Source: Methanobrevibacter olleyae
Lineage (GTDB): Archaea > Methanobacteriota > Methanobacteria > Methanobacteriales > Methanobacteriaceae
Reading direction: 5' to 3'
DNA length: 40,822 nucleotides
Assembly (NCBI RefSeq): GCF_900114585.1
Contig: NZ_FOTL01000020.1
Location: forward strand, 1-40,822
The position numbers and the translations under genes were made by a program. Numbering within the stretch: the first letter of the stretch is position 1; every line of letters starts with the position of its first letter. Below, one piece after another: positions 1 through 40,822 of this stretch. Below the pieces are notes generated by a model. The model searched no databases, was not told the DNA's origin, and worked only from the letters and a program-made list of their open reading frames with translations.

Positions 1-199
1 GACATCTAGCATAATTCATCCTAAAATAAGGAACATCCTTTTTAAAAATTAAATCAAAAGATTTAAAAACTTCACGACAAGAATTAAATAATCTTACAAA
101 ATGAGGATTTGAAAGAACAAAATCATCATTAAAATCGCAAAATATATATTGTTCAACATCTAAAATACTATTTGGAGCAATTGTTTTTTGTTTTATCAT
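1..199 (-). CDS. Probable transposase, N-terminal part only (runs off the window)
   Basis: An open frame starts with ATG at 199 and continues leftward without a stop to the window edge, giving about 66 residues (MIKQKTIAPNSILDVEQY... ending ...VPYFRMNYARC). I read it as the start of an IS transposase because it lies just inside a sequence that abruptly cuts an adhesin-like gene at about 338, and because the closing YFRMNYAR segment resembles the N-terminal part of transposases I associate with Methanobrevibacter. No catalytic DDE residue lies in the visible part, so the family cannot be set. A weak GGAG lies about 12 bases upstream. The transposase call is inference; the open frame is seen directly. 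Confidence 0.55.
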   Translation of the reverse strand, partial: MIKQKTIAPNSILDVEQYIFCDFNDDFVLSNPHFVRLFNSCREVFKSFDLIFKKDVPYFRMNYARC

Positions 200-314
200 G
201 AAAAAAACTTTGCTCCAACTCTTTATTAAATTTTACTATTTTTAAATAAAAATCAAACAATTTTTTAAGAAAAAATTCTAAAAACCACTACTTTTTATTA
301 AAAAAATTTTCAAA

Positions 315-785
315 TCAACAAAGTTTTTGAAAGAGCCCATAATCGCCAGTTATATATAGTATTCTTGTTGATAATTTTCCATCAAGTACATGGTTTTTAC
401 CATCGATAATTATGGATTGTGTAATAACTATCTCTGAATCACCATCGGAATAACTATAATCTTTATCTAGAGTTAATGTGTTATTCACCCCTGTATTGTC
501 TATTAAATTTTGTAAATCTGTGAATGTTGATATTGAGCCTTTTAAATTATCCTCATTCATCACAGCATTGACTTCATCTTCTTCTCCAGACTCCGAAGCT
601 ATTACACTATCATCACTGGTTCCAAGATTGAGTGTATCTTCTACTGTTTCTTCAACATCTATAGTTGCCATGTTTTCATCTAAACCTATTTCAGATGTTG
701 TATTCTCTTGTGCTGAGACAGCAGAAATAGATAAAAACATTAAAAATAAAAACGCTATAACAATTTTATTTAAGCCCTTAGCCAT
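315..785 (-). pseudogene. Adhesin-like secreted protein, truncated by an IS insertion
   Basis: The protein starts at 785 after a good GGAGGT site. It has a signal peptide (hydrophobic stretch about residues 6-20, cleavage probably after VSA near 25), an acidic Ser/Asp/Glu-rich linker to about residue 85, then the start of a repeat typical of parallel beta-helix adhesin-like proteins of Methanobrevibacter (TFTDLQNLID..., LTLDKDYSY, IIIDGKNHVLDG). The frame ends at residue 156, while such proteins usually run to many hundreds of residues. The last seven residues (GLFQKLC) come from a sequence starting GGGCTCTTTCAAAAAC, read as the end of the neighbouring IS. The remainder of the gene is presumably left of the window. 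A TATA-like TTTATAAAT lies about 95-105 bases upstream, immediately beside another IS remnant. Confidence 0.7.
318..338 (-). mobile_element. Inferred IS end inside the adhesin-like gene
   Basis: At 338 the adhesin reading frame (…ILYITGDY) changes to sequence that looks unrelated, beginning GGGCTCTTTCAAAAACTTTG on the minus strand; a transposase-like gene starts 139 bases further on. This is read as the terminal inverted repeat of an IS that extends beyond the left edge. The partner end and the target-site duplication are outside the window, so the boundary is approximate. Confidence 0.45.
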
Positions 786-869
786 TAGTTAACCTCCATT
801 TTTTATTAATTTATTTAATTAAATGAAATTAAAAACACAAATATGTATAGGTAATTAATAATAATCCCA

Positions 870-890
870 TACAAACATTTATAAATAATT
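870..890 (-). promoter_or_regulatory. TATA-box region of the truncated adhesin-like gene
   Basis: On the minus strand the sequence reads ATTTATAAATG (about 887-877), a TATA-like element about 95 bases before the ATG at 785. The IS remnant starts at 890, so whatever lay just upstream (BRE or activator sites) has been replaced by IS DNA. The promoter assignment is inference. Confidence 0.4.
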
Positions 891-1865
891 TAGGGGACTG
901 AATTTTTTCAAGGAAAAATTACTTTAGATTTTCCGCATTTTACCCATTCTCCCAAAAAAGTAGTTTTATTTCTAAATATACAATTGTATTTTTAGTTATA
1001 TAAAAAAATAGGCCTTTAATACCTTTAAATTTAAATAATATACTTTATAAATGTATTATTGGTAATAATAATGAAGCATAGATTAAATTTAGATACCAAA
1101 GACCCAAATTATATTTTGTTAAAAGAAATATTTAAAATTATTGATTCTAGAAAATCACAAGAAATATTAGCATATTACGGATTTAAAAAACCAAGTATAA
1201 CCATATTTACTTTTAAGGTCATTTTTATAAGTACGTTCTTAGGATTTAAAATTTTATTCATTTTAAAAGAGATTAAATCTAAAGAAACTTCGTAAATTCT
1301 TTAATATTTCTGAAGTTTTATCTGCAAATCAAGCTTATAAAATTTTTTCATAAAATAAACTCTGAAAAGCTTTTTTTGAAAAAATTTTAGAAAGCCTTCA
1401 AAAAAGAGGAATAATAAGAAAAAAGATATATAACCTTTGATAAAGGATATTACAGCTATAAAATTAACAATTATGAATTAGCAAATATAAAATCATTCTT
1501 TTCATTTTCAAAAAGAAAATTCAACAAAGTCAGATTGGACGATATTTTAACCTATCCATTAGTCGTATTTAACAAAATAAAGAAAATTATGGAAGAAAAA
1601 AGTGCATACAATAGATTAAAAATGGAATTATTGAAAAAATTAGATTCTTGAGAAAAATTTAAACCAATAAGAGATAAAACAGAAGATTTTTTCAATTATT
1701 AAAATAAGGCTTTGAATATAGAGAAATCTGCAAGTATACACTAAAACCAGTTAAAAATACTATTTATTTAAATGTATTTTTAGTAACACTGGTAGTATCA
1801 CAAGAATTTTACTCAAAACAGCCATACAACAATTATCAAAAAAACTAAAATCTCCAGACCCCTAA
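890..1865 (+). mobile_element. Decayed IS element with recognisable ends
   Basis: The left end reads TTAGGGGACTGAATTTTTTC (from 890). The right end, read inward on the minus strand, is TTAGGGGTCTGGAGATTTTA (from 1865). These align as imperfect terminal inverted repeats. The 5-mer ATAAT flanks both sides (885-889 and 1866-1870) and fits a target-site duplication, although a 5-base AT match is weak on its own. The interior holds a broken transposase gene. A related end, TTAGGGTCCTAGATTTTTTA, occurs at 40498 beside the second related transposase remnant, which supports the boundary. Confidence 0.65.
1071..1835 (+). pseudogene. Degraded IS4-like (DDE) transposase
   Basis: The first part reads as an intact N-terminus from ATG 1071 (MKHRLNLDTKDPNYILLKEIF..., then FKKPSITIFTFKVIFISTF) and stops at 1293-1295. 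Downstream, homologous pieces continue in several frames with stops: about 1300-1400 (resembling ISEVLSANQAYKI), then DKGYYSYKI near 1435-1455, LDDILTYPLVVFNK near 1538-1575, and EKFKPIRDKTEDFF near 1651-1695. The last piece resembles the C-terminal Y-R-E-K signature of IS4-type transposases. The central part with the first catalytic Asp seems to be deleted. The same C-terminal block occurs at 40.5-40.8 kb on the other strand (KYKPIRGKIEDFFKL), so the two are relatives. It is certainly non-functional. Confidence 0.7.
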
Positions 1866-1870
1866 ATAAT

Positions 1871-2322
1871 ATTCATTCTCATTATTTAGTAAAAACATTA
1901 TTACTACTTCCTATTTTCAGAAAATTAAACCATATTTCAACGATGAACAAACTTAAACAAATTTAAATCCTTTTAAAAATAAGTATAGTATCAAGTGAAA
2001 AAAATTAGAATTTAAATAAAGCCATTATTATTTAAAAAAAAAATGAGATCAATTTTAAAACTTTAGAACTTGTAAAAAAGTTTAGACTTAAAAATAAAAA
2101 TTTATTATTATATTTATAGATAAAATAATTAAAAATAAATTTAAGCCTATAAAATTTTAAAGTTCCAATTTTTTAAATACTAAATATAACACCAACTGAA
2201 AAAAGGATTTCAGCAAAGCAAAAAAAAATAAGAAACAATTAATAATATAAAAAAATATATTATAATTATTTTATAGATAATTCTAAATTATTAAACTATA
2301 AAGATTTAAAAAAGGAATCAAA
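1871..2322. other. Intergenic region without a recognisable gene
   Basis: Very AT-rich sequence between the decayed IS and hisA. Neither strand holds a convincing reading frame or RNA gene. A TATA-like TTTTATAGATA near 2268-2278 lies about 50 bases before hisA and may be its promoter. Imperfect direct repeats (AAGTATAGTATCAAGTGAAAA near 1980 and AATATAACACCAACTGAAAA near 2183) look like old duplications. Confidence 0.5.
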
Positions 2323-3063
2323 ATGTCATTTCAAGATAATAAAATGTTAATTATACCTGCTGTAGATATAAAAAATGGAAAATGTGTACAGTTAGTTCAA
2401 GGAGAGCCTGGAACTGAACAAGTAATAATCGAAAACCCGGAAAAAGTTGCTAAAAAATGGGAAGATCTTGGTGCAGAGCTAGTTCATATAATAGACTTAG
2501 ATGGTGCACTTGAAAGTATCAGCAATATAGAAACAATTAAAAAAGTTTTAAAGGAAGTTTCAGTGCCTATTCAACTTGGAGGAGGTATAAGAAGCATAAA
2601 ATATGCAGAAAAACTCCTTAACTTAGATATCGATAGATTAATTATTGGAACTATGGGTATAAAAAACCCAGAAACAATATCCAAATTATCCAAAGAATAT
2701 GGTTCCGACAGAGTGATGATTTCTCTTGATAGCAAAGACAATAAAGTTCTTATAAAAGGTTGGAAGGAAAAAATAGATAAATCTCCAACTGAAATCAGCA
2801 AAGAATTCCAAGAGCTTGGTGCTGGAAGTATTTTATTTACAAATGTTGATGTAGAAGGTTTACTTGGAGGATTTTATCTAGATCCTGTTATTGACCTTGT
2901 AAACTCTGTAGACATTCCAGTTGTCTACTCTGGAGGAGTTACAAGTTTAGATGATTTGAGGCAACTACAAAGTACCGGTGCAAAGGGTGTTGTAATTGGT
3001 TCTGCATTATACAAAGATAAAATAAGATTAGAAGATGCTTTAAAATACCAAGATATTAAATAA
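2323..3063 (+). CDS. hisA: Phosphoribosylformimino-AICAR phosphate isomerase
   Basis: HisA catalyses the fourth step of histidine biosynthesis, an Amadori rearrangement of ProFAR to PRFAR, in the cytoplasm. The 246-residue length is normal for this (beta/alpha)8 barrel. Visible signatures are IIPAVDIKNGKCVQLVQG near the N-terminus, with the catalytic Asp, LGGGIRS near residue 85, the second catalytic Asp in SLDSKDNKVLIKGWKE near 135, and the C-terminal phosphate-binding YSGGVTSLDDL and VIGSALY. ATG 2323 follows AAAGGAATC. A second ATG at 2344 would remove seven residues absent from many homologues, so the start is slightly uncertain. No other his gene is adjacent; ribL follows after 49 bases and may be co-transcribed. 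Confidence 0.95.
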   Translation: MSFQDNKMLIIPAVDIKNGKCVQLVQGEPGTEQVIIENPEKVAKKWEDLGAELVHIIDLDGALESISNIETIKKVLKEVSVPIQLGGGIRSIKYAEKLLNLDIDRLIIGTMGIKNPETISKLSKEYGSDRVMISLDSKDNKVLIKGWKEKIDKSPTEISKEFQELGAGSILFTNVDVEGLLGGFYLDPVIDLVNSVDIPVVYSGGVTSLDDLRQLQSTGAKGVVIGSALYKDKIRLEDALKYQDIK

Positions 3064-3112
3064 ATTATGCTGATTTATAAATATTATTAGATTTTAAAAT
3101 GGAGAAAAGAAT

Positions 3113-3565
3113 ATGAAAGTAATGGCAACAGGAGCATTTGATATATTACATCCAGGACATGGATTGTATCTTGAAAAAGCAAAAAAATTAGGTGGAAAAG
3201 ATGCAGTCCTTGCAGTTGTAATAGCTCGTGATTCAACAGTGAAAAAGAAAAAAAAAATTCCTATTATTGATGAAAATCAAAGATTGGAAATGATTAAATA
3301 TTTAAAGCCTGTTGATGAAGCATATATTGGCTATGATGAGGATATGTTTAAGATTGTAGAAGAAATTAAACCTGATATAATAGCTGTTGGTTTTAATCAA
3401 ATACATGATGTGAAAAAACTTCAAGAAGAGTTAGATAAAAGAGGAATAAAAGCAGTGGTTAAAAGAGTTGAAGCTCATAGAACTGCAGATTTAGATAGTA
3501 CATGTAAAATCATTAAAAAAATACGTAATGCTGACTTTGAAGATGATTATGTAAACTGTGATTAA
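3113..3565 (+). CDS. ribL: Archaeal FAD synthetase (nucleotidyltransferase)
   Basis: RibL adenylates FMN to FAD and is the archaeal replacement for bacterial RibF. This 150-residue protein matches the family length and begins MKVMATGAFDILHPGHG, which contains the nucleotidyltransferase HxGH motif (HPGH). The downstream block DEAYIGYDEDMFKIVEEIKPD and AVGFNQ is characteristic of the RibL/TagD-like group. The start follows ATGGAGAAAAG, a good ribosome-binding site. The gene sits 49 bases after hisA on the same strand. Several flavoproteins occur elsewhere in the window (flavodoxin-like, GMC, FMN reductase, OYE), but no operon link to them is visible. The alternative is another small cytidylyltransferase such as a glycerol-3-phosphate type, which is less likely given the archaeal context. 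Confidence 0.88.
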   Translation: MKVMATGAFDILHPGHGLYLEKAKKLGGKDAVLAVVIARDSTVKKKKKIPIIDENQRLEMIKYLKPVDEAYIGYDEDMFKIVEEIKPDIIAVGFNQIHDVKKLQEELDKRGIKAVVKRVEAHRTADLDSTCKIIKKIRNADFEDDYVNCD

Positions 3566-3570
3566 AGTCA

Positions 3571-3750
3571 ATTCAATAAAAAAAACCATAAAAATAATCG
3601 ATAAAAAAAATAATTCAACAAAAAAACCATAAAAATAATCGATAAAAAAAAAAATAATTCAACAAAAAAACCATAAAAATAATCGATAAAAAAAAATAAT
3701 TCAACAAAAAAACCATAAAAATAATCGATAAAAAAAACCATAAAATATTA
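3571..3750. repeat. Tandem repeat, unit 41-44 bp, about four copies
   Basis: The core CCATAAAAATAATCGATAAA recurs at 3586, 3627, 3671 and 3713 (spacing 41, 44, 42), with a truncated fifth copy at 3738. Units are joined by AATAATTCAACAAAAAAA and differ mostly in A-run length. The array starts right after the ribL stop codon and ends about 60 bases before argC. There are no unique spacers, so it is not a CRISPR array. Confidence 0.9.
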
Positions 3751-3809
3751 AATAAACATTATAATTATAAATATACAAGAAATAATTAAGAATAGATTAA
3801 GGTGTGAAA

Positions 3810-4829
3810 ATGGTAAGTGTAGCAATTGTAGGTGCAAGTGGATATACTGGAGGAGAACTAACAAGATTACTTTTAAACCATCCAGAAGTAGAAATTGAGG
3901 ATATTAGCTCAAGACAATTTGAAGAAACCCCAATTCACAAAGTTCACCCACATATTAGAGGAACTGATTTAGTATTTAAAAATAAAAAACCAAGTGAATT
4001 AGATGCAGACATTATATTTACAGCAACTCCACATGGAGCTTCAATGAAAATCATTCCAGACTTACTTGAAATCGGTGCTAAAGTAATCGACTTAAGTGGA
4101 GATTACAGATTTAATGATATTGAAGTATATGAAAAATGGTATGGTCTTAAACATACCTCAGATATTAAAGGTGTTTATGGACTTCCAGAAATTCACAGAG
4201 AAGAAATCAAAAATGCTAATTTAATTGCAAATCCTGGTTGTTTTGTAACTGGAGCTATTTTATCTGGATACCCCTTATCAAAGGCAGCTATTGTAGATAG
4301 AATGATTTTCGATTCTAAAACTGGAGTAAGTGGTGCTGGTGTAAATCCATCCTCCTCAACACATTATCCAAATATCGGAGACAATGTAAATCCCTATAAA
4401 GTAACTTCCCATAGACATACACCAGAAATACAACAAGAATTAGGTTTATTCTCAGATGTAAAAGTATCTTTTACACCTCATTTAGTGCCAGTTATTAGAG
4501 GAATTCTTACAACTAACCATTCTTTCTTAATTGAAGGTAGTGAAGATATTTCTAGTGGGGAATTATTGGATATTTATAAGAAAACATATGAAGGAGAACC
4601 ATTTATACAAATCTTAGAAGATGGTGAAATCCCTCGTTTAAGTAGTATAAGAGGATCTAATTACGCTCAAATCGGATGCTTTGAAATAGATGAAACTGGA
4701 AGATTAGTTGTTATATCAGCAATTGATAATTTAGTTAAGGGAGCATCTGGACAAGCTATTCATAATATGAATATTATCTGTGGTTTTGATGAAAAGACTG
4801 GATTGAACTTCTTTGGTATGCACCCATAA
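3810..4829 (+). CDS. argC: N-acetyl-gamma-glutamyl-phosphate reductase
   Basis: ArgC reduces N-acetylglutamyl phosphate to the semialdehyde with NADPH in arginine/ornithine synthesis. The N-terminus [19 protein letters not shown] is the dinucleotide-binding motif. [13 protein letters not shown] near residue 145 holds the catalytic Cys. [16 protein letters not shown] and [14 protein letters not shown] are further family blocks. Length is 339 residues from ATG 3810, which is normal. I prefer 3810 to the in-frame GTG at 3804 because AAGGTG at 3799-3804 then serves as a properly spaced ribosome-binding site. It is a single gene between two repeat arrays. Arginine made here could feed arginine decarboxylase and agmatinase encoded at 26.8-29.2 kb, but there is no physical linkage. 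Confidence 0.95.
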
Positions 4830-4892
4830 GAAATATTTATTAAAATTTCATATAAAAACATAACTTTATTAACATGCAAATGTTTAAATAGA

Positions 4893-5085
4893 TTATTTCT
4901 TATAAAATAACTTAAGCAGTAAAAATATATATTATTTCTTATAAAATAAGTCAAAAAGTAAAAAAATATATATTATTTCTTATAATAACTCAAGAAGTAA
5001 AAAATATATATTATTTTCTTATAATAACTCAAGAAGTAAAAATATTATATTATTTTTATAAAGTAATTCCTGAGGTAAAAATATG
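4893..5085 (+). repeat. Array of five units derived from a promoter/RBS/start region
   Basis: Units start at 4893, 4932, 4973, 5011 and 5050 (spacing 39, 41, 38, 39). Each has TTATTT, a TATA-like CTTATAAAATAA (or TTTATAAAGTAA) and then a segment such as CAAGAAGTAAAAATATATA. The fifth unit contains the working signals of the next gene, CCTGAGGTAAAAATATG, with GAGGT as ribosome-binding site and ATG at 5083. Units 1-4 look like decayed copies in which GAGG has become GCAG, AAAG or GAAG and ATG is no longer recognisable. Confidence 0.8.
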
Positions 5086-5571
5086 GAAAGAATAATTCTA
5101 TACTATTCAGAGGGAGGAAGAACAAAACTAGTTGCAGAAACACTTGCAATTAATTTAAGATGTGATATCTGTCAAATTAAAGATTTGAAGAAACGTAGGG
5201 GATTTAAAAATATATTAAGTTCTACTTTTGATGCATTTAGAGAAAATAAAACAGAAATTTATCCTTCAACTATAAACCTTGAAAAGTATGATACCATTTA
5301 CATAGGAACACCTACTTGGGCAAATAAACCTAGTCCAGCAATTATTACTTTAATAGATAGATGTGACTTACGTGGAAAAGACATTGTTTTATTTACTACT
5401 TCAAGTAATTCTGATGGAGAAGGAACTTTAGAAAAAATGGAAATAAAAGTATTAGCTAGAGGTGCAAGAGTAGTTCAACAATTTAATTTAAAAACTAGAG
5501 ATAAAAGTCCTGCTCAACTCCAAAAAGATACTAAAAATTTATGTAAATCATTAGATTTAGACTTATACTAA
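5083..5571 (+). CDS. Flavodoxin-like protein
   Basis: A 162-residue cytoplasmic protein with the flavodoxin fold signature: RIILYYSEGGRTKLVAETLA at the N-terminus is the FMN phosphate-binding loop (SEGGRTK), YDTIYIGTPTWANKPSPAI near residues 69-87 is the second FMN loop, and VLFTTSSNSDGEGTLEKME is the third. This type probably carries low-potential electrons using FMN; the partner is unknown. The start at 5083 follows GAGGTAAAAAT. It is monocistronic, preceded by an array of promoter-like repeats and followed by a T-rich stretch. It could also be a flavodoxin-domain quinone or FMN reductase; nothing in the sequence decides this. Confidence 0.85.
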   Translation: MERIILYYSEGGRTKLVAETLAINLRCDICQIKDLKKRRGFKNILSSTFDAFRENKTEIYPSTINLEKYDTIYIGTPTWANKPSPAIITLIDRCDLRGKDIVLFTTSSNSDGEGTLEKMEIKVLARGARVVQQFNLKTRDKSPAQLQKDTKNLCKSLDLDLY

Positions 5572-5907
5572 ATCTAATCATCACCTATTTTACCTAATCC
5601 CATTTTTTTATAATCCCTAATTCCAATTTTACCTAATCCCATTTTTTCAATCAAATAATTTCTAATCCTATTTTTAATTTATGTACTATTTTTAAAGAAT
5701 ATTAAAATTTAAAAAATTATTTTTTAAGCATTTCATATCAATTTTTAAAGATATTAAAATTAAAGCTATAATTAAGCAAACTATTTAATAATATAAATAA
5801 GAAAACTATTAATGTATAATTTTTATTAATAATCAAATTAATATAAATTTTATATGAATATTATCAAATTATAAAAAACTAATTAAGTTTATAGGTGTAA
5901 CAGAGAA
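5572..5907. other. Intergenic region with a 39-bp duplication and T tracts
   Basis: TTTTACCTAATCCCATTTTTT occurs twice (ACC at 5592 and 5631, spacing 39). These T tracts right after the flavodoxin-like gene are plausible archaeal transcription termination signals. The rest is AT-rich sequence leading to secF, with no gene seen on either strand. Confidence 0.55.
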
Positions 5908-7040
5908 ATGTTAGAAAAAACGATGGAAAATCACAAAATCTTAATTATTATTCCAATCATTCTTGCACTTTTATCTTTGTTCCTTCTGGCCTTTAATGGA
6001 TTAGAACAAGGTGTTGACTTAAAGGGAGGATCTCAAGCAGAACTGGAATTATTAGGTTCTGTTAGTCCAACTGAATTAGAACAGACACTTAATCAGGAAT
6101 TGAACACAAATAATATAAAAGTAACAAGTAATGGAAACAATAAGGCTACTGTGGAATTAGAGAACAGCATTAATTCAAGTACGTTTACAAGTGCGATAAA
6201 TGGAAAAGCAAAAATAATCAGTTATAATGAAATTGGCCCTGTTTTAAGTGAAGAAGCAATGGAACAAATTTACATTGCTATGCTTTTTGCATTCATCTTT
6301 ATGGCAATTACTGTATTTATTGTATTTAGAGAACCTGTACCTTCAATAGCAATTATATTAGCAGCATTATGTGATATAGTTATTGCTCTTGGTGGAATGT
6401 CTTTATTTAAAATTCCATTATCAATTGCATCTGTAGGTGCATTATTAATGCTTATTGGATACAGTGTAGATACAGATATTCTTCTTACAACAAGACTCTT
6501 AAAAAGAAGAGAAGGAACTGTGGAAGAACGTGCTAGAAATGCTATGCATACTGGTTTAACAATGTCTTTTGCTTCAATAGTTGCAATGACTATCTTATTT
6601 GTAGTAACCATTTTAATAATGCCTGAAGCAGATACCTTAAGTAATATTTCTGCAGTTTTAGTAATTGGATTAATCGGAGATATTCTTTCCACTTGGTTAA
6701 TGAACTTAGGAATTCTTAAATCATATATTGATTGGAGACAGTCTAAAAAACAGGAAAAATATAGTTTAAGTTCATCTACAGCTAAATCAAATAAACCTAC
6801 TAAATCAGATAAATTAGATAAGTCTGATGAAAAAAATCCAAATCAAAGCTTAAAGATAGATTTAAAAGGAAATCCGAATATGATATTAAAGAAGGAGAAA
6901 ATCAACTAGAAGCTAAAAAAGAAGAATTTGATGAAAAGATAGAAAAATCTTCCGATACAAAATCCAGTAAGAAATCTAATAAAAATAAAAAAGTTAATAA
7001 GCGTAAAGCTAAAAAACAAAAAGGAAAAGGAGGTAAATAA
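5908..7040 (+). CDS. secF: Protein translocase subunit SecF (frameshift in the C-terminal tail)
   Basis: SecF works with SecD at the SecYE channel, using the ion gradient to drive export. One N-terminal membrane helix (about residues 10-30) is followed by GLEQGVDLKGGSQ, an extracytoplasmic P1-type domain, then five membrane helices from about 117 to 277 with the conserved block ASVGALLMLIGYSVDTDILL. As read, the frame stops at 6907-6909 after a tail ending LKKEKIN. The frame ending at 7040 continues as a typical Lys-rich tail (KSEYDIKEGENQLEAKK..., ending KQKGKGGK), two bases before the secD ATG. Adding one A, most likely in the seven-A run at 6830-6836, joins them into 377 residues. The six-helix core is intact either way. 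The secF-then-secD order is the usual archaeal one. Confidence 0.9.
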
Positions 7041-7042
7041 TT

Positions 7043-8266
7043 ATGACAAACGATTTATCTAAATTCTTCAGAACTAGAGAAGTAATTATCCTCTTAATAT
7101 TCCTCATAATCAGTATTCTAAGTATTAGTTTCCTTGGTGTAGAACAGGGTCTCGATTTAAAAGGCGGATCTTCTATCCAATTAGAATTAGAACATCCAGT
7201 TAATGATAGTACAATGAAAGTTGTTACATCTGTTTTAGATAAAAGACTTAACATTTATGGTGTAAGTGATGTAAAAGTCAGATCAAGTGGAGACCGAATG
7301 GTCATAGTTGAAATGGCTGGAAAGAGTCCTGAAGAGGTTGAACGGCTGATAGGAAATCCGGGTATTTTTGAAGCTAAAATAGATAATAAAACTGTTCTTA
7401 CTGGAAGTGATGTAGCTTCAGTTGAAGCACCTATTGTAGGAGATTCTGGAGAATGGCATGTGCCCTTTACATTAACAACAGAAGGGGCTAAAAAATTCGC
7501 AAAACTTGCTAAAGGTAAAGGCGGGCATGAAGTTGTAATGTATCTTGATGGAAAACAAATTGATGAGCATCCCCCAGCACTATCTGATGAATTGGCAAGT
7601 GGTGAAGCTGTAACTGAAGTTGAAGTAACTGGTGGTTCTGAAAATGTAGAAACTTCAAAAACTGAATCTAATACAGTATATACTGTTTTAAAAACAGGGT
7701 CATTACCTGTAAAAATTCATACTGTAGGTTCCAATACGGTATCACCAGAGTTAGGTCAGCAGTTTGCACAAGGTGCTTTAATTGCAGGATTACTAGCAAT
7801 TCTTGGTATTTCAGCAGTTGTATACATTAAATATAGAAGAGCATTCTTAGCAATTCCAATCTTGATTACAACAATTTCAGAGGTAACTATCATCATAGGT
7901 GTTGCTTCTATTATTCATTGGAATATAGATCTTGCAGCAATTGCTGGTTTAATTGCATCTGTAGGTACTGGGGTAGATGACCAGATTATCATTACAGATG
8001 AAGTTTTACACCACGATGATGAAAAAACAAGGCATAGAAGAACTAGAACTCAAATGAATGTTAAAAATGCATTATTTATTATCTTTGCATCTGCAGGTAC
8101 TTTAATCGCTGCGATGTTACCACTTGCATATGTTGGATTTGCAAGAGGTAGTAGTGGTATTGGTACAATAGCAGGTTTCGCATTTACTACAATCATAGGG
8201 GTTTTAATTGGTGTATTCGTTACAAGACCGGCTTATGCTAAATTTATTGAAATTTTTGTCTCTTAA
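7043..8266 (+). CDS. secD: Protein translocase subunit SecD
   Basis: SecD is the partner of SecF in the membrane. This 407-residue protein has an N-terminal membrane helix (about 13-32), the signature GVEQGLDLKGGSSIQLELEH, an extracytoplasmic P1 domain (DKRLNIYGVSDVKVR..., GKSPEEVERLIGNPGIFEAKI), and a C-terminal block of helices from about 245 to 405 including AAIAGLIASVGTGVDDQIIITDE. Archaeal SecD is shorter than the bacterial protein, which fits here. ATG 7043 follows AGGAGGT, which lies inside the restored secF tail, and the genes are two bases apart, so they are almost certainly translationally coupled in one operon. Confidence 0.95.
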   Translation: MTNDLSKFFRTREVIILLIFLIISILSISFLGVEQGLDLKGGSSIQLELEHPVNDSTMKVVTSVLDKRLNIYGVSDVKVRSSGDRMVIVEMAGKSPEEVERLIGNPGIFEAKIDNKTVLTGSDVASVEAPIVGDSGEWHVPFTLTTEGAKKFAKLAKGKGGHEVVMYLDGKQIDEHPPALSDELASGEAVTEVEVTGGSENVETSKTESNTVYTVLKTGSLPVKIHTVGSNTVSPELGQQFAQGALIAGLLAILGISAVVYIKYRRAFLAIPILITTISEVTIIIGVASIIHWNIDLAAIAGLIASVGTGVDDQIIITDEVLHHDDEKTRHRRTRTQMNVKNALFIIFASAGTLIAAMLPLAYVGFARGSSGIGTIAGFAFTTIIGVLIGVFVTRPAYAKFIEIFVS

Positions 8267-8567
8267 ATAAAATCAATTATGAATAAGTAAAACTAAAGAT
8301 ATTAGTTTACTTATCATTTTTCTATTTTTTCATATTTTTTAAAAAATAATAAATTATATTCCTCATACTCATAATAAAAATTATAAAAACATTTAAATTT
8401 TATATTAAAAACAGCAAATAGATAATAAAAATTATAACAATTGTTAAATTTTATATATTAAAAAAACTAATAAAATAATTAAGAGATAAATAATTAATTA
8501 GTAAAAACAAAAAATATAATTAATCATTAAAAAATTTACTAACAAAGAAAATAGCTGGGGATAAAAA
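8267..8567. other. Intergenic region with an imperfect 51-bp duplication
   Basis: Two imperfect copies of ATAATAAAAATTATAA...TTAAATTTTATAT...AAAAAC begin at 8371 and 8422. The second contains TTTTATATATTAAAA near 8450, a possible TATA element for the following oxidoreductase. No gene was seen on either strand. Confidence 0.5.
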
Positions 8568-9809
8568 ATGGTTATAATCATAGGTACTGGTGCAGGAGGC
8601 TCAATAATAGCTATGGAACTTGCAAAAGCAAATATTCCTGTTACGATAATAGAAAGAGGGCCATACATAAAAGCTAAAGACTCATTAAATTACTATGATA
8701 TGAAATACTATGAAAAAAGGTCAAAGGATACAAATAGTTTAGATTTGCTTAAAACTAATTGTATTGGAGGATCTACAATAGTCTCTGCAGGTAATGGTGT
8801 GAGAATTCTTGAAGATGAATTTAAAGAAATAGGTATTGATTTATCAAAAGAATATGATAAAGTTGAAGAATTATTAAACATACACCAAATGGATGATGAA
8901 CATATTGGAGAAGGTACAAGATTATTCATAGAATCTGCAAAAGAACTTGGTTTTAATCCAATAAAAATGCCAAAATTCATAAGGGATGGGGATTGTAAAC
9001 CCTGTGGAAGCTGTTCATTAGGTTGTCCAAGAGATGCTAAATGGAGTGGAAAAGACTTTGTTGATATAGCAGTTGAAAATGGTGCTAAGCTTATTATTGA
9101 AGCTGAAGTAAATAAACTACTAATTGAAAATGAAAAAATTATAGGTGTAGAATACATTCAAAATAAGAAAAGCAAAAAAATTGAATCTGATTTGGTTATT
9201 CTTTGTGCTGGAGCAATTGATTCTGCAGTTATTCTACAAAAATCAGGTATCGATGCTGGAAATAAATTATTTTTTGACCCATTTATTACTGTTGGAGGAG
9301 TATTAAAAGATATTGGATATAACAGTGAAGTGCAAATGAATAGTTTAGTTCTAGAAGAAGAATACATTTTATCTCCTCACTTTGCTTCATATATTCCAAA
9401 ATACATTAAAGAGAGAATTCCTGAAATAGAAGCTAAAGATATTTTAGGAATTATGGTTAAAGTAAAGGATGATATGGTAGGTAGTGTTGATAGTGAAGGT
9501 AATGTTTATAAATTTAACACAGTTGATGACATTAGAAGGCTTGCTCAAGGTACAGCTGCTGCTAGTGCAATACTTGAAAAAGCAGGTGTTGATTCTAAAA
9601 CATTAACATCTACTGTTTTTAGAGGAGCTCACCCTGGAGGAACTGCTGCCATTGGAGATGTGGTTGATAAAAACCTAAAAACGAAAATCGATGGTTTATA
9701 TCTTGGAGATGGAAGTGTAATTCCAATTTCCCCTGGAAAGCCACCAATCTTACTTATTCTAGCATTGGCTTTAAGATTAGCTAATAATTTAATTGAAGAA
9801 CTTATTTAA
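8568..9809 (+). CDS. GMC-family FAD oxidoreductase with a four-cysteine cluster
   Basis: A 413-residue flavoprotein. VIIIGTGAGGSIIAMELAKA at residues 2-21 is the Rossmann FAD-binding motif with IIERG following. GGSTIVSAGNGVRIL near 67-80 is the second FAD contact typical of GMC enzymes. The C-terminal half has RGAHPGGTAAIGDVVD and YLGDGSVIPISPGKPPILLI, the GMC C-terminal signature. Unusual for the family is CKPCGSCSLGCPRDAKW, with Cys at 143, 146, 149 and 153 (Cx2Cx2Cx3C), which could hold an iron-sulfur cluster. Similar Cys-containing GMC proteins exist among long-chain alcohol oxidase relatives. The substrate is unknown. It is monocistronic; the ribosome-binding site is GGGGAT. Confidence 0.8.
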   Translation: MVIIIGTGAGGSIIAMELAKANIPVTIIERGPYIKAKDSLNYYDMKYYEKRSKDTNSLDLLKTNCIGGSTIVSAGNGVRILEDEFKEIGIDLSKEYDKVEELLNIHQMDDEHIGEGTRLFIESAKELGFNPIKMPKFIRDGDCKPCGSCSLGCPRDAKWSGKDFVDIAVENGAKLIIEAEVNKLLIENEKIIGVEYIQNKKSKKIESDLVILCAGAIDSAVILQKSGIDAGNKLFFDPFITVGGVLKDIGYNSEVQMNSLVLEEEYILSPHFASYIPKYIKERIPEIEAKDILGIMVKVKDDMVGSVDSEGNVYKFNTVDDIRRLAQGTAAASAILEKAGVDSKTLTSTVFRGAHPGGTAAIGDVVDKNLKTKIDGLYLGDGSVIPISPGKPPILLILALALRLANNLIEELI

Positions 9810-9887
9810 GTTCTTTAATTAATCTTTTAATCAAATGAAAAAAGCAATATAAAAAAATAAATAAAAAAACAGCAAAATTAAATATAT

Positions 9888-10316
9888 TTAGCCTAAATTA
9901 ATTAATAATAAACCACCAATACATACAAAAATACCAATTATCTGCTTAAGCGTAATATTTTCACCATATAAAATAGCACCAACAAATATCAATACAATAG
10001 CTAAGCCAATGTTAGCAACAAGTGAAGCAGAACTTACTTTCCAACCAGCACGGAATGCAAAAATATAAGCTAATTCTAATCCTACAATAGCCATTCCTAA
10101 AACAAAAGATGTCCAATTTATATTAGATAACTCAGATAGGACATTTTCAGGTTTTAAAAGAAATACAAAGAAAATAGCAGTTAAAATAGCTGCAGTAATA
10201 TAAGTTACCATCAAGGTAGCGAAAACATTAACATTACTAGGAGTTGATTTAGTACAAATATTATAAAGAGTATTTGATAATATAACAAGTAAAATAGGCC
10301 ATATCATTTCCCACAT
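9888..10316 (-). CDS. EamA/DMT-type membrane protein, half-size
   Basis: A small integral membrane protein with five predicted helices and a single EamA-type repeat; most family members have two repeats and ten helices. The C-terminal block FRAGWKVSSASLVANIGLAI, then LYGENITLKQIIGIFVCIGGLLLI is typical of EamA/SMR-like transporters. I start it at ATG 10316 (MWEMIWPILLV, 142 residues) because GGTG lies six bases upstream; an upstream in-frame start at 10355 would add 13 residues without a ribosome-binding site. One-repeat proteins often act as dimers. The substrate cannot be told. It lies downstream of pyrI on the same strand, 89 bases away. Confidence 0.8.
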   Translation of the reverse strand: MWEMIWPILLVILSNTLYNICTKSTPSNVNVFATLMVTYITAAILTAIFFVFLLKPENVLSELSNINWTSFVLGMAIVGLELAYIFAFRAGWKVSSASLVANIGLAIVLIFVGAILYGENITLKQIIGIFVCIGGLLLINLG

Positions 10317-10405
10317 ATAAGCACCAACTAAATTAAAAAAATATATTAAATACAATAAACTAATAAAAAAAAATCAAGACTGGCAAATAAGCAATACAAT
10401 AAATA

Positions 10406-10867
10406 TTATTCAAATTGATTATAAATCTCATCAGCTTGAACTAGTCTTTCACAATAATGACATCTAACTGTAATTGGATCAACTTCAACAAGATAAAATT
10501 TACTCTCAATTGGTTCATCAGTATTTGAAATACATTTAGGATTAGTACACTTTACTATACCATTTAACTCTTTTACTAAGCTAACTTGATTTTTTGAAAC
10601 TATTTCAAAATCTCTAATAATATTTATAGTAGAATCAGGAGCTATCAAAGCAATTTTATCTATTTCAGTATGCCCTAATTCCCTATTTTCAAATTTAACA
10701 ATATCTTTATAGCCTAATTTTGAAGGAACATTCATAGCAAGAGTTACATTAGTTCCTTCCTCTGGAAGACCTAATATTTTTAATACTTGAAGCGCTTTAT
10801 TAGCAGGAATATGGTCAATCACCGTACCATTTTCAATAGATTTAACTTTTAATTCTGGCTTAGTCAT
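10406..10867 (-). CDS. pyrI: Aspartate carbamoyltransferase regulatory chain
   Basis: PyrI is the allosteric chain of aspartate transcarbamoylase, binding nucleotides and holding the PyrB trimers together in pyrimidine synthesis. At 153 residues it has normal length. [19 protein letters not shown] starts the allosteric domain. The zinc site is visible as Cys107, Cys112, Cys136 and Cys139 (CTNPKC ... CHYC). No pyrB lies in the window, so the catalytic chain must be encoded elsewhere. The start at 10867 has only a poor ribosome-binding site (possibly a leaderless or short-leader message). The divergent tldD gene starts at 11130. Confidence 0.95.
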
Positions 10868-10990
10868 AGATAATTATTTCTTCTAAACTTTATTTATAAT
10901 TTTTTATTAAAAAATTGAATTTATAAATAGTTATATTTATTAAAAAAAATATATTAATAAATGATTAAACTTTATTTACAAAACCAATTA

Positions 10991-11090
10991 GAAAAATAAT
11001 TAAAATATTTATAAGAAGTATTTAATGAAAATATTTTAGAAAATAATTAGAATATTTATAAGAAGTATTTAATGAAAATACTCAAGAAAA
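10991..11090. repeat. Direct repeat, 47-bp period, two copies
   Basis: AATATTTATAAGAAGTATTT followed by AATGAAAATA occurs at about 11004 and 11051 (spacing 47), preceded in each copy by AAATAATTA. It lies between the divergent pyrI and tldD genes. Each copy carries the TATA-like TTTATAAG, so both copies could act as tldD promoter elements. Confidence 0.75.
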
Positions 11091-11129
11091 TAATTAAATA
11101 AAAAGAAAATAAAGATCAGGAGTCTTAAA

Positions 11130-12500
11130 ATGGAAGAAAATATAGACTTATTTGAAAAAATATTAAGAAAAATTGAAGATGAAGTAGATTATGCAGATAT
11201 ACGAGCAGGAAAAGGAAATAATACCAGCATAATCATGAAAGATAATCAAATTCAAGAAATTAACACTGGCCTTTCTACTGTTGCAAGAATAAGAGTTTTA
11301 AAAAATGGTGCATGGGGATTTGCCTCAACAAATGACTTTTCTAAATTAGAAGAAATCAGCAAAAAAGCTATTAAAATATCAAACTCATTAAGTGGAGATA
11401 TTGAACTTGCAGAATGTGAAATCATAGAGGATAATATTAAAACTGATAGAAAAATAGCTATAAGCGATGTAAGTATTGAAGATAAAAAAGAATTAATTCA
11501 AGACCTTAATAATGCAAGTAATGTTGGAAAAGTAGTTAGTACAACTATTAGTTACTCAGATGGAGAAAATAAAAATGCATTTGTAAGTAGTGAAGGAAGT
11601 AGAATTATAGTGGATAGTTCAAGGGTTGGGCTATTCTTAAATGCTGTTGCTTCAAATGGAGAATTAATTCAATTTAATCATGGAAGTTTAGGTGGAGTGA
11701 AGGGTTTTGAAGTAGTTCAAGATGCAGATATTGAATCTTTTGGAAGAAAAATAGGTGAAAAGGCAACTAAACTTTTAGATGCTAAACCAGCACCATCTGG
11801 ACGTTTCCCAATTGTAGCTGACAATAACCTGACAGGAGTATTTATTCATGAAGCAGTAGGGCATGCTGTAGAGGCAGACCTAATATTACAAGGTGACTCA
11901 ATTTTACATGACCAGATGAATAAGAAAGTAGGAGCGGATATCGTAAATATCTATGACGATTCAAGTTTTAAGGATGGCTTTGGATATTATCCTTATGATG
12001 TTGAAGGGGTGAAAACAAGAAAGAACCAAATTGTTAAAAGTGGAGAACTTGTATCATTTTTATCTTCAAGGGAAAGTGCAGGTAAATTAGGAATTCCTTT
12101 AACTGGAAATGCAAGGTCATCTATAAGTGACCAACCTATTGTAAGAATGAGTAACACTTACCTTAAACCTGGTGATTTAAGTTTTGAAGAACTTATTGAA
12201 GATATAAATGATGGAATTTATCTTAAAGGTTCAAGAGGCGGGCAAGTAGATACTGGCAAAGGTATTTTCCAATTCAATGCAACTGAAGCATATAAGATTG
12301 AAAATGGTGAGCTTAAAGACCATTACAGAGATGTTTCATTATCTGGAAATATTCTTGAGACACTTAATGGTGTTGATGGAATAGGATCTGACTTTAAACT
12401 TAGTGTTGGTTTCTGTGGTAAAGGTGGACAAACTGCACCAGTAGGTGATGGCGGACCACATACTAGAATTTTAAATGCAATGGTAGGTGGAACTAGCTAA
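11130..12500 (+). CDS. tldD: TldD-type metalloprotease
   Basis: TldD belongs to the TldD/PmbA (TldE) family; in bacteria the TldD/TldE heterodimer cleaves peptides such as unfolded proteins and microcin precursors. The 456-residue length is normal. The zinc motif [11 protein letters not shown] (HExxxH) starts at about residue 240 within [17 protein letters not shown]. Other family blocks are [30 protein letters not shown] and the C-terminal [24 protein letters not shown] 11130 follows AGGAGT. No TldE partner is adjacent; it is probably elsewhere. No peptide substrate gene is evident nearby. Confidence 0.93.
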
Positions 12501-12660
12501 ATTAAAGACTATGGTTAATTGACATAAACCTTAGTTGATTCTGCATTAAATTTTACAGCCATTAATTTAATTAAAGCTAAATGTGAAAATAAATGATTCA
12601 TTATAAATAGTAAGCAAGTGGTAAAAAGAGATATAGATAAGATTGTTGAAAAATGATATT

Positions 12661-12776
12661 TTAATTGAATTTATAATTTGAGGGTGAATTTAAGCTGAAC
12701 TTAAAAGTAAAATTAATAGCAAATTTGAATATAAATTCAAACTAAACTTGAAAGTGAATTTGAAGGTGAAAATATG
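12661..12776 (+). repeat. RBS-like segments repeated in the AMMECR1 gene leader
   Basis: TTTGAGGGTGAATTTAAG (about 12677), CTTGAAAGTGAATTTG (about 12748) and TTTGAAGGTGAAAATATG (about 12759, the real start) are close variants, separated by related AAATTTGAATATAAATTCAAAC sequence. It looks like repeated duplication and divergence of the region just before the start codon. Confidence 0.5.
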
Positions 12777-13331
12777 TTAAATGAAGATGATGGGAAATAT
12801 TTACTTAGTATAGCAAAAGATGCTATTGAAACATATCTTAAAGAAAATAGAATAATCGATACCCCTTCAGATTCTCCAAATCATTTAAAAGAAGAACTTG
12901 GTGTATTTGTTACTTTAAATAAATATAATGATTTAAGAGGATGTATCGGTTATCCAGAACCAACTTATCCATTAATTGATGCAGTAATTTCCTCAGCAAT
13001 ATCTGCAGCAACTAGAGACCCTCGTTTTCCAGAGGTAGATGAAAGGGAATTAGATAGTTTAGATTATGAAATTACTGTTTTAAGCAAACCAGAATTAATT
13101 GAAGTTGAAAAGCCTATCGATTATTTAGATAATATAGTAATTGGTGAAGATGGTTTAATTGTAGAAAGAGGTTTTTATAGAGGATTACTTTTACCACAAG
13201 TAGCTCCAGAGCATAATATGGATAAAGAAGAATTTTTATCACACACTTGCCTAAAAGCAGGCCTAAGACAAGATGCATGGTTAGATGAAGATATAAAAGT
13301 ATACAAATTCCAAGGACAAATATTTAAATAA
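12774..13331 (+). CDS. AMMECR1-domain protein
   Basis: A 185-residue single-domain protein. The family hallmark RGCIGYPEP (here LRGCIGYPEPTYPL at about residues 46-59) is present, followed by AISAATRDPRFPEVDERELD and YEITVLSKPE, and ends with ECFKQ-like DIKVYKFQGQIF. The biochemical role of AMMECR1 proteins is not settled; the fold suggests nucleotide or tRNA/rRNA-related work, but this is conjecture. ATG 12774 follows GAAGGTG. The 12.66-12.77 kb leader contains several near copies of this ribosome-binding-site segment. The 3' end of the gene is duplicated downstream (see the repeat at 13301). Confidence 0.9.
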   Translation: MLNEDDGKYLLSIAKDAIETYLKENRIIDTPSDSPNHLKEELGVFVTLNKYNDLRGCIGYPEPTYPLIDAVISSAISAATRDPRFPEVDERELDSLDYEITVLSKPELIEVEKPIDYLDNIVIGEDGLIVERGFYRGLLLPQVAPEHNMDKEEFLSHTCLKAGLRQDAWLDEDIKVYKFQGQIFK

Positions 13332-13376
13332 AGCGTTTAATAATATACAAATTTCAACGACAAATATTTAAACAAA
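13301..13376 (+). repeat. Imperfect duplication of the AMMECR1 gene tail
   Basis: ATACAAATTCCAAGGACAAA-TATTTAAA at 13301 (encoding the last residues and the stop) recurs at 13345 as ATACAAATTTCAACGACAAA-TATTTAAA, spacing 44. Two mismatches suggest an older event than the similar tail duplication after gfcR. Confidence 0.8.
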
Positions 13377-13421
13377 ATGTTAATAGAAAAATATTAAATT
13401 ATGATTATATGGTGATAAAAA

Positions 13422-14477
13422 ATGATGTTACCAACTATCCCAACTCCTGAAGAATTATTAGATAAAGGTTTTAGAAGAGGTAAAAAGGCAGCAGACTTAA
13501 AAAGAGGAGAAAAAATACCTAAACACTTAAAAGGCAAACGTATTGAAGAAACTAGAGTAATTACTGCTTGTCAAGTTATTAAAGATAAACTTAAAATGAT
13601 TTTAGATCGTACCCCTGAAATTGAAGAGCTTCCTGATTTTTATCAAGATTATATAGACATTACAGTAGGTGTTGATGATTTTAAACAATCATTAGGTGCA
13701 CTTAATTGGGCTTATGGTATTATTACCCAATTAGAAAAAGAATATGGTGCAAAAATAAGAAAATTATCCTCAGAAAGAGCAACAGGACTTAGAAAACAAG
13801 CCTATGGAAGAATTTCATCTGTTGTTAATAAAATTGAAAAAGATTTAGATTTCTTAGACTTTGCAAAACAAAATTTAAGAAATATGCCTACTGTTGATTT
13901 TGAAGCTACAAGCATTGTAATTGCAGGTTTTCCCAATGTAGGTAAATCAACTTTATTAACCCATATTACCGATGCAGAACCTCAAGTAGCTAACTATCCA
14001 TTTACTACAAAAGGTATCCAAATTGGACACTTTGAGAAAAAATGGAAACATTTCCAAATTATTGATACTCCAGGTTTATTAGATAGGCCTATTGGAGATA
14101 TGAACGATATTGAATTAAATGCTATGGTTGCTCTTGAACACTTAGCAGATGCAATATTATTTATTTTTGATAGTTCAGAAACATGCGGATATCCTCTTGA
14201 AAATCAATACAAGCTTTTAGAAGAAATTAAAAACATCTTTGATGCTCCGATTATCTATTTATTCAATAAAATGGATATAGCAGAATATGATGGCATTAGG
14301 CATGATTATATCCAAGAATATATCGATAGAACTGAAGATCCTTTACTTATTTCAGCTGCAGAAGGAGAGGGAATTGAAGAAATTATTAAATTAATTATGA
14401 AAGTGGAAAAAAGAGAAAAGTCATCTGATGATGAAGATGAATACGAAGAAGATGAAAATTACTTTGATTTAACTTAA
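13422..14477 (+). CDS. NOG1-type GTPase
   Basis: A 351-residue GTP-binding protein of the OBG/NOG1 group, involved in maturation of the large ribosomal subunit in eukaryotes and archaea. The N-terminal 160 residues are the NOG1 helical domain ([19 protein letters not shown], ...[28 protein letters not shown]). The G domain follows: G1 GFPNVGKST at about 169-177, [10 protein letters not shown] (switch), G3 DTPGLLDRP at about 215, G4 NKMD at about 282, and [10 protein letters not shown]. It ends with an acidic tail. RBS is GGTGATAAAAA before ATGATG; either Met may start. No neighbour on the same strand is close enough to argue for an operon. The archaeal form lacks the long C-terminal extension of eukaryotic NOG1. 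Confidence 0.93.
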
Positions 14478-14499
14478 ATTAACTAATCATCTTCTATAT

Positions 14500-14560
14500 T
14501 CTATTTTTATAAGATTTTTTATAAACTTTTTTATAAACTTCTATTTATTAGCTATTTTTT
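14500..14560 (+). terminator. T-rich tract after the NOG1 gene
   Basis: Runs such as TTTTTATAAGATTTTTTATAAACTTTTTTATAAAC and ATTTTTTTACTTTTT start about 25 bases after the stop codon. Archaeal RNA polymerase terminates at U tracts without a required hairpin, so this is a plausible termination zone; it is inferred from composition only. Confidence 0.35.
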
Positions 14561-14713
14561 TACTTTTTAAAATTTCTATTATAATAGACATTTCTTATAT
14601 TTTTAAAATTTTTCTTTATAAAATTCTATTTTTCAAAGATTTTAAAAAAATATCAAAGCTTTTATTAATTTTTATTAACTAAAATAGAAAGATTTATAAA
14701 GAATAAAACACTA

Positions 14714-14738
14714 GTATACATAAAGAATAAAAGTATAC
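14714..14738. promoter_or_regulatory. Paired GTATAC motif, pair 1
   Basis: GTATAC at 14714-14719 and 14733-14738; start-to-start spacing is exactly 19. The spacer is the AT-only ATAAAGAATAAAA apart from one G. It is one of three such pairs upstream of the Hsp20 gene. The operator role is inferred from repetition and position. Confidence 0.55.
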
Positions 14739-14815
14739 TAAAAAATTCTAAATTTTTTAAGAATTGGAAAGAATATGGAAAAAATTTTGAAAATTAATAA
14801 AAAATTAAGGATTTT

Positions 14816-14840
14816 GTATACTAAATAAAAAAATGTATAC
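14816..14840. promoter_or_regulatory. Paired GTATAC motif, pair 2
   Basis: GTATAC at 14816-14821 and 14835-14840, again 19 bases apart, with spacer TAAATAAAAAAAT. Same geometry as pairs 1 and 3, although the spacer sequence differs, which argues for a spacing constraint rather than a simple recent duplication. Confidence 0.55.
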
Positions 14841-14876
14841 ATATTATAGAAATATTTATAATAAATGAAAAATATA

Positions 14877-14901
14877 GTATACTTTAGAAATAAACGTACA
14901 C
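14877..14901. promoter_or_regulatory. Paired GTATAC motif, pair 3
   Basis: GTATAC at 14877-14882 and the one-mismatch partner GTACAC at 14896-14901, 19 bases apart. It ends about 18 bases before the TATA-like box, where archaeal activators or repressors commonly bind. Confidence 0.5.
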
Positions 14902-14916
14902 TAAGTTTTTAAAATA

Positions 14917-14930
14917 AATTTATAAAATTA
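14917..14930 (+). promoter_or_regulatory. TATA box of the Hsp20 gene
   Basis: AATTTATAAAATTA lies about 105 bases before the ATG at 15029. Transcription would start roughly 25 bases downstream, near 14950, within the inverted repeat. Assigned by sequence resemblance only. Confidence 0.45.
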
Positions 14931-14937
14931 TATTAAG

Positions 14938-14978
14938 CATGTTTATAATTTTTTTTAAATTTTTTATCTATAAACATG
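14938..14978. promoter_or_regulatory. Perfect 10-bp inverted repeat at the Hsp20 transcription start region
   Basis: CATGTTTATA (14938-14947) and TATAAACATG (14969-14978) are exact inverted copies separated by 21 bases of A/T plus one C. It could be an operator at the start site or a hairpin in the 5' leader. It lies about 40 bases before the ribosome-binding site, so it does not cover it directly. Confidence 0.5.
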
Positions 14979-15028
14979 AGAGAAAATTTATGAATTTAGA
15001 AAAAAAATAATCTAAAGGAGTTAATAAA

Positions 15029-15667
15029 ATGTCTGAAGATTTAAAAGAAAAGATTGAAAAAGAAAGCATCAAATCTGATGAGTTTAAAGAAAAAGCTGAA
15101 GAAATTAAAGGTAAGGCTGAAGAATTTAAAGAAGAATTTAAATCTAAAGCTGAAGCAAAAACTGAATCTAATAAGGAAAGAATTGATGAAACTCTCAATA
15201 GAAGTAAAGATGTTGCAGGTAAAGTAGGTGAAAACCTTAGTAAAACCATTGATGATACCATCATTGCAATGAAAACTCTTCAAAAGAATTTTGATTCTAG
15301 GTATCAAGAATACAGGGAAAGTGCAGCAACCAACAAAATCAATGTTGACTTAGCTGAAAACAAAGATTTCTACTACTTACAAGCTTACTTAGCAGGTATT
15401 AAAAAAGAAGAGATCTCCATTGAAGCAACTAACAATAGCATAACTATTAAGGCATGCTTTGAAAATATTCTTAAAAGCATTGAAGCAAATGAAGAAAATC
15501 AGGCAACTTTAATTATTACTGGAATCAAAGATGGTGTTGCAGAAAGAACTATCAGTTTAGCAGAAGACATCGTTAAAGAAGAGATTACTGCTAAACACAA
15601 CAATGGAGTTTTATTCATAACAATTCCTAAAAAAGTAATTCCAAAAACCAAAATAGACATCGAATAA
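15029..15667 (+). CDS. Hsp20-type small heat shock protein with a charged coiled-coil N-terminus
   Basis: A 212-residue protein in two parts. Residues 1 to about 75 are extremely rich in Glu and Lys (EKAEEIKGKAEEFKEEFK) and predicted to form a coiled coil or LEA-like helix. Residues from about 103 to 212 look like a divergent alpha-crystallin domain, with AYLAGIKKEEISIE (equivalent to the usual LPGxxKEDI...) and GVLFITIPKK (the GVL-I-IPK motif) near the end. Such proteins are ATP-independent holdases for unfolding proteins. The long charged N-terminus is unusual; most archaeal Hsp20s are about 140-170 residues. The start follows AAAGGAG. Its upstream region has paired GTATAC motifs and an inverted repeat, suggesting tight regulation. 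Confidence 0.8.
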   Translation: MSEDLKEKIEKESIKSDEFKEKAEEIKGKAEEFKEEFKSKAEAKTESNKERIDETLNRSKDVAGKVGENLSKTIDDTIIAMKTLQKNFDSRYQEYRESAATNKINVDLAENKDFYYLQAYLAGIKKEEISIEATNNSITIKACFENILKSIEANEENQATLIITGIKDGVAERTISLAEDIVKEEITAKHNNGVLFITIPKKVIPKTKIDIE

Positions 15668-15671
15668 ATTT

Positions 15672-15770
15672 AAATAAGTTATATAGAAAAATATATCTCA
15701 AACCCAATAACTTATATAGAACAATATATCTCAAACCCAATAACTTATATAGAACAATATATCTCAAAGC
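15672..15770. repeat. Tandem repeat, 33-bp unit, three copies
   Basis: TTATATAGAACAATATATCT plus CAAACCCAATAAC recurs with starts at 15678, 15711 and 15744 (exact 33 spacing). The last two copies are nearly identical; the first has AAAA for AACA. It starts five bases after the Hsp20 stop codon. Confidence 0.9.
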
Positions 15771-15894
15771 TAAAAGATTAATAATTGATTAATTATCTAA
15801 TCTTTAAAAATAAGAAAAAATTATAATTAAAATAGGTGCCATCCCATTACCTTTTTTAATTTTTAAAATTAAAGAGCTTAAAAACTATTTTATG

Positions 15895-15935
15895 ATTTTT
15901 GCAAGGATCTCTTGCAAAAATTATTATTTTTTACT
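15895..15935 (+). terminator. Strong hairpin followed by T-rich sequence
   Basis: ATTTTTGCAAG (15895-15905), loop GATCT, CTTGCAAAAAT (15911-15921): a perfect 11-bp stem, followed by TATTATTTTTTAC. It could be a terminator for the Hsp20 transcript or part of a small RNA. The stem contains six A-T pairs at its base, so it works on either strand. Confidence 0.45.
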
Positions 15936-16156
15936 TAAAACACTAACTGATTTTTAAAAAAAATTATCTAAAATTTTAAAATATTAAAAATCATTACTAT
16001 TTTTATAAAACAATAAAAAATTTATAGCTATTTAAAAAAATCAGTACTATAATATATGAATATAAGAATTTAAGAAAATTTAAGTAAAAAAAGGGAAATA
16101 TTTAATACTAAGTTATGATATAATATTACTATACTATTATAACGGAGGTGAAAAAT

Positions 16157-16360
16157 ATGGCAATTCCTAAAGCTCCTATAAATAGGATTATAAAAGAAGC
16201 TGGTGCTGAAAGAGTAAGTGCTGAAGCAGTAGATGCATTAGTAGCATACTTAGAAGCAGACGCAGCAGCTGTATCTAAAAAAGCAATTGAATATGCAAAA
16301 ATTGCAAAAAGACAAACTGTAAAAGCAGATGATATTGCATTAGCTATTGACAAAGAATAA
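16157..16360 (+). CDS. Archaeal histone
   Basis: A 67-residue histone-fold protein (MAIPKAPINRIIKEAGAERV...), the standard length of archaeal HMf-type histones, which wrap about 60 bp of DNA per tetramer. Visible features are the N-terminal PxAPxxRIIK-like block, the central helix with AVDALVAYLEADAAAVSKKA, and the C-terminal KRQTVKADDIALAI. I choose ATG 16157, with an excellent GGAGGTG site ending seven bases upstream, over an in-frame GTG at 16148 that is itself part of that site. It is monocistronic and followed by T-rich sequence. Confidence 0.96.
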   Translation: MAIPKAPINRIIKEAGAERVSAEAVDALVAYLEADAAAVSKKAIEYAKIAKRQTVKADDIALAIDKE

Positions 16361-16369
16361 GATAATTAA

Positions 16370-16545
16370 CTTATCTTATTTACTTTTTACTTTTTAATAA
16401 AACTATATTATTTTTTAACTATTATTTTATATTTTTAACATATTCTATTTTTTAACCATTCTTACTATTTTAACTATTTTAGCTCTTTAAGCTATTTTAA
16501 CTATTTAGCTCTTTTAGCCATTTAACTATTTTAACTATTTTTAAT
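16370..16545 (+). terminator. T-rich, internally repetitive tract after the histone gene
   Basis: Contains TTACTTTTTACTTTTT and then many near repeats of CTATTTTAACTATTTTAGCTCTTT. Likely transcription termination zone for the histone gene, inferred from U-tract richness. Confidence 0.35.
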
Positions 16546-16586
16546 AATTTAAATAGAAAGATTGAAAACCTCAAAACAATAAAATA

Positions 16587-17258
16587 TCAAATTTTTAAAC
16601 TTTCTTGAGCTATTTTTACACCTAAATTATAAGCATCTTCTAAGTCTATTGGGAAATGTTCTTTCCTTCTTTTAGCTTTTAATTCAGGGTCAAATGCATA
16701 ATTTTCATATTTAGAGTAATCTGAAAATTGGAAAGTGTCATAAACTTTTAAAGAGTATGGTTTTGAATATAATATTTCAATAGTATTTTCTAAAACATCA
16801 AATTTATTAGCATAAAATTGCTCACATCCCTCTTCTGTAAGGTTCATACTATAGATCATTCCAATAGGCATTCTTTTTGGAGCGTTAGATTCTCCACCAT
16901 AAACAAGTGCAGAAAATAAAAATCTCTCAAAAAATGATCTAAGCTCTCCACTTAGTTCGCCAAAGTATATTGGACTACCAAATATAATACCGTCAGCATT
17001 TTGAATTTTAGGCAATAATTCTAATAAATCATCTTTAATTGGGCATTTTGCATAATATTTCCCGCCAATTCTTTTACAATGAAAACAAGATTTACAGCCT
17101 TTAAAATCTAAATCATAAAGATGAATTTGATGAATATTTATATCTTCTTCATCATAATTCTTTCTTAATTCATCAAAAATGCCTCCACTTGCTTTTTCTA
17201 ATATCTGAGCAGTATTATACTTCTTTCTAGGACTGCCATTTACAATATAAAAATCCAT
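16587..17258 (-). CDS. Iron-sulfur flavoprotein / NAD(P)H-dependent FMN reductase family
   Basis: A 223-residue protein with a flavodoxin-like fold. VNGSPRKKYNTAQIL at residues 7-20 is the FMN phosphate loop. Cys55, Cys58, Cys61 and Cys72 (CKSCFHC ... C) form the compact cluster of iron-sulfur flavoproteins, and ADGIIFGSPIYFGELSGEL is the second flavin-binding block. Such proteins in methanogens accept electrons from ferredoxin and have been linked to oxygen or peroxide reduction, but the role here is not shown. RBS CGGTGAT precedes ATG 17258. The spacing of the fourth Cys (ten residues) is somewhat longer than in the classic Methanosarcina protein. Confidence 0.85.
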   Translation of the reverse strand: MDFYIVNGSPRKKYNTAQILEKASGGIFDELRKNYDEEDINIHQIHLYDLDFKGCKSCFHCKRIGGKYYAKCPIKDDLLELLPKIQNADGIIFGSPIYFGELSGELRSFFERFLFSALVYGGESNAPKRMPIGMIYSMNLTEEGCEQFYANKFDVLENTIEILYSKPYSLKVYDTFQFSDYSKYENYAFDPELKAKRRKEHFPIDLEDAYNLGVKIAQESLKI

Positions 17259-17409
17259 AAAATCACCGGAATATCCATTTAAAACAAACGATTAAAATAA
17301 ATATAAAAAACAAAAATTTAAAAAATAGAATAAAGTAAAACTAAATTCTAGTTTAGTTAAATAAAAAGAAACTAAAAAATAAAAAAATAACAAATAAAAT
17401 CAAAATTAT

Positions 17410-18423
17410 TTATTCATATCTTACTTTACCAATATGTCTTGTACTACCTGGATCTTCACCATTAAAGTGTGATAAATAATAAACAAACCATTCTAAAGGT
17501 ATTACAAGGATAAATGGAGCAAGTAACGGATTTATATTAGCATAATCCTTAAGACTATAAATAATTGTTTTAGCTTCTAATTTATTTTTTGAGAAATTAA
17601 TAGCTATTTTAGTTAATTTATCACTTTCTAAATCAGCATCTAAGAAAATTAAAGGAACACCTTCTTCAGCTCTTTCAATTAAACCATGTCTAAATTCAGC
17701 AGAATAAAGGGGGCAAGCATGTTTAATGGCTCCCTCCATCAACATAGTCATAGCTAACTTATAAGCAAGACCAAAGTTAACACCACTACCTAAACAATAA
17801 AAAATTTCTTCATCTTTAAATTCTTTAGCTAATCTTTTATTATCTTCTTCAGTGGTTTCTAAAAGTTCCTCAATTAGATTAGGAATAGTAGATAATTCTT
17901 CTAAAATTTCATTAGCTTTTTCATATCCTGAAGCAGCAAATAGAATTTGATAAAGACAAGCTAATTGCGTAATATAAGTTTTAGTACCGAGAATAGCTGT
18001 TTCAGTATTTCCTAATGTTATAACTGGGTATTTTGCTTCTTTAACCATAGAACTATCTGGTTCATTGGAGATAGATACAGTATCAATATTAAACTCATTA
18101 GCCTTTCTTAAAGCTGCTAAAGTATCTGCAGTTTCACCAGATTGAGAAGTTGAAATAAATAATGAATTTTCACCTTTATTCAATTTTTTATTATATACAA
18201 ATTCATAGCCAGTAAATACTTCAATTCTTAAATGAGAAACAGATGCTAATGCATCCCTTATAGAGTAACAAGTAGAAATAGAACTTCCACAACCAATTAA
18301 GTAAATAGTATCTACAGATTCAGCTAATTTAGAAATATTATTCATATTATCTAATTCAGAAGCGAAAGTCTTTCTAAGTGCCTCTGGCTGCTCCATCATT
18401 TCATAATACATTTGATATTTCAT
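17410..18423 (-). CDS. Double-SIS-domain sugar-phosphate isomerase/deglycase
   Basis: A 337-residue cytoplasmic protein with two SIS domains (about 35-165 and 195-325), like the isomerase half of GlmS without the glutaminase half. [18 protein letters not shown] and [17 protein letters not shown] are the sugar-phosphate binding loops of the first domain; [17 protein letters not shown], the EFRHG motif and the C-terminal [13 protein letters not shown] correspond to the second. Relatives include fructoselysine-6-phosphate deglycase FrlB, AgaS and standalone glucosamine-6-phosphate deaminases. The exact substrate cannot be read from sequence. RBS GAGGGG. It is followed by the iron-sulfur flavoprotein gene after about 150 bases. 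Confidence 0.8.
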
Positions 18424-18715
18424 AAAACCCCTCTATTTTAATTGAAAATTAATCTCATAATATTTTTTTTAAGAAAATATAAACTTAAATAAATAGAACT
18501 AATTGGATAATGACTTATAGTTAAACAATTTTAAATCAGTTTAATTTAAAATAAAAACTTAAAACTTAATTAAATAGAATTTAATTAATTAATCTTAATT
18601 TATTAAATATATTGCTTATATGTTTATCATTTATAATATAAAAAAGTTTATATAAAAAATTATAAAATTAATAAACAATAAAAATTAATATAAATCTAAA
18701 TTTTAGAGGTAAAAA

Positions 18716-19369
18716 ATGCTAATAGATTTAAGTAAAATAGGGATGAATAAAGGACAACAATATGAAACAATCATCACCACAATGGATAAGAATCAAAACA
18801 CTAATGCAGCACCTTTTGGACTAAGGGTTTTAGATAATGATAAAATAGTATTAAGAATATTTGAAGGTGGAAATACAATAAAAAATATTAAAGAAAATGG
18901 AGAATTTGTTGTAAACATTACTACAGAGCCATTAATGTTTACTTTTGCTACAACTAATACCATAACTGAAGAGTATTTAACTAGAATCTCTAAAACTAAA
19001 ACTCATGATGAATTAGTTTATTTAACTAATGCAGATGCTTATTTTATATGTAAAGTTGAGAATATAAAAACAAGCTTTAGAGAAGATGATCCCATTAAAG
19101 CAAGCAAAATCAATATAATCAAAGCAGTTGTATTGGAGATCAATGTTAAAAATAAATGTGTCAAACCGATTAATAGAGGAATTCATGCTTTAATGGAATC
19201 TTTGGTTAATTATTCAAGGATAAATATAGTAAATAAAGAAAAAGAAGATTATTTTATCGATAGATTTTTAGAATCTGAAAGAATAATCAAAAAAGTAGGA
19301 AATAAAGAAGAAAAGGAATCTATAAAAATCTTAAAAGAAAATTTAAAAAAACAAGGCTATGAACTTTAA
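18716..19369 (+). CDS. DUF447 family protein (flavin-reductase-like fold)
   Basis: A 217-residue protein resembling the archaeal DUF447 family, whose members share a split-barrel FMN-binding fold. The N-terminus (QYETIITTMDKNQNTNAAPFG) has the NxAPFG block typical of flavin reductase-like proteins. NTIKNIKENGEFVVNIT and the C-terminal all-helical part (EKEDYFIDRFLESERIIKK) follow. No function is established that I can state with confidence. RBS GAGGT before ATG 18716. It is divergent from the SIS gene and has a 54-bp repeat downstream. Confidence 0.75.
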   Translation: MLIDLSKIGMNKGQQYETIITTMDKNQNTNAAPFGLRVLDNDKIVLRIFEGGNTIKNIKENGEFVVNITTEPLMFTFATTNTITEEYLTRISKTKTHDELVYLTNADAYFICKVENIKTSFREDDPIKASKINIIKAVVLEINVKNKCVKPINRGIHALMESLVNYSRINIVNKEKEDYFIDRFLESERIIKKVGNKEEKESIKILKENLKKQGYEL

Positions 19370-19420
19370 TTTATAAAAAATAAAGTTAAAATAATTAAAA
19401 AAATTATTAATGACATGAAA

Positions 19421-19550
19421 AAATTGATTAAATTAATTAACGAAAAATTACTAATGAAATATTAATAAAAAAATATTTGATTAAATTAATCAATAAAAAA
19501 ATTACTAATGAAATATTAATAAAAAAATATTTGATTAAATTAATTTAGAC
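19421..19550. repeat. Direct repeat, 54-bp period
   Basis: ATTACTAATGAAATATTAAT plus AAAAAAATATTTGATTAAATTAAT occurs with CTAATG at 19451 and 19505 (spacing 54). A partial copy (TTGATTAAATTAATTAACG) precedes it. It fills the space between the converging DUF447 and OYE-like genes. Confidence 0.85.
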
Positions 19551-20552
19551 TTAATCAAATTGGAAACATTTACTTTCCTTTTTAGCATAACAATTATTAC
19601 AGCCTTTACACCTTGATACACCATCACCTTTTTCTTTCCATTCAGATAAAAAGTCCGCTTGTGCAACAAAAGGTTTTACAAGAGAGAAAAATCCAATATT
19701 CGTTGTATTTAAAATTTCATTCATTGTTTTCATATCCCTTAAAGTACCTCCTAAAATTATAGGAATGTCTAATTCATTAACTAATCTATTAGCATAGGAT
19801 AAAAATGCATGACCTCCATCTTCACCAAAATTAAAAGAAATAGTCCTTGCTGTAATTTGAACACTATCTGCACCATTTTTCGCAAATATCTTAGCTATTT
19901 CAAAACTTTCATCTAATGTCATTCCACCTTTTCTTCCATCTACTGCATTAATTCTAAAGCTAACATGACAGCCAAGCATTTTTTTAATTAGTTTTATAAT
20001 TTCTACAACAACTCTAACTCTATTTTCAGTATTCCCACCATAATCATCAGTTCTTTGATTAAAATAAGGATTAATGAATCTTGCCAAATAGAAATTATGA
20101 GCCATATTAATTTGAATGCCATCAAATCCTGCAAAAGAAAACTTTTTAGCAGCTATTACAATTTCTGCTTGTAGTTTTCTTATTCCTTCAACTGTTAAAT
20201 CATTAGGCTCTGCTTTCTGATTAACACCATCATCATAAAAGAAAAAAGCCAATTGGCCCAATATAGGAACCTCATTTTTATGTGCTATCTCAGTTATTTG
20301 TTTGTAGTCTTTTATAAAACCTTTATAATTCATATTGGCACAATAATGGTAGAATCTATCCTTTGGATCAAGTGCAAACATCTCTGAGACAATTAGACCA
20401 ACTCCACTTTTTGAAATATTTTCATATCTATCAAAAACACTAGGTTTAATAAAACCCCCATCTTCAGTTTCTCTTTCCCATCCACCAGTACGAATAATTC
20501 TACTTTTAAGACTAAAATTAGCAAATTGAACTTGATCAAATATATCTTTCAT
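19551..20552 (-). CDS. Old-yellow-enzyme-like NADH:flavin oxidoreductase with a C-terminal Cys cluster
   Basis: A 333-residue TIM-barrel flavoenzyme. Family marks are FANFSLKSRIIRTG at the N-terminus, FDGIQINMAHNFYLARFINPYFNQRTDDYGGN (with NQRTDDYGG typical of the OYE/2,4-dienoyl-CoA reductase group), and PIILGGTLRDMKTMNEIL (FMN phosphate). The C-terminus CKGCNNCYAKKESKC resembles the start of the iron-sulfur site found in larger 2,4-dienoyl-CoA reductase relatives, but the NAD(P)-binding domain that usually follows is absent. The electron donor may therefore be another protein. RBS GGAGAG. The substrate is unknown. Confidence 0.85.
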   Translation of the reverse strand: MKDIFDQVQFANFSLKSRIIRTGGWERETEDGGFIKPSVFDRYENISKSGVGLIVSEMFALDPKDRFYHYCANMNYKGFIKDYKQITEIAHKNEVPILGQLAFFFYDDGVNQKAEPNDLTVEGIRKLQAEIVIAAKKFSFAGFDGIQINMAHNFYLARFINPYFNQRTDDYGGNTENRVRVVVEIIKLIKKMLGCHVSFRINAVDGRKGGMTLDESFEIAKIFAKNGADSVQITARTISFNFGEDGGHAFLSYANRLVNELDIPIILGGTLRDMKTMNEILNTTNIGFFSLVKPFVAQADFLSEWKEKGDGVSRCKGCNNCYAKKESKCFQFD

Positions 20553-20834
20553 AATTTTCTCTCCAAAATCAACAAAAAAACATCAAACCATTCTTTTATC
20601 CAAAAATCAACAACAATGAAAAAAACATTTATAATTATGAAAAATTATCTAATTCATAATATTTAAAATATTTTAAAAATTACACTTAAAAAGCATTTAA
20701 AAAAAAAAGTTTATATAAAAACTATTAACTAGATTAACGTTTGAATAGAATAGGTAAAAAACTAATGCTTCATTAGAAATTTTTATATATATTTAAAACA
20801 AATACCTATAATTATATTAAAAGAGGGGCATTTC

Positions 20835-22940
20835 ATGAAAATTAATTTAAAAAAATTATCCATTTTTCTTATACTTTTAAGTATTTTAACTCTCTCAACA
20901 GTTAATGCAAGTGATATCAATCTTGATGATGAGATTCAAAAGGATAATTCTAATAATCTAAACATAGAAGATACAAGAGAAACAAAGCAAAAGAATAATT
21001 CTAATAATCTAAACATAGAAGATACAAGAGAAACAAATCTTGATTTAAAGAATGTGGAAATAAATGATTCTACAATAGAAAGTTATAATATAAACTCCAA
21101 CCAAAAAACAAATGAAACAAATAACACAAATCAAGATAATAACACAGCCCTCAATCAAGAAACAAATGAAACAAATAACACAAATCAAGATAATAACACA
21201 GCCCTCAATCAAGAAACAAATGAAAGTAATTTGACTGAAGAAAATGAAAGTGCCATTATAACTAAAACTACACCACAAATCTCCATTAAATCTTCTAAAC
21301 TTAAATCTAGAGATATATTAACTATTTTTCTAAAGGACTCTGATAATACTCCTTTACAGCATAAAAATATAATTTTGCTTATTAATAATAAAAAGATAAG
21401 TGTTTATACCAATGCAAATGGACTTGCAAATGTAAAGCTGTTTTTAATTCCTAAAACCTATAAAATAACTATTCAGTTTATTGGAAATGAATACTTTAAT
21501 CCCATCTCTAAAAAGTTCAGTATAAAAGTTTCAAAATTATCTACTCAAATCAAAACATATGCAAACTATGTTATGCGGAAAAATCGTTTGTATATTTACT
21601 TAATTGGAAAAGATAATAAAGGAATTCCGAGTAGAAAATTAATATTAAAATTTAGGAAAAAAACTTACAAGAAAACAACAAATAAAAATGGCCGTGTAAG
21701 TCTAAAGATTAATTTACCTATTAAAAAATATACCATTAGTGTAAAATTTAAAGGAGATAAATATTTTTACAAAAGTTCTAAAAAATTTAAATTTTATCTA
21801 ACAAAATCTATTAGGTTCACTATTGGAAATAGAAAATTATTAACAGATGGTTCCTTAAGAATTTATCTAAAAGGCAAAACTAAAAAGGACATTACTCATA
21901 AGAAAATGAAAATAAGAATTGGAGGTAAAACCTTTTACAAACGAACCAATTCAGAGGGGATAATCCTTTTAAAACCTAATGTTAAAGTAAGAAATTATAC
22001 TGTAGTTGTTAAATATGGCAAATATTACGTAAACAAAAGAATAAGCTGTATTAATGATACAATTAAAGACCCCCTAAAGCACAATATTTCATTAGTCAGT
22101 GGTGTTCCAGATCTTGATTATATGACTAGTTCATATGTTATGGGAGATGGTAGTGCAACATACACCCTTAAAAAATCACAGTATAAGGAAGTGATTATGA
22201 GAGATAGTTATTGTCTGTTTTTAAACAATAAATTAAGTAGATATGTATTTTTTAAAACAAAAAACCATCCTAAATTATACCATGTTCTAAAGCGTGAAAA
22301 GTGGAATGTTATTGAAAGAGAGATTAATAAAAAAATAGTAAAAGCCAATAAGTATAATTACTGGCCAAGTAAAATAAAAGTATCTTTAAAAGGTAGATCT
22401 TATAAATATCCTGAAGTTAGAGATGTTCAAAATAGGGTGTATACATGTGGTCCAACTTCAGCAAGTGTTTGTAGCCAAGTTTTAAGAAATTATGTTTGTG
22501 AGAGGCATTTAGCAAAGCTTGCAGGTACAAATAGAAGTGGAACAAAAATTTCAAAATTAGAAAAGGCATTAAATAAGCATAATTTTACCTGTAGCTATTT
22601 CTATAGAAATTCCTTTGATTATGCTTTGTCTGAACTTAAAAAAGGTGGCTGTGCTTTAGTATTCCATGCACAACATCATTATGTAAGTATTTTAGATATT
22701 AGTCCAAATGGAAAGAAAGTTTTAGTGAGTAATTCTTATGGTAGTTATGCTAATATTCCAACTAAATGGGTTTCAGTTAGTTATATGAAAAAGAAGTTTG
22801 GTATTTGGGATGACAGTTTAGTTGTTAGATTAAATTACAATTTAACTGAATCTGAAAAAAACCGTGTTAATTGTTTCTACAACAGTATGGGTACTAAATG
22901 GTATAGGCATGGCCCTAATTCAAAAATTGGAAGAATTTAA
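20835..22940 (+). CDS. Secreted surface protein with a C39-like cysteine peptidase domain
   Basis: A 701-residue protein with a signal peptide (1-25), then a Asn/Thr/Glu-rich stalk containing two 17-residue repeats (NSNNLNIEDTRET, DNA period 51) and two 18-residue repeats (NETNNTNQDNNTALNQET, DNA period 54). About residues 145-420 form three or more Ig-like repeats rich in Lys and Tyr. The C-terminal part (from about 490) includes VYTCGPTSASV with Cys538, QHHYVSIL with His615, and VSNSYG near 632, the Cys-His-Asn/Asp arrangement of C39/C71-like peptidases. It may act on the pseudomurein wall or on surface proteins. No membrane anchor follows the peptidase. RBS GAGGGG. Homologous domains occur in Methanobrevibacter adhesin-like proteins, from memory. 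Confidence 0.8.
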   Translation: MKINLKKLSIFLILLSILTLSTVNASDINLDDEIQKDNSNNLNIEDTRETKQKNNSNNLNIEDTRETNLDLKNVEINDSTIESYNINSNQKTNETNNTNQDNNTALNQETNETNNTNQDNNTALNQETNESNLTEENESAIITKTTPQISIKSSKLKSRDILTIFLKDSDNTPLQHKNIILLINNKKISVYTNANGLANVKLFLIPKTYKITIQFIGNEYFNPISKKFSIKVSKLSTQIKTYANYVMRKNRLYIYLIGKDNKGIPSRKLILKFRKKTYKKTTNKNGRVSLKINLPIKKYTISVKFKGDKYFYKSSKKFKFYLTKSIRFTIGNRKLLTDGSLRIYLKGKTKKDITHKKMKIRIGGKTFYKRTNSEGIILLKPNVKVRNYTVVVKYGKYYVNKRISCINDTIKDPLKHNISLVSGVPDLDYMTSSYVMGDGSATYTLKKSQYKEVIMRDSYCLFLNNKLSRYVFFKTKNHPKLYHVLKREKWNVIEREINKKIVKANKYNYWPSKIKVSLKGRSYKYPEVRDVQNRVYTCGPTSASVCSQVLRNYVCERHLAKLAGTNRSGTKISKLEKALNKHNFTCSYFYRNSFDYALSELKKGGCALVFHAQHHYVSILDISPNGKKVLVSNSYGSYANIPTKWVSVSYMKKKFGIWDDSLVVRLNYNLTESEKNRVNCFYNSMGTKWYRHGPNSKIGRI

Positions 22941-22972
22941 GCCATTGAATAATCTTCCAATACATATTAAAA

Positions 22973-23105
22973 ATAAAAATAGCTAAAAAAATAGAAAAAC
23001 TAAAAAAATAAAATAAAAATAGCTAAAAAAATAGAAAAACTAAAAAAATAAAATAAAAATAGCTTAAAAAATAGAAAAACTAAAAAAATAAAATAAGAAT
23101 AGAAA
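22973..23105. repeat. Tandem repeat, 40-bp unit, three copies
   Basis: AGCTAAAAAAATAGAAAAAC plus TAAAAAAATAAAATAAAAAT starts at 22981, 23021 and 23061 (exact 40 spacing); a degenerate fourth start is at 23101. It lies between the surface peptidase gene and ade. Confidence 0.9.
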
Positions 23106-23144
23106 AAAGTTAAAAATAAAAAATCTTAAAAAAGAAATAATAAA

Positions 23145-25037
23145 TCAATTTAAGTATTGCTTTATTAAATCTGTAAATCCAAAACTTTCAAAGTCAAAGA
23201 TACCAAGGTCACTTATTTTAAAGTTAGGAATAACCAGCAATGCCATAAATGATAAAGTCATAAATGGAGAATTTAAAGTACAGCCTAATTCTTTAGCTAA
23301 GTCATGCAAATCATCTAGTTTAGATGCTACATAATCAACGTCCCTATCAGACATTAATCCTGCAATTGGTAATTCAAGAATATCTTCAAGTCCATCTTCT
23401 TTAGATACTACTGCAAGACCTCCTTGATTTTCCCTAATTAAATTGACAGCACAAGCCATATCTTCAGGATTTGTACCTATAACTACAATATTATGCGAAT
23501 CATGTGCTACAGATGAAGCAATAGCTCCTTTTTTAAGATTAAAACCTTTAATAAAGCCATTAGAAATATTTCCTCCACCATACCTATTAACAATAGCAAT
23601 TTTAATTATATCTTTATTCAAATCTGGTTGAACTATCTTATTTCTAACAAAAAGAGTTTCTTCTAATTTACCAGTTAATAATTCTCCATCATAAGCTTCT
23701 ATAAGATAAACATTAGTAGTTTCATCCATTAAAGAGTTAACATAGCCCATTTCCATTGTTACATCAAAATCTTTAGCTTTAACTTCATTTAAATCAAAAT
23801 TATTTAATGTTTTTGGTTTTTCCACATCAAATAAAACTTCCCCATTATCTACAACAAGTTCACCATGAACCCACACTTTACTAATATTTAAATTTTTTAA
23901 ATCATCAACTAATGAGAAATTAGCAATTCTCTCCTCTTCAATTGCACCGCAGTTTAAGCCATAATGTTCAGCAGGGTTAAAGGTAACCATTTTAATAGCT
24001 TCTTTTGGATTTATTTTTAATGATATTGCCTTTTTAATTAAATTATCTAAATGGCCATTTGACAAGTCTCTTGCATCAATATCATCACAAACTAAAAAAT
24101 CAAATGGAGGGACAGATAAAGCATCATCAATATTATCTACAATAATATTTCCTGCCATCTCTTCTTCAATTAAATAATTTAATCTATCATCCATATTTAA
24201 AAGAGTGTCCATGTCTTTTGCAGATGAACCTTCACGAATCATGATTTTCATACCTGCTTTTTTCTTTTCGATAGCTTCATCAAAGTTACTAGATTCATGG
24301 TCTGTAGAAATACCATATGAAATATATTTCTCTAAATCTTCACCAGATACCAATGGAGCATGACCGTCAATTGGTTTTCTCAATAGATTAGCAGCATCTA
24401 ATTTCTTTAAAACTTCTTCATCTTCTGCTAAAACACCTGGAAAATTCATCATTTCACCAAGAGCAACCATTTCATCACGTTTTAATAATTCTTCTACATC
24501 TAAACTATTTAATATTGCTCCTGAAGTTTCAAATGGAGTAGCTGGAACACAAGAAGGAACCGCATAATAAAAATCAAATGGTACTTTTTCACCATCTTCA
24601 ATCATAAAATCGATACCTTCAACTCCAAGTACATTTGCTATTTCATGCGAATCTGCAACAACAGAAGTTGTTCCATAAGGTAAAACAGCTTTTGCAAAAT
24701 TAGAAGGAGCTATTTTTGAACTTTCTATATGAATATGTGAATCTATAAAACCGGGAATTAAAATACCTTCATAATCTAAATCAAGACTATCCTCATCATC
24801 AGTTATAATTGGAATAACTTCTTTAAATAAACCATCTTCAATAACTATTTCTGCAGGATAAACTTCACCAAATTCCACATTAAGATACCTTGCAGTAATT
24901 ACAAGGTCCCCTTCAGGTTCCTCGCCATCTTCCATAATGACCTCTTCTATGATTATATCATCTATTTCTATATCATCAAGATTTTCTGCAGAAATTATAA
25001 TTTCATTGCCATCTACATTAATAATTTTTTCATCCAT
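23145..25037 (-). CDS. ade: Adenine deaminase
   Basis: Ade hydrolyses adenine to hypoxanthine and ammonia in purine salvage. The 630-residue protein belongs to the amidohydrolase superfamily. LIPGFIDSHIHIESSKIAPSNFA holds the first metal His pair. The downstream PYGTTSVVADSHEIANVLG, then GHAPLVSG and STDHESS supply further metal and catalytic residues. The C-terminal half has VAHDSHNIVVIGTNPEDM and the family end block. I start it at ATG 25037 because GTGGTG lies just upstream; an in-frame start nine codons earlier has no such site. The first 60 residues are an acidic extension (DDIEIDDIIIEEVIMEDGEEPEGD) longer than in most homologues. Confidence 0.93.
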   Translation of the reverse strand: MDEKIINVDGNEIIISAENLDDIEIDDIIIEEVIMEDGEEPEGDLVITARYLNVEFGEVYPAEIVIEDGLFKEVIPIITDDEDSLDLDYEGILIPGFIDSHIHIESSKIAPSNFAKAVLPYGTTSVVADSHEIANVLGVEGIDFMIEDGEKVPFDFYYAVPSCVPATPFETSGAILNSLDVEELLKRDEMVALGEMMNFPGVLAEDEEVLKKLDAANLLRKPIDGHAPLVSGEDLEKYISYGISTDHESSNFDEAIEKKKAGMKIMIREGSSAKDMDTLLNMDDRLNYLIEEEMAGNIIVDNIDDALSVPPFDFLVCDDIDARDLSNGHLDNLIKKAISLKINPKEAIKMVTFNPAEHYGLNCGAIEEERIANFSLVDDLKNLNISKVWVHGELVVDNGEVLFDVEKPKTLNNFDLNEVKAKDFDVTMEMGYVNSLMDETTNVYLIEAYDGELLTGKLEETLFVRNKIVQPDLNKDIIKIAIVNRYGGGNISNGFIKGFNLKKGAIASSVAHDSHNIVVIGTNPEDMACAVNLIRENQGGLAVVSKEDGLEDILELPIAGLMSDRDVDYVASKLDDLHDLAKELGCTLNSPFMTLSFMALLVIPNFKISDLGIFDFESFGFTDLIKQYLN

Positions 25038-25266
25038 AATAGACACCACTATATGATAAAACAAATTAAATTTAAATTTTTTACTATAATCTATAAATTT
25101 TTAAAAAATTTTATAAAATATTTTTATCTATAATAAAAATCTATTAAAACTTAATAAAAAAAGTTTCTAAAAAAAGTTAAAAAGGGCATGAAAAAATAAA
25201 AAAAGTCTTTAAAAAAAGTTAAAAAGTGAAAAAATTAATTAAAATAAAAAAAGATTAAAAAATGAT

Positions 25267-26484
25267 TTAATCTTGTAATGCATCATATAAAACTGGTAAA
25301 AATGCTCCTACATCAGTTACAATACCTACAACTTGAGCACTACCCCTATCAGAAAGTTTAGTAACAGTAGATGGATTAATATCTACGCAGATACTTTTAA
25401 CTCTTGAAGGCAATAAATTACCAGTAGCAATTGAATGTAGCATGGTGGAAATCATTATAACCATATCAACCTCTTGAGCATATCTACGCATTAATTTCTG
25501 AGATTCGACAATGTCAGTAATGACATCTGGAAGTGGACCATCATCACGAATAGAACCTGCTAGAATAAATGGAACATCATTTTTAACACATTCATACATG
25601 ATTCCGCTTTTTAAAGTTCCATCTTCAACAGCTTCTTTAATTGAACCAGATTTATTAATTCTATTAATCGCTCTCATATGGTGAGTATGACCATGTGCAA
25701 CTACTTCTCCAGTTTTTACATCTACACCAAGAGAAGTTCCAAATTGATCACATTCGATATCATGAGTAGCTAAAGCATTACCTGCAAAAATAACATCAAT
25801 AACTCCTTCTTTAACAAGTTCGGCAACAATTCCTGCAGAACCTGTATGTACAATAGCAGGACCACCAACAAGAGCTATTTTTCCACCATTTGCTTTAACA
25901 TTTTTAATCTCAGCTGCAACATCATTAATAATGCTCATCATTGGTTTTTCAGAGGAAACTTCACTGTTCATAAATTCAAATACGCCCTGTTTACCTCTTG
26001 CTCTTTGAGGTGGTGTGATTTTTACTCCTTCCCTACCAACTACAATCAAATCTCCTTTTTTAATATCTGCAATTGGTCTACAGCTAGCAGTTTTATTTTC
26101 CTCATCAATAACAATTAAACAATCCATTTCAATTTCATTAACAAGAATCCATTCATCTTTATAATAAACATGAGTTACATGATGACTTGTTGAATAAAAA
26201 CCTTCTGGAGCTACTTGATTTTTTGGAGAAGGTATTAGATTTACCTCTTCAATTTCAGATATTGAAACCCCAATGAAGTTAAGTTCATCAAGAATAGAAT
26301 TTAAAATATCGGGAGATTCAGCTGAAACCATTATTTTAGCTTTACTAGTATCAGATTTGCGTTTTCCTATATCAAACTCCAATATATCAAAGTCTCCACC
26401 TTTATCCATAATAATATCCATGGTTTTAGGAAGAGTTAAAGAATCAATGATATGACCAGATAATTCTATTTCTCTTTTATACAT
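25267..26484 (-). CDS. TIGR00300/LOR-SDH-type protein, candidate ornithine cyclodeaminase
   Basis: A 405-residue protein. The N-terminal part ([17 protein letters not shown]-like start, then [17 protein letters not shown]) is an ACT-like LOR/SDH domain; the C-terminal part has [36 protein letters not shown] and [18 protein letters not shown]. This matches the archaeal family named TIGR00300, related to the LOR/SDH region of eukaryotic and cyanobacterial enzymes. Members in methanogens have been proposed to convert ornithine to proline; I recall this but cannot verify it here. The setting next to agmatinase and in a genome with argC is compatible. ATG 26484 follows GGAG; a TTG one codon earlier is an unlikely start. 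Confidence 0.75.
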
Positions 26485-26768
26485 CAAAAATCTCCTTAAT
26501 TTTTTATAATTTTCTAAGATTGATTAAAATAAAAATTTTTATTTACTGAAATAATCTATTTAAATTAAATTAGCTTATAAATTTAAGTTATTATATTTAT
26601 AACTTATACTAAATAATAAATTATAGTTAAGGTATGTGTTTAAGTAATATTTATATTATTTGTTAGAAAAAGAACATTGTTTCTAGAAATAGAATAATCT
26701 AAAAAAAGTTTTAAAATAAACTAAAATATCTGTAATCAATCAGTGAAAATTGAAAATTAGTTTATAAA

Positions 26769-27734
26769 TTAAGCAAATAAAGTTAAAAAGTCATAAATTA
26801 TTTTAGCTGCAAGAACTGCAGTTATATCCCCCAATCTGTCACTTGCTACTTCTACAAGGTCAAAGCCAATAATATCTATTTTTTCATTATTATTTAATAG
26901 CTCAAAAATATTTTCAATATCACTCGGATGTAATCCATTTGGAGTTGGATTACTAACAGAAGGTGCAAATGAAGGATCTATAACATCCATATCAATAGAA
27001 ATATAAACCTTACCTTCAATTGAATTTAATTTATCTAAAACAATATCAAAAGAGTCGAAAAGGTCTTTAGCTAAAAAACTACTAATATTTTCTTGTTTTT
27101 CTACAAATTCCTTTTCTTCTTTAGAAAATGAACGAATCCCTATTTGGATTAATTCTTTTGGATTTAAATCATGCACTCTTCTCATAATAGTTGCATGAGA
27201 ATCTTTTTCTCCAATATATCTATCAATGATATCCCTATGAGCATCTAAATGAATAATAGTAATATTTGATAGGTCTTTATTATCTTCAAGATTAGATAAT
27301 GCTTTAATAGGTCCAATGCTAACACTATGTTCTCCACCAATAATAACTGGCTTAATATTAGCCCCAATTAATTCATTTACCGCCTCTTCAAGAGTATCAC
27401 AAGTTTTTTTACAATTTCCATGAACAGCATTTAAATCCCCGCAATCATAAAATTCAGCATCTAAAAGTTTTTCAAAAGTAGAATTATATTGTTCAAAGCC
27501 AAATGACGCTTCCCTTATAATTGTTGGGCCATACCTTGAACCATGATGATAAGAAGAAGTGCTATCAAAAGGAACTCCAATTATTCCCCACTTTTTAGAT
27601 TTTGCAAAATCAAGGCCCTCTTTATTAAAATTAGAATCATCTAAGTTTTCTTTATCCGGATAATCTAATCTACATAAGTCAATGGATTCTGCTGAAAATG
27701 CAAATTTTCCTGGTTCAAAAGTATTAAAAAGCAT
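26769..27734 (-). CDS. speB: Agmatinase
   Basis: SpeB hydrolyses agmatine to putrescine and urea, a binuclear manganese enzyme of the ureohydrolase family. Metal-binding signatures are GGEHS (His136), HLDAHRD (Asp164, His166, Asp168) and SIDMDVIDPSFAPS near residue 250. GVPFDSTSSYHHGSRYGP near 53-70 is the substrate-entry block. At 321 residues it is somewhat longer than typical archaeal agmatinases (about 290) because of an N-terminal extension (about 45 residues). It lies directly downstream of the aIF5A gene on the same strand, and arginine decarboxylase starts divergently from aIF5A; all three belong to the putrescine-spermidine-hypusine route. Confidence 0.92.
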   Translation of the reverse strand: MLFNTFEPGKFAFSAESIDLCRLDYPDKENLDDSNFNKEGLDFAKSKKWGIIGVPFDSTSSYHHGSRYGPTIIREASFGFEQYNSTFEKLLDAEFYDCGDLNAVHGNCKKTCDTLEEAVNELIGANIKPVIIGGEHSVSIGPIKALSNLEDNKDLSNITIIHLDAHRDIIDRYIGEKDSHATIMRRVHDLNPKELIQIGIRSFSKEEKEFVEKQENISSFLAKDLFDSFDIVLDKLNSIEGKVYISIDMDVIDPSFAPSVSNPTPNGLHPSDIENIFELLNNNEKIDIIGFDLVEVASDRLGDITAVLAAKIIYDFLTLFA

Positions 27735-27794
27735 TTTATCACTTATTTTCTAAATTATATTAGTTTTAATAATTATATTTAATCTAGATAATTT

Positions 27795-27812
27795 TAATCA
27801 ATTAATTGATTA
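27795..27812. promoter_or_regulatory. AT-rich palindrome upstream of speB
   Basis: TAATCAATTAATTGATTA is a perfect 18-bp palindrome about 60 bases before the speB start; a partial copy, TAATCAATTAATTAATTA, lies at about 27840-27857. Such AT palindromes arise by chance fairly often in this composition, so an operator role is only a suggestion. Confidence 0.3.
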
Positions 27813-27979
27813 GTTGGCTAATTAAAAAAATAACTCCTTTAATCAATTAATTAATTAAAAATAGAAATAAATAAAAAATAAAAAAAGTTTTGATTTGATT
27901 TTAGATTTGATTTGTTATTAAAAAAGATTGAAATAGGATTTTTACAAAAATCCTTGAAAAAGATAAAAAAACTAAAAAA

Positions 27980-28387
27980 TCATACTTTTTTAGTTCTCAT
28001 GATTTTCATATTACCTAATGCTATGATATATTCTACACCTAAGTCAGTACCAACAGCAGCTCTGATTTCATCATCGAATTCAGCAGGTATAGGTAATTCA
28101 AAGGTTTCATAGCTTTCTAAGTCCATAATTTGAACCTGATCACCCATAATAGCTAAAATTTGACCAATTCTTTTATCGAGAATAGGTACTTCTACTTTAG
28201 TATCTACAGGTTTTACTAAACTTCTTTTTTGACCATCAAAAATACCAACAGCTTCTAATCTTGCTTTTGCAGCTCCATGTTTACCAGGAGATGAAGTGGT
28301 TAAACTAGTTACTTTAGAAGCTTCTCCATCTAATACAATATATTTTCCGACTTTTACGGTTTTAAGTTCTACAACTTTAGTTGACAT
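27980..28387 (-). CDS. eif5A: Translation factor aIF5A (hypusinated)
   Basis: The archaeal homologue of eIF5A/EF-P helps ribosomes through difficult peptide bonds such as polyproline. The 135-residue length and two-domain layout are normal. The hypusination loop [14 protein letters not shown] places the modified lysine at Lys36. The C-terminal OB domain includes [15 protein letters not shown]. Modification needs spermidine (or agmatine in some archaea) and deoxyhypusine synthase, not in this window. RBS GAGGT before ATG 28387. It is divergent from arginine decarboxylase and upstream of agmatinase, which ties the factor to the polyamine supply. Confidence 0.96.
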
Positions 28388-28735
28388 TAAAATAACCTCA
28401 CAATAATAGTTAAAAATTAATAATTTAGTTTTTTAAATTAATAATTTGCTTTTTAAATTAATAATTTAGTTATAATTAATTTAAATTAAATATGATTAAC
28501 CTAATAAAATATAGATTACTAATATATTAATTTAAAATTATATATAAACCTTCGTATGAATATAATTTAGATATAAGAATATCCAAGTTTTCACCAAATA
28601 TTTTAAAAAAAAATATTTTAATATTAATATATTATAAAAGATAAATAATAATTAAAGAGTCAATGAAAAAAATAATTTAAATAACAATTAGATTAGCAGA
28701 TACAATTAAAAAAATTTTAAATTTAAAGTGGTATA
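28388..28735. other. Divergent promoter region between aIF5A and arginine decarboxylase
   Basis: 348 bp without a gene. Three near copies of TTAAATTAATAATTTAGTTT lie at about 28409-28475 on the aIF5A side (period about 22-25), possibly operator-like or simply slippage products. AAATTATATATAAACC near 28536 is TATA-like. The 28.6-kb part is featureless AT sequence. Confidence 0.5.
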
Positions 28736-29197
28736 ATGAGAATAGCTATTGTTTCAGGAAAATCCGAAGGCCCAACAGAACTAAATGCTTTTGATAATGC
28801 TTTATATGAAGCAGAAATTGGTGATGTGAACTTAATAAAAGTATCAAGTATGTTAGAATCTAATACTAAAGTGGAAAAATTACCTAAATTAAAAGCAGGG
28901 TCTATGGTAAACTGTGTTTTATCAAGTTTAACATCAAATAAAAAGGGAGCTGAAATTATTGCTTGTGTTGCAGTAGCTATTGGTGAAGAATTAGGTTGTG
29001 TTGTTGAGACAAATGGAATCGATGAAGATCCTGAAGATATTAAAAATGAAGCAATAGATATGGTTAAATACATGATGAATAAGCGTAATGTAAAAATTAA
29101 GGAATTAATAGTGGAAGAAACTCATCATACTGTTAAAGAAATAGGATCTGTAATAGCTGCAGTTATTTACATTAAAGAGGATATTTTAGAAAAATAA
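28736..29197 (+). CDS. pdaD: Pyruvoyl-dependent arginine decarboxylase
   Basis: PdaD decarboxylates arginine to agmatine. It is made as a proenzyme that cleaves itself at a Ser-Ser bond to form a pyruvoyl group; here the site is LIKVSSMLE with Ser37 and Ser38. The family blocks VSGKSEGPTELNAFDNAL at the N-terminus, LPKLKAGSMVNCVLS and the C-terminal EETHHTVKEIGSVIAAVIY are present. The 153-residue length is normal for the archaeal enzyme. RBS GTGGT before ATG 28736. The product agmatine is the substrate of SpeB encoded 1 kb away on the other strand. Confidence 0.94.
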   Translation: MRIAIVSGKSEGPTELNAFDNALYEAEIGDVNLIKVSSMLESNTKVEKLPKLKAGSMVNCVLSSLTSNKKGAEIIACVAVAIGEELGCVVETNGIDEDPEDIKNEAIDMVKYMMNKRNVKIKELIVEETHHTVKEIGSVIAAVIYIKEDILEK

Positions 29198-29199
29198 TT

Positions 29200-29310
29200 A
29201 TTCAAAAATAAATTAAAAAAACAATAAAACAAATAATATTTAAAAAAAACACATTCAAAAATAAATTAAAAAAACAATAAAACAAATAATATTTAAAAAA
29301 ACACATTCAA
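29200..29310. repeat. Direct repeat, 53-bp period, two copies
   Basis: TTCAAAAATAAATTAAAAAAACAATAAAAC plus AAATAATATTTAAAAAAA starts at 29201 and 29254, followed by a partial ACACATTCAAT. It lies between pdaD and the NADP phosphatase/NAD kinase gene. Confidence 0.85.
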
Positions 29311-29348
29311 TAACAATTAAAGAAAAAAAAATAATTTGAGGGGTTAAG

Positions 29349-31220
29349 ATGAATCAAGAGGACATAAGTATATGTAGAAACATCGCTACAACAGTTTTTG
29401 AAAAAGTGGAAAATCTCCTTGAAGGACAAGTAGGAAATCCTAAAGCAGGTGAATTTGTTAAAATAGGTGCAGATGGCACTCCAACATCTTATATTGATAT
29501 TATTGCTGAAGATGAAGTAATTAAACTTCTTAAAGATGCTGATTTTAAATCTTACTTAATTAGTGAAGAAATTGGAGAGCTAAAATTAGGAAAAGGGAAA
29601 CAAGAGTCAATCAACCTCAGTGAAGAATTGCTAAACAATAAAACAAAAACTAAAAAAGAAAGAGAAAATCAAGAAAAGCCTCGTTTCCTCTTTTTAATTG
29701 ATCCTCTTGATGGAACAAGTAATGCAATAAAAAACATTCCTGCATATGGTATGTCTATTGCAGTAGCTAATGTTCCAGAAGGAAGAGAGGCAACATTAGA
29801 TGATGTGGAACTTGGTTTTGTTAAAAATTATGCTAACGGAAACTTTTATGAAGCTATAAAAGGAAATGGAGCTAAACGAAATGGAGAAAGAATGACTCCA
29901 AGTAGTGAAACCGACTTAACAAAAATAAGTTTAGGAGGGTTTACTAAAAGTAAAACATTATCTGTTTCTAAATTAGTCGATACTGCAAGAAGAATGAGAG
30001 TATTAGGTTCTGTAGTATTAGAACTTGCTTATGTTGCAAGTGGAAAATATGATGCATTTCTTGATTTAAGAGGTAGTAGAATTATCGATATTGCAGCTTC
30101 AAAGCTTATTGTAGAAGAGGCAGGAGCTATTGTAACTAATAAATATGGTGAAAAATTAGATAATAGATTAAGTATTTATGAAAAAGCAGTAGTTGTAAGT
30201 GCAGGAAACCATGATTTACATAGTCAAATTATTAAAATTATAAATAACGATGAATTAGATAAAATTCAAAGTGTTGCAATTGTAAGTAGGGTAGATGAAT
30301 ACAAATCTGTATTGTTCTCACTTAAGATATTTGAAACATTAGTTCAAAAAAACCTAGAAACCGTACTGGAATCATCACTAGCTGAAAAATTAGAAGAAAT
30401 AAAACAGAACCCAGAATTACATAAAATTATTGCAAAAACTATGAATGAAACTCCAGAAATATCCAAACATATTGAAAGCTTAAACTTTAATTATAATTTT
30501 AGAGATTATGCAAAAGAACTAAATGAATTTAGAACCGATATGGCAATTATTCTTGGAGGAGATGGAACACTCCTTAGAACACAAAATCAATTAACTAAAG
30601 AAATTCCAATATTTGGAATTAATATGGGTACAGTAGGGTTTTTAACTGAAATTGAGGTAGAACATACCTTCCAAGCTCTTGATGCAATTTTAGATGGAGA
30701 ATGGTCTAAAGAAAAAAGAACTCAAATTATTATTTCTCATGAAAATCAGAGCTTCCGTGCATTGAATGAAGTTGTAATAATGACTGCAAGACCTGCTAAA
30801 ATGTTACATTATGAAATCACAGTTGACGGTGAGGTTGTAGAAGAATTAAGAGCTGATGGATTGATTGTTTCTACACCAAGTGGTTCAACTGCATATTCAA
30901 TGTCTGCAGGAGGGCCAATTGTAGATCCGAAAGTAGGTGCATTTATCATTATTCCAATTTGTCCTTATAAATTAGGAGTTAGGCCATTTGTAGTATCTGA
31001 TACAAGTGAAATAAGAATAAAACTCATTAAAAGAGGTAAAAAAGCAATCTTCGTAATGGATGGTCAAATTCAAAAAGAAGTGAACTACATGGAAGAGCTT
31101 GTTATTAAAAAGTCTGAAAAAGATGTTTACTTTATAAGAATTAATAATAAATACTTCTATAAAAAAGTTAAAGATAAATTAAATGAAGGTGGATTAGATA
31201 GTATCAATAGGGTGTTATAA
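29349..31220 (+). CDS. Bifunctional NADP phosphatase/NAD kinase
   Basis: A 623-residue fusion. The N-terminal half is an inositol-monophosphatase-type metal phosphatase: SYIDIIAEDEV, SEEIGE near 72-77, DPLDGTSN at 118-125, and RIIDIAASKLIVEEAGA near 235. The C-terminal half is an NAD kinase: LGGDGTLLRT with GGDG at 403-406, NMGTVGFLTEIE, and STPSGSTAYSMSAGGPIVDP. A fusion of this kind was characterised in Methanocaldococcus jannaschii (MJ0917), where the same protein makes and removes NADP. Here the phosphatase half has a Lys/Glu/Asn-rich insertion at about 82-111, and the total is longer than that homologue as I recall it. RBS GAGGGG. The stop codon lies in the first unit of a tandem repeat. 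Confidence 0.9.
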   Translation: MNQEDISICRNIATTVFEKVENLLEGQVGNPKAGEFVKIGADGTPTSYIDIIAEDEVIKLLKDADFKSYLISEEIGELKLGKGKQESINLSEELLNNKTKTKKERENQEKPRFLFLIDPLDGTSNAIKNIPAYGMSIAVANVPEGREATLDDVELGFVKNYANGNFYEAIKGNGAKRNGERMTPSSETDLTKISLGGFTKSKTLSVSKLVDTARRMRVLGSVVLELAYVASGKYDAFLDLRGSRIIDIAASKLIVEEAGAIVTNKYGEKLDNRLSIYEKAVVVSAGNHDLHSQIIKIINNDELDKIQSVAIVSRVDEYKSVLFSLKIFETLVQKNLETVLESSLAEKLEEIKQNPELHKIIAKTMNETPEISKHIESLNFNYNFRDYAKELNEFRTDMAIILGGDGTLLRTQNQLTKEIPIFGINMGTVGFLTEIEVEHTFQALDAILDGEWSKEKRTQIIISHENQSFRALNEVVIMTARPAKMLHYEITVDGEVVEELRADGLIVSTPSGSTAYSMSAGGPIVDPKVGAFIIIPICPYKLGVRPFVVSDTSEIRIKLIKRGKKAIFVMDGQIQKEVNYMEELVIKKSEKDVYFIRINNKYFYKKVKDKLNEGGLDSINRVL

Positions 31221-31333
31221 AAATACCCTATCTATAAAAAATAGTGTCAATAAGGTGTTATAAAAATATCCTATCTATAAAAAATAGTGTCAATAAGGTG
31301 TTATAAAAATACTCTATCTATAAAAAATAGTAT
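31203..31333 (+). repeat. Tandem repeat, 43-bp unit, three copies, including a stop codon
   Basis: GTGTCAATAAGGTGTTATAA plus AAATACCCTATCTATAAAAAATA is repeated with GTGTTATAA at 31212, 31255 and 31298 (exact 43 spacing). The first copy is the 3' end of the NAD kinase gene (AATAGGGTGTTATAA, stop TAA at 31218-31220). Units can form the small stem AGGGT/ACCCT in copy 1, lost by mutation in later copies. Confidence 0.92.
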
Positions 31334-31366
31334 AATAGAGTTTATGAAACTCTATTTCTTTTTTTA
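31334..31366 (+). terminator. Hairpin terminator after the NAD kinase gene
   Basis: AATAGAGTTT, loop ATG, AAACTCTATT (31334-31356): a perfect 10-bp stem followed by TCTTTTTTT. It is the clearest hairpin-plus-U-tract in the window and ends the transcript before cfbE. Confidence 0.7.
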
Positions 31367-31397
31367 TGAATTTTAATTAGAATTAAATAAGAGTGAA

Positions 31398-33134
31398 ATG
31401 ATGAATGTTTTTCTAGTTGATTTAACACATGGCGGGGTAAAAATATCTACTGAGCTTGCTAAATCAGAAAAATATGAAAAAGTATTTGCTTTTGACTTAT
31501 ACAATACATTAAAAAAAGAAGATGAGAGTCTTTTAAATAATTATAATGTTAATATTATAAAAGATTTAGAGTCTTTTAAAAATGAATTAGAAAAAAATTC
31601 CATTAAAAATTTCAAAGAAAATAAAATTGAAAAAGACTTAGTTATCAATCCAATTCACTCTCCACTTAATATAAAAAAATTATTAGGTGAAATAAATGAT
31701 TTAATTGATTCAGAAAATTTAAAGGATGGTGAGGAATTATTAAATCAATACGAAATCATAAATCATCATCAAGCTACTGAATTAGTTTTATCTAATTGGA
31801 AAGATGAAACAATTAAACAAAATGTAAAAACCATTGAAATAACTGGAGTTAAAGGAAAAACAAGTACAGCTTTCATTTTAAAAGAAATATTTCTAGAAAA
31901 TAATAAAAATACACTTTTATTATCTAGTTTAGGTGCATATCTATTTAGAAAAAATCAGAAAAAAGAACAAAAACTTATTTTACAAAAAAATATCAGTATA
32001 ACTCCTGCAAATATCATTAATACCATCCAATTAGCAGAGAAAATAGCTAACCCTAAATGTAGTAGCTATCCAAGATGTGATTCTACTAAAGATTTAGAAG
32101 AAAAAATTGAAGAGGATAATTTAATCAAAGAATACAATGAGAATCCTTATAAAAATTTAAATTATAAGATAGCTATTTTTGAAAATTCATTAGGTACTTG
32201 TGGATTAGGAAATATTGGAATTTTAACTAATTTAATAGAAAATTATCCAATTGCCAAAGGACAATCTAATGCAATGGAAGCTAAAAAACAAGTTTTTAAC
32301 TCCCAACTTGTCACAATTGAATATAAAACACTAAATGAATTTTATCCAAATGAAGAAAAAGAATACATAAATAAAATTAATAGTTTTTCTCTTGATAATA
32401 AGAATGCAAATCTTTATTGTAAAAGTGTTGATTATGATATTGATGAGACTAAAATTAAGATAATATATCACAATTTAAAAACAATTGATAAAAAATTAAT
32501 AGATGGAAGTTTGAATATACATAGCTTTGCACCAGGTTCTCATCATGTACTAAACATTTTAGCAGCTACAACAACTGCATTATCATTAGGCATAGATGAG
32601 AAAATAATTCAAAATGCTTTAAGGAACTTTAAAGGAATCGATGGCAGAACAAATATACGGCAAGTCGATAATTTAAGGATTATTGAAGAAATTAATCCAG
32701 GTATCAATACAAAAGCTATTGAAAAATCAATTGATATGATAAAAGATATTGATAAATATTATATCATAATAGGTGGAAAATATGGAGTTACCTGTGAAGA
32801 GATAGATGAAAAAAAACTATCTAAATTCTTAAAGGAATATATCACTAATAATTCAAAGATAAATTTAATTTTAACTGATGATGTTGGAAAAAGCTTAAAA
32901 GAAAAAATAGAATTGCTGAATAATAAAAATAGGAAAAATAAAGAAATAGAATTGCTAAATAATAAAAATAAAGAAATAAAATTGCTAAATAATAAAAATA
33001 AAGAAAATAAAGAAGAAAATTTTAAAATAGAATTTATTGAGGATTATAAAGAAGCTCAAAATATTGCCATTCAAAATAATAAAAATATTTTATTTATTTA
33101 TAGGTCTAATTATTCACAAGTCTCTAAACGATAA
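31398..33134 (+). CDS. cfbE: Coenzyme F430 synthase (Mur-ligase-like)
   Basis: CfbE closes the last carbocyclic ring of coenzyme F430, the nickel cofactor of methyl-coenzyme M reductase, using ATP. The protein has a Mur ligase layout: N-terminal domain (VFLVDLTHGGVKISTELAK), P-loop ITGVKGKTSTAF near residue 150, the central block NSLGTCGLGNIGILTNL, and HSFAPGSHHVLNILAATTTAL with the FKGIDGRTNIRQ ligase motif. The THGG start and the SLGTCGLG block separate it from true peptide-forming Mur ligases. At 578 residues it is long, partly because of Lys/Asn/Glu-rich insertions (about 55-80, 230-250, and a C-terminal repeat KNKEIELLNN about 500-535). hemC follows 196 bases downstream, also in tetrapyrrole synthesis. 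Confidence 0.8.
   Translation: MMNVFLVDLTHGGVKISTELAKSEKYEKVFAFDLYNTLKKEDESLLNNYNVNIIKDLESFKNELEKNSIKNFKENKIEKDLVINPIHSPLNIKKLLGEINDLIDSENLKDGEELLNQYEIINHHQATELVLSNWKDETIKQNVKTIEITGVKGKTSTAFILKEIFLENNKNTLLLSSLGAYLFRKNQKKEQKLILQKNISITPANIINTIQLAEKIANPKCSSYPRCDSTKDLEEKIEEDNLIKEYNENPYKNLNYKIAIFENSLGTCGLGNIGILTNLIENYPIAKGQSNAMEAKKQVFNSQLVTIEYKTLNEFYPNEEKEYINKINSFSLDNKNANLYCKSVDYDIDETKIKIIYHNLKTIDKKLIDGSLNIHSFAPGSHHVLNILAATTTALSLGIDEKIIQNALRNFKGIDGRTNIRQVDNLRIIEEINPGINTKAIEKSIDMIKDIDKYYIIIGGKYGVTCEEIDEKKLSKFLKEYITNNSKINLILTDDVGKSLKEKIELLNNKNRKNKEIELLNNKNKEIKLLNNKNKENKEENFKIEFIEDYKEAQNIAIQNNKNILFIYRSNYSQVSKR
32908..33010 (+). repeat. Imperfect coding repeat in the cfbE 3' part
   Basis: AATAGAATTGCT(G/A)AATAATAAAAATA recurs three times between about 32907 and 33000, encoding variants of EIELLNNKNKE. 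It is a low-complexity insertion close to the C-terminus of the ligase, likely outside its active site. Confidence 0.8.
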
Positions 33135-33330
33135 AATAAGCTTATAAAAACTTAATAATAATGCTATTATTGAATCTGAACAATAAATTGTTTTTAAATA
33201 AAACAAATTAATTAATTTTAAATAAAAACAAATTAATTAATTAATTAATTTTATTAAGAATAATTTACAAAATTATTATGAAAATCTTTAAAAAAATATT
33301 TCTATTAAAATAAAAGCTAAGGCGAATTAA

Positions 33331-34200
33331 ATGATTGTTGGAACTAGAGGAAGTAAACTTGCACTTGTACAAACAGATTACATAAGAAGCTGTTTATACA
33401 ATATCACTGGAGAAGAAGTAGAGAAAAATATTATAAAAACTAAAGGAGATAAAATAACAAACTCCCAATTATATAATATGGATTCAAAAGGACTGTTTAC
33501 AAGAGAACTTGATAATGCATTACTTGAGGAAGAAGTAGATTTTGCTGTTCATAGTTTAAAAGATGTACCTACTGAATTAGATGAAGATTTAGAAATCGTA
33601 GCAGTTCCTATAAGGGAAAGTCCTAATGAAGTATTTATTTCAAACTACAGTTGGAAAGAACTTGAAGAAGGATTTACACTTGGAACAAGCAGTCTAAGAA
33701 GAGAGGCATTTTGTAAACTCCATAAGAAAGATTTTGAACTGAAACCTATTCGTGGAAATGTTGAGACAAGAATTGAAAAAGTTATGGATGGGCAAGTAGA
33801 TGCTACAATCATGGCAGAAGCAGGCTTAAACAGATTGGGATTACAAAAATACATTAAAACCAAGTTTTCAACAGATTACATAATGCCAGCAGCAGGTCAA
33901 GGTGCCTTAGCTGTTATAGCTAGAAAAGATTCTGAATTTAAAGAAACAATCAGAAAATTAAATCATTATTTTTCATTCCAAGAGGTCTTAGCAGAAAAAA
34001 CCATTCTTGAAGAAATTGGAGTAGGTTGCCAATGGCCAATTGGAGCAATATCCAGAATAAAAAACAATCAGTTAGAACTTAAATCTATTTTACTTGATAA
34101 GACTGGTGAAATATTATATCAAGAAAGAATTAGTGGAAGTATAAACGAAGCAGAAACTATGGGAAGAAAAATAGGTAAAGATATGCTTGAATTCATTTAA
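33331..34200 (+). CDS. hemC: Hydroxymethylbilane synthase (porphobilinogen deaminase)
   Basis: HemC polymerises four porphobilinogen units into hydroxymethylbilane, the precursor of sirohydrochlorin-derived F430 and cobamides. It starts IVGTRGSKLALVQTDYI. HSLKDVPTE near 74-82 includes the catalytic Asp78. The binding segment TSSLRREA at 119-126 and IRGNVETRIEK at 140-150 are typical. Cys233 in VGCQWPIGA carries the dipyrromethane cofactor. The 289-residue length is normal for archaea. RBS AAGGCG before ATG 33331. An exact run of 17 A follows beginning in the stop codon. Confidence 0.96.
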   Translation: MIVGTRGSKLALVQTDYIRSCLYNITGEEVEKNIIKTKGDKITNSQLYNMDSKGLFTRELDNALLEEEVDFAVHSLKDVPTELDEDLEIVAVPIRESPNEVFISNYSWKELEEGFTLGTSSLRREAFCKLHKKDFELKPIRGNVETRIEKVMDGQVDATIMAEAGLNRLGLQKYIKTKFSTDYIMPAAGQGALAVIARKDSEFKETIRKLNHYFSFQEVLAEKTILEEIGVGCQWPIGAISRIKNNQLELKSILLDKTGEILYQERISGSINEAETMGRKIGKDMLEFI

Positions 34201-34517
34201 AAAAAAAAAAAAAAAGTTATTAATCTAGTTTAGTTTAACTGATAATATCATTTTCATGAAAAAACTTGAATTTACATGAAAAGAAAAATTTATTAAAATT
34301 TTAAAAAGAGACCAGATTCATTTAAATTTAACTTACCTTATTTTTTACAATTTTTTAATGAAAATAACTATTCATATTACTTTATTTTAAATATAAGTCA
34401 ATTTAAATCCAATTAATATAATTATTAAGAAAAAATTATATGAAAAAACATAAAATTTTAATAATGTTTATAAATTATAAGACACAAAAATATAGTTGAA
34501 TAATTGGAGGAATATAT
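34201..34517. other. Intergenic region between hemC and the Gfo/Idh/MocA gene
   Basis: It opens with a run of A (34199-34215, 17 bases, counting the last two of the stop codon), which would be A-rich, not U-rich, in the hemC message. TATA-like TTTATAAATTATAAG near 34469 lies about 45 bases before the next start. No gene was seen. Confidence 0.5.
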
Positions 34518-35465
34518 TTGAGAACTATAAATGTTGGAGTTATAGGTGTAGGTGCAATGGGATATAACCATGCACGTGTATACTCAAAATTAGAAAATGC
34601 CAATCTCGTAGCAGTGGCAGATGTGGTAAAACCAACCCTTGATAAAGTATGTAAAAAGTATAAAACAAAAGGTTACTCTGAAATTGAAGACCTATTAAAA
34701 GATCCTGAAATTGAAGCAGTAAGTGTATGTGTACCAACAACTTTCCACCACGAGGTTGTTATGCAAGCTATAAAATATGGTAAACATGTTTTAGTAGAAA
34801 AGCCAATTGCTTTTACAGCTGAAGAAGCAGAGGAAATGATTAAAGCTGCAAAAGAAGCTGGAGTTAAACTTGCAACTGGACATGTAGAAAGGTTTAACCC
34901 TGCTGTTCAAAAAGCTAAAGAGCTTATTGAAAATGAAGTAATAGGCGATTTAGTAACTATTTCTGCTAAAAGAGTAGGTCCTTTCCCACCTAGAATAAAA
35001 GATGTTGGAGTGGCTATTGACTTAGCAATCCATGATTTAGATGTAATGAACTTCTTAATTGAAGAACCTGTAAAACAGGTATATGCTACAATGAGTAGTA
35101 TTTTAGACCAGTCTGACTTTGAAGACCATGCAGAAATTATGTTAAGCTTTGATGAAAATACTACAGGAATCTTAGAAGTTAACTGGTTAACCCCATATAA
35201 ACGTAGACAAATTGAAATTACTGGTACCGATGGAATAATAACTATCGATTACATAGACCAAAGTATTGAAGTTTATGGCAAATTTGCACAAGATATTCAA
35301 ATCATACCAGTAGAGCCATTAAGTGAAGAATTAAGTTCATTTTTATATAAAATTGATGCAGATGAAGAACCGGAAATTACTGGTGAAGATGGTCTTAAAG
35401 CCCTTAAGATGGTTCTTGCAGCAAATAAGTCATCTAAAGAACATAGCCCAATCAATTTTAAATAA
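34518..35465 (+). CDS. Gfo/Idh/MocA-family NAD(P)-dependent sugar dehydrogenase
   Basis: A 315-residue oxidoreductase starting with TTG at 34518, well placed after GGAGG. VGVIGVGAMGYNHARVY is the NAD(P)-binding motif, VLVEKPIAFTAEEAE holds the EKP signature, and GHVERFNPAV then AIDLAIHDLDVMNFL (H-x2-D) follow. In methanococci a related enzyme oxidises UDP-N-acetylglucosamine at C3 for 3-acetamido sugar synthesis; that function is possible, but other sugar or inositol dehydrogenations cannot be excluded. No sugar-nucleotide genes are adjacent. The gene end is duplicated downstream (see repeat at 35450). Confidence 0.82.
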   Translation: MRTINVGVIGVGAMGYNHARVYSKLENANLVAVADVVKPTLDKVCKKYKTKGYSEIEDLLKDPEIEAVSVCVPTTFHHEVVMQAIKYGKHVLVEKPIAFTAEEAEEMIKAAKEAGVKLATGHVERFNPAVQKAKELIENEVIGDLVTISAKRVGPFPPRIKDVGVAIDLAIHDLDVMNFLIEEPVKQVYATMSSILDQSDFEDHAEIMLSFDENTTGILEVNWLTPYKRRQIEITGTDGIITIDYIDQSIEVYGKFAQDIQIIPVEPLSEELSSFLYKIDADEEPEITGEDGLKALKMVLAANKSSKEHSPINFK

Positions 35466-35516
35466 TAAAATAAAAACAGCTAGTTAAATCAATTTCAGAT
35501 AATAAAATAAAAACAA
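35450..35516 (+). repeat. Duplication of the Gfo/Idh/MocA gene tail, 37-bp period
   Basis: AATCAATTTTAAATAATAAAATAAAAACA (35450, including the stop TAA) recurs at 35487 as AATCAATTTCAGATAATAAAATAAAAACA, two mismatches. Spacing is 37. Confidence 0.8.
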
Positions 35517-35584
35517 CAACATTTAATTCAAATAGATATACCTTTAAAAAATCAAAATTATAATAACATAAGTGAGGAAAAAAT

Positions 35585-36198
35585 ATGAACCAAGACCTTA
35601 TTAACAGAGCTCAGGAACTTAGGAATCATGGGTTTACTACTGGCGAAATAGCTGATGAGCTTAATGTATCAATGGATACTGCAAGATGGTTAACTTTACA
35701 GAAAAAGAAGCAGCTATCGAAGCAGAAGCACCTGTTGACATTGCTATTAACTGGAATAGTTTAGGTGGAAATGCAACTAGGCTTAGATATGTTTCAGCAG
35801 CTTTAAGTGATATTGCATTAAAACATGGCGATATTGACCTTGTTGTAGGAATCGCAACTAGTGGAGTTCCATTTGCAACTATGATGGCAGATGTAATTGA
35901 AGATTTAACTGGAACTGCTACATGTATATCTATTTTCCATCCTAAAAAACACAGAACTAACCCAACTAACAGTGATGAGGGAGCTATTAGTAGTAATTTC
36001 GGAACTGTTGATGGTAAAAAAATCGTTATTGTAGATGATGTAACTACTAGTGGTGACACAATTAAAGATGTAATTAAAGTAGTTAAAGACCATGGTGGAG
36101 ACCCAGTCGTAGTAACTGTTTTAATTGATAAATCAGGACTTGAAGAAGTAGATGGAGTCCCAATTGAATCATTAATCAAAGTAAGTCAATTAAGATAA
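35585..36198 (+). CDS. gfcR: HTH-PRTase regulator GfcR, interrupted by a single-base frameshift
   Basis: Reading starts at ATG 35585 after AGTGAGG and encodes a helix-turn-helix start ([22 protein letters not shown], then [11 protein letters not shown]). After Gln in CAG (35699-35701) the frame would hit a stop at about 35762. The other frame continues as [22 protein letters not shown]..., then [17 protein letters not shown] and [15 protein letters not shown] (PRPP-binding motif). The junction is the A run 35702-35706; one more A gives a continuous 204-residue HTH plus orotate-phosphoribosyltransferase-like protein. In haloarchaea GfcR activates sugar-degradation genes. In an unrepaired genome the HTH and PRT domains would be separate, with ATG 35686 a poor start for the second. 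The gene tail is duplicated immediately after the stop. Confidence 0.8.
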
Positions 36199-36245
36199 TT
36201 TTCCCAATTGAATCATTAATCAAAGTAAGTCAATTAAGATAATCT
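36158..36245 (+). repeat. Near-perfect 44-bp duplication of the gfcR tail
   Basis: TCCCAATTGAATCATTAATC plus AAAGTAAGTCAATTAAGATAAT is present at 36158 (coding, with the stop TAA at 36196-36198) and again from 36202. The 42 bases are identical, so this is a recent event. It copies the last 13 codons and the stop. Confidence 0.93.
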
Positions 36246-36474
36246 TAATTATTTACTTTTCTTTTTTTAAAATTTAACTTCTATTTATTAATAATTTATT
36301 CTTATTTTAACTATGTTTAATTTATCCCTATTTTATTATTTTATGTTAATTTAAAATTTATCTACTTTCATACCATAATTATTATAAAAATCAGTTTTTA
36401 AAGTTAATTTACTTTTTTTAAAAAAAATGAAAAGATAAGTTAAAATCATCATTTAAAATACTAATATTACAATA

Positions 36475-37281
36475 TTATTTATTTCCAAAATCTTCCCAGA
36501 ACTGTGTTTGGAAAACACTATTTTTACTTAAATCTTCTAATTTTAAGAATAAATTCCAAGAAACAGATAAATTCATATATTCATCTGGAATTAAGCCTCT
36601 CATATGAGCTCTTGCTGCAAAATCAATTGGACTTAAAACAGGAACAGGATTATCATTTTCAGCTTGCCCGAAAGTAAATACTCCAATCGCTTGACATGCA
36701 GATGCTTGTGGAGTTAAAACATGAGCACTTTCAACTCTAAAGGAACTATTTAGCTGCAACATTGCAGATAATTCCATAGTATTTAAAGTAAAAACAACAG
36801 AATCTGGAATTTCATCATCATTAAGTGCTTCAATTGGTTTAAAAACAATATATTCCCCTTCATCATAGAATGGCCTATTTTGAATATTTTCATATGCAGT
36901 TTCATAATCGGAAAAGATTCTCTCACCTTCTAAAAACATGTTTTTTGTATGTTCCGGCATCTTTTCCAATCTATTTAAAAAGTAATCTCTATCCTTTGCA
37001 GAGTCTAATCCTAAAGATAAAAAAGTAGCTTGAAATTCTTTATCTTTTTCTTCTTTAAATCCAGTACCCCAACCAAAGCCTGCTGAAACACCACCACAAG
37101 TGATATTTTCACGACCAAAAGCAGTTATTTTTCTTTTTGCAATGGTTTGTGCAACAAAGGACATCACACATCCTCCTCGACCTGCTTTAGGAGCTAATGC
37201 ATCTTTAGGCTTTTCATCAGTTTTAATTAATACAATAGGATCAAACTGTCCATTTAGCTCTTTTACAATATTAAATTCCAT
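36475..37281 (-). CDS. DUF169 family protein
   Basis: A 268-residue cytoplasmic protein of the DUF169 family, common in methanogens and anaerobes. Its recognisable blocks are PIVLIKTDEKP near the N-terminus, GRGGCVMSFVAQTIAKRKI with a conserved Cys, TCGGVSAGFGWG with another, and the C-terminal half with LNTMELSAMLQLNSSF and TPQASACQAIGVFTFG. Conserved Cys and Gly stretches hint at a cofactor or metal, but no function is established. RBS GGGG upstream of ATG 37281. It is divergent from the macrodomain gene, with a 291-bp promoter region between them. Confidence 0.75.
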   Translation of the reverse strand: MEFNIVKELNGQFDPIVLIKTDEKPKDALAPKAGRGGCVMSFVAQTIAKRKITAFGRENITCGGVSAGFGWGTGFKEEKDKEFQATFLSLGLDSAKDRDYFLNRLEKMPEHTKNMFLEGERIFSDYETAYENIQNRPFYDEGEYIVFKPIEALNDDEIPDSVVFTLNTMELSAMLQLNSSFRVESAHVLTPQASACQAIGVFTFGQAENDNPVPVLSPIDFAARAHMRGLIPDEYMNLSVSWNLFLKLEDLSKNSVFQTQFWEDFGNK

Positions 37282-37584
37282 TTCTACAACCCCAATTTTA
37301 AAAAAAATACTAAAAAATATAATTTATATTTAATTTAATTAATTTATATTTTATAAAAAAGTATATAAAGATTTTACTATTAAAAAGCCAAATAAGGATT
37401 ATTAATCGAATTAAGTTTTGAGATAAATATAATAGATAAAAAAGCTAATTAAAAATAACAATATAGGGTTTAAAGATAATTATTAGAATAATTATTAGAT
37501 AGTTAGCTAAAAGTTACAAAAAAGATTTATATCTAACTAATAATAATTAATTATAAGAGAAATTTAAAGTTAATGAGGTGGATT
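37282..37584. other. Divergent promoter region between the DUF169 and macrodomain genes
   Basis: About 300 bp of AT-rich sequence. TATA-like elements are AAAGATTTATATC (about 37523) facing the macrodomain gene and a TTTATATTTTATAAAAAAG stretch (about 37343) that could serve the DUF169 gene. No small gene was recognised. Confidence 0.45.
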
Positions 37585-38403
37585 ATGAATAAATTTGATA
37601 AAAATATTGAAATCGATTTTCTTATAAAGGAATTAATTTCTCTTAGTGGAAGATTAGAGAAAGAAATGAAAATTCCTAACGATTATAATGAAAAAAGAAA
37701 ATTACTTAGAGCTTTAATGAATACTCAAAGTCCAGTTCAATTAAGTGAGAAATTTTATGAAATTCAAGATAAAATTCTTAGTGAAGAGACTGAAGAGAAA
37801 GATTTAGCCTCTGGTGAAGATATAAAAACAATTAGTCAAAATCCTAATGAAATAGATTCAAAAATAGCTTTATGGCAGGGAGATATAACTTGCCTTCAAG
37901 TAGATGCAATTGTAAATGCAGCAAACAGTCAAATGTTAGGTTGTTTTATCCCTTTACATAATTGTATTGACAATCAAATTCATTCAGCAGCTGGATTTCA
38001 GTTAAGAATGGATTGCCATGATATTATGAAAAAACAAGGCCATGAAGAAGAGATTGGTAATGCTAAAATCACATCAGCTTACAATTTACCTTCAAAATAT
38101 GTCATACATACTGTAGGGCCTGCAATAGCTTATGGATCAGAACCTAATGAAAAAGAGATTGAAAAACTTGAAAGCTCTTATAAATCCTGCTTAGAAATTG
38201 CAGATAGATACAAGTTAAAATCAATTGCTTTTTGTTCAATATCAACAGGCGTATTTAATTTCCCAAAAGACCAAGCTTCCAAATTAGCTATTAAAACTGT
38301 AAGAGATTATTTAAAAAATAATCCAAATACAAATCTTGAAAAAGTAATTTTTAATACCTTTTCAGATGAAGCTAGCGAGATTTATAGAAAAAACTTAGAA
38401 TAA
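37585..38403 (+). CDS. Zinc-type macrodomain protein (ADP-ribose hydrolase candidate)
   Basis: I start it at ATG 37585 because GAGGTGG is just upstream; the in-frame ATG at 37573 overlaps that site. It is 272 residues long. Residues 1-90 form a helical N-terminal domain (LIKELISLSGRLEKEMKIP...). Residues about 93-272 form a macrodomain: ALWQGDITCLQVDAIVNAAN with NAAN at 111-114, and STGVFNFP at 220-227. MLGCFIPLHNCIDNQIHSAAG places Cys120, His125 and Cys127 where zinc-dependent macrodomains coordinate a metal. Zn-macrodomains remove ADP-ribose from proteins and are typically encoded beside class M sirtuins. Two such sirtuin genes follow on the same strand 125 and 1198 bases later, supporting the call. 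Confidence 0.88.
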   Translation: MNKFDKNIEIDFLIKELISLSGRLEKEMKIPNDYNEKRKLLRALMNTQSPVQLSEKFYEIQDKILSEETEEKDLASGEDIKTISQNPNEIDSKIALWQGDITCLQVDAIVNAANSQMLGCFIPLHNCIDNQIHSAAGFQLRMDCHDIMKKQGHEEEIGNAKITSAYNLPSKYVIHTVGPAIAYGSEPNEKEIEKLESSYKSCLEIADRYKLKSIAFCSISTGVFNFPKDQASKLAIKTVRDYLKNNPNTNLEKVIFNTFSDEASEIYRKNLE

Positions 38404-38528
38404 AGATAATAAATAAAAAAATAATCTAAAATAATGGGAAAAATTAAAATAGAGAATATATAATCTTAAAAAGAATAATTTAAAAGATTATAAAAAATTA
38501 AATGAAATTCATAGAAGGTAAGTATCTC

Positions 38529-39431
38529 ATGGAAAACTATAATATAAGAGTAGAAAAATTAAAAAAACTAATTGATAATGCGAATTATATCTTAATAGGA
38601 GCAGGTGCAGGATTATCAACTGCAGCAGGAATTGAATACTCTGGAAAACGTTTTAGAGATAATTTTCCAGAATTTATTAAAAAATATGGATTTCAAGATA
38701 TGTATTCCTCAATGTTTTATCCTTTTAAAAGCTCAGAAGAGAAATGGGCTTATTTTGCAAAGCATGCCTATGTAAATAATATAGGGATGGAAGGAACCTA
38801 TCTTTATAAAAAATTATTAAACCTTGTAAAAAATAAAGATTACTTTGTTATTACAACAAATACTGATGATCAATTCTTAAAGTCAGGATTTGATGAAAAT
38901 AGATTCTTTAGAGTACAAGGATCATATGCTAAAATGCAATGCTCAAAAGCTTGCCATGAAAAGTTATATGATGATGAGGAATTAATCTTAGAAATGATTG
39001 AAAAAACTGATGAAAATCTAAAAATACCAACTGAGCTTCTCCCAAAATGTCCAGTTTGCAGTGAAGAAATGGATTTAAACCTTAGAAAAGATAGTTTCTT
39101 TGTTGAAGATGATAGCTGGCACAAACAAAAACAGAATTATATCAATTTTAGAAAAAAAGCACTAGGTGGAAAGTTAGTTCTTTTAGAATTTGGAATAGGT
39201 TTTAACACACCAATTATAATCCGTTTCCCATTTGATGATTTAATGAAATCCCATGAAAATGTAAGTCTTGTAAGATTTAATAGGAGTCATTTAGAATTAA
39301 CCGTTCAAGACAATGGAAATTATTATTTAATAGGAGAAGATGAACTAGAAAATTATTTAAATCCCAATATAAAGGAAAGATACCTTCCATTTAATGAGGA
39401 TATTACTAAAACATTAAACAAATTAATTTAA
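38529..39431 (+). CDS. Class M-like sirtuin (probable protein ADP-ribosyltransferase)
   Basis: A 300-residue SIR2-family protein. GAGAGLSTAAG at residues 24-34 is the NAD-binding loop. TTNTDDQF at 109-116 corresponds to the TQNID region with Asn111 and Asp113. The usual catalytic His in HG is replaced by Gln130 (FRVQGSYAKMQC), the change typical of class M (SirTM) sirtuins that transfer ADP-ribose rather than deacetylate. A zinc-ribbon is present at Cys138, Cys142, Cys174 and Cys177. I use ATG 38529 (AAGGT nine bases upstream), not the upstream 38502 without a site. The upstream gene is a Zn-macrodomain, the classic partner. The GcvH-like and lipoate-ligase targets known from bacterial SirTM operons are absent here. 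Confidence 0.85.
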   Translation: MENYNIRVEKLKKLIDNANYILIGAGAGLSTAAGIEYSGKRFRDNFPEFIKKYGFQDMYSSMFYPFKSSEEKWAYFAKHAYVNNIGMEGTYLYKKLLNLVKNKDYFVITTNTDDQFLKSGFDENRFFRVQGSYAKMQCSKACHEKLYDDEELILEMIEKTDENLKIPTELLPKCPVCSEEMDLNLRKDSFFVEDDSWHKQKQNYINFRKKALGGKLVLLEFGIGFNTPIIIRFPFDDLMKSHENVSLVRFNRSHLELTVQDNGNYYLIGEDELENYLNPNIKERYLPFNEDITKTLNKLI

Positions 39432-39469
39432 GTTTTTATTTACCTAAATATATATTAAAATGAAAAATT

Positions 39470-39561
39470 TTAAAATGCTTAAAATTCAAATTTATTATAT
39501 AAATTAAAATTTTAAAATGATTAAAATTCAATTTATTGTATAAATTAAAATTTTAAAAAAA
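39470..39561. repeat. Imperfect direct repeat between the sirtuin genes
   Basis: AAAATTTTAAAATG(C/A)TTAAAATTCAA(A)TTTATT(A/G)TATAAATT recurs at about 39465 and 39510, with a further partial AAATTTTAAAA. Period is about 50. It fills most of the 170 bp between the two sirtuin genes. Confidence 0.7.
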
Positions 39562-39601
39562 ATATAACATTAAAATTTTTTATTGAAATAAGGTAGATTT
39601 T

Positions 39602-40465
39602 ATGGATGAATTATCAAAAAAAATACAAGATCTTAAAAATTTAATTGAAAATACAGACCACATTTTAATTGCTGGAGGAGAATATCTATCAGAACAAGCA
39701 GGACTTGACATATATGGAAAAATGTTTACAGATAACTTTCAAGACTTTATAGAAAGATATGATTTTACAAATATGTATAATGGAACGTTTTACCCTTATA
39801 AATATAGTGAAGAAAAATGGGCTTATCTAGCAAGATATTTTTATGTTTATCTGCATTTTGAAGGAACAAGACTATATAAAAAAATTTACAAACTAGTTGA
39901 AGATAAAGATTATTTCGTAATAACAACTAATTTTGATGAGCAATTTTATAAAACAGGATTTAAAAAATCAAGAGTCTATGCAAGTAATGGTGATTTTAGA
40001 CACTTGCAGTGCAAAAAAATATGCAGTGATGAATTATACGATTTTGTAGAATTAATCGAAAGAATGGTTAAGCAGACAGATTATGAAAGGAAAATTCCTC
40101 GACAATTAGTACCTAAATGTCCTAAATGTGGAGCTTCAATGGATTTACATCTGACTACAACGGATAATTTTATTAAAGACCCTAACTGGATAAAGCAACA
40201 TGAAAAATATGGAAGATTCACAAATAAAAATAAAGACTCAAAAACTTTAGTTTTACAATTTGGAAATCCGAAAACATTTGAAAAAACAATTATGGAAAAT
40301 CCTAAATGGCATTTAGTACGATTTATTGAATCAAAAGGAAGGCTTGAAAATATTGGTTCTTCCATATTTAAATCATTTAGAAAAAATAATGAAGCTTTAG
40401 AAAGAATAATCACTTTTGAAGAACCTATAGAAGAAATAATTGATCAATTACTGAAAAAATATTAA
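39602..40465 (+). CDS. Degenerate sirtuin-like paralogue
   Basis: A 287-residue homologue of the preceding sirtuin, similar along its whole length (NFQDFIERYDFTNMYNGTFYPYKYSEEKWAYLAR against the first). The zinc Cys pairs are kept (Cys137, Cys141, Cys173, Cys176). However, the NAD loop GAGAGLSTAAG is replaced by AGGEYLSEQAG (24-34), and the residue equivalent to the catalytic Gln/His is Asn129 (YASNGDF). TTNFDEQF at 108-115 keeps the Asn and Asp. It may be a non-catalytic partner, a decoy, or an enzyme with a changed substrate. ATG 39602 follows AAGGTA. The two genes are likely co-transcribed with the macrodomain gene. Confidence 0.8.
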   Translation: MDELSKKIQDLKNLIENTDHILIAGGEYLSEQAGLDIYGKMFTDNFQDFIERYDFTNMYNGTFYPYKYSEEKWAYLARYFYVYLHFEGTRLYKKIYKLVEDKDYFVITTNFDEQFYKTGFKKSRVYASNGDFRHLQCKKICSDELYDFVELIERMVKQTDYERKIPRQLVPKCPKCGASMDLHLTTTDNFIKDPNWIKQHEKYGRFTNKNKDSKTLVLQFGNPKTFEKTIMENPKWHLVRFIESKGRLENIGSSIFKSFRKNNEALERIITFEEPIEEIIDQLLKKY

Positions 40466-40497
40466 ATTTATTTAAATAAAAGCATTTAAAATAAATT

Positions 40498-40822
40498 TTA
40501 GGGTCCTAGATTTTTTACATTTCTGCAAGCTTTTGTAGGGCTGTTTTTGTAGTGTAGCCTTGTAATGTGATGAGCCCTGCTAAAAATACATTTAAATATA
40601 CGGTTCTTTTTACTGAATCATGTGTATATTTGTGTATATTCTCTCATGTTGAGTCCATCTTTGCATAATTTGAAGAAGTCTTCTATTTTACCCCTTATTG
40701 GTTTATATTTTTCCCAATTGTTTATTTTTTCTAAAAATTCGTTTTTTAGTCTTTTTAATAGTTTTTTAATCTTTTCTGTGTTCTTTTTTGGGTTAAATAT
40801 CTCTAATTTGTAGTTGAATATT
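40498..40822 (-). mobile_element. IS element, right part of the window, cut by the window edge
   Basis: The end TTAGGGTCCTAGATTTTTTA at 40498 matches the ends of the decayed IS at 890-1865, and starts 33 bases after the second sirtuin stop. The rest of the element runs off the right edge. Confidence 0.6.
40515..40822 (-). pseudogene. IS4-like transposase C-terminal part, frameshifted
   Basis: Read leftward from the window edge: FNYKLEIFNPKKNTEKI..., then WEKYKPIRGKIEDFFKL, which fits the Y-R-E-K C-terminal signature (Tyr, Arg four later, Glu four later, Lys seven later), then KDGLNMRE. At about 40638 one extra base shifts the frame. In the other frame it continues HKYTHDSVKRTVYLNVF and ends ALQKLAEM with stop at 40515-40517. 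Homologous to the remnant at 1071-1835. The shift lies next to a perfect 10-base direct repeat TGTGTATATT TGTGTATATT (40621-40640). Confidence 0.75.

Follow-up and report, generated by a model that had tools for sequence, protein, structure and literature searches.

A predicted class M sirtuin pseudoenzyme, apparently retained by selection, adjoins the SirTM/Zn-Macro pair of Methanobrevibacter olleyae

We found that a minimal gene pair for predicted reversible mono-ADP-ribosylation in Methanobrevibacter olleyae is followed by a third gene, Sir-B, which encodes a degenerate class M sirtuin. The writer/eraser pair, SirTM-A and Zn-Macro, belongs to a type that is already published and Sir-B is the new part. 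As judged from its sequence, Sir-B is a pseudoenzyme retained by selection. Its most probable role is to bind SirTM-A and to control or direct it, an explanation of the locus to which we give an even chance of being right.

The DNA analysed here (the window, 40,822 nt) is one complete contig of a 2.12 Mb genome assembled in 49 contigs. Three open reading frames lie on the + strand near the contig end, at 37573-38403, 38502-39431 and 39602-40465. An earlier note on this DNA had described a macrodomain gene followed on the same strand by two SIR2-family genes, and this arrangement was confirmed, with homology far beyond chance. Ribosome-binding-like sequences favour internal starts for the first two genes, at 37585 for Zn-Macro (AGGTGGATTATG) and at 38529 for SirTM-A (AGAAGGT...ATG). 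With these starts, the residue numbers given in the note (Cys120/His125/Cys127 and Gln130) are correct. The features of the locus are:

36475..37281, - strand: divergent DUF169 (COG2043) gene, PF02596 at 6.6e-27
37585..38403, + strand: Zn-Macro, MacroD-type zinc macrodomain, predicted protein-ADP-ribose hydrolase; frame open from ATG 37573
38529..39431, + strand: SirTM-A (SirA), class M sirtuin, predicted protein ADP-ribosyltransferase; frame open from ATG 38502
39446..39529, no strand: AT-rich direct repeat of two 42-nt units, 81% identical, within the 170 nt that separate SirTM-A from Sir-B
39602..40465, + strand: Sir-B (SirB), predicted class M sirtuin pseudoenzyme, from homology, residue losses, conservation in four genomes and dN/dS

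The direct repeat is a possible separate promoter region for Sir-B. Just past Sir-B, at 40466-40822, a frameshifted transposase-like remnant was seen by eye on the minus strand at the contig end. The genome holds a single other SIR2-family match, ordinary-looking, on another contig (C11, 163 bits). No anti-phage defence model matched.

SirTM-A closely resembles characterised class M sirtuins, matching SpySirTM (5A3A) at E=1.3e-54 and Foc1Mfs1 (8RSN) at 1.4e-28. It contains the motifs GAGAG, TTNxD, QG, NLRK and GIGFNTP and the four zinc cysteines. The QG that replaces the catalytic HG of other sirtuins, the equivalents of Asn118 and Arg192, and GVGx[NT]TP, by which class M is defined, are all found, and every class M (SirTM) residue checked is kept. 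The Gln130 picked out in the note lies within the QG motif and corresponds to Spy Gln137, while R186 corresponds to Spy Arg192; the note's reading of this residue thus stands, now with the other diagnostic class M residues. In SpySirTM, mutants of Asn118, Gln137 and Arg192 are nearly inactive and Q137H also abolishes activity (PMC4518038). The AlphaFold2 model of SirTM-A is of moderate confidence (pLDDT 71.4) and its nearest PDB entry is again 5A3A (TM 0.58), in keeping with class M. Close homology to characterised enzymes suggests that SirTM-A is a protein ADP-ribosyltransferase that would write mono-ADP-ribose with NAD.

Sir-B is also homologous to SpySirTM (8.7e-31), yet falls under the Pfam SIR2 cut-off. 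All four copies carry the same changes (SpySirTM numbering): Gln137 is replaced by Asn, giving Asn-Gly, Arg192 by Thr, and GAGAG by GGEY, and the pyrophosphate loop (GxGxNTP / GVGx[NT]TP) is deleted or altered. Asn118 is additionally gone in one copy, and TTNxD is retained in three of the four. The alignment of 52 methanogen class M sirtuins has 54 invariant columns. All four Sir-B copies retain 31 of these, including the fold core and the four zinc cysteines. Another 18 are lost in all four, among them Q130 (Spy Gln137), R186 (Spy Arg192), A27 and G28 of GAGAG, and G224, N226 and T227 of GIGFNTP; the remaining 5 are mixed. By QG, Arg192 and GVGx[NT]TP, Sir-B falls outside class M, and by descent it is nested among the methanogen class M sirtuins. 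The second sirtuin is hence not the class M-like enzyme first supposed but a degenerate paralogue, and the loss of cofactor and catalytic residues in all copies rules it out as a second active SirTM. Even so, the protein may still bind some NAD or use the Asn for another activity. Its AlphaFold2 model (mean pLDDT 40.6) is too low in confidence for use on fold or dimer.

Sir-B occurs in 4 of the 19 genomes of the genus and 4 of the 139 of Methanobacteriaceae, which bears out the suggestion that an extra sirtuin makes the architecture unusual. Wherever present (4/4 genomes) it lies directly downstream of SirTM-A, across a gap of 170-250 nt. It is full-length in each, the window copy being 79-82% identical to the other three, and a ribosome-binding-like sequence near the start is conserved in three of the four. 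In G013/G018, the sole Sir-B pair with unsaturated synonymous sites, dN/dS was 0.068 for Sir-B against 0.079 for SirTM-A. Because the residues are lost, the adjacency is invariant and dN/dS is about 0.07, like that of SirTM-A, Sir-B is best read as a selected pseudoenzyme rather than a decaying copy; dN/dS and the intact reading frames likewise disfavour a pseudogene. In the trees its stem branch is long (about 1.0-1.4 changes per site) and its crown tips short (0.02-0.11), a history of a burst of change followed by constraint. A clade of SirA and SirB was not rejected (p-AU 0.38), and the trees are compatible with either the adjacent SirTM-A or a sister-genus class M sirtuin as the putative source. 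A viral origin was considered and dropped, with no relative of Sir-B found in viral contigs. In several relatives without Sir-B, a MATE transporter gene begins within tens of bases after SirTM-A, and in one genome with Sir-B (G001) it follows Sir-B instead. Sir-B has therefore been cleanly inserted or lost at this position.

The macrodomain protein matches PF01661 (2.1e-37) and the NCBIfam protein-ADP-ribose hydrolase model NF003163 (2.8e-104), and its best PDB match is M. oralis MorMacro (8RSI, 5.9e-87, phmmer). It has the N-terminal 3-helix extension, NAAN, a Cx4HxC zinc loop and the ISTGVF diphosphate loop. The extension, a 3-helix bundle, is recognised by sequence, query residues 12-274 aligning with MorMacro and 31-275 with SauMacro. 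The zinc loop follows NAAN (NAANSQMLGCFIPLHNC, Cys120/His125/Cys127 counted from start 37585) and is present in 53/53 aligned macrodomain proteins, so that the zinc-type assignment in the note, with its metal-site residues, holds. Judged by these matches, the window encodes a Zn-Macro of the type already published for Methanobrevibacter. Its close homology to characterised enzymes suggests that it removes ADP-ribose from protein.

The locus encodes neither GcvH-L nor LplA (lipoate ligase), as the note had said, and the search of the genome also returned neither, so this is not an extended operon encoding both. The genome's one GcvH-type match comes from a biotinyl carrier domain in a pyruvate carboxylase/decarboxylase subunit, and its one LplA-type match is a BirA-like protein next to a carboxylase. 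We do not put the biotinyl domain forward as a SirTM-A target. GcvH-L is the sole known target of class M sirtuins (PMC11490716). MorMacro was unable to demodify S. pyogenes GcvH-L (PMC11490716), suggesting that the methanogen target differs.

SirTM was detected in 75 of 139 Methanobacteriaceae genomes. Zn-Macro is adjacent on the same strand in 57 of the 60 family loci inspected (a script counted 56, and L053 is added because there it had picked up the Sir-B copy), and SirTM-A shares this linkage. Of the other three loci, L063 is cut by a contig edge, L082 yielded no macrodomain and L072 is a lone sirtuin. The linkage is thus conserved family-wide, settling whether the synteny might be due to chance. 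The M. oralis Zn-Macro/SirTM pair has been described as a "minimal operon", with crystal structures of Zn-Macro (Ariza et al. 2024, PMC11490716). The pair itself, which the note had offered as a new candidate module, is therefore already published for Methanobrevibacter. Two further loci were noted. The lone sirtuin (L072 6164-6994, G046) belongs to class M, has no macrodomain and lies, by eye, beside a TMEM175-like membrane-protein gene. A second Zn-Macro/SirTM locus in G001 is nearly identical, flanks included, to that of another genus (L068 compared with L083), through either recent transfer or MAG contamination.

Within the genus, the DUF169 gene is a conserved divergent neighbour of the pair. 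In other genera its neighbours are an HxlR regulator, mostly in divergent orientation, a glutathione peroxidase or a cation-efflux gene. These HxlR regulators resemble the redox regulators RrpB/RrpA, below the NCBIfam cut-off. One at L087 4451-4828, and those at 27 similar loci, are usually divergent and have a conserved N-terminal Cys (CPVDxT), making this HxlR/RrpB-like regulator a candidate redox switch for the pair. The flanking genes agree with the published redox role but are no proof of it. A nicotinamide phosphoribosyltransferase gene directly follows the sirtuins in four Methanobrevibacter genomes (L054 4944-6377, L055 345-1778, L057 59-1480 and L067 6835-7536). In two of these it comes after Sir-B, and in G004 and G017, where no Sir-B was found, after SirTM-A. 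NAMPT_N had no match in the window's genome, indicating that NAD salvage is an optional companion.

Plasmids were searched with SirTM-A as query, and those of Bacillota (Paenibacillus pART37, Mesobacillus, Lactiplantibacillus and Levilactobacillus) were found to carry two adjacent class M-related sirtuins. The first keeps QG, the WVR Arg and MTP; the second has EG and lacks both the Arg and the TP. Cross-genus identity is 58-62% for the first and 60-77% for the second. The Glu-Gly partners form one clade (support 100/99) and retain much of the NAD site. A joint clade with Sir-B was rejected (p-AU 0.0076), so Sir-B is not their orthologue. With common origin rejected, the tandem of an active-type and a degenerate sirtuin therefore recurs. 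In Paenibacillus (L116 1680-6226) and Mesobacillus (L117 3997-9047) the QG and EG sirtuins are accompanied by an HD-domain protein, a nicotinate phosphoribosyltransferase and an isochorismatase-family (nicotinamidase-like) hydrolase; from gene content each of these operons looks like a module that consumes NAD and brings its own salvage genes. On Lactobacillaceae plasmids (L115 6022-8194, L119 4112-6296 and L120 4112-6302) the QG sirtuin overlaps an EG sirtuin-cupin fusion, with TetR regulators nearby, and these QG members are without the zinc cysteines.

In the mechanism we propose, SirTM-A would use NAD to put ADP-ribose on a protein target and Zn-Macro would take it off again. Sir-B would have been born by duplication of a class M sirtuin, quickly lost NAD-dependent catalysis and then been retained as a folded, zinc-bound, non-catalytic protein. 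From its observed homology, residue losses, conservation, selection and invariant adjacency, we infer that Sir-B most likely binds SirTM-A as an allosteric partner or substrate adaptor and so bears on regulation and target; it is less likely to be an ADP-ribosylated target standing in for GcvH-L. Counting against such a partnership are the 170-250 nt gap, the promoter of its own that Sir-B may have, and its absence from most relatives.

That Sir-B could be an in-operon substrate, modified by SirTM-A, reversed by Zn-Macro and replacing GcvH-L, would fit a genome without GcvH-L or LplA, a position directly after the writer that suits a dedicated substrate, and the precedent of extended operons, which encode their own (PMC11490716). 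We consider it unlikely, as the majority of the family's pairs lack both Sir-B and GcvH-L and hence must act on other targets, and no acceptor site is identifiable in Sir-B. It seems similarly improbable that Sir-B is another NAD enzyme, diverged and working through a new active site, such as an NADase or a transferase of altered specificity. The TTNxD of three copies, the salvage gene after Sir-B in two genomes and the NAD site largely retained by the Bacillota EG partners speak for it. However, the pyrophosphate-binding loop, the GAG motif, Gln137 and Arg192 are gone from every copy and Asn118 from one, and nicotinamide phosphoribosyltransferase also follows SirTM-A where no Sir-B was found and is missing from the window's genome.

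We think it very improbable that Sir-B is a functionless, decaying tandem duplicate. Its catalytic residues are gone and its occurrence is patchy (4/19 genomes in the genus), but four full-length copies at 79-82% identity, dN/dS near 0.07 as in SirTM-A and the ribosome-binding-like sequence of three copies all oppose decay. The locus might also be no more than the known SirTM/Zn-Macro stress-response pair, with Sir-B a minor lineage-specific accessory. The pair has indeed been described in M. oralis (PMC11490716) and is widespread in the family (75/139), and the RrpB/HxlR-like regulators and glutathione peroxidase beside it in other genera fit a redox role. We doubt this account as well, since purifying selection on Sir-B and the independent Bacillota parallel suggest a real role. 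Binding and control of SirTM-A by Sir-B thus remains our preferred explanation.

Sir-B is a concrete candidate for the regulatory or targeting subunit, or the missing substrate, of a class M sirtuin. No mention of an inactive partner of class M sirtuins was found in the literature searched. Tentatively, and with rather less confidence than in our explanation of the locus, we propose that a dedicated pseudo-sirtuin subunit can control reversible ADP-ribosylation by class M sirtuins. If true, such control arose at least twice independently, in Methanobrevibacter Sir-B and the Bacillota Glu-Gly partners.

Among known systems, the M. oralis minimal operon (MorMacro 8RSI/8RSJ/8RSK; PMC11490716) is of the same families and the same pair type, also with no GcvH-L or LplA, but the window locus differs in its degenerate downstream sirtuin. 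The extended SirTM operon of S. pyogenes and Staphylococcus aureus (PMC4518038) shares the Gln137/Arg192/Asn118 equivalents and the Zn-Macro eraser, whereas its GcvH-L, LplA, OYE and luciferase-like monooxygenase genes are absent from the window locus. The Bacillota QG + EG tandem likewise sets an active-type class M sirtuin beside a partner without the same Gln, Arg and Thr-Pro. It differs in its separate origin, in having Glu rather than Asn, and in its NAD-salvage genes or cupin fusion; no macrodomain was seen near these tandems in the stretches examined. Vertebrate FAM118A/FAM118B are two sirtuin paralogues that process NAD strongly only when mixed (PMC12700824). They belong to the SIR2_2 subfamily, require both active sites and form head-to-tail filaments, unlike the arrangement proposed here, but they show that NAD processing by one sirtuin can be under the control of its paralogue.
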